Assembly: GCA_020446045.1 (NCBI GenBank)
Contig: JAGRFM010000008.1
Span: 1-52,153, forward strand
DNA length: 52,153 bases
DNA from: Nitrosomonas sp.
GTDB lineage: Bacteria; Pseudomonadota; Gammaproteobacteria; Burkholderiales; Nitrosomonadaceae
Direction: 5' to 3'
Shown piece after piece: positions 1-52,153 of the stretch; position 1 is the first letter of the stretch; each line of letters begins with the position of its first letter. The notes under the pieces are model-generated. The model saw only the letters and a program-made list of their open reading frames with translations, searched no databases and had not been told where the DNA came from. A program made the translations under genes and the position numbers.

Positions 1-514
1 ACCGGCGTTCAGCCGCATCTGTACCTAAAGCCGTATAAACACTATGTTCTCTGATAAGGGAAGACTTAATGCCTAAAGCATTAGCGTGATAACTTGACCA
101 GGGATAGTCTGACGGATGCTCAACCATGCCGGCACGCACCGGATTCAGTTCAATATATCGACTGCAAGTTAACAAATACTGTTCACTATCCAGCACTGTT
201 GCTTTATACCGGCCTTCCCACAACGTACCGGTTCTTTTGTATTGATGATTGAAATACTGGACATAGTACCTTCCCAGCATTTGCATCACCTTGCCAATCC
301 CGCCTTTTACATGCGGTGTCATCAGTAAATGCACGTGGTTGGTCATTAACACATAAGCATGCAAATCACACTGACATTTCTCGCAGGCATCGCCCAGTTT
401 CTTCAGATAAAAGTGATAGTCTTCCTCGCCCACAAAAATAATACTGCGGTTGTTACCACGCTGTATGACATGCTGAGGTTGACCGGGAACGTCAAATCGT
501 GGGAGTCGGGCCAT
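1..514 (-). CDS. REP-associated tyrosine transposase (RAYT), 3' end cut by window edge
   Basis: The minus strand is open from an ATG at 514 to the window edge, about 171 codons, so the C-terminus is missing. The protein begins MARLPRFDVPGQPQHVIQRG and carries the HUH motif of the Y1 transposase family in NHVHLL. It also has a downstream RYYVQYFN segment holding the likely catalytic tyrosine and the family-typical LWEGRYKA and YIELNPVRAGMV blocks. RAYTs are single-copy relatives of IS200/IS605 transposases thought to move REP-type palindromes. A motif copy with an 8-bp array lies just upstream of the start (571-637), which fits a transposase beside its substrate. The reading frame is intact in the visible part. 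Identification is firm; activity is unknown. Confidence 0.9.
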   Translation of the reverse strand, partial: MARLPRFDVPGQPQHVIQRGNNRSIIFVGEEDYHFYLKKLGDACEKCQCDLHAYVLMTNHVHLLMTPHVKGGIGKVMQMLGRYYVQYFNHQYKRTGTLWEGRYKATVLDSEQYLLTCSRYIELNPVRAGMVEHPSDYPWSSYHANALGIKSSLIREHSVYTALGTDAAERR

Positions 515-570
515 GTTTTATCGTTGTAATTTGTTGAAACATGGTTGAGTATAGCAAAATTTGGCAAAAC

Positions 571-637
571 AATCGACTCTGACCCCATTGATACTGCATT
601 GATACATTGATACATTGATACATTGATACATTGATAG
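571..637 (-). repeat. RAYT-associated motif copy A with 8-bp tandem array
   Basis: Read on the minus strand, positions 592-571 give ATCAATGGGGTCAGAGTCGA and continue TT. Next to it on the plus strand are five consecutive 8-bp units (ATTGATAC, last one ATTGATAG) at 598-637, plus one isolated unit at 587-594. Related motifs occur at 860-878 and 2108-2132. The array looks like a slippage expansion of the ATCAA half of the motif. Confidence 0.75.
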
Positions 638-639
638 TC

Positions 640-859
640 AAGCAGGTAGTATCAGTTTTCCCCTTCAGACCAGAGAGTCAACATCCTCAGTTGGTTAACG
701 AGGCTAATAAAGATTCACTTGCGTTGCGGCCTGCAGCTTTGTCTTCGCGGAACTTACAGCATCCAATTACTCAAATACTGCTCCACAGTGCTACCAGGGT
801 GAACGAGTAATTCCCCGGACGGGACTTTAACCCGCTAGATAAATTGCCGGTAACGGCGT
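640..859 (-). other. Gene-free stretch, possibly a remnant of structured RNA
   Basis: The interval 515-933 has no credible gene. Outside the motif copies, its minus strand contains a short hairpin-forming block (GCGGG, then TTAAAGT, then CCCGT, around 820-840). This is followed by stretches that I recall as resembling the 5' domain of bacterial group II introns, for example AACGCAAGTGAATC around 705-720. No intron-encoded protein is present. The resemblance is from memory, so this is weak; the alternative is anonymous accessory DNA. Confidence 0.25.
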
Positions 860-878
860 GCGATCTGACCCCTTTGAT
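860..878 (-). repeat. RAYT-associated motif copy B
   Basis: On the minus strand the site reads ATCAAAGGGGTCAGATCGC, matching copy A (571-592) at most positions. It lies in the same orientation as copy A, 56 bp downstream of the stop of the minus-strand ORF at 934-2013. Confidence 0.6.
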
Positions 879-933
879 CTTCCCATTGATCTTTGAACTT
901 GAATTCACCGAGTGGTTCTTTTGTTGTGTCAAA

Positions 934-2013
934 TTAGAAAATAGTTGTACTTTGCCCTGCACCAATCAAGAGCGGTTTTACTTTTTGGGAGTAAGAAATT
1001 TTACGCATTTGCTTAAGGTGCGGTGAGTGTGTCGCCTTGCTTACCCAACCATCCCAAGCCATACGGATATCTGAATTGGGACCAGCAGATGCTAGTTTAC
1101 TGAGCGAACCCGAATGTGTAAGGAACATATTTGTAAGTTTGTAGAGCCGTTCGTTGATCGTATCCGCCAGGAATCCATCGCGCATAATTCCATACGTTCG
1201 AGTTTTGTCCACACCCTTATCCCCAAAATGACCGAGACTCGGTACACTAGAAATGAAATCGCACCAATAACATGTTTCGTAATAGTCTTTAATGTGGCTT
1301 TGAAATTCTACCATGCTGAGTGTAGGTGGACGGAGAAATGGTAGATGGACGAAATATTCAACGAACTGACGTTTGACCTCTCTATCAGCTTTTCCGTCAC
1401 GCACGAATTCTACAAAAGCCTCATTTATTGATCTCGCAGTTGACGAATAGAAAGTCTCGAGACGGCTTTTGAACTGAACTTCTCCTGGCCAACCGGCACT
1501 AGGATCTTTAGGTGCAGACTGCTGAACTTTGTTCGTAAGAATCTCAACAGTCTTATAGGCAGATACCACCGTACCAGTCTGGGCTAGGCCGCGAATTCTA
1601 TCATCTAGATTGCCAAGGATGGTATCGGATATCAGTTTTGGTTGTTCTAAAAATTGTTTCACTGCCGCTGATGTATTGCCATTAGCAGCTAAAAAATGCT
1701 CGAGCCCCTTGTTATTTGAATAACGGCTGAGAATCGATACTTTTTTTAGTGCCGCAGCGCTACATATATCAAGCCCGGCAAATACGAGAGACAAAACAAT
1801 CCCTTGTATGGCATCAATCTTAGCCAAGCGAGCTTCATGCACCTTTCTGCGTCGTGCGGCTTCTTCAAATACATCCTTGACAGACCGTAGCGTTGCCTCG
1901 TAATGACTACTCAAAGGACGAACCAAATTATCCATCCAGATCGATTTCTGGTTGTTTAGGTCGTGTTGAAAGTAGCTTGGATTTTCCAAATACACACCGA
2001 CTTTTTTGCTCAT
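934..2013 (-). CDS. Hypothetical protein, 359 aa
   Basis: I do not recognise a family. I chose the ATG at 2013 (protein starting MSKKVGVYLENPSYFQ) over an upstream TTG at 2061, because the extra residues look like translated leader. The N-terminal part is charged and probably helical (EEAARRRKVHEARLAKIDA). A short hydrophobic stretch follows (IVLSLVFAGLDICSAAAL), then a polar C-terminal half rich in aromatic residues. There is no signal peptide or catalytic signature that I can see. It has no operon partner and sits between copies of a RAYT-associated motif (860-878 and 2108-2132), which suggests a mobile or accessory gene. It could be an effector or toxin-like cargo, but nothing in the sequence proves this. 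Confidence 0.6.
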   Translation of the reverse strand: MSKKVGVYLENPSYFQHDLNNQKSIWMDNLVRPLSSHYEATLRSVKDVFEEAARRRKVHEARLAKIDAIQGIVLSLVFAGLDICSAAALKKVSILSRYSNNKGLEHFLAANGNTSAAVKQFLEQPKLISDTILGNLDDRIRGLAQTGTVVSAYKTVEILTNKVQQSAPKDPSAGWPGEVQFKSRLETFYSSTARSINEAFVEFVRDGKADREVKRQFVEYFVHLPFLRPPTLSMVEFQSHIKDYYETCYWCDFISSVPSLGHFGDKGVDKTRTYGIMRDGFLADTINERLYKLTNMFLTHSGSLSKLASAGPNSDIRMAWDGWVSKATHSPHLKQMRKISYSQKVKPLLIGAGQSTTIF

Positions 2014-2072
2014 ATCAATGCTCACGTCTGTTGCTCCATTAGGTAATAGGTAATAAATCAAAGGGTAGAAAC

Positions 2073-2132
2073 CAAAGCATCAAACACATCAAAGCATCAA
2101 AGGAAGCATCAAAGGAGCCAGACTCGGTTGAT
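2073..2132 (+). repeat. RAYT-associated motif copy C with degenerate 8-bp array
   Basis: Positions 2108-2132 read ATCAAAGGAGCCAGACTCGG followed by TTGAT, a diverged copy of the motif at 571-592 but in opposite orientation. It is preceded by several imperfect GCATCAAA units (about 2073-2110), paralleling the 8-bp array beside copy A. The rest of the gene-free stretch up to 2353 is AT-rich. I see nothing definite in it apart from a weak hairpin CCGAA/TTCGG near 2313-2327. Confidence 0.6.
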
Positions 2133-2353
2133 CCCTGTTTTTAACAAATTTCTACTAGATTACACTAAAAATAAGTTAAAAGTAAAATTCGAAATTAAAA
2201 CCCCATCGAATCCAACCTCAAAGATTCACATTGATTCTACCCACTCAATCCATATCTATTGAACCACCCCAAACAGCGTTTGTCAGGTAACATAGGCACT
2301 TTGCCTGTCAGCCGAAAAAACTTCGGAAATAATCAAGTCTCTTAACTGAATTT

Positions 2354-3511
2354 ATGCGCAACACCAAATTTTTAGTCTTAGCCCTGTTCCTCATAGCCAT
2401 TGCCCTGTACGGATTTACCCGAGAAGATGACAAAATCAAGATCACTCCCTACGTGACGCGTGTACTGGATCGAGGCGATATCACGCAAATCATATCGGCC
2501 AATGGCACGTTAACCCCCGTTGTGTTGGTCAATGTCGGCACGCAGGTCTCGGGCACCGTCGCGCGGCTTCATGTCGATTTCAACGATCAGGTGGAAACCG
2601 GGCAGATACTCGCCGAACTCGATCCGGCCTTGTTACAGGCGCAACTGCAACAATCGAATGCCAGTTTATTGAGCGCCCAAACGCATTACAATATCGCCCA
2701 AAGCAAGCTTGATCGCCACCAGACTTTGTTTGAGAAGGATTTTATTTCGGCTGAAGGGCTGGACATCGTCAAGCAGGAACTGGATGTGGCACGCGCACAA
2801 CTCGCCGTCAGTCGGGCGCAGGTCGAGCGCGACCGTGCCAATCTTGACTACAGTGTCATCAAGTCGCCGATTTCAGGGGTTGTCATTGCGCGCGATGTCG
2901 ATATCGGCCAGACGGTTGCGGCCAATTTCCAAACCCCCGTTTTGTTCCAGATTGCCAAGGATTTGCGAGAAATGCAGATCAACATCAGCGTTTCCGAAGC
3001 GGATATCGGCCTGCTGCGTATCGATCAGCCGGTCAATTTTACCGTTGATGCATACCAAAACCGCACCTTTACCGGCACCGTGAAGCAGGTTCGCCTCAAC
3101 CCGACGATTCAGGAAAATGTCGTAACGTATAATGTCGTTGCCATGGTCAACAATGATGAAGGCGCACTTCTACCAGGCATGACGGCCAATATTCATTTTG
3201 TTGTCGATCAGCGCAGCAACGTGCTTCGCATATCGAATGCCGCGTTGCGCTATCAGCCCGATGATTTGGAATCCGTTCGCGCATCTGTTCGCTCAATTGA
3301 AAAACCGCAAACAGGAACATCCAGCAACCAGACTACGGTATACCGCTTCGCTAATGGGCAACGAATCGCTGAGCATATCACCACAGGAATCACCGACGGC
3401 AATTACACCGAAATTACCGAGGGTAATTTGAAAGCAGGCGATGCCGTTATCATTCGCGAAAAAAGTGACAAAAAGGAATCCAAAAGCAAATTCCGGTTCC
3501 GGATGTTTTAA
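2354..3511 (+). CDS. macA: MacA-like periplasmic adaptor subunit of an efflux system
   Basis: This is a 385-aa membrane fusion protein of the HlyD/MacA type, which bridges an inner-membrane ABC transporter to an outer-membrane channel. An N-terminal membrane anchor (residues 5-22) is followed by the biotinyl-lipoyl-like half motif VNVGTQVSGTVARLHVDFND near residue 57. A long coiled-coil hairpin rich in Q, A and L spans roughly residues 95-165, and the returning lipoyl half (VIKSPISGVVIARDVDIGQT) follows. Beta-barrel and membrane-proximal domains complete the protein. It starts an operon with the ATPase (22 bp downstream) and the permease. No TolC-type gene follows, so the outer-membrane partner must be encoded elsewhere. 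The substrate cannot be read from sequence; macrolides, peptides and lipids are known for the family. Confidence 0.9.
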   Translation: MRNTKFLVLALFLIAIALYGFTREDDKIKITPYVTRVLDRGDITQIISANGTLTPVVLVNVGTQVSGTVARLHVDFNDQVETGQILAELDPALLQAQLQQSNASLLSAQTHYNIAQSKLDRHQTLFEKDFISAEGLDIVKQELDVARAQLAVSRAQVERDRANLDYSVIKSPISGVVIARDVDIGQTVAANFQTPVLFQIAKDLREMQINISVSEADIGLLRIDQPVNFTVDAYQNRTFTGTVKQVRLNPTIQENVVTYNVVAMVNNDEGALLPGMTANIHFVVDQRSNVLRISNAALRYQPDDLESVRASVRSIEKPQTGTSSNQTTVYRFANGQRIAEHITTGITDGNYTEITEGNLKAGDAVIIREKSDKKESKSKFRFRMF

Positions 3512-3533
3512 TTCCATAGTTTAGCCAGACGTT

Positions 3534-4277
3534 ATGCCTCCCGCATTAATTCAAATCGAACAATTAAACAAAAGCTACAGCCTCACTGATGCTGGTGGCA
3601 ATAAAATTGAGAATCCGGTATTGCATGATGTCAACCTGCAAATTGATAAAGGTGAATTCGTTGCCATTATGGGACATTCCGGTTCCGGCAAATCCACGTT
3701 GATGAATATCCTGGGCTGTCTCGATACACCGACCGGCGGGAATTACCGGTTGGAAAACCAGAGTGTGGCTTCATTGTCCAGCGACGCACTGGCAAAAATC
3801 CGCAATCGTTCCATTGGATTTGTTTTTCAGGGGTTCAATTTGCTTCGGCGCATGACTGCGCTGGACAATGTTGCAACGCCGTTACTCTATGCGGGAGAAA
3901 AACGCACCATCAGCCGTGAAAAAGCACTGGAACAGTTGCGGCGTACCGGATTGGAGAAATTCGCCATGCATCACCCCAACCAGCTATCCGGTGGACAACA
4001 GCAACGCGTAGCGATCAGCCGCGCACTGATCAACCAACCGCCACTCCTGCTTGCTGACGAACCTACCGGCAATCTCGATACGCAAACCAGTGAAGAAATC
4101 ATGACGCTGTTTACACAACTCAATCGCGAACAAGGCATTACCATTGTACTGGTTACGCATGAAAACGATATCGCGGCCTATGCCCGGCGGTTAATCCAGA
4201 TCAAAGACGGCCGGATTATCTATGACGGCGATCAAATTCATCAAGTGCTTGAGAAGCAAGTGGGCAAGGTTGTATGA
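3534..4277 (+). CDS. MacB-like ABC transporter ATP-binding protein
   Basis: The 247-aa cytoplasmic ATPase has Walker [10 protein letters not shown] near residue 47, the Q-loop in FVFQGFNLL, signature LSGGQQQR and Walker [13 protein letters not shown]. An H-loop histidine lies in LVTHEND. It belongs to the LolD/MacB/FtsE subfamily that powers mechanotransmission rather than classical transport. In E. coli MacB this domain is fused to the permease; here the two are separate genes. A repeat element (4288-4406) lies between them, which may affect coupled expression. The family is clear. Confidence 0.92.
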
Positions 4278-4287
4278 TGCAATACAT

Positions 4288-4406
4288 GGGTATTTCTAAA
4301 AATCCAAACTTTGCGAGCATCCGTTTTACGGATTGCCTGCTTACTACTTTTGTCACAACACTTTGTTGCTCATTTTATTTAAAACTTTGAATTTTTAAAC
4401 ACACCC
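4288..4406. mobile_element. Small inverted-repeat element, family 1 copy 1 (119 bp)
   Basis: The element starts GGGTATTTCTAAAAAT and ends ATTTTTAAACACACCC, giving imperfect terminal inverted repeats (13 of 16 positions). An internal hairpin ATCCGT/ACGGAT lies around 4319-4333. About 95 bp are nearly identical to the element at 21468-21562; this copy has about 24 extra bp near its 3' end. It is non-coding and lies between the ATPase and permease genes of one operon. It resembles a MITE or REP-type sequence. Confidence 0.8.
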
Positions 4407-4449
4407 ACATGCTTAAAAACAGCACCTATTCGTTACATTTCCAAGCCCT

Positions 4450-5673
4450 ATGCATTTCGCTACGATTATAGGAGAGGCGCTGCGCGCACTGCGCATGAAC
4501 CGGCTACGTACCGGTCTGACGATGTTAGGCATGATTATCGGCGTAGCGGCGGTGGTGCTCATGCTGTCCATCGGGCAAGGCGCACAAACCAAAATCAACC
4601 AATCCATCGAAACCATGGGCAGCAACCTGTTCATCGTCTTGCCGGGCGCCACGTCATCCGGCGGGTTATCTTTCGGTAGCGGCAGCGTCAAGACGCTGAC
4701 CATCAACGATTCCATCGCCATTGCCGAATTGCCTTCTATCCGAGCAACCGGCCCTGTCATCAGCGGCACGGCGCAATTGAATTACAGTGCAAGAAACTGG
4801 AGTGCGATGATTACCGGCACCACACCGGATTATTTCTCGGTCGGCAATTGGGAAATCGAAGAAGGGACTATTTTTTCCGAATCCGATGTCCGCTCGGCAA
4901 CCCGCGTCGCCGTGCTGGGCTCGGTTACTGCCGAGAAACTGTTCGGCTCCGTCAACCCCATTGGAAAAACCATGCGCATTGCCAACCGCCCTTTTCTGGT
5001 TGTCGGTGTATTGGCAGCCAAAGGCCAAAGCCTGAGTGGTCGTGACCAGGACGACAATGTCCTGATTCCGATCACAACCAGTGAACGGCAGATTACCGGC
5101 AATCAATTCCCCGGTTCTATCCGTTACATGATGGTGCAAGGTGAATCCGCCGACATCATGGATGAAGCTGAAATTGAAATCACCCAATTACTGCGGCAAC
5201 GCCACCGCATTTCCGATGGCATGGAAAATGATTTCACCGTGCGAAACCTGACGGCTATCGCGGATGTCGCAACCGGAACCGCAAAAATTCTGTCCATTGT
5301 ACTCGGTGCGATTGCATCCATTTCCTTAGTAGTCGGCGGTATCGGCATCATGAATATCATGCTGGTATCGGTGACCGAACGCACCCGGGAAATCGGCATA
5401 CGCATGGCCATAGGCGCCAATCGGCGCGCCATTTTGCTGCAATTTCTACTGGAGGCTATGATGATCTGCTTTATGGGCGGTATGATTGGCGTCATTTTGG
5501 GAATCACGGGAGCCTGGATTGTCAGCCAAGTGGTTGACATGCTAATTGTCATCACATTGGGTATGATTGTACTGGCATTTGCTTTTGCATCCGCAGTGGG
5601 TATTTTTTTCGGGTTTTATCCAGCCCGTAAAGCAGCCTCGCTCAAACCTGTTGAAGCACTCCGCTATGAATAA
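4450..5673 (+). CDS. MacB/FtsX-family ABC transporter permease
   Basis: The 407-aa inner-membrane protein has the MacB topology: one N-terminal transmembrane helix (around residues 22-42, after LRMNRLRTGLTMLGMIIG) and a large periplasmic domain to about residue 275. Three C-terminal helices follow. The conserved cytoplasmic loop reads VTERTREIGIRMAIGANRR and the end is PARKAASLKPVEALRYE, both hallmarks of this permease family. It would pair with the ATPase at 3534 and the adaptor at 2354. The start is 172 bp after the ATPase stop because a small element (4288-4406) lies between. I saw no clear ribosome binding site within 12 bases of the chosen ATG, so a slightly later start is possible. Confidence 0.9.
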   Translation: MHFATIIGEALRALRMNRLRTGLTMLGMIIGVAAVVLMLSIGQGAQTKINQSIETMGSNLFIVLPGATSSGGLSFGSGSVKTLTINDSIAIAELPSIRATGPVISGTAQLNYSARNWSAMITGTTPDYFSVGNWEIEEGTIFSESDVRSATRVAVLGSVTAEKLFGSVNPIGKTMRIANRPFLVVGVLAAKGQSLSGRDQDDNVLIPITTSERQITGNQFPGSIRYMMVQGESADIMDEAEIEITQLLRQRHRISDGMENDFTVRNLTAIADVATGTAKILSIVLGAIASISLVVGGIGIMNIMLVSVTERTREIGIRMAIGANRRAILLQFLLEAMMICFMGGMIGVILGITGAWIVSQVVDMLIVITLGMIVLAFAFASAVGIFFGFYPARKAASLKPVEALRYE

Positions 5674-5783
5674 ATTGATACGATATGCCGATTAGAGAAT
5701 ATGATAACGATTTTAATCCACGCCACTGTATCGCCTGGCGGATTCAGTTTGCAATGATTTTGTAGGGTATCCGGGAAAAATCC

Positions 5784-6419
5784 ATGAGCACTCATAATAA
5801 CGATAATAATAATCACGAACGATCCACCTCCGAACTGCTTGAAAATGTAGTTGTGGTTTATCGTAGCGAAAGTATCACCATAGGCGAAATCAAAAACTCC
5901 CTGCATGAGCGCGGCTTTGGTGTTTTGCTCGCTATCGCGGCATTACCGCTTTGCCTGCCGGTCCCCGTACCGCCGGGTTACACAACACTGTTTTCTATTC
6001 CGCTATTTATTTTTTCAGTACAGATGATCATCGGTATGCGTGCACCATGGTTGCCCGTCTGGATTGAAAAAAAGGAAATCAAACGCGCCAGTTTGGAGAA
6101 ACTGGTAATCAAGGCCAATCCATGGCTGCGAAAAATTGAAAAACGGCTGCAACCCAGCCTGACTTATATCAGCGTCCACACTTGGGAAAGAATTATTGGT
6201 ATTTTTGCCTTTGTGTTTGCCTTATCGATATCGCTGCCGATTCCGCTGACCAATTTCCCGCCGGGTTGGGGCATTCTGATCATGTCACTCGGCTTGCTGA
6301 GCAAAGACGGCATTACCATTTTGATCGGCATGATTGTCGGCACAATCGGTGTGGGCATCACCATGATTATTCTGGTGCTATTATGGATGGGGATGTCCTT
6401 ACCGACGTTCTATGGTTGA
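5784..6419 (+). CDS. ExoD-family membrane protein
   Basis: The 211-aa protein matches the ExoD family (exopolysaccharide synthesis, PF06055). It has a short polar asparagine-rich N-terminus and then the core GEIKNSLHERGFGVLLAIAA. Proline-rich hydrophobic hairpins (PLCLPVPVPPGYTTLFSIPL, and SLPIPLTNFPPGWG near residue 155) are typical of the family, and about four membrane segments can be predicted. In rhizobia exoD mutants have altered exopolysaccharide and alkali sensitivity, but the molecular function is unknown. No polysaccharide genes are nearby, so the role here is open. It is convergent with pyrF, 24 bp apart. Confidence 0.8.
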   Translation: MSTHNNDNNNHERSTSELLENVVVVYRSESITIGEIKNSLHERGFGVLLAIAALPLCLPVPVPPGYTTLFSIPLFIFSVQMIIGMRAPWLPVWIEKKEIKRASLEKLVIKANPWLRKIEKRLQPSLTYISVHTWERIIGIFAFVFALSISLPIPLTNFPPGWGILIMSLGLLSKDGITILIGMIVGTIGVGITMIILVLLWMGMSLPTFYG

Positions 6420-6443
6420 AAACACCAACGCGGTGATTTGACG

Positions 6444-7139
6444 TCAGGCCAGGCTTTCGATTTCCTGGTTTATCCGCTGCAATGCAGCCAGCGGTTCCTG
6501 CGCCTGCGTAATCGGCCTGCCGATGACCAGATAATCCGACCCGTTTTGTATCGCCTGTGATGGTGTGGCGATCCGTTTTTGATCATCGACGCTATTATCG
6601 AGCGGCCGAATGCCTGGCGTTACCAGATTAAAGTCCGGAGCAATCAACTGCCGCAACGATTTCACCTCCAATGCCGAACAAACCACGCCATCCAACCCGC
6701 AATCCTGCGTTAATAGCGACAAGCGCGAAACAATCTGCTCAGGACTACCCTGCAAGCCGATATCGTTCAAATCGTCCTGATCCATACTGGTCAACAGCGT
6801 AACCGCTATCAGCTTGGCCGTTCCCGGCGTGATAGCTTCACGCGCTGCAGACAGCATTTTCCGGCCACCCAGGGCATGGACATTAATCATCCACACCCCC
6901 ATCCCGGCAGCAACGCTGCAAGCGCTGGCAACCGTATTGGGAATATCGTGATACTTGAGATCCAGGAAAATATCAAACCCTGCATGTATCAGTTTCTCAA
7001 CCAGACCGGGACCTGCTGCGGTAAAAAGTTCTTTTCCGACTTTTAACCGGCATAACCCCGGATCAAGCCGGGCTGCCAATTCCAACGCTTGTTCACCCGA
7101 ATTGAAATCCATGGCGACAATAATGCGGGGTTCTTTCAT
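6444..7139 (-). CDS. pyrF: Orotidine-5'-phosphate decarboxylase
   Basis: The 231-aa enzyme decarboxylates OMP to UMP, the last step of de novo pyrimidine synthesis. The catalytic Lys/Asp array is visible in [13 protein letters not shown], and the phosphate-binding end in VTPGIRP and [13 protein letters not shown] chose the ATG at 7139 ([12 protein letters not shown]) over the upstream TTG at 7160, because the family normally begins just before the first beta strand. It lies 29 bp downstream of rapA on the same strand and may be co-transcribed. Confidence 0.95.
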
Positions 7140-7168
7140 GATAAATTCCAACAAAGTCAAATTTAGGT

Positions 7169-10069
7169 TTAAGTTGCCACCAGAACCCGAATCGCATCGA
7201 GTCTAAAATGTGCAGCTTTCACCGCTTCTTGTACATGTTCCAACTGGCGTTCAAAAAATTGAATTTCTTCTGCGCGCACATTGGGATTAACCAGTTTCAA
7301 GGCTTTTAGCCGGTCAATTTCCGATACCAGCATTTCCGTTGCCTGAATTCCGGTCTGCTTGGTCATGGCTGGCATTTGTTTTTCTGCAAGCTGCTCGCTT
7401 GCGGCAATCATGTCTTTAATGGCTTCTTTTTTGAGCGTGACGATCTGCCCCGCGATGTCTTGCGACACAACCGTCAAACATTGATTAATCGTCTGGTGAT
7501 CCAATGCGGCATAATCTGCCTGCCCCTGTTCGTCAATCAGGGTACGAATCATCGCTGGCGGCAAACTGCATTTGCCGGCAACGGTAATTGATGCGGTATC
7601 CAGAATAAACACACATTCCAGAAACAATATGCCGGGCCGTGCAGCACGATGGGAAAATCCGGCAACGGACGTATTACCGGATTCATCACCGGTAACACGC
7701 TCCATGGCATGGACGACCATGGGATGTTCCCAGGAAAGAAACTGCATGTCTTCATTGGCCAGCGCAGTATCCCGGTCATAGGTAATAATTACCCCCTCAT
7801 CGTGCAAACCGGGAAATGCTGATGTCATATGCTCACTGGGTTCAATACGGTAACTTCCGGCGCGGTGTTCCTCAGTGTGCACGCCAAAGCAATCGAAAGC
7901 AATATCCATATAGTGTTGCAGTGTGGTGTCAGCATCCTGCTTACAAGCCGTTTGGTAAAGCTGCGCGGCAATATGCGGCCTGAACGAATTATATTCGAGC
8001 AAACGGTCACGCCCATGGTCAAGCGCTTCCTTCAGCAGATGATTGGTTTTCTGCGTGTGATCGATGAGTTCATAAAACGGAACCGCGTCGAGATTGCGTT
8101 GATGCAGTGCAACGACAAGCTCCGGTTCCACCTGCTGATAAACCGCCTGCCCTGTGGGACAGGTTTTCTCCAGTGCATTGAGGCCGTCGTGGCACCAATT
8201 CAACATCACGGCCTGCGCGCTGTTTTGCAGATACGGCACGTGAATTTTTATGGTTTCCGTTTGACCAATACGATCCAGACGCCCGATACGCTGTTCGAGC
8301 AAATCCGGATTAAACGGCAAGTCAAACAAAACCAGATGATGTGCAAACTGGAAATTACGTCCTTCACTGCCGATTTCCGAGCAAATCAATAGTTGGCTGC
8401 CGGATTCCTTATCGGCAAAAAAAGCCGCGGCACGATCACGCTCAAGCAGACTCATTTGTTCATGAAATACCGGAAAAGGCTTGCCGGTGCGCATTTTAAG
8501 CGCATGAGCAAGATCACAAGCGGTCAATGCACTCGCTGTAATAACCAGGATTTTCTCTGGCTTGAGCCTGCGCATCGTTTCGTACAGCTTCTCAATACGA
8601 GGATCGAAATCCGTCCAGTCGGATTCCGGTGTTTCCGCTTCACCCGCCTGATAAATCAATTCCGGGTACAATAACAATTTAGGCTGAGACAGGTTTTCCG
8701 ATTCAAATTCAGTCAGTATGGCATCATATTCTGCGGGCAACGGCAATGGTTCAGGAATCAGCTTCCGTCCCGGAAACCCTTTTACCGCAGCGCGCGTGTT
8801 TCGAAACAGTACGCGCCCCGTACCATGCCGATCGAGCAGTGATTCGGCAAGCGCCTGTTTTAATGCTGTTCTGGTTTCTTCGTGATCGGCTGTTTTTTCA
8901 AGTTCAGTGAGATCGGATAACATTTGCGCTGTATCAGCAAACGATAACAGCGTCTCGCGAATGGCGCTTGTCAGGAGTTGATTGTTCAACAGCGCCTCTA
9001 CAGCATCAGCTATCGGTTCATACGCCTGTTCCTCGGCAAGAAAATGCGGATAGTCGTCAAAACGATTGGAATCCAGCAGTCTTAAGCGGGCAAAATGGCT
9101 CACCTTACCCAATTGCTCGGGGGTTGCGGTCAGCAAGAGAACGCCCTTGATATGGCTCGCCAGTTTTTCGATAACCTGATAAGCCTGGCTCGGCGAATTT
9201 TCCGACCATTCAAGATGATGCGCCTCGTCCACAACCAGCAAATCCCATTCACCGTCCAGAGCGGCCTGATAGGCTTTTGTGTTGTCGCATAAAAATCCCA
9301 GGCTGCATAAAACCAGCTGTTCACTGTGGAAAGGGTTTTCTGTGGGATCGCTTTCTTCCAATGCGGCAAAACGTTCATCGTCAAAAATACTAAAGTTAAG
9401 ATTAAAGCGTCGCAACATTTCCACCAGCCATTGATGAATCAATGTTTCAGGAACGACAATTAATATCCGTCTGGCGCGTTCGGTCAATAACTGCTGATGC
9501 AAAATCAAACCGGCTTCGATGGTTTTTCCCAATCCTACTTCATCGGCAAGCAATACCCGCGGCGCATAACGCCGGCCAACTTCATGCGCGATATACAGTT
9601 GATGGGGAATGAGGCTGGTCCGTGCGCCAAGTAAACCAAACAACGGTGTTTTACCAAGCTGATTGATTAATCGCCAGGTTTGATAACGCACCTGAAACCA
9701 TTTATCCGCATCGATATGCTGATTGAACAATCGGTCAACAGGCTGGCTAAACTGAATGTAATGGGCTAATTGATCTTCCGGCAATACTATCAGTTCGCCC
9801 TGAGAATCGAGGCCGGTATAAATCAACAAGCCCTCTTCATCGTTGACGGATGTCACTTGAACCGTAACGCCGTGTAGATTGGAAATTCTATCGCCGATAT
9901 TAAAAATGGCGCGGGTCAGCGGCGCCGATTGACGCGAATACGAGCGTGTCTCGTCAGTCGATGCAAAAGTAATACTGACAACACGCCCTTCTACGGAACG
10001 AACTGTTCCCAAGCCTAATTGTAAATCAACGTCGCAAATCCAACGCTGACCGGGTTTAAAATCACTCAT
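7169..10069 (-). CDS. rapA: RNA polymerase-associated SWI2/SNF2 ATPase RapA
   Basis: The 966-aa protein matches the full length of E. coli RapA (968 aa), which binds RNA polymerase and promotes its recycling. Tudor-like N-terminal domains ([10 protein letters not shown]) are followed by an ATPase with Walker [10 protein letters not shown] (175-183) and DEAH at 281-284. The helicase C domain ends with motif VI in [12 protein letters not shown], and the C-terminus is the RapA-specific region. It is followed by pyrF 29 bp downstream. Identification rests on overall domain order and length. Confidence 0.95.
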
Positions 10070-10212
10070 GACAATGATTTAGAAAAGTTTGATAGCGTAC
10101 ACTAAAAGTGTATCCCTGGCACAAAAAGTTCCATCATTGTAACGGTCAACTGAGGTTTTCAGGATCATCAATCAATCGTGTATAGCCCCATTCAGGATAT
10201 GAGACACAAACA

Positions 10213-10821
10213 CTATTCTCGGTGTGGTTTTTTGGCCAGTTTACGTTGCAAGGTACGGCGATGCATGTTCAGAATTTTGGCGGTTACGGAAATATTGTTA
10301 TCGTTCTCCGCCAATATACGATGAATATATTCCCATTCTAACCGGCCCACAGATAAAGGGTTAGCGCTAATCGGCGTATCGACTTCACCATTAGTGCGTT
10401 CAAAAGCCGCCATAATTTCATCCGCGTCGACCGGTTTCGCTAAATAATGCGTTGCACCAAGCTTGATCGCCTCTACCGCCGTCGCAATACTGGCGTAACC
10501 GGTCAGCATGACGATACGTGTACCCGGATCAAGCGCTTTCAGTTTCTCGACCAACACCAGCCCGGATTCGTTCGCCAGTTTGAGATCGACTATGGCGTAT
10601 TCCGGCGCCATCGTTTCGGCTGCTGTCATTGCGTCATCTATGTTATAGGTTACCTGCACGCCAAACCCGCGTTTCGTCATAGCCCTGGCCAAAACATCAC
10701 AAAACGTCTTATCGTCATCGACGATCAACAGGCTGGGCTGTTCGGCTGCATCCTCATTCGTATCGGTAGCTAAACCGGTAGCGTTGAATGTCGTTTCCGT
10801 CATGGCATTTATCCTATTCAT
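10213..10821 (-). CDS. regA: Redox response regulator RegA/PrrA/ActR family
   Basis: The receiver domain begins SLLIVDDDKTF; the phospho-acceptor Asp is in AIVDLKLANESG (about residue 79) and the conserved Lys in LAKPVDADE. The C-terminal Fis-type helix-turn-helix (NNISVTAKILNMHRRTLQRK) is the RegA signature. The kinase gene regB ends 5 bp upstream. In proteobacteria this pair controls respiration and redox metabolism. An 18-bp tandem duplication supplies two in-frame ATGs (10821 and 10803), each with its own AGGA, so translation may begin at either, giving 202 or 196 aa. Confidence 0.92.
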   Translation of the reverse strand: MNRINAMTETTFNATGLATDTNEDAAEQPSLLIVDDDKTFCDVLARAMTKRGFGVQVTYNIDDAMTAAETMAPEYAIVDLKLANESGLVLVEKLKALDPGTRIVMLTGYASIATAVEAIKLGATHYLAKPVDADEIMAAFERTNGEVDTPISANPLSVGRLEWEYIHRILAENDNNISVTAKILNMHRRTLQRKLAKKPHRE

Positions 10822-10836
10822 GGCGTTTATCCTATT
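10801..10836 (-). repeat. Tandem duplication of the regA translation start (2 x 18 bp)
   Basis: On the minus strand, AATAGGATAAACGCCATG is followed directly by AATAGGATAAATGCCATG, with a single mismatch. Each unit holds an AGGA about 8 bases before an ATG. Because 18 is divisible by 3, both ATGs are in the regA frame. The first unit also contains the last codons and stop of regB. Confidence 0.9.
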
Positions 10837-12086
10837 AAAGGCAAAGTTACCTGGGTGCAGGCGCCGCCATTCTCCAGATTGAACAAATGGACGCTCCCAC
10901 CCAGACGTTCGATATTGGCATTGGCCAGAAACAGGCCAATCCCGAATCCCTGGCCGGGCGCCTTACTGGTAAAAAACGCTTCACCGGCCCGCTGGGTGGC
11001 TTCAGCGGTCAGACCTTCACCGTCATCAATAATCTCCAGATGAAAATGCTGCGTATCCCAGTGACTCTTAATTTCGATATGCTGCGATGATGCATCAGCC
11101 GCATTATTCAGCAGGTTCAATAACGACTGACTGAGCAACTGACTGTCCATGATTTTAGGCGCGGGAGTCGGTCCATCCTTTTGATAACTGAAATTAACTG
11201 CTGGCCGTATCAACTTCCATTTTTCCAATACCGAATCCATGAATACATCGACGGGTAATTGGCCGCCCCCTTCAACTCTTGCTTGCCCGGCTTTGGCCAG
11301 CAACTGCGTCAAAGTCTGCTTACAATGGGTAATCTGGTCACGCAAAATATGAACATTATGTTGAAATTCAGAGTCTTGAGGATATTCCTTTTGCAATTCA
11401 CCGGTAATAACAGCCATTGTCGATAACGGCGTTCCCAGTTCATGGGCTGCACCCGCCGCCAGTGTGCCCAATGCGATAATCTGTTCATTACGCAGCGCCT
11501 GTTCACGCGCCTGCGCCAGATCGTGGTCGCGGTCACGGATGGAACTATTCATTTTGACCACATACCAGGCAATAATAATGGTACTGAGCACGAATGTCAG
11601 CCACATGCCGGACACATGCAAGTTGAATTCAACCAGATGCTGGTCATGATCGTGTGGTAACGGAATATAATTAAACAACAAAAAGGTATAGCATCCAATC
11701 GTAATAACGGATAACGTCCAGGTATACCGCCATGGCAGCGTAGTGGCAGCAATTGTGATCGGCAACAGATAGAGCGAAATAAACGGATTGGTAGAACCGC
11801 CACTGAAATAAAGCAATGCACTGAGTGCAAAAACATCAATCAGTAATTGTGCAAAAAATTCGATGTTCGATACCGGCCATTTTCGGCGCAGGCGCATGCA
11901 GGTCAACACATTGGCCACCGCCAGCAAAACGACTACGACGACTATTTCAGCCCACGGAATATCTATCGCCATAATGATATAAACAAGGCTAAATGTCAGA
12001 CATTGCGCAAGAATGGCAATATTTCTGAGCATGAACAAGCGCAACAGATTTTTACTAAGCGGAGCTTGACTGAAACTGTTCAACAT
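10827..12086 (-). CDS. regB: Redox sensor histidine kinase RegB/PrrB family
   Basis: The 419-aa membrane kinase has about six predicted transmembrane helices in residues 1-180. The RegB quinone-sensing heptapeptide GGSTNPF is at 96-102. The phosphorylated histidine is H215 (AAGAAHELGTPLS), and the ATPase has N-box NLLNNAADAS and GFGIGLFLAN. A cysteine at 255 lies exactly 40 residues after H215, the same spacing as H225 and C265 of Rhodobacter RegB, where the Cys is redox-active. It precedes regA with 5 bp between. Its upstream region is shared with a divergent CLC gene. Confidence 0.93.
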   Translation of the reverse strand: MLNSFSQAPLSKNLLRLFMLRNIAILAQCLTFSLVYIIMAIDIPWAEIVVVVVLLAVANVLTCMRLRRKWPVSNIEFFAQLLIDVFALSALLYFSGGSTNPFISLYLLPITIAATTLPWRYTWTLSVITIGCYTFLLFNYIPLPHDHDQHLVEFNLHVSGMWLTFVLSTIIIAWYVVKMNSSIRDRDHDLAQAREQALRNEQIIALGTLAAGAAHELGTPLSTMAVITGELQKEYPQDSEFQHNVHILRDQITHCKQTLTQLLAKAGQARVEGGGQLPVDVFMDSVLEKWKLIRPAVNFSYQKDGPTPAPKIMDSQLLSQSLLNLLNNAADASSQHIEIKSHWDTQHFHLEIIDDGEGLTAEATQRAGEAFFTSKAPGQGFGIGLFLANANIERLGGSVHLFNLENGGACTQVTLPLIG

Positions 12087-12198
12087 GACACTGTTGTTTT
12101 GAAGACTATGATAATTAATAACAGCAAACGTATAACTTTAACCCAATTTCACCGTAAAACCGATGCGACATATTGTCGCAACTGCCAAAACACTTTTC

Positions 12199-13926
12199 AT
12201 GCCTGATTATTCCCAAAACAATTTGCGCGACATTCTGTTTCAGGCCTTAATCGCCGCATGCGTCGGCGCCGCATCCGCCTATGCATCACTGTTTTTTTTA
12301 TGGGCAATCGATCAGATGCACCAATTGCTGGTTGGCGCCAAAGGTGAAGCTTTTTATACCCATTTGGAGAATATACCCGTATGGCAATTGTTTTTACTCC
12401 CGGTTCTCGGTGCAATAACCGTCCGGCTGATTATACAGTACGGCATGCCGGAACAACGCCATCATGGTCCGGCCGATGCTATTGCCGCCGTACGTAACGG
12501 GAAAGGCCTTCTATCCATCAGGGCGGGGATCGGCAGCGCTACCGCCAGCATTGTCTCCATCGGCAGTGGCGCATCGGTCGGCCGGTACGGGCCAGCCGTT
12601 CATCTGGGCGCATCACTGGGATCCTGGTTTTCACAATTATTGAAATTATCGCCCGAACAGAACAAAACATTATTGGCCTGTGGCGTAGCCGGCGCAATTT
12701 CAGCTTCATTTTCCGCGCCACTGGCTGGCCTGGTGTTTGCGCACGAAGCGATTCTGGGCCGCTTCGGATACCGGTCAATCATGCCGATTGCTATTGCTTC
12801 TGTGGTCGCCAGCACTATCGCCCACATCCATGATTTTGACAATATCATTTTCATGCTGCCAGAGATTTCAATTACGGCCAACTGGGAATATCTCCTCTTT
12901 GCGCTGCTCGGCGTTATCGGCGGCGCCCTCGCCGTGTTATATATGGCTTCCATGCATCAGGCCACACAGTTCGCGCAGAACCTCCCCATTTCCGCAATGG
13001 CGCGGGCCGCGCTGGGAGGCATGATACTCGGCGGCATCATCGTTATTTTTCCGCAAACATTCGGTCTCGGAGAACATATCATTCGTGATGCCTTACATCT
13101 GCAATTTGCCATGAGCACTCTGGCGTTATTGGTTCTCGTTAAATTACTGGCAACATCGGTCAGTTTTGCGGCGGGCTTCTCTGGCGGCATATTCGGTCCG
13201 GCACTGTTTCTGGGCGCCATGGCCGGAACTGCATTCGGTTTGGCCATGCATGAAGCGACAGAGTTGACTTCATCGCCTGCTGTCTACGGTGTAGTCGGCA
13301 TGGGTGCGGTAATCAGCCGTGTAATCGGTGCGCCGATCACAACGATCTTAATCGTGTTTGAATTAACCGGCAATTATTCATTGATGACGGCCGTTATGGT
13401 TTCGGTTGTTGCCGGTGGCACCGTTACCCGGCAATTGTTCAATCAGTCCTATTTCTACCATCAACTGCGCATGCGCGGAATAGCACCTGAAACAACAGCC
13501 ACCGAACAAACGTTGCATGAAGTACCGGTCAGCGCCTTGACATCGAATTCATTCGTCAAGCTAACAGACACCATGACCGTATCAACAGCACGCAGCCAAA
13601 TAATCGACCATTCCAGCGACACCGGTTATGTCGTCGATTCAAACAACCGCCTTTTAGGAATCGTGCATGCATCCGACCTGCTTGCAATCGATGACAAAGA
13701 GCAACAATCAAAACCCATTACCGGCATCCTTATCACACCGCCAGTCGTGTTAACTGAAACGATGAGCGTACACACAGCTTATCTGAAATTAAAAGATTTT
13801 AAGGGCGCCGCAGTACCGTTGGTAGGTGATTTTGAAACACTGCAAATGCGGGGCATCGTGTATGTCAGTGATTTAGTCAGTGCCAGTTTGCAGGCTTTTA
13901 AAAAAAACCGCGAAAATTCAGATTAA
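12199..13926 (+). CDS. CLC-family chloride channel/transporter with CBS pair
   Basis: About 575 aa if translation starts at MPDYSQNNLRD (12199); an in-frame ATG at 12163 is possible, and neither has a strong ribosome binding site. The membrane domain carries GSGASVGRYGP (residues 122-132) and SGGIFGPALFLGA, two of the anion-filter motifs. A pair of CBS domains follows from about residue 445. The position of the gating glutamate (GREGP in E. coli ClcA) is tyrosine here (Y130), so classical Cl-/H+ exchange is doubtful and channel-like behaviour more likely. It is divergent from regB with about 110 bp between. The substrate is assumed to be chloride. Confidence 0.9.
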   Translation: MPDYSQNNLRDILFQALIAACVGAASAYASLFFLWAIDQMHQLLVGAKGEAFYTHLENIPVWQLFLLPVLGAITVRLIIQYGMPEQRHHGPADAIAAVRNGKGLLSIRAGIGSATASIVSIGSGASVGRYGPAVHLGASLGSWFSQLLKLSPEQNKTLLACGVAGAISASFSAPLAGLVFAHEAILGRFGYRSIMPIAIASVVASTIAHIHDFDNIIFMLPEISITANWEYLLFALLGVIGGALAVLYMASMHQATQFAQNLPISAMARAALGGMILGGIIVIFPQTFGLGEHIIRDALHLQFAMSTLALLVLVKLLATSVSFAAGFSGGIFGPALFLGAMAGTAFGLAMHEATELTSSPAVYGVVGMGAVISRVIGAPITTILIVFELTGNYSLMTAVMVSVVAGGTVTRQLFNQSYFYHQLRMRGIAPETTATEQTLHEVPVSALTSNSFVKLTDTMTVSTARSQIIDHSSDTGYVVDSNNRLLGIVHASDLLAIDDKEQQSKPITGILITPPVVLTETMSVHTAYLKLKDFKGAAVPLVGDFETLQMRGIVYVSDLVSASLQAFKKNRENSD

Positions 13927-14113
13927 CCGGATCATGGTAACAGACCCTTTTTTCAGTTAAAATTCGCAATCTGCATTTTTTACACAGAAAGAACAAGTTG
14001 TTGAAATTCAATATATTACATAAAATCACGCGAAATTGATTCGGGACAGCAATTCCCCACAGTGAAATCGCATCGATGATTTCCTGAAAACAAGCATAAA
14101 CTTATTAATAATT

Positions 14114-15229
14114 ATGATTCTAATTTTAGTTCCCAATACCCGGTCCGACAGTCCGGAGTATAAACAGTTATTTAACCACCTGGTTAATTTGGCTGGCATT
14201 ACGACACGCGTACATACTGAGGTCGGCTCAGAACAAACCCTGACGGAAATATATCTGATCGGAAATACCAAAGCATTATCGCTTGACGAGATCAAAAATC
14301 TACCCTGTGTCGAGAGTGTCGTTCGTATATCCGAAGAATATCGCATTCTTGGCCGCCATCAGAATGACGAAAGATCCACCAGCTTCGTGTATAACGATGT
14401 TGTTTTCGGTCAAGACACGTTAAACGTGTTTGCCGGCTTATGCGCTGTCGATACGTTGGAACATGTTGAAATCATGATGCGGACATTACAGGAAAATGGT
14501 CAAGTGTGTACCCGTATGGGCGCCTACAAACCCAGAACCAGTCCTTATGCCTTCCAGGGTCATGGAAAAACCTGCCTGCCTTATGTTTTTGATCTGGCCG
14601 GAAAATACGGCATTAAAGTTATTGCGATGGAAATAACGCATGAAATCCATCTGGATGAAATCCGGACTGCCTTGCATCAAACCGGCAATCCAACCGGCAT
14701 TATGCTGCAAATCGGCACCCGCAACACACAGAATTTTGAGTTACTGAAAATCGTCGGCCGTCAGCAGGAATTTCCCGTGCTGATCAAACGCGGATTTGGC
14801 ATTACGCTGGATGAATCATTAAATGCAGCGGAATATCTGGCGTCAGAAGGCAATCGCAAGGTTGTATTTGGGTTACGCGGCATGAAAACCAATATGGGTG
14901 ATCCACACCGCAATTTTGTCGATTTCGCGCATGTTCCTGTCGTCAAACGGTTGACACGCATGCCGGTTTGTATCGATCCATCCCATTCTGTCGGAACGCG
15001 CGCCGCTTCACCCGATGGCATCCTGGATGTCATGCATGTCACGGCGCAAGGGATAATTGCGGGCGCCAATATGGTGCTGGTCGATTTCCATCCGGTTCCC
15101 AGCAAGGCACTGGTTGACGGCCCTCAGGCCCTGTTATTAAAAGAACTGCCGTTATTCCTGGAAGATATACAAATTGCCCGTGACGCATACTTGAAGCGCA
15201 CTGAACTGATAAAACGTTATCAGGATTAA
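14114..15229 (+). CDS. Divergent type I-beta DAHP synthase-like aldolase
   Basis: The 371-aa protein has an N-terminal ferredoxin-like domain (about 1-75) and a TIM barrel of the DAHP synthase/KDO8P synthase fold. It keeps KPRTSPYAFQG (139-149), IGTRNTQNF, LIKRGFG and DPSHSVG. Compared with the Thermotoga type, AGPCSVE is AGLCAVD (C110 kept) and VEVHPEP is VDFHPVP (metal Glu replaced by D324). The conserved CERGIRTFE strand reads FGLRGMKTN, so its Glu is lost. H291 and D335 are kept. It could be a working DAHP synthase or a paralogue with altered chemistry. ispH follows by 25 bp, probably in the same operon. Confidence 0.75.
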   Translation: MILILVPNTRSDSPEYKQLFNHLVNLAGITTRVHTEVGSEQTLTEIYLIGNTKALSLDEIKNLPCVESVVRISEEYRILGRHQNDERSTSFVYNDVVFGQDTLNVFAGLCAVDTLEHVEIMMRTLQENGQVCTRMGAYKPRTSPYAFQGHGKTCLPYVFDLAGKYGIKVIAMEITHEIHLDEIRTALHQTGNPTGIMLQIGTRNTQNFELLKIVGRQQEFPVLIKRGFGITLDESLNAAEYLASEGNRKVVFGLRGMKTNMGDPHRNFVDFAHVPVVKRLTRMPVCIDPSHSVGTRAASPDGILDVMHVTAQGIIAGANMVLVDFHPVPSKALVDGPQALLLKELPLFLEDIQIARDAYLKRTELIKRYQD

Positions 15230-15254
15230 ACGAATATTTTAGTGGAGAATATGA

Positions 15255-16199
15255 ATGGTTAAAGTATTACTTTCAAATCCCCGCGGCTTCTGCGCCGGTG
15301 TTGATCGTGCCATAGGCATTGTCGAACGTGCGCTGTCGATGCATGGCGCACCGATTTATGTTCGTCACGAAGTGGTACATAATCGTTTTGTCGTTGAAGA
15401 TCTGGAAAATAAAGGCGCCATTTTTGTCGAGAATCTCGATGAAGTGCCAGAAAACAGTATCCTGATCTTCAGCGCACATGGCGTATCACACGCCGTACGC
15501 CGTGAAGCGGCCGAGCGCAAATTGAAAGTGTTTGATGCGACCTGCCCCCTGGTGACTAAAGTGCATGTAGAAGTGGCCAAAATGCGCAAGGACGGCAAGG
15601 AAATTATCATGATCGGGCATCAGGGGCATCCTGAGGTTGAAGGCACAATGGGTCAGGCTGAAGGGGACGACAAAGGCATGTACCTCGTCGAAACCGAAGA
15701 TGATGTTCAAACACTAAACGTCAAGGATGAATTCAACCTCGCTTATGTTACCCAGACGACACTGTCCGTTGACGATGCAGCACGTATCGTTGATGCATTG
15801 AAACAGCGTTTTCCCAAAATTACCGGCCCCAAGAAAGACGACATCTGCTACGCCACACAAAACCGGCAGGATGCTGTCAAGAAGATGGTCAAACAATGCG
15901 ATCTGGCTATTGTAGTGGGTTCGCCAAACAGCTCAAATTCAAACCGTTTATGCGAAGTCGCCCGCAATGCCAATATTGAAGCGTATATGGTTGACAATGC
16001 CGAGCAGCTAAAAGAAGAATGGTTTACAGGCAAGCGTCGTATCGGCATTACAGCAGGTGCATCGGCGCCTGAAATTCTAGTCCAGCAGGTTCTGGAGCGG
16101 ATCAAGCAGATTGGTTCGCAACAAGCCGGCGAGGCAGTGACGATTGAAGAACTCAGCGGTGTTGTAGAATCAATTGTTTTCCCATTACCCAAGGCTTAG
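15255..16199 (+). CDS. ispH: 4-hydroxy-3-methylbut-2-enyl diphosphate reductase
   Basis: IspH (LytB) makes IPP and DMAPP in the last step of the MEP isoprenoid pathway and uses a [4Fe-4S] cluster. The three cluster cysteines are visible: C13 (NPRGFCAGV), C97 ([12 protein letters not shown]) and C198 ([11 protein letters not shown]). The conserved EVEGTMGQ and [12 protein letters not shown] segments are also present. The start has GGAG 7 bases upstream. Its products ultimately feed hopanoid synthesis, for which genes lie at 27945-32746. A hairpin terminator follows at 16249. Confidence 0.97.
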
Positions 16200-16248
16200 C
16201 ACGCTATCAATTCGTGACCACATTGGTTTGTACACAATTAAAATAAAA

Positions 16249-16276
16249 AAGAACGCAGAATAACTGCTGCGTTCTT
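16249..16276. terminator. Bidirectional intrinsic terminator after ispH
   Basis: A 10-bp perfect stem AAGAACGCAG (16249-16258) pairs with CTGCGTTCTT (16267-16276) across an 8-nt loop, with an A-tract before it and TTTT after. It serves the convergent ispH and CsgG-like genes. Confidence 0.85.
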
Positions 16277-16288
16277 TTCATGTTCCGG

Positions 16289-17134
16289 CTAATTGACTTT
16301 AAGCGCCCCACCTGTCCCCAGGCCACCTTCAACATCTTGTGCTTCATAGTATTTTAAAGCCCGTACCATACCGTTGTATGCGTCGATAAATGCTGCAACA
16401 GTCGCCTGACCGGATGGTGTTCTTGAAAAACCGCTTAAAGCTGTGCTGCCTCTGCTGCCGAACGCGCCAAGCGCGGCACTAAAATTAGTCGCTGTTGCGC
16501 TGCCTTCAGATGCTGAAATCTGAACCGCCGAACGGATATCAAACAGGCTGAGCGTCACAACCGATACTCTGGATTCCATCATGCCACCGAGACGGCCAAT
16601 TGACGGATGCACAGTTGAACCCAATATACCCGCTACCGCGCCACCTAACTGCCCGGTTGAATCATCATCGATAATGATGCTTGGTTCCATGTAATAATCG
16701 GCTGCAACACGTTGCCCTGCATGTTGATTGGAACCGGCGCGATATTCACCCGAATTGCGTTGAATATCGGTAATGCGTGATAAACGGCTGTCAGTTCGCA
16801 GATTACCGATTGATGTGATAATAAAACAGTTGGATTGCTGCACGGCCAAACGAATAAGTGGCTCAATCGTGGTAATACTAGTCGCGCTTCCAAATCGGCC
16901 ATACCAGTCAGCAGCGCGCCCATCGTCAACGGCAAGTGTACCCAATGTTTTTTCGCAACGCTCCAACGTCGGATTTGCGCCGACACTGGCGCCACCCGCA
17001 GCCGCACCGGTACTCGCCGTTTGATAAGTACCCGGTGTCACATTTGCACACCCGGCAAGCGTTAGCACACATAACGAAAGAATTGGTTTCTTGTTTGACT
17101 CAATCCACGCACTGATCTTACCCGTTATTGGCAT
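16289..17134 (-). CDS. CsgG/HfaB-family lipoprotein
   Basis: The 281-aa exported protein has a lipobox LTLAGC with Cys29 as the lipidation site. The mature part resembles CsgG/HfaB proteins, which form outer-membrane secretion pores for curli or anchor holdfasts. Visible features are the early RCEKTLGTLAVDD, the IRLAVQQSNCFIITSIG helix-strand unit, the ADYYMEPSIIIDDD strand, and the SRVSVVTLSLFDIRSA strand near residue 190. There are no curlin (csgA/B) genes nearby, so it may have an independent envelope role. It is divergent from a Sel1 lipoprotein across 85 bp of AT-rich promoter DNA. Confidence 0.75.
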   Translation of the reverse strand: MPITGKISAWIESNKKPILSLCVLTLAGCANVTPGTYQTASTGAAAGGASVGANPTLERCEKTLGTLAVDDGRAADWYGRFGSATSITTIEPLIRLAVQQSNCFIITSIGNLRTDSRLSRITDIQRNSGEYRAGSNQHAGQRVAADYYMEPSIIIDDDSTGQLGGAVAGILGSTVHPSIGRLGGMMESRVSVVTLSLFDIRSAVQISASEGSATATNFSAALGAFGSRGSTALSGFSRTPSGQATVAAFIDAYNGMVRALKYYEAQDVEGGLGTGGALKVN

Positions 17135-17219
17135 ACATTCCCCCTTTTTGACAAAATTATATTTTTTTACCTTTTGATTATAATATGATATTAATCACAT
17201 AGTTAAAAAAAAAGTCAAT

Positions 17220-17837
17220 ATGATGCGATTAACGAGAGAAACCGAAATTCTTAATTCACTGTTTTTATTAGTTATTCCAATGACACTGCTAGCAGGATGT
17301 GCCGCCCCTCAACCCTATACAGGATACGAACGAGTTTGCGATTCATCCGGCTGTTACGACCGCTCCATGGACAATCCGCAATACATGGAAGCAACCACGC
17401 CGAAAATGACCGCTGAGCAACACCAGGCAGCCGCATTAATCGCAATGGCGGAAGACAATCCGGACGCCGCTTACGATCTGGCGCTCCGATATTTCCGCGG
17501 CGACGGCATCAAACGCAACAGCTACCAGGCCATCCAATGGATGCGCAGCGCCGGAGACAGGGGCAATATTGATGCGCAGAAAGCCCTCGGGCGTCTCTAC
17601 CTGACGGGACTTGAAGAAATGGGGCCGGATTTTCGTGAAGCGGAAAAATGGCTATCGCTTGCAGCAGCCGCAGGTGACAAGGAATCGGAAGAATTACTCG
17701 CCGAAGCGACACGCCTTAAACATACCGAACGTCAACTTTACCTGTGGAGCAACCGCTGGCGCCCGGTTTTTCAGCGAAACTGGTATTCCGGTTATCCGTA
17801 TCGTTACCAATGGCGAAATAATGGTTGGTATTACTGA
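17220..17837 (+). CDS. Sel1-repeat lipoprotein
   Basis: The 205-aa protein has lipobox TLLAGC (Cys27), so it is probably lipid-anchored. Two Sel1/TPR-like repeats follow: DAAYDLALRYFRGDGIKRNS with YQAIQWMRSAGDRGN, then DAQKALGRLYLTG with FREAEKWLSLAAAAGD. Such repeats usually bind protein partners. The C-terminal 40 residues are rich in Trp, Tyr and Arg (WSNRWRPVFQRNWYSGYPYR), an odd tail that may contact membrane or peptidoglycan. The divergent neighbour is a CsgG-like lipoprotein. Confidence 0.75.
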   Translation: MMRLTRETEILNSLFLLVIPMTLLAGCAAPQPYTGYERVCDSSGCYDRSMDNPQYMEATTPKMTAEQHQAAALIAMAEDNPDAAYDLALRYFRGDGIKRNSYQAIQWMRSAGDRGNIDAQKALGRLYLTGLEEMGPDFREAEKWLSLAAAAGDKESEELLAEATRLKHTERQLYLWSNRWRPVFQRNWYSGYPYRYQWRNNGWYY

Positions 17838-18093
17838 GTAGTTCAAATGCCTGGATAACGTAAACTAACCCAGCTACAGGTTTGAGCCGGAGTTTGTCCC
17901 AAATCTGGTACCAAAAAAGGAATTTATTTTATAGGGATATATTCGTCAGGTTAGTGTGCGGATATAACAAAACTTGTTATGATTAAATATAAACAATTGA
18001 ATTATAATAACAATCTATAATTCAGCATGTGGCTTGACGTAATATATTGCGTTATTTCGGACGTCTAATTCTAGTTAAAGAACAGGAAAAACA

Positions 18094-18681
18094 GTGGCTT
18101 CGAAAGAGGACATACTCGAACAACTGGTTGAGGAGTTTCTTATCCACCGGGGCTACTTTGTCAGGCATAACATCAAGTTTCTGCCTCGAAAGGATCATCC
18201 CGACTTCGTTTCCAAACAAGATTCGAACCACAGTGATATTGATGTCATGGGCTTCAATCCCAAGTTGAAAGGGCCTAATCGAGTTTGGGCCGTAAACTGC
18301 AAGAGCTGGCAGGCCGGCTTAAATCCTGAACAAAAGATCAAACAAATTCGGGAGAACAAAATTGTAAGTGGGCGTGAGGCATGGCGTGGCTTTCGAGAAC
18401 TTGTCGTGCCCAAATGGTCCGAGGCTTTCATTTCTTCCGTCAAAGAGGCGACAGGTGAGCCAGCATTCACTTATGTTACGGCGGTCACTCATCTAAAGGG
18501 CACTCCCGAGACATGGGAGCAACACCCACTGTTCGTGGCCGCAATGGAAGGCAATCCCATAAAAGTAGTTACACTTAAGGAAATGCTCAGAGAGGTCTCC
18601 GGGGTGCTCAGTAGCACAGTGGCGGGCACAGAATTCGGTCGCACCTTGCAGCTTTTCAAAGCCGCAGGGATTGATTTGTGA
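18094..18681 (+). CDS. Putative PD-(D/E)XK nuclease-like protein, 195 aa
   Basis: It starts at GTG with AGGAAAA 5 bases upstream. The early part has a helix (KEDILEQLVEEFLIHRGYFV), followed by SDIDVMG (D48, D50) and a strand VWAVNCKSW ending in K70. This is the spacing of a PD-(D/E)XK nuclease core (alpha-beta, D, then xXK), but the usual Glu/Asp/Gln before K is N68, so activity is uncertain. No methylase or toxin partner lies next to it, and it is bounded by 256 and 113 bp gaps, which suggests an acquired orphan. The family assignment is my reading of the motif. Confidence 0.5.
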   Translation: MASKEDILEQLVEEFLIHRGYFVRHNIKFLPRKDHPDFVSKQDSNHSDIDVMGFNPKLKGPNRVWAVNCKSWQAGLNPEQKIKQIRENKIVSGREAWRGFRELVVPKWSEAFISSVKEATGEPAFTYVTAVTHLKGTPETWEQHPLFVAAMEGNPIKVVTLKEMLREVSGVLSSTVAGTEFGRTLQLFKAAGIDL

Positions 18682-18794
18682 TGCCGAGAAGCCTGTTCTC
18701 TATTGATTAAGGCTTGATTGCGCGCTAGGACGAAACACAATCTAACCTTAATCATTAGAAAATGAACACATATAACTTTCTGGTCTAAATTTTG

Positions 18795-20117
18795 ATGAAA
18801 CAATCCGTCGCAATCATCGGTGCGGGCAGTTCAGGGTTGGCTGCGGCGCGGCATTTTCTTGCGCAGGGTTTTGACGTGCAGGTGTTTGAACGCGAAGATG
18901 ATCTCGGCGGCAACTGGCATTACGGCAAAGCGTGTTCACGCGTTTACCGCTCCACACACACCATTTCTTCGAGGTCTGGAACAGAGTTTCCTGATTTTCC
19001 GATGCCACAGGACTACCCGGATTACCCACATCATTCCCAGATTCTCGCTTACCTGAAATTCTATGCCGCACATTTCAAACTGTTCGATCATATCCGTTTT
19101 TCCACCGGTGTGGCATATGTCGAACCGCTAATCGAAGATGATGAAGGCGATGAAGGCAATGCACAAACTCGCTGGACATTGACATTCGAGAACGGTGAAA
19201 AAAAAGAATTTGATCTGTTGGTAATTGCCAACGGCCACAACTGGTTTCCGAAATGGCCGGAGTATTCCGGTAAGTTTTCAGGGCAGATGCTGCATTCCGC
19301 CGATTACCGCAGACCGGATATTTTTACCGGTCGCCGTGTGCTCGTGGTCGGCGGCGGGAATAGCGGCTGCGATATTGCGGTGGAAGCTGCGCAGTTTGCC
19401 GAGCGCACCTGGCACAGCACACGCCGTGGATACTGGTATATGCCCAAATATTTGCTGGGCCGACCGACCGACCAGGTTGGCGAACAAATGCTGGCGTTAC
19501 GGTTGCCGCTGTGGTTGCGCCGTATTGCGGCAACGTTCATGCATCGGTTGCTTGTCGGCAAACCGGAAAAAACGGGACTGCCGCACCCGGATCACCGCTT
19601 CTTTGAAACGCATCCGGTGATCAACACCTTGCTGCCTTACTATGTTAGTCAGGGCGACATCACACCCAAACCGGATATCGAACGGTTTGACGGCAACACG
19701 GTGCATTTCGTCGATGGATCAAGCATTGAAGTCGATCTGATCGTGTTCGCCACGGGATATCTGATCAAATTTCCGTTCATCGACGAACGGCATTTGAATT
19801 GGCATGATGGAAAACCCCAATTGTATCTGCATGTTTTTCACCCGGTTTACGATACGCTGTTTGTTTCGGGACTCATACAGGCCGATGGCGGGCAGTTCGG
19901 ACTGGTGCACTGGCAAATGCTCGCGGCTGCAAAATTTGCTGCAGCGGTACGTGACGGTCACGAGGCAGCAGATATGTTACGTCAGCAAAAAGCTGGTTCA
20001 CTGCCCGATCTGAGCAATGGCATCTGTTACAAAGCATCCACGCGGCATTATCTCGAAATCGAGCACTGGAATTACCGTAAACTGTTGCGACGCTGCGTCA
20101 AGCAATTTCCAGACTAA
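18795..20117 (+). CDS. Flavin-containing monooxygenase
   Basis: The 440-aa protein starts at the ATG at 18795 (MKQSVAIIGAGSSGL). It contains the FAD Rossmann motif GAGSSG near residue 10 and the FMO fingerprint KFSGQMLHSADYR, fitting FxGxxxHxxxY/F. The NADPH motif GGGNSGCD is near residue 187. These proteins oxygenate soft nucleophiles such as amines and sulfides; the substrate here is not predictable. It stands alone between the nuclease-like ORF and proA. Confidence 0.9.
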   Translation: MKQSVAIIGAGSSGLAAARHFLAQGFDVQVFEREDDLGGNWHYGKACSRVYRSTHTISSRSGTEFPDFPMPQDYPDYPHHSQILAYLKFYAAHFKLFDHIRFSTGVAYVEPLIEDDEGDEGNAQTRWTLTFENGEKKEFDLLVIANGHNWFPKWPEYSGKFSGQMLHSADYRRPDIFTGRRVLVVGGGNSGCDIAVEAAQFAERTWHSTRRGYWYMPKYLLGRPTDQVGEQMLALRLPLWLRRIAATFMHRLLVGKPEKTGLPHPDHRFFETHPVINTLLPYYVSQGDITPKPDIERFDGNTVHFVDGSSIEVDLIVFATGYLIKFPFIDERHLNWHDGKPQLYLHVFHPVYDTLFVSGLIQADGGQFGLVHWQMLAAAKFAAAVRDGHEAADMLRQQKAGSLPDLSNGICYKASTRHYLEIEHWNYRKLLRRCVKQFPD

Positions 20118-20200
20118 AACCAGATAAAACCATCTGGAATCCGTACGCGCATCTTGTACTATAATGATAGGCATCAGTTTTATCTCTAAAAATTATTTTC

Positions 20201-21466
20201 ATGAGCACCACCGATATCAAACACTACATGCAATCCGTTGGCCGCGAGGCGCGCGCCGCATCGCGGCTGATGGCCAGGGCCGAAACAGCGCACAAGAACA
20301 AGGCATTGATCGCGATGGCGGACGCGATTCGGCGCGATGAACAAAAACTGCTGGCCGCGAATGCCAAAGATCTGGACGCTGCAAAAGCAAAGGGACTGGA
20401 GGCGGCGATGATCGACCGCTTGACGCTGTCGCAAAAAGGCATCGCGAATATGGCGGAAGGCTTGTTGCAGATTGCCGCACTCGCCGATCCAATTGGTGAA
20501 ATCACGGGATTGAGTTACCGCCCTTCCGGCATACAGGTCGGCAAAATGCGCGTGCCGCTTGGCGTGATCGGCATTATTTACGAAGCACGCCCGAATGTCA
20601 CCGCCGATGCCGCCGGGCTTTGCCTGAAAGCGGGCAATGCAGCAATTCTGCGCGGCGGTTCGGAAGCAATCCACAGCAATCAGGCGATTGCAACCTGCGT
20701 GCGCGAAGGATTGGCGACTGCCGGTCTGCCTGAAACAGCGGTGCAGGTGATCGAAACAACCGATCGGGCGGCTGTCGGTGAACTGGTCACCATGCAGGAA
20801 TTTGTCGATGTTATCGTGCCACGCGGCGGCAAGGGATTGATTGAACGCATCTCGAATGAAGCGCGCGTACCGGTAATCAAGCATCTCGACGGTGTCTGCC
20901 ATGTTTACATCGACGATCAGGCGGATTTCGACAAGGCGATTAAAATTGCCGACAACGCCAAAACGCAGCGTTATGGCACGTGCAATACCATGGAAACATT
21001 GCTGGTGCATCGCGGTATTGCCGAAAAAGTGTTACCCGCGCTCGGTAAAATTTATCTGGATAAAGGCGTCGAACTACGTGGGGATGATGCATCCCGCGCC
21101 ATCATTGCATCAATGAATCCGGCAACCGAGGAAGACTGGTCGACCGAATACCTTGCGCCGATTTTAAGCATCCGCATCGTTGACGGACTTGACCAGGCGA
21201 TTGACCATATCAACCGTTACGGTTCGCAGCATACCGATGCGATCGTCACGGAGAATTACACACGTGCGCGCCGTTTCCTGCGCGAGGTGGATTCCAGTTC
21301 GGTGATGGTGAATACCACCACGCGCTTTGCGGATGGCTTTGAATACGGCCTCGGTGCTGAAATTGGTATTTCCACCGATAAAATCCATGCACGCGGACCG
21401 GTAGGTCTGGAAGGCCTGACGAGTCAGAAATTCGTCGTGCTGGGTGATGGGCAAGTCAGGCAATGA
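20201..21466 (+). CDS. proA: Gamma-glutamyl phosphate reductase
   Basis: The 421-aa enzyme reduces glutamyl-5-phosphate to the semialdehyde in proline synthesis. The aldehyde-dehydrogenase fold is seen in [17 protein letters not shown], the catalytic Cys in [14 protein letters not shown] (about residue 258), and the C-terminal [20 protein letters not shown] at 20160-20165 could be its -10 box, although the -35 is poor. proB is not adjacent. Confidence 0.97.
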
Positions 21467-21467
21467 C

Positions 21468-21562
21468 GGGCATTTCTAAAAATCCAAACTTTGCGAGCAT
21501 CCGTTTCACGGATTGCCTGCTTACCCCTTTTGTCACAACACTTTGAATTTCTGGAAATACCC
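21468..21562. mobile_element. Small inverted-repeat element, family 1 copy 2 (95 bp)
   Basis: It begins GGGCATTTCTAAAAAT directly after the proA stop and ends ATTTCTGGAAATACCC. The ends are imperfect inverted repeats (13 of 16). The core, including hairpin ATCCGT/ACGGAT, is nearly identical to 4288-4406. Non-coding. Confidence 0.8.
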
Positions 21563-21587
21563 TAATAAATAAAAGATTGAATATTTT

Positions 21588-23429
21588 ATGGCTCAGATAG
21601 TTGACATTAAAGTTCCCGATATTGGTGATTTCAGCGATGTAACGGTGATCGAGGTACTCGTATCACCCGGCGACACCGTAGAGCAAGAAACCTCGCTGAT
21701 CACGCTGGAAACCGACAAGGCGACGATGGAAGTTCCTTCGCCGCAGGCTGGCAAGGTCAAATCAGTCAAGGTAAAAGTCGGCGACAAGGTTTCTGAAGGG
21801 TCGCTGATTCTGACATTGGAAATGGCTGAACAGGAAACGGCGGCAAATTCAGTGCAACCCGCTCAACCAGTACAAACAGAGCAGCCAACGCAACCAGCGC
21901 CATCTCCAGAAACCGAACAACCTATTGAAAAGGCCAATGCAAATCAATCTGAACAGTCTGCCGTCAAAAAGGAAGTCGATCTGAGCATATCGCAGGAAGG
22001 CGCACCACGCGGCGATTTGCATGCTGACGTGGTTGTGCTTGGCGCGGGGCCGGGTGGCTATACGGCCGCGTTCCGGGCTGCCGATCTGGGCAAGCAGGTG
22101 ATTTTGATCGAGCGTTATGACACTTTAGGCGGCGTTTGCCTGAATGTCGGCTGTATTCCATCCAAAGCGCTGCTGCATACTGCGAAAATCATCACCGAGG
22201 CTGAACAAGCCGAGAGCCACGGCATTACATTTGGCAAACCGAAAATAGCGTTAGATAAGTTGCGGTTGTGGAAAGAATCGGTCATTGGCAAACTGACCAA
22301 AGGCTTAGAAGCACTCGCCAAACAGCGCAAAGTGCAAGTGCTGCACGGCACCGGAAAATTTGTCACGCCGCATCTCATGCAGGTGGAAACCGCTGAAGGC
22401 GCCAAAACCGTTTCGTTTGATCATTGCATTATCGCTGCGGGCTCAAACGTCACCCATATTCCGGGATTTCCATACGACGATCCGCGCATTATCGATTCCA
22501 CCGGTGCGCTCAAGCTTGAAAAAATCCCCAAGCATATGCTGGTCATCGGCGGCGGGATTATCGGGCTGGAAATGGCGACGGTTTATTCGGCGCTCGGCAG
22601 TAAAATCAGTATTGTTGAATTCATGGATCAGCTTATCCCCAGTGCGGATGAAGATCTTGTCAAGCCGCTTTACCGGCGGATCAAGAAGCGCTACGAAGCG
22701 ATTTATCTGGGAACCCGTGTCACCGGTATTGAATCGAAGAAATCCGGTTTGCTGGTCACTTTCGATGGAGACAATGCACCCGACCCGCAGACGTATGACT
22801 GCATTTTGATGGCTGTGGGCCGCAGTCCGAACGGATTCGCGATTGGTGCTGAACGTATTGGTATTCAGGTGAACGAAAAAGGATTTATCCAGGTCGATCA
22901 ACAATTGCGCACCAATTTTCAGCATATTTTTGCGATCGGTGACATTATCGGCAACCCGATGCTCGCCCACAAGGCAACTTACGAGGGCAAACTCGCTGCA
23001 GAAATTATCGCCGCTCATACCGGAGATAAAGCCGCTTTCGATGCGCGCACCATTCCCTCAGTAGCGTATACCGACCCCGAGATCGCCTGGATGGGATTAA
23101 CCGAACGCGAAGCCAAACAGCAAGGCATCGAATACGAGAAAGCCGTTTTCCCGTGGGCGGCCAGTGGCCGCGCGATTTCAATGGCGCGCGAAGAAGGCAT
23201 GACAAAGCTGATTCTGGACAAAAAAACGCGCCGCATTCTCGGTACCGGCATTGTCGGCATCAACGCTGGCGAATTGATTGCAGAAACCGTACTGGGACTC
23301 GAAATGGGTGTGGACATGGAAGACATCAGTCTAACCATCCATCCGCATCCGACACTATCCGAGACCGTTCTTTTCGCCGCTGAAATGGCCGAGGGAACGA
23401 TTACCGATCTTTACATCCCAAAGAAGTAA
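21588..23429 (+). CDS. lpdA: Dihydrolipoamide dehydrogenase with N-terminal lipoyl domain
   Basis: The 613-aa protein combines a lipoyl domain (1-80, lipoyl Lys44 in [10 protein letters not shown]), a flexible linker rich in Pro, Gln and Glu (85-130), and an E3 flavoprotein. The redox disulfide is C184/C189 in GGVCLNVGC. The second Rossmann motif is [10 protein letters not shown], and the catalytic His-Glu pair is in [11 protein letters not shown]3 reoxidises dihydrolipoyl groups of pyruvate or 2-oxoglutarate dehydrogenase. The lipoyl-fused form is known from betaproteobacteria and Neisseria, normally next to aceE-aceF. Here no E1/E2 gene is adjacent. Confidence 0.95.
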
Positions 23430-23657
23430 CGTTCAAATTACGCTGTTTTACAATTATCAACCCAATCATTTTATTTGCCAAACTTGACTAAAGGTACACT
23501 GGTGTTGTTATTCCACACCTGTTATATTCATTAGAAGAGGAAGGCCGGATTGAAAATGTTGGGTCTGGCCATATCTTCACTGGGAACAAAATAGGATAGC
23601 AGCCGATTCACTGGATGCATTGTGTGAGTCAGCGCGCTTAAAGAATAGTGGACATTT

Positions 23658-24062
23658 ATGAAAAACAGAATAAATTTTATCGCGACCTTTTTGCTGACAT
23701 TGTTTTTTTGCGGTTTGGCTGTCAATGTCAACGCAACACATATCTCAAAACCGGTTCTGGTTGAACCGGAAACGCATTACCGGGTCGGAGACAAAGTCAT
23801 CATCAATGGTTGGGTCGATTATAATGCACAGCCAACAGCTGATGTCTTACTTCATTTTCAAGTAACCGATCAAGCCGAGACAGTTTTGACCGAACAATCT
23901 TATCCCAGCGACAAACAGGGTCATTTTCATTTTGAATTTGATACTACAAATCAACCACCTGGCACCTATAGCATTACGATAACATCACATTGCCTGGAGA
24001 TTCATCGCAGTATTTGTTCACTCAACAGCGAAACGCTTACTTTTGAATTAAACAATCCTTAA
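23658..24062 (+). CDS. Exported protein with Ig-like fold, 134 aa
   Basis: A signal peptide (residues 1-26, ending VNVNA) precedes about 108 residues with alternating strands, such as GDKVIINGWVDYNAQPTADV, HFHFEFDTT and GTYSITITSHC. This looks like an Ig-like or MG2-type beta sandwich. Two cysteines, in SHCLEIHRSICSL, could form a disulfide. I do not recognise a named family. It ends exactly where the inverted-repeat element at 24063 begins, so its natural 3' context may have been altered by insertion. Confidence 0.6.
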   Translation: MKNRINFIATFLLTLFFCGLAVNVNATHISKPVLVEPETHYRVGDKVIINGWVDYNAQPTADVLLHFQVTDQAETVLTEQSYPSDKQGHFHFEFDTTNQPPGTYSITITSHCLEIHRSICSLNSETLTFELNNP

Positions 24063-24334
24063 CTAGGGGCTGTTCTCAATTAGTGAATTATTTCTGTTGT
24101 CCCTGAAATGGCGCCATGTCAAGTTATTCGTCGCTTATTTGGAATAACCAAACCACGCTTCTCATGTCTTGCCTGGCGCCATTTCAGGGACAACCCATTG
24201 GGCTGGACCCATTTTGGTTCTCCGCGGCGTTATCATTCGCTCATGTAGAGCGACTACACTACGCTCACTCTGCCTTGCTGAGGCCCAAAATGGATGCCAG
24301 CAGAAACAGCTCGCTAATTGAGAACAGCCCCTAG
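24063..24334. mobile_element. MITE-like element with perfect 21-bp terminal inverted repeats
   Basis: The 272-bp element has ends CTAGGGGCTGTTCTCAATTA+G (24063-24083) and the exact reverse complement (24314-24334). Inside, a second perfect 21-bp inverted pair lies at 24096-24116 and 24174-24194. Smaller pairs occur at 24123-24129/24142-24148 and 24209-24217/24285-24293. CTAG at both outer ends may be target duplication or part of the repeat. It has no credible ORF and could fold into a large cruciform. Confidence 0.9.
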
Positions 24335-24409
24335 CTGCGAAGATTAATTTCCAAATCCGGTTCGTACATGTTACCTTTAAAACTCTTTTCCACCGAATAA
24401 AGCTTCAAA

Positions 24410-25267
24410 ATGTTTTTTCCTGAACAAAGTCAGTCCTATCCGCCACATATCATTTCCGGTATTTTGTTTTCTCTTTGCATCCTGCTGTTCTTGCCCGGAT
24501 GCCAAACGGTAGACCCTCAACCATCAGACAAAAATTCACCAAATCAGGTTCTTCCTTTTTTTGAAAGCAATCTTGAAGAACGGGTTGCGGAACTGGATCG
24601 ACGCGAAAGTGAACTGGACGAGCGTGCTGCAGCAATCAGTGCCCGTGAAAGCGAAATAGTCACTGTACTTGCCGAGGTAACAAAGCAAAAAGAACAGCTG
24701 GAACGCCAACAATCAAAAAAACCGGCTACAGATTCATCAAAGCAGGCAAAAGTATCAAGACCGGCAGCAAATAATTCACCCAACCCAACAAGAACAACCC
24801 AGGCTAAAACTTCCAGAGTGGATAAGGTGGATAAAAGAAAAATTTTGGGTGGGCTGGAATATATTTTTCTTGATCCACCCGGGATTAATCTCAGCGCACG
24901 TATCGATACCGGCGCGCAAACTTCATCGCTCAACGCGCTAGATATGGTTGAATTTGAACGTGATGGAAAACCGTTTATTAAGTTTAATATCATTCATCCT
25001 GACACTGAAGAGAAAATTGAGATAACCCGGCGTGTACGGGGTCACACCAAGATAAAGAAGCATAAAATAGAGTCTCAACGCCGACCGATTGTCAGATTAC
25101 GCGTCAAGCTGGGCGATCTTGATGAACATATCAGCTTTACATTGGTTGACCGCAGTAAATTCAAACAACAGGCACTCATCGGCAGAAATTTTTTGCGTGA
25201 TCTCGCAATCGTTGATGTGAGCAAAGAATTTACGATTCCCAAAACCGACCCAACCGCACAACCGTAA
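24410..25267 (+). CDS. Lipoprotein retropepsin-like protease (ATP-dependent zinc protease family)
   Basis: The 285-aa protein begins with a lipoprotein signal (LFLPGC, Cys31), then a charged coiled coil (about 52-101) and a Ser/Lys/Asn-rich linker. The retropepsin-like domain has catalytic motif RIDTGAQTSSL (D167) and the C-terminal ALIGRNFLRDLAIVD. This family (PF05618) is found beside RimK/ATP-grasp ligases. Its stop overlaps the next start (TAATG), so the operon is tightly coupled. The lipid anchor plus coiled coil would place the protease in the periplasm at a membrane, an arrangement worth noting. The peptide substrate is unknown. Confidence 0.85.
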   Translation: MFFPEQSQSYPPHIISGILFSLCILLFLPGCQTVDPQPSDKNSPNQVLPFFESNLEERVAELDRRESELDERAAAISARESEIVTVLAEVTKQKEQLERQQSKKPATDSSKQAKVSRPAANNSPNPTRTTQAKTSRVDKVDKRKILGGLEYIFLDPPGINLSARIDTGAQTSSLNALDMVEFERDGKPFIKFNIIHPDTEEKIEITRRVRGHTKIKKHKIESQRRPIVRLRVKLGDLDEHISFTLVDRSKFKQQALIGRNFLRDLAIVDVSKEFTIPKTDPTAQP

Positions 25268-26814
25268 TGCAAGCGAGCGCCAGACTATATACTGTTGTTG
25301 TTCTGATTCTTTTTACCGGAATAGGGTTAATCCTGTATAAACATCTGGTATTGGGTTTTCCGTTGATGCCGGATGAAAAAAAATTCGTTTGGACCATTGA
25401 AGCTAAAATCGATTTTCAGGCTTACGGTGAACCGGTTATCGTTTCCCTGGCATTGCCGCCCAAAGAACCCCGCCTGACTTTTATGGAAGAGGATTTTGCC
25501 TCATCCGATTATGGTTTCAGCGAATTGTCGACTGACGAAGGGCGTCGTGGCCAATGGAGTAAACGAAGCGCACAGGGTAACCAGACCGCTTATTATCGCC
25601 TGAGTGTTTACGAAAATGACAAGATTGCTGCGTTGCAGCCTTCCGACGCACCTAAAAGACCTAAAAAACCGGAACTGGATGAAGTGTTTTTGACGGCATC
25701 CATGACGTTGCTTGACCAAGTACGCGCCAGATCTGCAAACCCGGAAATTTTTACGCGTGAATTAATACAAACATTGAATTCCCCGTCACCCAATCAGAAC
25801 CAACGGTTATTACGCAACGACAAGGCGGGTGAAGATTACAAAACCGAGTTGATTCTGAATTTATTGGCATTGGAAGGCATCAGTGCGCGGGTTGTACGCG
25901 GACTTTTCCTCGAAGATGGCAGAAGGCGGCAATCGTTAACCAATTTTGTAGAAATTCACGATGGTGAGGAATGGATATTGTTTGATCAGGATACCGGGAA
26001 AAGCGGCAAACCCAAGAATTTCCTGATCTGGCAGCGGGGCGGCCAGTCGCTGCTGGATGTTATTGGCGGCAAGAATTCTCAGGTTTCATTTTCCATCATC
26101 AAGAATGTCCATTCAACCCGCAATCTGGTTGTTGACAGCGGCATGAATACCCAAGCCGGATTGATCGATTTTTCGATATACAGTTTACCCATCGAGCAAC
26201 AGAATGCATTCAAAATGATTCTGCTGCTGCCCATCGGTGCGCTGGTCGTCGTGATCATGCGGATTCTCATCGGCATACGCACTTCGGGTACGTTTATGCC
26301 CATTTTGATTGCATTGGCACTGATACAAACGACGTTGGTTACCGGTATTGTGATATTTCTAACTGTCGTCAGCACCGGACTGATGATCCGATCCTATTTA
26401 TCACGCCTTAATTTGTTACTCGTCGCGCGCATATCGGCGGTGATTATTGTCGTTATCACCATCATTGCGAGCATCAGCATCATCAGCCATAAACTGGGAC
26501 TCAGTCAGGCGTTGCAGGTTACGTTCTTCCCGATGATTATCCTGGCCTGGACGATAGAGCGCATGTCAGTGCTTTGGGAAGAGGATGGCCCGAGAGAAGT
26601 ATTTATACAGGGCGCGGGCAGCTTGTTGACTGCCATTATCGCGTATCTGTTTATGACCAACCGGACGGTAGAATATCTGACCTTCAATTTTCCGGAACTG
26701 ATGCTGGTTAACCTGGCATTGATTCTCATACTCGGACAATATACCGGCTACCGTTTAACCGAATTGTATCGCTTTCATTCAATGGGGAAACATCATGCTT
26801 CTGACGACCGTTAA
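25267..26814 (+). CDS. Membrane protein with inactive transglutaminase domain and 7TM region
   Basis: The 515-aa protein has an N-terminal anchor (residues 9-30), then a periplasmic domain (about 45-290). That domain includes the transglutaminase-like core LLALEGISARVVRGLF and FVEIHDGEEWILFDQDTG, but the catalytic Cys is not apparent. About seven hydrophobic helices follow from residue 318 (ILLLPIGALVVVIMRILIG) to 500. This is the inactive transglutaminase plus 7TM family that accompanies retropepsin and ATP-grasp genes. It overlaps both neighbours, by 1 bp upstream and 20 bp downstream. A sensor or scaffold role is inferred. Confidence 0.85.
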   Translation: MQASARLYTVVVLILFTGIGLILYKHLVLGFPLMPDEKKFVWTIEAKIDFQAYGEPVIVSLALPPKEPRLTFMEEDFASSDYGFSELSTDEGRRGQWSKRSAQGNQTAYYRLSVYENDKIAALQPSDAPKRPKKPELDEVFLTASMTLLDQVRARSANPEIFTRELIQTLNSPSPNQNQRLLRNDKAGEDYKTELILNLLALEGISARVVRGLFLEDGRRRQSLTNFVEIHDGEEWILFDQDTGKSGKPKNFLIWQRGGQSLLDVIGGKNSQVSFSIIKNVHSTRNLVVDSGMNTQAGLIDFSIYSLPIEQQNAFKMILLLPIGALVVVIMRILIGIRTSGTFMPILIALALIQTTLVTGIVIFLTVVSTGLMIRSYLSRLNLLLVARISAVIIVVITIIASISIISHKLGLSQALQVTFFPMIILAWTIERMSVLWEEDGPREVFIQGAGSLLTAIIAYLFMTNRTVEYLTFNFPELMLVNLALILILGQYTGYRLTELYRFHSMGKHHASDDR

Positions 26815-27802
26815 ACGATTGAAAAGCATGGGTATCATCGGCATGAACCAGCGCAACTTCGGCCTGGTAGCCCGATATAATCCGCGCCGCCTTTATCCGC
26901 TGGTCGATGACAAATTAAAGACCAAGCGCCTGGCGCAGGCTGCAGGTATTACGGTGCCGAAACTGCTTGGCACGCTGCATTATCAGCATGACGTCAAGCA
27001 CCTCAAGGAGATGCTCAGTGCGTATAATCAGTTTGTTATCAAACCGGTTAAAGGCAGTGGTGGAAAAGGCATTCTGGTGATCACCGAGCAAGATCATAAT
27101 CTTTATTACAAACCCAGCGGCGATGCCGTGAAACTACGGCATATCGAACGCCATGTTTCAAATATTCTGAGTGGTTTGCATAGCCTGGGCGGCAAACCGG
27201 ACTCTGTCATGATTGAATCACTGATACAAATTGATCCGGTTTTTGAAGACTATAGTTACGAAGGCATTCCTGATCTTCGCGTCATCGTCTTGAAAGGATA
27301 CCCCATTATGGCCATGTTGCGATTGGCAACCCACGCATCGGACGGCAGGGCCAATCTGCATCAGGGTGCCGTAGGAGTGGGCATTGATATCGGCACGGGC
27401 GAGGCTTTACATGCTGTGCAATACGGTAATCCGATATATTTCCATCCGGATACGCGCAAACCATTCTCTAATCTGGTCGTGCCGCATTGGAACAAACTGC
27501 TTGCATTGGCAGCGGCCTGCTACGAAATGACAGGACTGGGTTATTTAGGAGTCGATATCGTTCTGGACAGGGACCAAGGCCCGATGATTATCGAACTTAA
27601 TGCCCGCCCAGGTCTATCGATACAAGTTGCCAATTTTGCCGGTCTGGCGCCACGTGTTGCGGCCGTTGAAGCTTTAGAAAAAACCGATCCCGACCCGCAA
27701 TCTCGTGTTGCTTTCAGTCAACAGCAATTTGCCGCGAACAGAGATATCATCCGTCCACGAAGACGCACCAGGCAGGCTGCGTCAACACTGATTCTTAATT
27801 AG
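26795..27802 (+). CDS. ATP-grasp alpha-L-glutamate ligase-like protein
   Basis: The 335-aa protein belongs to the RimK-related ATP-grasp group that makes amide bonds with an acyl-phosphate intermediate. The ATP-grasp strands are KTKRLAQAAGITVPKLL, FVIKPVKGSGGKGILVI (about 81-97) and the Mg-binding MIIELNARPGLSIQ near residue 268. The substrate is unknown. It follows the inactive transglutaminase gene with a 20-bp overlap and ends in the TAG that also starts the element at 27799. With the upstream protease it could form an add-and-cleave pair acting on the same peptide, which is inference. Confidence 0.88.
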   Translation: MLLTTVKRLKSMGIIGMNQRNFGLVARYNPRRLYPLVDDKLKTKRLAQAAGITVPKLLGTLHYQHDVKHLKEMLSAYNQFVIKPVKGSGGKGILVITEQDHNLYYKPSGDAVKLRHIERHVSNILSGLHSLGGKPDSVMIESLIQIDPVFEDYSYEGIPDLRVIVLKGYPIMAMLRLATHASDGRANLHQGAVGVGIDIGTGEALHAVQYGNPIYFHPDTRKPFSNLVVPHWNKLLALAAACYEMTGLGYLGVDIVLDRDQGPMIIELNARPGLSIQVANFAGLAPRVAAVEALEKTDPDPQSRVAFSQQQFAANRDIIRPRRRTRQAASTLILN

Positions 27803-27944
27803 GGGGTGTCGTCATGAGTTATGTGCATTTCTGCGCGAGCAGATTTTTGATGAATGTTTGTGAAAAGTACGTGGAGCATAGCCGTAGCTATGTTCAAGTA
27901 CTTTGAATAAATAGGCGCAGAAATCTGTCGCGCGCCCCCCCTAA
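27799..27944. mobile_element. Small inverted-repeat element, family 2 copy 1
   Basis: TTAGGGGG (27799-27806) is inverted as CCCCCTAA (27937-27944). Internal inverted pairs are ATTTCTGCGC/GCGCAGAAAT (27827-27836, 27915-27924), AAAGTAC/GTACTTT (27864-27870, 27898-27904) and CATAGC/GCTATG (27877-27882, 27887-27892). It spans the full gap between two convergent genes and could act as a terminator. Copy 2 is at 52039. Confidence 0.8.
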
Positions 27945-28739
27945 CTACTTGTCATCTTCCGCGTTATCGAGCTTATCGGCTTCCAGTGCGCTAACGACTG
28001 CATGCGCATGACTCCGGTCCGTCAATTTGCACTTGAAATCCAGGCTCACTGTCTCAACGACTTTATTTAATGTTGCACGCGCCGCATACATGCCCATACC
28101 CAGATGGAAAAGCGTCTTAAACGGAACCGAACCGTTAAATAGTCTGGGTATCAATCGTACAACATCCGTTGAACCATCGGCGTAAACAACATCCATCAGC
28201 GCTGGCGGCGGCGAAAACTCTAACGGATCAACAATAGCGCGAACTGCGATAAAAGGTAAATCGGCACGCGCAGCAAATTCAGCGACCATCGCGGTCTCCA
28301 TATCTGCTGCACAAGCACCGGTTTTTTCACCCAGCTTGATTTTTTCCTCCCGGGTGAATAGCGGCTCCTGGGTATCCGTAAGCGTACCGCCAACAACTGT
28401 GAGATAGGAAGGCAGCGATTCTGCGATACGTTCACGCCATTCAAGCGTCACCGGTAAATTCACGCCATTGCTGTGAATCATTTCGGGCAATACCAGATCG
28501 CCGGGCACTAATTTATTATCCAGCGCAGCCGCTACGCCAAAACTCATCAAAGCATCCACTTCATATTCATGCAGGATCTGTGTCGCTTTCAGCGCACCCT
28601 GCGCTCCCATTCCACTCAAACACAGACGCGTTGCGGGTGCTATTCTTGCTATTTTGAACAATGGAAACCGCAGCTTCATCAGACAGCTGGCTTCCGACTT
28701 CAGCGCAGACACGACACCCAATACACAAATTTCATCCAT
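27945..28739 (-). CDS. hpnG: Hopanoid-associated phosphorylase
   Basis: The 264-aa protein has the nucleoside phosphorylase fold: GMGAQGALKATQ, FGVAAALDNKLVPGDLVLP, and ACAADMETAMVAEFA with the substrate-binding Met-Glu. HpnG releases adenine from adenosylhopane to give phosphoribosylhopane on the way to extended hopanoids. It follows shc with 1 bp between, so it is clearly in the same operon. hpnH, which makes adenosylhopane, is not in this window. Confidence 0.9.
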   Translation of the reverse strand: MDEICVLGVVSALKSEASCLMKLRFPLFKIARIAPATRLCLSGMGAQGALKATQILHEYEVDALMSFGVAAALDNKLVPGDLVLPEMIHSNGVNLPVTLEWRERIAESLPSYLTVVGGTLTDTQEPLFTREEKIKLGEKTGACAADMETAMVAEFAARADLPFIAVRAIVDPLEFSPPPALMDVVYADGSTDVVRLIPRLFNGSVPFKTLFHLGMGMYAARATLNKVVETVSLDFKCKLTDRSHAHAVVSALEADKLDNAEDDK

Positions 28740-28740
28740 A

Positions 28741-30711
28741 CTACGACTCCCCTTCTCTGGTTAAAGCACGGTAACGCGCCAAAGCCCATACGGGGAAATA
28801 TTTGGAATAACCGTGATACTTCAGATAAAAAACACGCGGAAATCCTGGCGCGGTAAACCACGGTTCTTCCCACAGGCCATCGGACGATTGCGTACGCAGC
28901 AGATAATTGACACCATCCTGAACCGCTTGGCTTTTCACTTCGCCAACGGCCATTAAACCGAGTAGCGCCCAGGCCGTCTGAAACGATGTGCTGGACTCAA
29001 AACAGCCAGCCTGCTGCAAATCAAAGTAGGAATCATTGGTTTCGCCCCAACCGCCATCTTCACGCTGCACAGACTTCAACCATTGCACGGCGCGCCGAAT
29101 GGAGATATGGTCTGTTTCCAGCTTGGCCAACCGTAAAGCTTCAAGCACTGACCATGTGCCATAAATATAGTTTGTTCCCCAACGACCAAACCAGGAACCA
29201 TCAGCTTCCTGCTCTCTCAGCAAGAATTCAATGCCACGCTGGACGGCTGCCTGGTGATCTGGTTTACCGTACAGACTGAGTAATCCGACGCACCGTGCGG
29301 TGACATCACTGGTGGGCGGATCAATCAATGCACCGTGGTCGGCGAACGGAATTTCATTAAGATAGTGATACGTATTGTCAACGTCAAACGCTGCAAAACC
29401 ACCGTTATTGGACTGCATACCAGCGAGCCAATTGGCAGCACGATCAATTGCCTGTTGATATGTCTGCACATTAGTAAGTGTCTGCGCCTGTACCAAAGCC
29501 CAGGCCACCGCAGCCGTGTCGTCCAGATCCGGATAATGCGGGTTGGCGTATTGAAACGCCCAGCCGCCACCCGGTAAATCGGGGCATTTATCACGCCAGT
29601 CTCCGGGTTCGTCCAATACCTGTTTGGTGATTGTCCAGTCCATCGCTGCAAGCACGGGTTTCTGATCCGTTTCCGGATCTTCCTGCAAAGCCAGCCCGGT
29701 TAACACGGTATCCCAAATGGGAGATGTACAGGGTTGGCACCAAGCCTGTTCACCTTCGTTGATCAACAATCCGAGCAGCGCATTTTTGCATTGCACTCGA
29801 TTGGGATGATCTTCCGGATATCCCAACAAAGCCAGTGCTTCATAAGCATTGACCATAGCCGGAAAAATGGCGCCTATACCGCATTCACCGTTTAACCGCT
29901 CAAGCGTCCAGCGTTCAGCGCGGCGAATCGAATAACGGCGCATAAATTCAGGCAGGCGCGGTTCAAATTTAGATAAAATGCGTTCCACCCACATAAAGAA
30001 ACGCTTCAAGCGCGTTTCCGCATGAGGGAAATAATCCTTTTCCTGTTCAGGTGGAATGGTAAATAATTCACGAATATCGACATTTTTCGGATTTGCCGCT
30101 TTCGCTTTTAAAGTACACAAAATGGAAAGCGGCACCATGACGGTTCGCGACCAGTAGGAAATTTTACTCAGATGAAACGGGAACCAGCTTGGCAATAAAA
30201 TTAATTCCGAAGGAACCACCGGCACCCCCCGCCACGGTATCTGCCGGTACATGGCGAGCAGCAACCGGGTAAATACATTTGATCGGGCTGCGCCACCGTG
30301 CTTCAGAATGGCCTCACGAGCTCGAACCATATGCGGTTCATCGGGAGAGTCTCCTACCAGTTTCAAGGCATAATAGGATTTAACCGTACAACTGATGTCA
30401 AAATCGCCACCGTAATACAAAGGCCAGCCATTATGCGAGGAATCCTGTTTTGAACGGATAAATCGCGCGATTTTGTTTTCAAGCACGGTATCGATCTCAT
30501 TCATAAAATGCATCATGAGAATATATTCGGCCGGTATCGTACAATCCGCTTCTAATGGGAAACACCAGTGACCACCCGGTTCTTGCATAGACAATAACGC
30601 TGACCGTGCTTTATTGAATTGTTCGTCGAGTACTGCCGCACTCGTTTCATCTTGCTTGGTCAAACCAGCATCATTCTGGCTTATTTTTAAATTTTCATGC
30701 GTTTGGTTCAT
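28741..30711 (-). CDS. shc: Squalene-hopene cyclase
   Basis: The 656-aa enzyme cyclises squalene to hopene. The catalytic acid motif DLDDTA is at 395-400, and several QW repeats are seen (for example GGWGETNDSYFD and GSWFGRWGTNYIYG). The N-terminal SALLSMQEPGGHWCFPLEAD is typical. Length matches bacterial SHCs. It is membrane-associated and sits between hpnG and an MlaA-like gene. Confidence 0.97.
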   Translation of the reverse strand: MNQTHENLKISQNDAGLTKQDETSAAVLDEQFNKARSALLSMQEPGGHWCFPLEADCTIPAEYILMMHFMNEIDTVLENKIARFIRSKQDSSHNGWPLYYGGDFDISCTVKSYYALKLVGDSPDEPHMVRAREAILKHGGAARSNVFTRLLLAMYRQIPWRGVPVVPSELILLPSWFPFHLSKISYWSRTVMVPLSILCTLKAKAANPKNVDIRELFTIPPEQEKDYFPHAETRLKRFFMWVERILSKFEPRLPEFMRRYSIRRAERWTLERLNGECGIGAIFPAMVNAYEALALLGYPEDHPNRVQCKNALLGLLINEGEQAWCQPCTSPIWDTVLTGLALQEDPETDQKPVLAAMDWTITKQVLDEPGDWRDKCPDLPGGGWAFQYANPHYPDLDDTAAVAWALVQAQTLTNVQTYQQAIDRAANWLAGMQSNNGGFAAFDVDNTYHYLNEIPFADHGALIDPPTSDVTARCVGLLSLYGKPDHQAAVQRGIEFLLREQEADGSWFGRWGTNYIYGTWSVLEALRLAKLETDHISIRRAVQWLKSVQREDGGWGETNDSYFDLQQAGCFESSTSFQTAWALLGLMAVGEVKSQAVQDGVNYLLRTQSSDGLWEEPWFTAPGFPRVFYLKYHGYSKYFPVWALARYRALTREGES

Positions 30712-30814
30712 AAAATGATCGATAGGGTTAATATGGAATTCAGCAAAATCGTAATGTGGTTCGAATTATGATGAGTACATCAAATTATTGTTAATAGATT
30801 AACACCCAGGAAAC

Positions 30815-31648
30815 TCATCCTGGCGGCTTTTCATTTCCTTTTACATCAAATGGATTATCCAGAAATAATTCTTCATCATCATAAAGTTTGAGTGGTGGAT
30901 TTCCATCGTAAATCAAAAATTCACGTTGTTGTAGTGAAGCTTCCCGGACGAACAAATAAGGGTCCAGTGCAGCCTGGTCACGAATACGCATCGGTCCGGC
31001 AAGACGCGCACGCTTGTCAATCGCACCCAGCACAGTCAATGGCACAAAGACGGGAGCACCGACAACATAACCGGCATAAAACAGCACATTGGTTACGACA
31101 GTTACGGGTACGCCAATCACATCGCGCTCACTACTCGGCCCCATAATCGGAATAAACAGGTACGATCCCGAATCAAAACCCCAAACCGCCAGTGTCTGAC
31201 CAAAATCCTCGTCATGCTTCTCTAATCCCATATGCGTAGCCATGTCAAACAACCCTAGCATGCCAATAGTCGAATTGACTGCAAAGCGCAACCCATCGAA
31301 AAAGCCCTGTTTTATTTTTCCCTGCAAAAACGCATTGAGCACGACATTGGGATAAGATAGATTGTCATAAAAATTTCCGATTGATCGCTGAGCCGCATTA
31401 GGCACATAATCAACATACGCATCAACCACAGGCTCAAAAAGCATTCGGTCTACTTTGTCTGTAAAATTGTAGGATACCCGGTTAATATCTTCATGCGGGT
31501 CAATCGGATCTGTATCGACGCCGTCTTTTTTTGCAATCGTTGAGCAACCTTGCAGCATCAAAATACAAAACAACAAAACGATAGTCTTGCACAAATTATC
31601 GTTTGCCTTAGGGCATAAGTCACTGAAAACCTTAACCACCTCACTCAT
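30815..31648 (-). CDS. mlaA: MlaA/VacJ-family outer-membrane lipoprotein
   Basis: The 277-aa protein has lipobox LMLQGC (Cys35) and the VacJ core. The core includes DPHEDINRVSYNFTDKVDRM, RSIGNFYDNLSYP and the signature DFGQTLAVWGFDSGSYLFIP with IMGPSSERD. MlaA removes mislocalised phospholipids from the outer leaflet through MlaC and the MlaFEDB ABC transporter. No other mla genes are here. Its position inside the hopanoid operon suggests hopanoid or lipid trafficking, by analogy with the MlaC-like HpnM. Confidence 0.9.
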   Translation of the reverse strand: MSEVVKVFSDLCPKANDNLCKTIVLLFCILMLQGCSTIAKKDGVDTDPIDPHEDINRVSYNFTDKVDRMLFEPVVDAYVDYVPNAAQRSIGNFYDNLSYPNVVLNAFLQGKIKQGFFDGLRFAVNSTIGMLGLFDMATHMGLEKHDEDFGQTLAVWGFDSGSYLFIPIMGPSSERDVIGVPVTVVTNVLFYAGYVVGAPVFVPLTVLGAIDKRARLAGPMRIRDQAALDPYLFVREASLQQREFLIYDGNPPLKLYDDEELFLDNPFDVKGNEKPPG

Positions 31649-31729
31649 TTACCAATGAAACCGAACATATCATAAAGTGTGCTATTTTAATATGAGAAGA
31701 CTTTGTCATGTCACAAAAAACAATAATGG

Positions 31730-32746
31730 TTATGTCTGCTGCAATAACGGCAGGCGGCGATTGATCAACCCCTTTTCGAGCAACCACTCGATTTCGTCTG
31801 CCAATGCCTGAAATACAGGACTCTGGAGCAAACCCAACTCGTTAATAGCTTTATTACTATCGAAATACATGGGATAGCGCGCCAGTCTTACGCCTGTTAA
31901 TGGCGCTCTTGGTTGACGATGCGTCACATGATCTGCAAAAAACTCACACACCGCACCTGTTGCCAGGGCAATCCAAAATGGAATACGTATCTTAGGCATC
32001 TCCAAACCGGTGACTTCCTCAATCTGGCCCAAAAATTTACTCAGCGTCAAATTCTCATTCCCCAGAATATACCGTTCCCCATGCCGCCCATGATCAGCTG
32101 CAAGAATGTGTCCGGTTGCAATATCCCGAACATCAATCATATTGAATCCACATTCCAAATAAGCCGGTGTCCTGCTATTGATAAAATCAAGAATCATGCG
32201 GGTCGGTGGCGTGATCCTGCGATCACCGGGTCCTATTGGGAGAGTGGGCGCAACAATCACGACAGGCTGACCCTCTGCTGCAGCTTTAAATGCGGCCTGC
32301 TCCGCAAGAAATTTCGAGCGACAATAGGGGCCGGGCATTTCCTGAATAAGACGCTTTACCGTTGAATCAACCATAGCTTCGCGGCGTCCTTTGCCAGTCA
32401 GGATCGATTCGGTAGATGTATACACGATAACTTCCAGATCATGCTTGGCTGCTTCCTGCAGTACCGTACAGGCGCCTTGATAATTGACACGCCGAAAATC
32501 ATTTTTATCGATTGCCCACAAATTCGGGTTTGCTGCGAGATGATAAAGCCTGTCCACATCTTTTAATGCCTTGCTGACGGTAGCCGCATCACAAATTGAC
32601 CCACACACCACTTCCACATGCTCAGGCAAGGATACATCCGGCAACTCCAGCACCCGGACTGTTTCTCCACATTCCAGCAATTGTTGTACAAGATGCAAAC
32701 CGATAAAGCCACCACCACCCGTAACCAATACCCGGCGACTACTCAC
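31730..32746 (-). CDS. hpnA: Hopanoid-associated sugar epimerase
   Basis: 338 aa from a GTG at 32746, chosen because AAGGAGG lies just 5 bases before it and the protein then starts VSSRRVLVTGGGGFIG, right at the Rossmann fold. Extended-SDR features are the NAD motif GGGGFIG, VYTSTESIL and PGPYCRSKFLAE (YxxxK). HpnA acts in modification of hopanoid side chains. The frame stays open upstream to 32827, but that part looks untranslated. It is the first clear hopanoid gene of the minus-strand cluster. Confidence 0.88.
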   Translation of the reverse strand: MSSRRVLVTGGGGFIGLHLVQQLLECGETVRVLELPDVSLPEHVEVVCGSICDAATVSKALKDVDRLYHLAANPNLWAIDKNDFRRVNYQGACTVLQEAAKHDLEVIVYTSTESILTGKGRREAMVDSTVKRLIQEMPGPYCRSKFLAEQAAFKAAAEGQPVVIVAPTLPIGPGDRRITPPTRMILDFINSRTPAYLECGFNMIDVRDIATGHILAADHGRHGERYILGNENLTLSKFLGQIEEVTGLEMPKIRIPFWIALATGAVCEFFADHVTHRQPRAPLTGVRLARYPMYFDSNKAINELGLLQSPVFQALADEIEWLLEKGLINRRLPLLQQT

Positions 32747-32844
32747 GCCCCCCTCCTTTTTATTTCCTGAAGACAGCGAAATTCTCATTGATGATTTGAA
32801 GACTCTGTCAATACACTCAAGCGACAAAAATAAAAATGAAAGTA

Positions 32845-32880
32845 TTAATCTTTTGTCAGGTCATGTCGTCGAATATTCAT
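32845..32880 (-). pseudogene. Possible exbD stub (11 codons)
   Basis: An ATG at 32880, overlapping the end of exbB by 20 bases, opens MNIRRHDLTKD before a TAA. ExbD proteins commonly begin MNxRR followed by a polar stretch and then a hydrophobic anchor, and exbD usually follows exbB with an overlap or short gap. The hydrophobic part is absent here, and hpnA follows. This would fit a deletion or rearrangement that removed exbD. The evidence is short. Confidence 0.3.
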
Positions 32881-33499
32881 TTCTGTAACTGGCCGTTGTA
32901 CGTGCACCTTGTACAATTTCAACCAATTTCAAGGCCTGCAGTTCCATTTCAATCGCCAAGGCATCAACTTTGGCACGGAAATGACGGTAAAAAATCATAC
33001 TCGGAATGGCGACCAGTATACCAAACGCGGCATTGTAGAGCGCAACCGAGATACCGTAAGCCAGTTGAGCCGGATTGCTGCCCGTCGGAGAATTTGAGCC
33101 AAAAATTTCTATCATACCGACCAATGTGCCAAACAATCCCATTAGAGGACTCAATGCAGCGATTGTTCCAAGTGTTGTAAGGTAACGATCCAGATTATGC
33201 GTGACCACACGACCGACTTCTTCAATCGACTCTTTCATAATCTCACGTGTATTGGATTCATTTTGCAAACCTACTGCGAAGATTTGCCCCAAAGGAGAAT
33301 GCTGCTGAAGTTTGTTAATCATTTCCTGCGTCACGCCACTACGCTTGTATTCGTTCAATACTCTGGGCAATAAATCTTTCGGAACAACGACACTTCTCCG
33401 CAAAGACCATGTTCGTTCACCAATAATGCCAACAGCAATGATAGAGGCAAAAATTATGGGCCAAACCGGCCAGCCCGCAGCTTCAATTAAAGATAACAC
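32861..33499 (-). CDS. exbB: ExbB/TolQ/MotA-family proton channel
   Basis: The 212-aa inner-membrane protein starts at GTG (33499) after a GGGGGAG stretch. It has one N-terminal helix (GWPVWPIIFASIIAVGIIG), a cytoplasmic loop, and two helices around residues 105-185. The core motif is LGTIAALSPLMGLFGTLVGM. It would energise TonB-type or Tol transport with ExbD, but no full exbD follows. It is divergent from xseA. Confidence 0.9.
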   Translation of the reverse strand: MLSLIEAAGWPVWPIIFASIIAVGIIGERTWSLRRSVVVPKDLLPRVLNEYKRSGVTQEMINKLQQHSPLGQIFAVGLQNESNTREIMKESIEEVGRVVTHNLDRYLTTLGTIAALSPLMGLFGTLVGMIEIFGSNSPTGSNPAQLAYGISVALYNAAFGILVAIPSMIFYRHFRAKVDALAIEMELQALKLVEIVQGARTTASYRNEYSTT

Positions 33500-33624
33500 G
33501 CAACAATCTCCCCCAAGTTAGACTTAAATTATGCAAAAAATAGTGTTTAAAATTTTTTCGATGCACACTGTAGCGTGACTCACTGTTTTCAGCAATAAAG
33601 GAATGTGTATTTGCACACAAATTC

Positions 33625-33819
33625 TGTGGATAAGTTTGTGGATAAATTATAAAAATAGCCCCTAAGTTATCAAAATTCAACAGATTCTATCAGATCACAA
33701 CATTCTACATTATTAATAATCACATTACAAAACAATATGTTACAATTAAACAAATAATTATCTATTCATCAAAACAAATTAACGCCTCAAAGGACACTTT
33801 CGGGCTAACGTGTGGATTA
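33625..33819 (+). promoter_or_regulatory. DnaA-box pair in an AT-rich divergent intergenic region
   Basis: The 335-bp gene-free region between exbB and xseA holds two perfect DnaA boxes, TGTGGATAA at 33625-33633 and 33637-33645, 12 bp apart. A one-mismatch box TGTGGATTA lies at 33811-33819. The DNA between is strongly AT-rich. It may be a DnaA-controlled promoter or DnaA titration site. Without dnaA, gidA or parA nearby, oriC is unlikely. Confidence 0.5.
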
Positions 33820-33834
33820 TTTTTCAATACAATT

Positions 33835-35190
33835 ATGGATTTTACGCTGACATCTGACGTTTCACCCAAGATCATAACGGTAAGTGAATTGAATCATAAC
33901 GCTAAAACGGTTTTGGAAAACACTATTCCGTTACTCTGGGTATGCGGTGAAATCTCAAATATCAAACGTTATCCATCCGGCCACTGGTATTTTTCGTTGA
34001 AAGACGCCGATGCACAAGTAAGATGCGTCATGTTCCGTCACAAAAACCAGTTTATCGACTGGAAGCCAATGGATGGTGCACAAGTTGAGGTACTGGCACG
34101 GGTAACGCTTTACGAACCACGGGGCGACTTTCAACTCAATATCGAGACCATGCGCCGCGCCGGCCTGGGTGCTTTATTCGAAGCGTATGAACGACTCAAA
34201 ACAAAGCTTGAAAAAGCAGGGTTGTTTGACGCGTCACGCAAGAAAGCGCTTCCTGCTTTTCCCCGGCAAGTCGGCATTATCACATCGCTTGCAACAGCAG
34301 CACTACGAGACGTATTATCAACGTTAAAACGCCGCATGCCAATGTTGCCGGTTATTATCTACCCTGCACCGGTTCAGGGTAAAAATGCCGCCCAACAAAT
34401 TGCCGCCGCCATAGCACTTGCTTCAAACCGACAAGATTGCGATGCCCTGATACTTTGCCGCGGAGGCGGCAGTATTGAAGATTTATGGTCGTTTAACGAA
34501 GAAGCCGTCGCTCAGGCAATTGCGTCTTGCGCTATTCCGGTTATCTGTGGTGTCGGTCACGAAACCGATTTTACCATTGCCGACTTCGTTGCCGACAAAC
34601 GTGCGCCAACACCCACCGGCGCTGCAGAACTAGTCAGCATACCTGCTGAAGAATTGCAGCAACAATTAAACCGGCTGCAACATAATTTGAAGCGTATCAT
34701 GAAACACGGTATTGAAAACAGAATGCAGAAAATCGATCATCTGTCGCATCGGCTTTCCCACCCTGGTGAACGCATCCATTACCAACTCGTCCGACTGCAG
34801 CATCTGCATGAACGATTTGTGAATCAATGGGCTTATCAGATGGACAAAAGGCGTTGGAAAATCAGCAATATGGATCAGCGTCTACAGCAGATTATCAATA
34901 ATCGCACACACCTTTTGCGTTGCGTTGAACACTGCACTCGGCTATCAAACCGTTTACAACAAGCATTGACACATCATTTTGAAATTTTGTCAGCACAACT
35001 ACAGCATCAACGAATACGGCTGACCCATCTCAATCCACAGGCAATTCTGGAACGTGGCTACAGTATTACCGTTTCAGAAAAAGGGGAAATTATTCACAAT
35101 GCCAATCAACTCCATATAGACGAAAAAATTCAGGTAAAATTTGCAAAGGGACAGGCTGAGGCGATGATTATGCGCATCAAAAACAATTAA
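33835..35190 (+). CDS. xseA: Exodeoxyribonuclease VII large subunit
   Basis: The 451-aa protein has the N-terminal OB-fold (VCGEISNIKRYPSGHWYFSL, DADAQVRCVMF). The nuclease domain follows, with VGIITSLATAALRDVLSTL, LCRGGGSIEDLWSFNEE and GVGHETDFTIADFVAD. A long helical, Gln/His-rich coiled-coil region runs from about residue 280 to 410. It degrades single-stranded DNA with XseB, not seen here. The spacing of the DnaA boxes upstream raises the possibility of replication-linked expression. Confidence 0.96.
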   Translation: MDFTLTSDVSPKIITVSELNHNAKTVLENTIPLLWVCGEISNIKRYPSGHWYFSLKDADAQVRCVMFRHKNQFIDWKPMDGAQVEVLARVTLYEPRGDFQLNIETMRRAGLGALFEAYERLKTKLEKAGLFDASRKKALPAFPRQVGIITSLATAALRDVLSTLKRRMPMLPVIIYPAPVQGKNAAQQIAAAIALASNRQDCDALILCRGGGSIEDLWSFNEEAVAQAIASCAIPVICGVGHETDFTIADFVADKRAPTPTGAAELVSIPAEELQQQLNRLQHNLKRIMKHGIENRMQKIDHLSHRLSHPGERIHYQLVRLQHLHERFVNQWAYQMDKRRWKISNMDQRLQQIINNRTHLLRCVEHCTRLSNRLQQALTHHFEILSAQLQHQRIRLTHLNPQAILERGYSITVSEKGEIIHNANQLHIDEKIQVKFAKGQAEAMIMRIKNN

Positions 35191-35257
35191 CTGAAAATTT
35201 TAATAGCCAGAATCCCAACGAACATGAATTTAAACACCTCCTTAAAAGGATCAAGCA

Positions 35258-35644
35258 ATGCCAAAACTATTTCTATTACTGGGCGCTATTAATACATTTA
35301 TCTGCATTGCACTGGGTGCATTTGGCGCACATGGCCTGAAACATATTCTTACCGATGAAATGCTGGCCATCTACCATACCGGCGTACAATACCATTTCTA
35401 CCATGCCATCGGATTGCTGTTTGTCGGTCTGCTATTGCTGCATTTCGTCAAATCACGCCTGATTGAATTATCGGGGTGGTTTATGTTGCTCGGCATTATC
35501 CTGTTTAGCGTCAGCTTGTATGTCATGAGCCTGACAGAAATACGTGGACTTGGCATGATCACGCCTTTTGGCGGTGTATCTTATCTCATAGCCTGGGCTG
35601 TATTGAGTTTTGCCATTTGGAAAGAAGTCAAAACGCAAGATTAA
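35258..35644 (+). CDS. DUF423-family small membrane protein
   Basis: The 128-aa protein has four predicted helices and the family N-terminus LGAINTFICIALGAFGAHGL. Further motifs are YHTGVQYHFYHAIGLLFVG and MITPFGGVSYLIAWAVL. The family (YgdD in E. coli) has no established function. It has a good AAGGA ribosome site and lies 6 bp before the methyltransferase. Confidence 0.9.
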   Translation: MPKLFLLLGAINTFICIALGAFGAHGLKHILTDEMLAIYHTGVQYHFYHAIGLLFVGLLLLHFVKSRLIELSGWFMLLGIILFSVSLYVMSLTEIRGLGMITPFGGVSYLIAWAVLSFAIWKEVKTQD

Positions 35645-35650
35645 GCAAAA

Positions 35651-36850
35651 TTGAAATCTGATACATTGCAGTTTTTCGCTCCCTGTCCCAGGGGGCTGGA
35701 ATCCGTTCTGGCGGATGAATTGACCGCGTTACATGCCGTTTCGATTCAATCAACCCATGGTGGCGTATATTTCCAGGGAAGCTGGCAAACCTGCTTTCTG
35801 GCGAATCTTCATAGCCGTATTGCCAGTCGCATCTTGTGGCAAGTCACCAAAAAACCGTACCGCAACGAACAGGATATCTATAACATCGCTTTTGCGTTGC
35901 CGTGGCATGAATGGTTTAATCCTGAATTGACACTTCGCGTCAATCTCGCCGCGATCAAATGTCCGTTGCGCAGCCTGGATTTTATTACCCTTAAAATCAA
36001 GGATGCCGTATGCGATAAATTCCGCAAAGTATCGCGCAAACGGCCGAATATTGATACCGTAGCACCCGATATTCGAATCCATGGTTTTCTGGATGCACGA
36101 CAGCTCTCGCTTTATCTGGATACCTCTGGTGAGGCCTTGTTTAAACGCGGCAACCGGAAAAAAGCCGGCATTGCTCCATTACGCGAGAATCTGGCTGCCG
36201 GTATTCTGCATCTCACCGGCTGGCGGCCGGGTATCCCGTTACTGGACCCCATGTGCGGCAGCGGGACTTTTTTGCTAGAGGCTGCGCAAATTGCTTTAAA
36301 GATTCCCCCCGGTTCACAGCGCCAGTTTGCATTTGAGCACTTCAATCAATTTGATCAAGCACTATGGCATAAACTCAGAAACAAAGCGATTTCAGATCAA
36401 CTACCGGTTACACGTCAACCGATATTCGGAAGTGATTTATACGGATATGCACTGGCCGATGCACGCACCAACCTGGAAGCAGCGGAACTGATTGATGCGG
36501 TACATTTAAAACAAGCAAATATCCTCGAAATATCAGCTCCCGAATCACATGGCATACTGGTTACCAATCCACCTTACGGCGTACGGATCGGCGAAAAACC
36601 ATTACTGGATTCTTTCTACCCAAAACTTGGTGATGTACTAAAAAACAAATTCAGCGGATGGAAAGCATATATTTTTTCTGCCGACACAACGCTATCCAAA
36701 ACCATACGTCTTAAAGCATCCAGACGTATCCCTTTGTTTAACGGTGCATTAGAGTGCCGCCTGCTGGAATATAAACTGATAGCAGGCAGTATGCGCAAAA
36801 TGCCTCATAATACTGAAAATCAAAAAGCGCACAAGCAAGTGATAGTTTGA
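35651..36850 (+). CDS. THUMP-domain rRNA guanine-N2 methyltransferase (RlmL N-terminal type)
   Basis: The 399-aa protein starts at TTG with the N-terminal motif FAPCPRGLESVLADEL, followed by a THUMP domain (about 40-150). The SAM-binding motif is LDPMCGSGTFLLEAA near residue 200, and the catalytic motif VTNPPYGVRIGE near residue 303. It matches the RlmL half that makes m2G2445 in 23S rRNA, without the RlmK half fused in E. coli. Equivalent short forms are common in betaproteobacteria. Confidence 0.88.
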   Translation: MKSDTLQFFAPCPRGLESVLADELTALHAVSIQSTHGGVYFQGSWQTCFLANLHSRIASRILWQVTKKPYRNEQDIYNIAFALPWHEWFNPELTLRVNLAAIKCPLRSLDFITLKIKDAVCDKFRKVSRKRPNIDTVAPDIRIHGFLDARQLSLYLDTSGEALFKRGNRKKAGIAPLRENLAAGILHLTGWRPGIPLLDPMCGSGTFLLEAAQIALKIPPGSQRQFAFEHFNQFDQALWHKLRNKAISDQLPVTRQPIFGSDLYGYALADARTNLEAAELIDAVHLKQANILEISAPESHGILVTNPPYGVRIGEKPLLDSFYPKLGDVLKNKFSGWKAYIFSADTTLSKTIRLKASRRIPLFNGALECRLLEYKLIAGSMRKMPHNTENQKAHKQVIV

Positions 36851-36879
36851 TTGACATTTGGCATAGTCTGAAATAAAAT
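36851..36879 (+). promoter_or_regulatory. Sigma-70 promoter of rplM-rpsI
   Basis: TTGACA (36851-36856), a 17-bp spacer and TAAAAT (36874-36879) form a near-consensus promoter about 37 bp before the rplM start. Confidence 0.75.
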
Positions 36880-36915
36880 TGCCGGCTCTTTTAGATATGC
36901 ATGATAGGTTCTTTC

Positions 36916-37350
36916 GTGAAAACATTTTCAGCCAAACCCCACGAAGTCAAACATGACTGGTTTGTAATTGATGCCACCGATAAAGTGCTCGGACGACTTG
37001 CGTCGATCATCGCGCATCGCCTGCGCGGCAAACATAAAGCAATTTACACACCGCATGTGGATACCGGTGACTACATTATTGTCATTAATGTTGACAAACT
37101 CCGCGTAACCGGAAATAAAGCGGAAGATAAAAAGTATTACAGGCATACGGGCTACCCCGGCGGCATTTATGAGACAACATTCGGCAAAATGCATGCACGC
37201 TTTCCTGAAAGGCCGCTAATGAAAGCAGTTAAAGGTATGTTACCTAAAGGTCCTCTGGGATACGCAATGATCAAAAAACTCAAACTGTATGCTGGTGACT
37301 CGCATCCGCATGCAGCACAACAACCACAACCACTGGAAATTAGAGCTTAA
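36916..37350 (+). CDS. rplM: 50S ribosomal protein L13
   Basis: The protein from the GTG at 36916 begins [20 protein letters not shown], the normal L13 N-terminus. ATAGG lies 7 bases upstream. An in-frame ATG at 36901 would add five unusual residues. Core motifs are [26 protein letters not shown] and [10 protein letters not shown]. It is followed by rpsI after 3 bp, in the universal rplM-rpsI operon. It binds 23S rRNA. Confidence 0.95.
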
Positions 37351-37353
37351 GTT

Positions 37354-37746
37354 ATGAGTACTCAGTATAATTACGGTACAGGTCGACGTAAAAGTGCAGT
37401 TGCGCGTGTTTTCATAAAATCCGGAACCGGTTCGATTATTATTAACAACAAACCAATTGATGAGTTTTTTTCCCGTGAAACCGGACGCATGATTGCCCGT
37501 CAACCACTTGAGTTAACGGATAACCTGACAACATTTGATATCATGGTTAATATTCATGGCGGCGGCGAATCCGGTCAGGCAGGCGCTGTACGGCATGGCA
37601 TTACACGGGCTTTAATTGACTATGATGCTGAACTCAAGCCCATTTTAAGCAAAGCGGGGCTTGTAACACGCGATGCGCGCGAAGTGGAGCGGAAGAAAGT
37701 AGGCTTGCGAAAAGCAAGGCGGCGCAAACAATTCTCAAAGCGCTAG
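37354..37746 (+). CDS. rpsI: 30S ribosomal protein S9
   Basis: The 130-aa protein begins with [20 protein letters not shown] and ends in the arginine-rich [11 protein letters not shown] tail that reaches the ribosomal P site. [15 protein letters not shown] is also conserved. Operon with rplM; a strong terminator follows. Confidence 0.98.
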
Positions 37747-37773
37747 ATACGAATACAAACCGTATACTATCTC

Positions 37774-37803
37774 AAAAAGCCGCTCGAACAGTAGCGGCTT
37801 TTT
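37774..37803 (+). terminator. Intrinsic terminator of rplM-rpsI
   Basis: AAAAAGCCGCT (37774-37784) pairs with AGCGGCTTTTT (37793-37803) across an 8-nt loop, ending in a T-run. Confidence 0.9.
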
Positions 37804-37869
37804 TGTTTTATTTTTATCAAATTTTTGTCAGAATCACATCCAAGATAAAAAATTTAATTAGGTTTACAC

Positions 37870-38904
37870 ATGATTAAGGTTGGAATTGTTGGCGGAACCG
37901 GTTATACCGGCGTTGAATTATTGCGATTTCTAATTCAACACCCCAAAGTAAAAATCAAAACGATAACATCGCGCAGCGAAGCTGGCATGCCCGTGGCTGA
38001 TTTATTTACCAGCTTGAGGGGACATATCGATTTAAAATTCAGCGATCCTTCTGAATCCAAACTTGAAAAATGCGATTTGGTTTTTTTTGCAACGCCCAAT
38101 GGAATTGCCATGCAGCAAGCAAGAGAATTAATTAAGGCAGGCGTAAAAATCATTGACTTGGCAGCTGATTTCCGCATTAAAGATGTTAACGTTTGGGAAA
38201 AATGGTACGGCATGAAGCACGCTTGTCCTGAACTGGTCAAAGAAGCCGTATATGGCTTACCTGAAATTAATCGTGATCACGTCAAAAAAGCACGACTGGT
38301 TGCCAATCCGGGATGCTATCCTACGGCAGTACAGTTAGGGTTTCTGCCACTGATTGAAGCAGGATTGATCAATACCAATCAGCTGATTGCAGATGTAAAG
38401 TCAGGAGTTTCCGGTGCTGGCAGAAAAGCGGAAGTCCATACCTTACTTGCGGAAGCCTCTGATAATTTCAAGGCCTACGGTGTTCCTGGCCACCGCCATC
38501 ACCCGGAAATTGCCCAAGGTCTTTCCAATATTGCCGGGAAACCGGTGAGTTTAACATTTGTCCCACATTTAGTGCCTATGATACGCGGTATACACGCGAC
38601 GCTTTATGCCAAACTAACCAAGAAAAAAAATGTGGATTTACAAACTTTGTACGAAACACGCTATGCGAATGAGCAATTTGTTGATGTACTGCCTTCGGGA
38701 AAACATCCGGAAACTCGTTCAGTACGCGGCTCCAATATCTGCCGCATAGCTATACACAGACCACAAGGCGGTGATATGGTTGTCATTCTTTCTGTTACGG
38801 ATAATTTGGTTAAAGGCGCCGCCGGACAGGCAGTTCAGAATATGAATATTATGTTTGATTTTCCTGAAACACAAGGAATCAACCCTATACCCTTACTACC
38901 TTAA
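37870..38904 (+). CDS. argC: N-acetyl-gamma-glutamyl-phosphate reductase
   Basis: The 344-aa enzyme catalyses the third step of arginine synthesis. NADP fold: [16 protein letters not shown]. Catalytic C149 in [13 protein letters not shown]. Substrate motif [10 protein letters not shown] and C-terminal [15 protein letters not shown] complete the family pattern. No other arg genes are adjacent. Confidence 0.97.
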
Positions 38905-38941
38905 ATGAGCCCATTTTGTCCGTTCAAATTTTATAATACCG

Positions 38942-39685
38942 GTGAAAAAATTATTTAAAAAAAAACCTGATTTTTTTTCTTCACGCATGGTGGTGCGCCC
39001 CTATGTTTCGTGGCCCTATCGTTTGATGATATTCACGATCATTGGTATTTTTTTACTGGCATTATCCTGGGGAATGTACGAAATAGGAAAACGGTCGTCA
39101 AATGGCAAAACCGATTCCGTATTTCAAATCAAATCAGACGACTGGTATGACGCGACGGAATGTTTGAAGAAAAATGGAGAAATACTGTGTACACAGCTGG
39201 CAGAATTAACAAGACAGTTCCAGATTCTGCAAACTACAAATGACGATCTGGTTAAGCAAACGAAGCAACTCAGCAAGGAAAACAGTCAACTCAAAGGCGA
39301 GTTGGATTTTTTTGAGCATGTCATGTCCGGTAATACAAAAATTGACAATGGTGTATCCATACATTTGTTCAATTTGAAAAAAGACAACACGCCAGGCGTG
39401 TATCGTTATTCACTGTCTCTGGTCCAAGGCGGCTCACGTGCCCAGGAATTTACCGGATATTTGAAGTTTCTGGTCAATCTGCGTCAGAACGATCAACACA
39501 AAAAAGTCATACTTACCAATAAAAATACAGAACAAAATTTTTCTGTCAGTTTCAAGTTTTATCATAGAATAGAAGAGAATTTTAAAGTACCGCCTGAAAC
39601 GGTGGTAGAAAGCATCGAAGTACAGGTGTTTGAACAAAATGATCGCCAAGCCAAATTGGCAAAAACGGTTGAATTGTCGTTATAA
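38942..39685 (+). CDS. DUF6776-family membrane protein
   Basis: The 247-aa protein starts at GTG. It has a basic N-terminus, one transmembrane helix (residues 30-48, MIFTIIGIFLLALSWGMYEI) and a coiled coil (about 75-125, LTRQFQILQTTNDDLVKQTK). A C-terminal beta-rich domain follows. The architecture resembles proteins classed as DUF6776. It lies 11 bp before a bactofilin, so it may anchor or position that cytoskeletal polymer; this is inferred from the neighbourhood only. Confidence 0.65.
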   Translation: MKKLFKKKPDFFSSRMVVRPYVSWPYRLMIFTIIGIFLLALSWGMYEIGKRSSNGKTDSVFQIKSDDWYDATECLKKNGEILCTQLAELTRQFQILQTTNDDLVKQTKQLSKENSQLKGELDFFEHVMSGNTKIDNGVSIHLFNLKKDNTPGVYRYSLSLVQGGSRAQEFTGYLKFLVNLRQNDQHKKVILTNKNTEQNFSVSFKFYHRIEENFKVPPETVVESIEVQVFEQNDRQAKLAKTVELSL

Positions 39686-39696
39686 AAAGGTTACCT

Positions 39697-40137
39697 ATGT
39701 TTAGCAAGAAGAAAAAAAACAAAGTGAATAATCATATCGATACACTGATAGGAACAAATACGCAAATTAACGGCGATATCAATTTTGCCGGAGGACTACG
39801 GATTGATGGCTATGTTAATGGAAATATCGTTGCCGATGACGAAGAACACAGCACCCTGGTACTCAGTAACGAAGGACATATAGAAGGAAAAATCCAGGTT
39901 GCTAATGTGATTATCAATGGTACGGTAAAAGGGCCCATCATCGCGACAAAATATCTTGAATTAAAAGCAAATGCACAGGTTCACGGCGATGTTCTTTATG
40001 ATGTTATTGAAATGCAACTCGGCGCCACTGTAGACGGAAAAATGTTACGCAAGGATAAAACGATCCAATCCGAAAAAATGACACCCTTAATAAGCGCAAC
40101 ACCTGATCAGCAAACTAAAAAAGGCGATGACGAGTAG
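39697..40137 (+). CDS. Bactofilin
   Basis: The 146-aa protein has the bactofilin beta-helix core: DTLIGTNTQINGDINFAGGL, RIDGYVNGNI, NEGHIEGKIQVANVIINGTV and ADAQ-like KANAQVHGDV. Charged disordered tails flank it. Bactofilins self-assemble into membrane-attached filaments that organise cell shape or wall enzymes. An M23 endopeptidase, a frequent bactofilin partner, is encoded at 41694-43034. Confidence 0.9.
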   Translation: MFSKKKKNKVNNHIDTLIGTNTQINGDINFAGGLRIDGYVNGNIVADDEEHSTLVLSNEGHIEGKIQVANVIINGTVKGPIIATKYLELKANAQVHGDVLYDVIEMQLGATVDGKMLRKDKTIQSEKMTPLISATPDQQTKKGDDE

Positions 40138-40213
40138 CATTCCTGCGCATACCAGTACATAAATTTAACTCAATCTTCTATCTACCCTATTATCTAAAAT
40201 CGGAATTTTTGAA

Positions 40214-40549
40214 ATGGAAAATACGCCTCTTGTTTTTACGGATAGTGCTGCCGGTAAAGTCAAACAGCTCATTGAAGAAGAAGGCAATCCTTCGCTTAAA
40301 CTCAGGGTTTTTATCAGTGGCGGTGGTTGCTCCGGGTTTCAATATGGATTTACGTTTGACGAGTCAATCAATGACGACGATATGGTTACGGAAAGAAATG
40401 GTGTAAAACTATTAGTCGATTCGATGAGTTTTCAATATCTTGTCGGCGCAGAGATTGATTATCAAGAAAATATCCAGGGCGCGCAATTTGTTATCAAAAA
40501 CCCAGGCGCGTCCAGCACATGCGGATGCGGATCATCGTTCTCAGTTTAA
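40214..40549 (+). CDS. erpA: Iron-sulfur cluster insertion protein ErpA
   Basis: The 111-aa A-type carrier has the three cluster cysteines C39 ([11 protein letters not shown]), C103 and C105 ([10 protein letters not shown]). Length and motif match ErpA, which delivers [4Fe-4S] clusters to proteins such as IspG and IspH; ispH is at 15255. Confidence 0.95.
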
Positions 40550-40569
40550 ACACAAAAACTTACACTTCA

Positions 40570-41670
40570 TTATCCAGGGTAAATAGCCCCCAGTATTCGT
40601 TCACCTTTGGCACCGGTAACGGAAGGGATGTTGCCTGTAAGTCCATGTAACGTTTGATCAGCCAACCAAGCAAACGCATAAGCCTCCACCCAATCCACTG
40701 GCACGCCGAGTTCATCGGTCAGCATTACTTTCCTATCCGACAAAAGTTTCTCAAGATAGCCGACTAATAAGGTATTATGCGCGCCTCCACCACATAAAAA
40801 TACTTCATCAGCCTCAGGATGGTATTGATTGATAGCTGAAACGATTGATTTAACAGTAAGTTGCAGTAATGTACACTGCACATCTTCCGGCGACTCATGA
40901 CCTTGCAAATTATTTTCCAGCCACCTGAAATTGAACAAATCTCTTCCGGTGCTTTTGGGGGGTGGCGTTGAGAAAAAATCGGTTGCAAGAAATCTATCCA
41001 GTAACGCTGGAATTACTCTTCCAGAGGCTGCCCATTGTCCGTTTTTGTCAAAAGGCCGTCCTAAATGATGAGCGCACCAGGCATCCATCAATAAATTACC
41101 GGGGCCGCAATCAAACCCCGATACTACTTCTTGAGGATCGAGATGCGTTATGTTGGCAATACCACCGATATTAACGATGATACGTTGATGATGCGAATCC
41201 ATAAACATGGCTTTATGAAACGCAGGAACCAAAGGAGCACCCTGTCCACCGGCAGCAATGTCCCGGCTTCTGAAATCCGCAATAACTGTAGTCCGTGTTA
41301 ATTCAGCAAGCAGAGCAGCATTGCCGAGTTGTATCGTGTAACGCTTTCCATTCTCAGGGCAATGCCGGATAGTCTGGCCATGACATCCTATTGCGGCAAC
41401 ATCCTTGAGCTTTTGCGGATTATCCTGAAAAAGTTCTGTGACTGCCTTGGCATACAAGTGCGCTAATTGATTACCCATCAACGCCGCTTTATTCAGCTCA
41501 TCATTACCGGAGTGATGCAAGAACAGCAATTTGGCTTTTAGTTCATCGTTATAGGGCAGAAAGTTCGTTTTGATCAAACTTCCCGGAAATGATTCGAAAT
41601 CAACCAAGACGACATCGACACCATCCAGGCTGGTGCCTGACATGATGCCGATATAATATTTTGACTCCAA
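40570..41670 (-). CDS. anmK: Anhydro-N-acetylmuramic acid kinase
   Basis: The 366-aa sugar kinase recycles anhydroMurNAc from peptidoglycan. Motifs: GIMSGTSLDGVDVVLVDF, IGCHGQTIRH, VNIGGIANITH, GFDCGPGNLLMD and FLCGGGAHNTLL. It is convergent with erpA and follows the M23 peptidase by 23 bp on the same strand. Confidence 0.96.
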   Translation of the reverse strand: MESKYYIGIMSGTSLDGVDVVLVDFESFPGSLIKTNFLPYNDELKAKLLFLHHSGNDELNKAALMGNQLAHLYAKAVTELFQDNPQKLKDVAAIGCHGQTIRHCPENGKRYTIQLGNAALLAELTRTTVIADFRSRDIAAGGQGAPLVPAFHKAMFMDSHHQRIIVNIGGIANITHLDPQEVVSGFDCGPGNLLMDAWCAHHLGRPFDKNGQWAASGRVIPALLDRFLATDFFSTPPPKSTGRDLFNFRWLENNLQGHESPEDVQCTLLQLTVKSIVSAINQYHPEADEVFLCGGGAHNTLLVGYLEKLLSDRKVMLTDELGVPVDWVEAYAFAWLADQTLHGLTGNIPSVTGAKGERILGAIYPG

Positions 41671-41693
41671 TGAATAGCGTACTTTTTTCGAAA

Positions 41694-43034
41694 TTAATTC
41701 AAAGAAGCGAGATGAATATTTCGCATAATCTCTAAACGCGCGATCAGCGATTCTGTTTCGCTAACGAAAGTCGGCATATCTTTTTTAGCAATTGGTGAGG
41801 CGGTTGGAAGAATTACTTTAGACGGATCGCGTTGTACACCATCGACTCTCAATTCATAGTGCAAATGCGGACCGGTTGCCATTCCTGTCATACCAACGTA
41901 GCCAATCACATCACCCTGCTTGACCCGGGCTCCATTCTTCAACCCCGAAGCAAAGCGGGACAAGTGTCCATAGGCTGTTTCGTATGGCCCACTGTGCTTA
42001 ACAATAATCAGCTTGCCGTACCCCCTTTGATTGCCGGCAAAAGACACCGTACCATTGGCAGTTGCTTTGACCGGTGTGCCGGTTGGTGCAGCGTAATCAA
42101 CACCTCTATGCGCGCGCCACTCTTTCAGTACTGGATGAAAACGCGCATTGGTAAATCCTGAGCTGATTCGTGAAAATTCAAGCGGTGCTTTCAGAAAAGC
42201 CTTGCGTAAACTTTCACCTTTCGGTGTATAGTAACCAAAATCTCCGCTTGATGATTGAAAATAAATCGCCTGATGCATTTTTCCCTTGTTGACGAATTCA
42301 ATGGCCAGCACTTTACCGGTTTTGGTATATTCGCCGTCATTGTTCATGAGGTTTTCATAGACAACAGTAAAGCGGTCGCCTTTTCGTAGATCCCGGTGAA
42401 AATCAACTTCAGAAGCCAGTATTTCAATCATTTGACCGGCTACATTACCTGGTATCCCGGCTTTATCGGTCGCTCCAAACAATGAACTGTTAACCACACC
42501 TGATTTCATCTGAATCTGTGATTCCAATTCAATGGTTTGTTCGGACAGCTTAAAGCCATTGTCCGTTTTTTCCATCAGAAACAATTCTTCTTTCCCGAAG
42601 AAATAACGCAACGTTAACAGTTCTCCACTCGCTGTGGTTTGGGCCTGAATCGCTTTTCCCGGCACTAACTGACGCATTGCGCGACTGTCGCGCGCTGCGC
42701 GCATAAATTCAACTTTGTCTTGTGGATTGATGTTCAAGCGGTCAAGAATCGCTGAAGCCGTATCGCCTCGACGAATAGTTTCCTGTTGCCAGAAAGGTTG
42801 ATTGGAATCCGCTTCAAGTTCAAGAAAAACATCCGGAAGATATAAATCCCGTACGACTTCTTCGATTGGAATATCCTGGTAAAGGGTTTTATTCGGCGCA
42901 ATACCAAACGCTGTAACAAAGCCGAACAAGGGGATGGTAGACAAAACAATTAACCAGCGAAGCTTTTTTTTGGTCAATCGGTGTGTTTTTTGAGCTAGAA
43001 TTCTTGGTTTGCTACGTATGGGCATAAATCGCAT
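41694..43034 (-). CDS. M23 family peptidoglycan endopeptidase
   Basis: The 446-aa protein has an N-terminal membrane anchor (about residues 26-46), a linker domain with Opacity-associated/LysM-like features, and a C-terminal LytM domain. Zinc ligands are visible in HRGVDYAAPTG and GPHLHYELR. The family includes MepM, which opens cross-links during wall growth. AAAGGAGG lies 10 bases before the start. It is co-directional with anmK. Confidence 0.93.
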   Translation of the reverse strand: MRFMPIRSKPRILAQKTHRLTKKKLRWLIVLSTIPLFGFVTAFGIAPNKTLYQDIPIEEVVRDLYLPDVFLELEADSNQPFWQQETIRRGDTASAILDRLNINPQDKVEFMRAARDSRAMRQLVPGKAIQAQTTASGELLTLRYFFGKEELFLMEKTDNGFKLSEQTIELESQIQMKSGVVNSSLFGATDKAGIPGNVAGQMIEILASEVDFHRDLRKGDRFTVVYENLMNNDGEYTKTGKVLAIEFVNKGKMHQAIYFQSSSGDFGYYTPKGESLRKAFLKAPLEFSRISSGFTNARFHPVLKEWRAHRGVDYAAPTGTPVKATANGTVSFAGNQRGYGKLIIVKHSGPYETAYGHLSRFASGLKNGARVKQGDVIGYVGMTGMATGPHLHYELRVDGVQRDPSKVILPTASPIAKKDMPTFVSETESLIARLEIMRNIHLASLN

Positions 43035-43118
43035 ACAGGATATTCCTCCTTTGCTTTATTTAAATTCATGTCATGCTACAAAAAAACCTTATGATTTTAA
43101 CATGAATTTTTCCAAACG

Positions 43119-43134
43119 TTGTACTAAGGTACAA
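43119..43134. promoter_or_regulatory. Inverted repeat in the M23/tyrS divergent promoter region
   Basis: TTGTAC, four bases, GTACAA: a perfect 6-bp inverted repeat between the divergent peptidase and tyrS genes. TACAAT at 43130 could double as a -10 box for tyrS. Confidence 0.4.
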
Positions 43135-43204
43135 TTAAAAATGGAATGAATGTATTTTATGCGGAGCAAAAAAACCGTTAGAAGTTTTTTAAAGATTATT
43201 TATC

Positions 43205-44407
43205 GTGAACACATCAGTAAGCCAACAATTAGACATTATAAAATACGGTAGCCATGAGCTATTAATTGAAAAAGAGCTGGAAGCCAAGCTCAATTCGGGC
43301 ATTCCATTACGGGTAAAAGCCGGATTTGACCCTACAGCACCTGATTTACACCTCGGCCATGCCGTGTTATTGAACAAAATGCGCCAACTTCAGGATCTTG
43401 GGCATCACATATTGTTTTTGATCGGGGATTTCACCGGCATGATCGGCGATCCCAGCGGAAAAAATGCGACGCGTCCACCGTTGACGCGTGAACAGATAGC
43501 CGAAAATGCGAAATCCTATACAGATCAGGTTTTTAAGATTTTACATCCGGAAAAAACCGAGATTGTCTTTAATTCGACCTGGATGGATGAATTTAATGCG
43601 GCGGATTTAATCCGTCTGGCAGCAACCTATACCGTCGCACGCATGCTTGAACGCGATGATTTTGAAAAGCGTTACAAAAACAATCAATCCATTGCCATCC
43701 ATGAATTTTTGTATCCACTCGTACAGGGCTATGATTCGGTTGCATTAAAAGCTGATCTGGAATTGGGCGGCACCGACCAGAAATTTAATCTCTTGATGGG
43801 ACGTGAACTGCAACGGCATTTTGAGCAACCTCAACAATGCATCCTAACCATGCCGTTGCTCGAAGGACTCGACGGTATCAATAAAATGTCCAAGTCACTC
43901 AATAATTATATCGGCATTACTGAAAGCCCTACCGAAATTTTTGGTAAATTAATGTCCGTATCGGATCAATTAATGTGGCGTTATATAGATCTGTTATCGT
44001 TTGAATCTATTGAAACAATCCGCAAATGGAAAAAAGAAGTCAACGATGGCCGCAATCCAAGGGACATCAAAGTGCTTTTTGCACAAGAGATTGTCTCACG
44101 TTTCCATAGCCGGCAGGATGCAGAAGCTGCGCTGGTTGATTTTGAAACGCGTTTTAAACGTGGCGCCTTGCCGGATGATTTGCCGGAAAAAATCCTACAG
44201 ATTGCAAATAATGAGATTCTGCTAACGCAACTATTAAAACAAAGCGGATTGACTGCCAGCACCAGTGAAGCGCAACGCATGATTGACCAGGGTGCGGTAA
44301 AGCTGGATGGCGAGAAAGTTGAAGACAAAGGATTAAAGCTATCGCGTGGCGTAACAGCCATCGTTCAGGTTGGCAAACGAAAATTTGCCAAAGTAACCAT
44401 TACCTGA
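43205..44407 (+). CDS. tyrS: Tyrosyl-tRNA synthetase
   Basis: The 400-aa class I synthetase starts at GTG. Signature HLGH is at 49-52 and KMSKS at 227-231. A C-terminal S4 domain ([19 protein letters not shown]) binds tRNA. The 400-residue form with the late S4 domain is the TyrZ-like type common in betaproteobacteria. Confidence 0.97.
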
Positions 44408-44496
44408 GTAAAGTACGCCAGTGAACCATGTAGGAAAATTGGAATCTAACGAAGCATTTATTTATTGGCTTACTGATTAAATCTAAGTGATGTGAT

Positions 44497-44946
44497 ATGG
44501 CGCTCGATAAAATTTATACCTTACAAACCGGTGTCAGCCTGAAAGTTTCAACGGATACCCTACAGGATTTAATTGTCAGGGATAGCAACGAAAAAATTCT
44601 ACCGGAATTGGGAAATATTCGGTGCACATCGGATTTGCACGACTTCCTGACCGTCGTTGTCCTCAAAGGCGCTAACGGATTGATAACAAGAAGGCAACAA
44701 TGGATTAGCAAAAAAAACAAAGCTAATTTAATCGCTGCACGGCCTGTCCCTTTTCAAGATTTTTGTCTTTTTTTCTGGAGAAATCTTGACGAAACGGATC
44801 CTGATGGTGACGAATGGAACAGAATTATTGCCGCAGACAGTTTTAATCAGCAATTGAGCATGATTCTACATAAACTCAGAGCTGCGGTACGTAACGAAAA
44901 TCACGAACCGGCCATGATAGAGAATCTGAACTTCGGATCCATATAA
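44497..44946 (+). CDS. Hypothetical protein, 149 aa
   Basis: I do not recognise this soluble-looking protein. It begins MALDKIYTLQTGVSLKVSTD, has no signal peptide or membrane segment, and contains an acidic patch (NLDETDPDGDEWN) after an aromatic stretch (PFQDFCLFFWR). Composition resembles neighbouring genes. It lies 89 bp after tyrS and 233 bp before the protoglobin, from which it is separated by two palindromes. Confidence 0.6.
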   Translation: MALDKIYTLQTGVSLKVSTDTLQDLIVRDSNEKILPELGNIRCTSDLHDFLTVVVLKGANGLITRRQQWISKKNKANLIAARPVPFQDFCLFFWRNLDETDPDGDEWNRIIAADSFNQQLSMILHKLRAAVRNENHEPAMIENLNFGSI

Positions 44947-44963
44947 AATGACAACTTATCATT

Positions 44964-44980
44964 CTTGAAAATTTTTCAAG
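44964..44980. promoter_or_regulatory. Perfect 8-bp inverted repeat upstream of protoglobin
   Basis: CTTGAAAA, one base, TTTTCAAG. It contains TTGAA-N5-TTCAA, loosely like an FNR-type site but not matching the consensus. It may be an operator or a weak terminator of the upstream ORF. Confidence 0.45.
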
Positions 44981-45032
44981 AAAATCCCATATTCATTTTT
45001 GAATCAATGCTGTAAAATCGCGGTCAGCAAAA

Positions 45033-45048
45033 ATTCCGATATCGGAAT
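45033..45048. promoter_or_regulatory. Perfect 16-bp palindrome upstream of protoglobin
   Basis: ATTCCGATATCGGAAT is a perfect palindrome 132 bp before the protoglobin start. Its right arm can pair alternatively with CCGATAT at about 45056-45062. Likely an operator or alternating hairpin; no known regulator is matched. Confidence 0.5.
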
Positions 45049-45179
45049 CCTTTACCCGATATTTTGAATTCCCTGCTAAACCTACTGATATAGGACAAAG
45101 CAAAGCGATAGCTTTTGCTCACAAAATCCATCAGCAAGCTTAATTCAAACTTCAAACTGTAAATTGAAAGGAAATTTTA

Positions 45180-45770
45180 ATGACTGACAATATCCCTGGA
45201 TATACCTTTGGAACTGCTGACGTAGCAGCCTCCCCACTGTCAATGGATGATTTTGCAAAACTGAAACAGGCCACCTTATTTGGCGACGATGATGTACGCT
45301 ACCTGAAAATGTCCCACGATGTTCTGAAAGGACAAACCGAGGAAATCCTTGATGTGTGGTATGGTTTTGTCGGCTCAACGCCATTCCTGCTCCATTATTT
45401 TACCAAAGCATCGGATGGTCAGCCCAACATGGATTACCTGGGTGCTGTTCGCAAACGATTTGGTCAGTGGATACTGGACACTGCCAATGCAAATTACGAC
45501 CAAGACTGGCTCAATTATCAGTATGAAATCGGTCTACGCCATCACAACAGTAAGAAAAACAAAACGGATAATGTTGATTCTGTACCGATTATTAATTTGC
45601 GCTACGTGATTGCACTTCAGGTTCCCATTACAACCACGCTGAGACCATTCCTTGAAAAAGGCGGTCATTCCAGTGAAGAAGTGGACAAAATGCAAGATGC
45701 GTGGAGAAAATCCGTACTCATGCAGGTTATCTTGTGGTCACAACCTTATATCCGTGATAATCAATTCTAA
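45180..45770 (+). CDS. Protoglobin (single-domain)
   Basis: The 196-aa heme protein matches archaeal protoglobin throughout. Visible blocks are IPGYTFGTADV, EEILDVWYGFVGSTPFLLHY, AVRKRFGQWILDT and YDQDWLNYQYEIGLRHH, with proximal His121. TDNVDSVPIINLRYV and a helical C-terminus follow. There is no signalling domain, unlike globin-coupled sensors. Protoglobins bind O2, CO and NO; in an ammonia oxidiser NO handling would be a reasonable guess. AAAGGAAA precedes the ATG and a strong terminator follows, so it is a single-gene unit. Confidence 0.92.
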   Translation: MTDNIPGYTFGTADVAASPLSMDDFAKLKQATLFGDDDVRYLKMSHDVLKGQTEEILDVWYGFVGSTPFLLHYFTKASDGQPNMDYLGAVRKRFGQWILDTANANYDQDWLNYQYEIGLRHHNSKKNKTDNVDSVPIINLRYVIALQVPITTTLRPFLEKGGHSSEEVDKMQDAWRKSVLMQVILWSQPYIRDNQF

Positions 45771-45815
45771 AAAACCAAGGTTGGTTTTATTCCTGTCCTT
45801 TGTTAGGTAGTTATC

Positions 45816-45854
45816 AAGTGAATCATGATCAGGATGATGATGATTCACTTTTTT
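45816..45854 (+). terminator. Intrinsic terminator after protoglobin
   Basis: AAGTGAATCA (45816-45825) pairs with TGATTCACTT (45841-45850), followed by TTTT. A smaller AAAACC/GGTTTT hairpin lies just after the stop codon. Confidence 0.75.
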
Positions 45855-45956
45855 ACTTTTCCGGGTTGGAAGAAAATTTGACATCATTTCCTATTAAAGC
45901 CTCGAAATAAAATACTATACATACTCTAACAACCCGGCTGATCCCACTTTTACGGC

Positions 45957-47087
45957 ATGAAACCTTCGGCAGCTAAAACTCAGGATGCAATCATCGTCGG
46001 TGCGGGTGTGATTGGATTGGCAACCGCTCTGGAGCTTCTTCGGCAAGGCGCCAGAGTTAGCATTCTCGAACGAAACCGGACAGGCGCGGAATCGTCTTGG
46101 GCCGGGGGCGGCATTCTTTCACCGATTTGTCCGTGGGATTATACGGATGTACTGACACAGTTGACACTATACAGTGCCAGTTTATTTTCTGAATGGACTG
46201 CTTCACTGCGTAATACAACGGGTATAGATCCAGAATATTGGCAATGCGGCATGAGTATTTTGTCGCCAATGAATCAGAAACACGCTTTGAATTGGTGCGA
46301 AAGAAATGCGGTTGAAATTCAGCAACAAACGTTATCCATACCCTATTCAGATAATACAAACCCGGAAACCACTTCCCGTAACCAAACACATGACGAAGTA
46401 CGGGCTTTGTTTTTGCCCGGTGTCGCACAAATCCGCAATCCCAGATTAATGCAGGCTTTGCATCAACGTGTAAAACAATTGGGAGGACAAATACACGAAA
46501 ATTGCAGTGTTACCAGTTGGACTGCCAGAAAAAACAAAATAGTGTCTGTACAATCATCTTGCGGTTCGTTTGCGGCAGAGAACTACATCATCGCAGCAGG
46601 TGCCTGGAGCAAACAAGTACTTGGAGAATTTGCCCTGAATCTGGATATTCATCCTATTAACGGGCAAATGTTACTATTCAAATTCGAGCAACCACCACTG
46701 CCCATGATTGTTGTTAAAGAAAATTTCTACCTCATACCGCGCAGGGACGGCCACTTGTTGGTCGGCAGCACATTGGAAGATACCGGTTTTCATAAACAAA
46801 CAACTCAATCAGTCAAGGCGCAATTAATAGAAAACGCACAACGCATTTTGCCGCAGTTAGGCAACATGCCCGTTATCCGGCAGTGGTCAGGTCTGCGCCC
46901 GGGATCACCCCTCAATATCCCCACCATTGGCCGGCATCCAGGATTATTTAATCTATATATAAACAGCGGCCATTTCCGTTATGGCGTAACAATGGCTCCC
47001 GCAAGTGCAGAGATTCTCGTCAATGAAATGACCGGCTCGAAGCAACCGCTTGATACAGACCCTTATCAAACGGGATGGTCAGGATAA
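45957..47087 (+). CDS. thiO: Glycine oxidase-like FAD enzyme ThiO
   Basis: The 376-aa flavoprotein begins with an FAD motif IIVGAGVIGLATALELL and GAESSWAGGGILSP, characteristic of ThiO. PINGQMLLF and the C-terminal SGLRPGSPLNIPTIG and GHFRYGVTMAP follow. ThiO oxidises glycine to the imine used for the thiazole of thiamin. No thiS/thiG is adjacent and no TPP riboswitch is visible upstream. Confidence 0.85.
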   Translation: MKPSAAKTQDAIIVGAGVIGLATALELLRQGARVSILERNRTGAESSWAGGGILSPICPWDYTDVLTQLTLYSASLFSEWTASLRNTTGIDPEYWQCGMSILSPMNQKHALNWCERNAVEIQQQTLSIPYSDNTNPETTSRNQTHDEVRALFLPGVAQIRNPRLMQALHQRVKQLGGQIHENCSVTSWTARKNKIVSVQSSCGSFAAENYIIAAGAWSKQVLGEFALNLDIHPINGQMLLFKFEQPPLPMIVVKENFYLIPRRDGHLLVGSTLEDTGFHKQTTQSVKAQLIENAQRILPQLGNMPVIRQWSGLRPGSPLNIPTIGRHPGLFNLYINSGHFRYGVTMAPASAEILVNEMTGSKQPLDTDPYQTGWSG

Positions 47088-47286
47088 CAACATCAGCTAT
47101 CCGCACCCCATTCATTTTGATAAATACGGTTGCTAACAAAATGAAATAACGCCCATTCAAGTTCTATCTCGAACTTTCGGAACATATTCATACCAGATTT
47201 TGTTTTAACGTTAAGGTTTTTAAACCGCTTATCAGCCCTTATACTGTACCAATAACATCCATAGAATTTCATAAAGGAGTACAAAC

Positions 47287-47736
47287 ATGACCATCAGCGA
47301 ATTATGCAATCGTGAAGTGATTATAGTTGACGCAGAAGATTCTGCATTGGAAGCAGCTCAACTCATGCGCAAGCATCATGTCGGCACCGTCATTGTCATG
47401 AAAGAACAAAACAGTATTCGCAAACCGGTAGGTATTGTGACCGACCGAGATCTGGTTGTAGAAATCATGGCGACTGAACTTGATCCGGCTGTTATTACCG
47501 TTGGTGATATCATGGTGCCGGAACTCGTAACGGTTAAAGAAGATACAGGTATATTCGAAACGATTCAGTATATGCGCCGCAAGAGTGTTAGACGCTCACC
47601 CGTAATTGATGATAACGGCTCCCTGGTTGGAATTATCACCATGGATGATTTGTTGCAATTGTTATCCGAAGAATTGTCTGAACTGACCAAAATTACTGCA
47701 CGGGAAATCGATAAAGAGTCAACACAACGTACCTAA
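47287..47736 (+). CDS. Tandem CBS-domain protein
   Basis: The 149-aa cytoplasmic protein is composed of two CBS domains: VDAEDSALEAAQLMRKHHVG...VGIVTDRDLV, and TVKEDTGIFETIQYMRRKSV...VGIITMDDLL. They typically bind adenosine nucleotides. It has a strong AAAGGAG site. Stand-alone CBS proteins have varied roles; the partner is unknown. Confidence 0.9.
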   Translation: MTISELCNREVIIVDAEDSALEAAQLMRKHHVGTVIVMKEQNSIRKPVGIVTDRDLVVEIMATELDPAVITVGDIMVPELVTVKEDTGIFETIQYMRRKSVRRSPVIDDNGSLVGIITMDDLLQLLSEELSELTKITAREIDKESTQRT

Positions 47737-47782
47737 CGAATTCGATTTATTCTGCGGAAAAACACCACGGCAACGCTGTACC

Positions 47783-47801
47783 TGACAATGTCAAATTGAC
47801 A
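47783..47801. promoter_or_regulatory. Overlapping TGACA/TGTCA palindromes
   Basis: TGACA-A-TGTCA-AAT-TGACA forms two overlapping inverted repeats sharing the middle arm. It lies in the 196-bp gap before the DUF2780 gene and is a candidate operator. Confidence 0.4.
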
Positions 47802-47932
47802 AAGTACTAGAACGTTTTAGTGGAAAAGAAGTGTTTTTTCAAGTAAGCTTTGCTCGTTATACCTTTAATACCGACGAAACAGTATTCTCAAGAAAGTTTA
47901 GTTAATCTGCATTCATTTCTCAGGAGGTATCT

Positions 47933-48679
47933 ATGAAAAATCAAAAAAACCTGAAATTTGCCGGAACTATGACGGCATGCTTAACTACGGCGATCATCAT
48001 GGGGTGCGCCTCAAACAGTGGGGGAGGTAACGCTTTAAGTACAGTGGACAGCGGCTTAGCCTCCGTAGAACAATCAGCTCAGACGGGAAGACAGGCCATC
48101 GCGACCGGCACAACGGCCGCCTCCGGCATAGAACAGTCCGCACAACAGATTGAAAATCAGGCAATGGCAGCAGGGACATCAGCTGTATCCAGCATAGAAC
48201 AATCAGCCCAACAAATGGGAAGTCAGGCCATCGCAGCAGGAACAGAAGCCGCATCGGGAATGGCTACAGTTCCCGGACAAGGCGGCCTGACCAATATGCT
48301 TGTTCAGCAATTAGGTGTCTCCCCCCAACAGGCTCTGGGCGGTTCCGGAGCGATTTTCCAGCTAGCTCAGACAGGCATGACGCCTGAGGCCTTTTCCACG
48401 CTATCTCAATCGGTACCCGAGATGTCGGATATGTTGAATGCAGCACCAGTTGTTTCAAGCCCGGTAGCAGGAATGGGTAGCGGTGTTTCTTCGTTGCTGG
48501 GTAATACCGGATCAGGCGCCACTTTAAGCAATGCGGCGTCACTTGCAGCCTCTTTTCAACAACTTAATCTGTCACCTGACATGGTCAGCCAGTTTGTTCC
48601 CATTGTCACTAACTATGTCCGCAACACCAGCGGTTCATTAACGGCCGATCTGCTTTCTACAGCTCTTAATATACCTTGA
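47933..48679 (+). CDS. DUF2780-family lipoprotein with internal repeats
   Basis: The 248-aa protein has lipobox IIMGC (Cys25). Three repeats of about 22 residues follow at about 44-110, each containing (S/G)xEQSAQ, then an (A)IAxGT block. The C-terminal half holds the DUF2780 region (NMLVQQLGVSPQQALGGSGA, LNLSPDMVSQFVPIV). The repeated region is low-complexity and probably helical. CAGGAGG provides a strong ribosome site. Function unknown; probably periplasmic and lipid-anchored. Confidence 0.8.
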   Translation: MKNQKNLKFAGTMTACLTTAIIMGCASNSGGGNALSTVDSGLASVEQSAQTGRQAIATGTTAASGIEQSAQQIENQAMAAGTSAVSSIEQSAQQMGSQAIAAGTEAASGMATVPGQGGLTNMLVQQLGVSPQQALGGSGAIFQLAQTGMTPEAFSTLSQSVPEMSDMLNAAPVVSSPVAGMGSGVSSLLGNTGSGATLSNAASLAASFQQLNLSPDMVSQFVPIVTNYVRNTSGSLTADLLSTALNIP

Positions 48680-48688
48680 TCCATCAAT

Positions 48689-48720
48689 GCGTTTATGGTG
48701 ACGACGGCAACCATAAACGC
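48689..48720. terminator. Hairpin between DUF2780 and DUF748 genes
   Basis: An 11-bp perfect stem GCGTTTATGGT (48689-48699) and ACCATAAACGC (48710-48720), without a T-run. It lies in the 41-bp convergent gap. Confidence 0.6.
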
Positions 48721-51700
48721 CTACTTCAGCTTAAACATAACCCGACTGCCATCATTATCATCCTTGCCGTCATTTTCGCTTTGCTTCGCACCGATTACAA
48801 ATAAGCGGTCACCAGCGATTTCTCCTTGCTCCTGCAACCAGCTCTGCGCTGCTTGCGCCCTTTCTTGTGCAAGTTCATTTAACTCATCTTCACTAACTTC
48901 GATATGTTGCAACAACAGCTGCTCCATTTCTTCGTCGGCTATACTTTTTGTAAACCCCAAGAAATTAGTCGGCTTTTCAAAATCAGCCGCTTTATAAACA
49001 ACTTCAAGGTATTGACTATATTCCTCCGGGGACAGTTTTACTTCATCCACCGCCCCACCGGTTTCACCTTTTTTAGCTTCATCCGAAAGTTTTTTTGCGG
49101 CTATCTGCCGTTGCAGGTTTACACCTTTCAGCCCCTCATAATCGCTGACTGGGTCTACATGTCCGGCAATCTCCAGACGTAGCGCCGGACGGTCTCTGAG
49201 TACCTGAGACAATGCCTGCAAACGGCTTCCAGCCCTTGCATCAATAGCCGCTGAACCTGAAGCAAACCTGATTTCGGACAATTCCTCCTCCTGACCCATC
49301 ATCGAACCCAGTAATGCAAACGGAGCGGTAACTGCTCGCGTGATCAAATTGACAAAAGCATCCAGGATTATACTGCCCAGACTGAATTGGGGATCATCAA
49401 GAGAGCCTTTGACCGGCAAGTGAATATCAATTTCACCGCGTTGATTCTTAAGCAAGGCGATAGCCAACTCAAGCGGCAACGACAAAGCCTCTTCGCTCTC
49501 AATACGTTCGCCAAGCGTCAACTGGTCCAGAAACACATTATTTTCAGCGGTTAATGCGCCTTCTTCAATATGATAATGCACATCAACCGATAGCTTTCCT
49601 TTTTCTATGCCATAACCGACATACTTTCCGGAATACGGGCTGAATGCGGGCAATTCGATATCTTTCACTTTCGCTACAAGATCAAGAAACAATTGCGCAC
49701 CAAACGGATCAACACGACCACTAATTTCAAGTGGTGCAGTTTTATCGACGGAGCCTTTGATATCAATTTCTCCAATCTGCTGGGCTTGAATGGGACCAAT
49801 CTGACCATGCAGTCCGGTTAGATTCGCGTGATAATTCGGCCGGATGAACCGGTCGTAGAAATCTACCGTACCTTGCTGTAGCACCACCTTTCCAATATAT
49901 AATGGCAGCGGCGTGTCTTTTGTCTTTCCACCTTCATCATCCGGAATTTTTGTTTCACCCTCAACTGGCGCCTTGTCCTGCCGAACGATATGCTTGAGAT
50001 TCAGTTCGCCATTGGGCAACAGCACGGCATGTGCATAAAAACCACCCAGCTTTATGCTATCAATAGCAATTTTCAACGGTTCATTGAAAAACTCCAGCCC
50101 ACTGACATCAATATTTTTCCAACGCAAAATATCTCTCGACAGTTTAGGATCCAGTATATTGAAGTTGCTAAGCTGAGTTTGTCCGCCAACCTCTACCTTC
50201 AACGGATTCCCGCCTGCTCTGACATTGCCGTCAAAAGAAAAATCCCCGCTGGTCAGCAATACATTCAGACTCTCACTGACCCAGCCCTGCAATGAAACCA
50301 GGTCAACCGTTTTTAAATTGAGATTCAAATCAGCGACCAATGGTGACCATGCCAGTTTTCCTTGAGATGCTATACTGCCGCGATCATTAACCCGAGCAGT
50401 CATCTGCAGATCGAGCGGTTTTTCACCACTGACATCGATGTTTTCAACCAATATATCAAGCGGATCAATTATCATCGGCGGACTCTCCGGCACTATCCGA
50501 TCTGTATAATGAATGGCTGCGCCGGTTAGTCGAAATTGATTAACAGCCACCGTCCAAGGCTTATCTTCAGTTGTCTCTACTACTTCAGCTGCTCCAGCTA
50601 CTTCAATGTCTTCCTGAATCGTTTGCTCTTCGTGTTCGGCATTTTCGGCAAGCGAAGCCAATTCCTCATAGGACGGTTTGTGGCGTGGCACTGGAACTGC
50701 AATCGAAATGGATTGAGGAACGGATGCTTTGGATTCAGGCTCATCCGCCAAGCTGAAAAACCGCATCAATTCCAGATTGCCATCAATATCCCGATTGATC
50801 ATACTTTTCAACTGATCGAGCGTAATGGTATTGAGCACAATCTGCTTGCCGGTCAAATCCAGTTTAGCCTCATCGACAGCAAGTCTTCTCAAAGACAACA
50901 CAGACTCCTTGCTATCCACCTGCCCGGAAAGCGGCGATATTGCAATATCACCCAGACTGAACACCAAACTGGAAGGCTCCTCACCAGTCAAGTCAAACTG
51001 ATCCAGACTGAGATTAAAATTACCCAGCTCAAGCTGGTAAGGTATCTCCACGGTCTGATTTTGAATAGCAACCCGGTTCATACCGAACTCACCTGTCAGT
51101 GTCATTGCGGTCGACTCTTCGTTTGATTGGCTAAACGTTACCGTCAAGTCGCTGTCGAAATGCCCCGACAGCAAACTGATTCCAGCAGGGAACGGAAGAT
51201 AGCCGGCAATCCCTGTCAAATCAGCATCGGCAAGATTCAGCGACAATGTTGCTTCACGTTTATCCGCAAACGGTCTTATCTGCCCTTCCAACAAAAACAA
51301 CGCACCATCAATTCTGGCGCTGAAATGCGGCTTGACCCAGTCTGCTTTTACTTTGTCCAGGTTGGCAACAAAAGGAACTGAGAAATTGATGTCAGATATG
51401 GTCTGTCGATCCTGTTTAAAACGATCCATCCACTCAATATGGCCGTTTCTGAGTTCGATATTACTGACTGAAAACAAGGCTTGTTCTTCATCTTCAGAAG
51501 GTTGCGAGAATTTCTCGATCAAATCCGAAATATTGAATGTATTTTCATCGTCACGCACTAAACGAATTCGTGGCGTATCCAGCAGGATAGCACTGATCAC
51601 CGGTGCACGTTGCGTGATCGATTCGGAACTGATATCGACATACAGCCGATCGAAAGCCAGAAAAGTCTCTGATGCGTCAACACTGTCCGCTCTCTCACCA

Positions 51701-51942
51701 ATACGAAAACCGGTAACAGACAGCTCCAGTGTATAGGGTTTGATTTCGATTGTTCCCACAGTAACAGGCCGCTCAAGGAATTCTGACAGGTGTAGTTCCA
51801 CCTGTGACTTGGCAAACCCCGGTAACCAGTAATAGCCCAATAATCCGAACAGTGCAATGAGCGTTATTACTGTCCCTAGCCCTATGCCTAGGTGTTTACG
51901 CGTGAAAAAGCGTTTTTTTTGTATTTGCGGTGTCTGCGTCAT
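48721..51942 (-). CDS. DUF748/AsmA-like envelope protein with OmpA-like C-terminus
   Basis: The 1073-aa protein starts at the ATG at 51942, with GAGAGGA 8 bases upstream (the earlier in-frame start at 51990 lacks one). A single N-terminal anchor (GLGTVITLIALFGLLGYYWL) precedes a very long beta-rich region with AsmA/DUF748 motifs (GTIEIKPYTLELSVTGFRIG, KLSVDVHYHIEEGALTAENN). The C-terminal OmpA-like region (IRFASGSAAIDARAGSRLQA, LRLEIAGHVDP) has a long Glu/Lys-rich insertion. Such proteins are thought to act as periplasm-spanning bridges for lipids. The OmpA-like end could bind peptidoglycan. Confidence 0.85.
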   Translation of the reverse strand: MTQTPQIQKKRFFTRKHLGIGLGTVITLIALFGLLGYYWLPGFAKSQVELHLSEFLERPVTVGTIEIKPYTLELSVTGFRIGERADSVDASETFLAFDRLYVDISSESITQRAPVISAILLDTPRIRLVRDDENTFNISDLIEKFSQPSEDEEQALFSVSNIELRNGHIEWMDRFKQDRQTISDINFSVPFVANLDKVKADWVKPHFSARIDGALFLLEGQIRPFADKREATLSLNLADADLTGIAGYLPFPAGISLLSGHFDSDLTVTFSQSNEESTAMTLTGEFGMNRVAIQNQTVEIPYQLELGNFNLSLDQFDLTGEEPSSLVFSLGDIAISPLSGQVDSKESVLSLRRLAVDEAKLDLTGKQIVLNTITLDQLKSMINRDIDGNLELMRFFSLADEPESKASVPQSISIAVPVPRHKPSYEELASLAENAEHEEQTIQEDIEVAGAAEVVETTEDKPWTVAVNQFRLTGAAIHYTDRIVPESPPMIIDPLDILVENIDVSGEKPLDLQMTARVNDRGSIASQGKLAWSPLVADLNLNLKTVDLVSLQGWVSESLNVLLTSGDFSFDGNVRAGGNPLKVEVGGQTQLSNFNILDPKLSRDILRWKNIDVSGLEFFNEPLKIAIDSIKLGGFYAHAVLLPNGELNLKHIVRQDKAPVEGETKIPDDEGGKTKDTPLPLYIGKVVLQQGTVDFYDRFIRPNYHANLTGLHGQIGPIQAQQIGEIDIKGSVDKTAPLEISGRVDPFGAQLFLDLVAKVKDIELPAFSPYSGKYVGYGIEKGKLSVDVHYHIEEGALTAENNVFLDQLTLGERIESEEALSLPLELAIALLKNQRGEIDIHLPVKGSLDDPQFSLGSIILDAFVNLITRAVTAPFALLGSMMGQEEELSEIRFASGSAAIDARAGSRLQALSQVLRDRPALRLEIAGHVDPVSDYEGLKGVNLQRQIAAKKLSDEAKKGETGGAVDEVKLSPEEYSQYLEVVYKAADFEKPTNFLGFTKSIADEEMEQLLLQHIEVSEDELNELAQERAQAAQSWLQEQGEIAGDRLFVIGAKQSENDGKDDNDGSRVMFKLK

Positions 51943-52038
51943 GGTTATATCCTCTCTGCTACTGAAGTACCGCCATACTTGCAATCGCACGAATTGAAAG
52001 TATTGAAACCAATTCTGATTATTTTATTGGTTACTGTG

Positions 52039-52153
52039 TTAGGGGGTGTCGTCATGTGTTATGTGCATTTATGCGTGTGCAGATTTTTGATGAATGTTTG
52101 TGAAAAGTGCGCAGGGCATAGCCTTAGCTATGTCCAAGTACCTTGAACAAGCA
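52039..52153. mobile_element. Small inverted-repeat element, family 2 copy 2, cut by window end
   Basis: TTAGGGGGTGTCGTCATG and the following 95 bp match 27799-27915 closely, including the CATAGC/GCTATG hairpin. The right end is outside the window. Confidence 0.8.

Follow-up and report, generated by a model that had tools for sequence, protein, structure and literature searches.

An rloABC-type operon with a predicted lipoprotein retropepsin in Nitrosomonas

Three overlapping genes in a draft Nitrosomonas genome (3.57 Mb in 242 contigs, 97.5% completeness) encode a protease, a membrane protein with an inactive transglutaminase-like domain and an ATP-grasp enzyme. Do they form a system of their own, and where in the envelope would the protease act? 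The stretch of DNA analyzed, henceforth the window, is 52,153 nucleotides long (contig JAGRFM010000008.1). A trio of this composition is reportedly described in a 2009 survey of ATP-grasp enzymes. The original prediction was made from the DNA alone. Pseudomonas has a named and studied operon, rloABC, with this gene content in this order (Lormand et al. 2025, PMC12239564), and the trio is not an undescribed system. What is new is that RloA and RloB fall into two deep subclasses, with the window in the lipoprotein one.

Identity and conservation of the trio

The three open reading frames (285, 515 and 335 aa) lie on the same strand and, as originally predicted, overlap at both junctions, by 1 nt (TAATG) between rloA and rloB and by 20 nt between rloB and rloC (Table 1). 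Pfam matches were obtained for the first (PF05618, E 2e-30), the second (PF14400, 6e-49, and PF14402, 5e-108) and the third (PF14397, 7e-99). Scanning positions 23950-24500 for promoters and terminators returned none. The analysis shows directly the content, order and coupling of the genes, the intact DTG of RloA together with its basic contact residues, its lipobox and linker, the conserved ATP-grasp residues of RloC, the loss of cysteine from RloB and the deep split into a lipoprotein and a soluble subclass. We regard it as nearly certain that the trio belongs to the rloABC type of envelope operon and that its RloA is a lipoprotein.

Table 1. Features of the rloABC locus, in window coordinates
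Feature	Position	Strand	Evidence
RloA, retropepsin-type aspartic protease, lipoprotein, 285 aa	24410..25267	+	Pfam, lipobox pattern, structure match, NCBIfam
Signal peptide with lipobox LPGC, predicted lipidated Cys31, Gln at +2	24410..24502	+	Pattern and sequence reading
Stalk, residues 50-104, heptad pattern, free of Pro and Gly	24557..24721	+	Heptad score, equally high in 28/1000 shuffles
Retropepsin domain, DTG at residues 166-168, cysteine-free	24842..25243	+	Sequence and profile
RloB, N-terminal helix, inactive transglutaminase-like periplasmic domain and 7 TM helices, cysteine-free	25267..26814	+	Pfam, predicted structure, cysteine count
RloC, ATP-grasp, alpha-L-glutamate-ligase-like	26795..27802	+	Pfam, nearest PDB structures, TIGR02291 above cut-off
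Miniature inverted-repeat element between upstream gene and rloA, incidental to operon	24063..24334	.	Repeat search
High-copy short repeat contributing part of the rloC stop codon, incidental	27798..27944	.	Repeat search

RloC scores 463 bits on TIGR02291 (alpha-L-glutamate ligase-like; cut-off 314), and its ATP-grasp residues are near-invariant across 113 RloC sequences. The nearest PDB structures are RimK-like alpha-L-glutamate ligases and cyanophycin synthases, two groups of enzymes that polymerise amino acids. The window's RloC thus has an intact ATP-grasp site and is a predicted ligase; no report of a demonstrated RloC activity or product was found in the literature searched.

The DTG retropepsin domain of the window's RloA matches the RloA/RloA2 crystal structures 9g58 (E 1e-12) and 9g59 (E 6e-12), and its arginines for polyglutamate contact are present. 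RloA of P. aeruginosa is a secreted retropepsin-like protease that cuts reporters with 8 or 10 glutamates and not those with 6 or fewer, and its R114 and R137 are required for polyglutamate cleavage (Lormand et al. 2025, PMC12239564). By spacing, the counterparts of these residues are R225 (39/39 sequences) and R248 (at least 90% of sequences), while the position of K46 is taken by R164 (likewise at least 90%). A DTG protease with a basic substrate channel is a feature of both operons. The curated NCBIfam models, which are narrow, were missed at their cut-offs (RloA3, 84 of 210 bits; RloA2, 75 of 250; RloA1, 66 of 280), and the RimB model gave 55 of 200 bits.

RloB of the window has the architecture of an inactive transglutaminase with 7 TM helices and contains no cysteine, as do 67 of 81 RloBs (80 named loci plus the window). 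In its model (57 sequences, pLDDT 83.9, pTM 0.67), an N-terminal helix is followed by a domain rich in beta structure and a C-terminal part composed of helices. A Foldseek comparison (E 1e-10) relates the predicted soluble domain to 3isr, a putative transglutaminase-type cysteine protease; this likeness and the lack of cysteine fit the original view that the transglutaminase is inactive. The only PDB matches with E <= 0.001 (3 of 767) are 3isr chains. Among viral structures, 0 of 910 matches reached this threshold. No solved structure matched the membrane part, so that transport is unsupported by fold. The narrow NCBIfam RloB model was missed at its cut-off (385 of 900 bits). Among the relatives listed, Nitrosomonas sp. 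Nm51 has the closest RloB (90% identity).

CapC/PgsC, the membrane subunit of poly-gamma-glutamate synthase and a membrane protein of a poly-amino-acid pathway, was considered as a homologue of the membrane part. The homology is not supported, nor is it disproved with a CapC alignment of only 5 sequences: hhalign probabilities were 0.1-1.9%, and PF14102 gave no hit in 12 RloBs. Depending on the pair, 0 to 25 of 30 block-shuffled versions of the CapC columns reached the forward score. Of six pairs, the one that set close RloBs against all of the CapC membrane region gave 0/30 and the others 2 to 25, so the profile similarity of RloB is not clearly above controls.

Conservation was evaluated in two samples. 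The first, drawn by searching named genomes with aligned RloBs, comprises the best 80 of at least 577 relatives and is an uneven sample of those nearest to the window's RloB. All 80 loci have the three genes on the same strand in the order A-B-C; B lies within 30 nt of C in 78, and A within 30 nt of B in 66 (most upstream starts). In an even draw over the class, 39 of 184 genomes had RloB above cut-off. Their loci comprise 29 with A-B-C, 6 with B-C and no adjoining A found (one a fusion), 3 that lack C and have A on the other strand, and 1 with B alone. A strong RloC (at least 200 bits) occurs in 35/39 RloB genomes vs 0/145 others, and PF05618 in 37/39 vs 47/145. The three genes therefore behave as one unit, as had been proposed, and are not independently distributed.

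Two subclasses of RloA and RloB

The lipid anchor of the original prediction is borne out by pattern: the window's RloA begins with a signal sequence bearing a lipobox, from which export is predicted, in agreement with a protease located outside the cytoplasm. RloA of Pseudomonas has instead a signal peptide and a disulfide, conserved in periplasmic orthologues, while the window protein combines lipobox and stalk with a protease domain free of cysteine; the words "lipoprotein" and "coiled" do not occur in the main text on Pseudomonas rloABC (PMC12239564). Neither did a search by title of the open-licence PMC literature return a title on lipoprotein or tandem RloA.

A survey of protease N-termini in homologues, which the original prediction had suggested, yielded the lipoprotein subclass. 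In the Pseudomonas-like subclass RloA is soluble and mostly has two cysteines; in the window's subclass it carries a lipobox and a linker of 32-119 residues. In the even draw, six loci including the window have the RloB motif TSGTFMP, and a lipobox was found by pattern in RloA of all six. The 21 loci with TFGTFMP and an RloA divide into 18 without lipobox and with at least two cysteines, 2 with neither trait and 1 with a lipobox match that is probably false. The pattern lipobox of L043 is probably false; those of L044, one of the six, and of L146 both lie deep in over-long ORFs.

Among the 80 named loci, picked by likeness to the window, the motif position is Ser in 78 and Ala in 2, and 74 RloAs have a lipobox by pattern. 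Of the six others, L093 is an over-long upstream ORF with the lipobox further in, L124 is clipped by a short frame, the start of L126 may be too late, L151 has a near-miss lipobox, and L143 and L159 have none on inspection. The protease domain of the 72 single-domain lipoprotein RloAs is free of cysteine in 70 and has one in 2. RloA of L120 and of L045 lacks a normal DTG. The sampled subclass includes Vibrio, Aeromonas and Nitrosomonas.

In E. coli, a residue other than Asp at +2 directs a lipoprotein to the outer membrane. Asp occupies this position in only 1 of 75 lipoprotein RloAs (named loci plus window), which under the E. coli rule indicates that lipoprotein RloA is probably held in the outer membrane.

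A tree was built from 71 of 118 RloBs, after removal of near-copies, of divergent rows and of those whose RloA has no clear N-terminus. It separates 51 lipoprotein rows from 20 others (19 soluble plus the doubtful L043), with an SH-aLRT of 100 on both sides. As this is a single split with two independent pairs, the association of lipobox, cysteines and RloB motif is descriptive of a clade.

The genome encodes a second PF05618 protein (L176:6188-6736, 182 aa), apart from any rloB. It has a signal peptide by eye, no lipobox and no cysteine, and its nearest NCBIfam model, RloA2, is below cut-off; it is an exported orphan. RimK was not found in the draft genome, the two PF08443 matches besides RloC being a urea carboxylase and a glutathione synthase. 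Most organisms with rloABC also have RimB and RimK (PMC12239564), and this draft Nitrosomonas genome appears to be an exception. A cytoplasmic RimB/RimK reading of the trio is contradicted by the lipobox-bearing export signal and the missing RimK.

Linkers, stalks and tandem proteases

The 80 lipoprotein RloAs of the window's subclass comprise 72 single-domain proteins, 7 tandem proteins and L060, which is one domain with an insertion and not a tandem. Of the 72 single-domain linkers, 45 contain a cysteine, 42 a heptad pattern (score at least 0.5, a lenient threshold) and 69 either or both; those of L048, L112 and L156 have neither.

The heptad pattern was evaluated in 15 proteins with 1000 shuffles each. 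The score is strong in Aeromonas L121 (equalled in 0/1000 shuffles), Photobacterium L103 (0/1000) and Vibrio L134 (2/1000), and marginal in the window (28/1000, in a stalk of 55 residues without Pro or Gly), L082 (37/1000) and L158 (44/1000); in the remaining nine it is at chance level (166-598/1000). The coiled coil placed on the protease by the original prediction is thus likely in the window, with a modest statistical signal for the single protein, and by shuffling the signal does not extend to several relatives. Judged by these scores, a coiled coil appears well supported in some branches only.

In the tandem RloAs (L092, L095, L096, L097, L100, L101 and L102; six Endozoicomonas and one Oceanospirillales record), two complete retropepsin domains follow each other in one chain. 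Both halves of 7/7 retain DTGA and an arginine pair with a spacing of 23 without exception, and a linker cysteine or heptad pattern is found in 0/7 (linkers of 60-67 residues). All seven come from one marine clade and hence count as one event. Like pepsin-type (A1) proteases, tandem RloAs have two aspartic half-sites per chain; unlike those enzymes, they have a whole RloA domain in each half, complete with DTGA and the two contact arginines. Lobe by lobe, an AlphaFold2 model of L096 (mean pLDDT 63.7) matches RloA-type crystal structures, whereas its matches to the two-lobed renin and plasmepsin are weak (probability 0.4-0.6).

A possible mechanism and its alternatives

Synthesis of an acidic product by RloC, transfer by RloB and trimming by a dimeric, tethered RloA are what we infer from these data and the published genetics. 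In the cytoplasm, RloC would spend ATP on linking acidic amino acids (most likely alpha-glutamate) to one another or to an acceptor, and RloB would pass what is made through the inner membrane. RloA would then trim it; its lipid would anchor it, probably to the outer membrane, and its stalk would let it reach inwards. We give this sequence of making, handing over and trimming an even chance of being correct; that the product is an alpha-glutamate polymer is a tentative proposal, and a doubtful one. Retropepsins function as dimers, and the stalk is therefore proposed, as a hypothesis, to dimerise RloA: a coiled coil or cysteine-bearing linker may keep two chains together, and this stalk may have given way to a two-domain protease fusion in one marine clade.

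The published genetics of Pseudomonas agree with the original idea of an add-and-cleave modification across the membrane. The rlo genes of these bacteria control survival at low salt as well as biofilm and tolerance of beta-lactams; a triple protease mutant does not grow in low salt, and deletion of rloB or rloC rescues this growth fully and other defects partially (PMC12239564). An untrimmed polyanion in the periplasm would draw in water in low salt and swell the periplasm, which would explain both the hypo-osmotic failure of the protease-less strain and its rescue once rloB or rloC is lost. Mutants in rloB or rloC alone show milder defects (PMC12239564), which argues that the product is not merely toxic. 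In Shewanella vesiculosa, disruption of an inactive transglutaminase-7TM gene leads to more vesicles (PMC12096838).

Free polymer would not be needed if the trio ran a protein-tagging cycle, with RloC glutamylating a specific protein of the envelope, or else RloB, and RloA cutting the tag back on the periplasmic side. The model is RimK and RimB, a glutamate ligase of the ATP-grasp type and a retropepsin, which add and shorten the glutamate tag of ribosomal protein S6 in the cytoplasm. RloC is related to RimK and RloA, at 55 bits, to RimB, and glutamylated RpsF is cleaved by RloA in vitro (PMC12239564). Set against this, the cycle has no known acceptor and requires either export of the tagged protein or modification across the membrane, and the lack of a detected RimK in the genome indicates that the modules are separable. 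The two systems also differ in that RimB is cytoplasmic and without a membrane partner (PMC12239564) and the window's protease is predicted to be exported. Such a cycle seems possible and on the improbable side. Action on peptidoglycan, with RloC and RloB adding amino acids to precursor peptides and RloA removing them, could account for the cell-shape and beta-lactam phenotypes of Pseudomonas rlo mutants, but the preference of RloA for runs of at least eight glutamates (PMC12239564) is unlike peptidoglycan peptides, and we consider it quite unlikely. Very unlikely, too, is a scaffold or signalling unit in which RloC does not act as a ligase and the dead transglutaminase domain of RloB serves as a sensor of the periplasm: the dead site and the 4/39 RloB genomes without a strong RloC would suit it, but not ATP-grasp residues near-invariant in 113 RloCs.

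Flanking repeats on both sides might also suggest a mobile cassette, and the original prediction saw the trio as bracketed by such elements. Both are genuine genome repeats. The upstream one measures 272 bp with 37-nt inverted ends and has five near-full-length copies elsewhere in the genome at 81-86% and two at 68-74%; the downstream one has at least 39 further matches of 79-142 bases at 82-98% (40 of 78 candidates scored). They belong to different families, however, and a blastn comparison at E 1e-5 with 11 Nitrosomonas loci matched neither of them, so they mark no module boundaries and are insertions that came later, next to an old operon. In 11/11 of these loci the trio comes after lpd, with a small Ig-like gene also upstream in 9/11; the downstream purine-phosphorylase-like, squalene-hopene cyclase and mlaA genes recur in 2/11, some contigs being short. 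For Nitrosomonas this comparison contradicts the cassette, which we hold to be almost certainly wrong.

Returning to a product made by RloC and trimmed by RloA, a wider and rather improbable proposal is that an acidic poly-amino acid, synthesised without ribosomes, is made by RloC and RloB and exported into the periplasm. It would be the peptide equivalent of osmoregulated periplasmic glucans, and a dimeric RloA, lipid-tethered on its stalk, would cut it to length. Coiled-coil stalk, cysteine linker and domain fusion would then be alternative ways of enforcing the dimer, the fusion repeating a step proposed for the origin of pepsins.

The lipoprotein subclass suggests where RloA is located and how its dimer may be enforced, and the stalked, cysteine-linked and tandem RloAs constitute natural variants for testing dimer enforcement. 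Between retropepsins that work as homodimers and pepsin-like enzymes with two lobes, tandem RloA would stand as a living intermediate.

Surroundings of the operon

Downstream of the rloABC-type operon and on the opposite strand, the window carries genes for a squalene-hopene cyclase and an MlaA lipoprotein, and both are found at the same place in L082 and L099 among 11 Nitrosomonas loci. The short repeat at 27799, which supplies part of the rloC stop codon, has a further copy (89%) close to the window end.

Location of features in the window and in other loci
Feature	Location	Strand
Squalene-hopene cyclase gene	window 28741-30711	opposite to operon
MlaA lipoprotein gene	window 30815-31648	opposite to operon
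Further repeat copy	window 52039-52150	
Double-CapC protein	L038:5725-8985 (= G000:C57:5725-8985)	
RloA lacking DTG	L120:5101-5931	
RloA lacking DTG	L045:8947-9735	
Extra RloA	L154:8470-9027	

Variation in RloA

Two complete retropepsin domains per RloA chain are present in L092, L095, L096, L097, L100, L101, and L102, the hosts being Endozoicomonas and one Oceanospirillales record. In L154, a contig labelled Arcobacter, a second RloA lies immediately 3' of RloC. The RloA proteins of L120 and L045 carry INTN and DPG instead of the normal DTG motif and, because this motif is missing, are perhaps inactive proteases that the operon nonetheless keeps.

CapC domains and divergent RloB-RloC pairs

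PF14102 (CapC) had a match in only 4 of 299 genomes drawn over the phylum. Two such domains sit in one 1086-aa protein of the window's own genome; its neighbours are a protein of 893 aa that weakly matches HATPase on one side and large proteins of no recognised family on the other.

RloB-RloC pairs of divergent sequence occur in L068, L069, L070, and L071, fused in the last; next to them no RloA was found. The pairs of L068 and L070 are each followed by a TPR protein and also by a 390-410-aa protein without Pfam match, exported by appearance. These divergent pairs possibly constitute a sister system.
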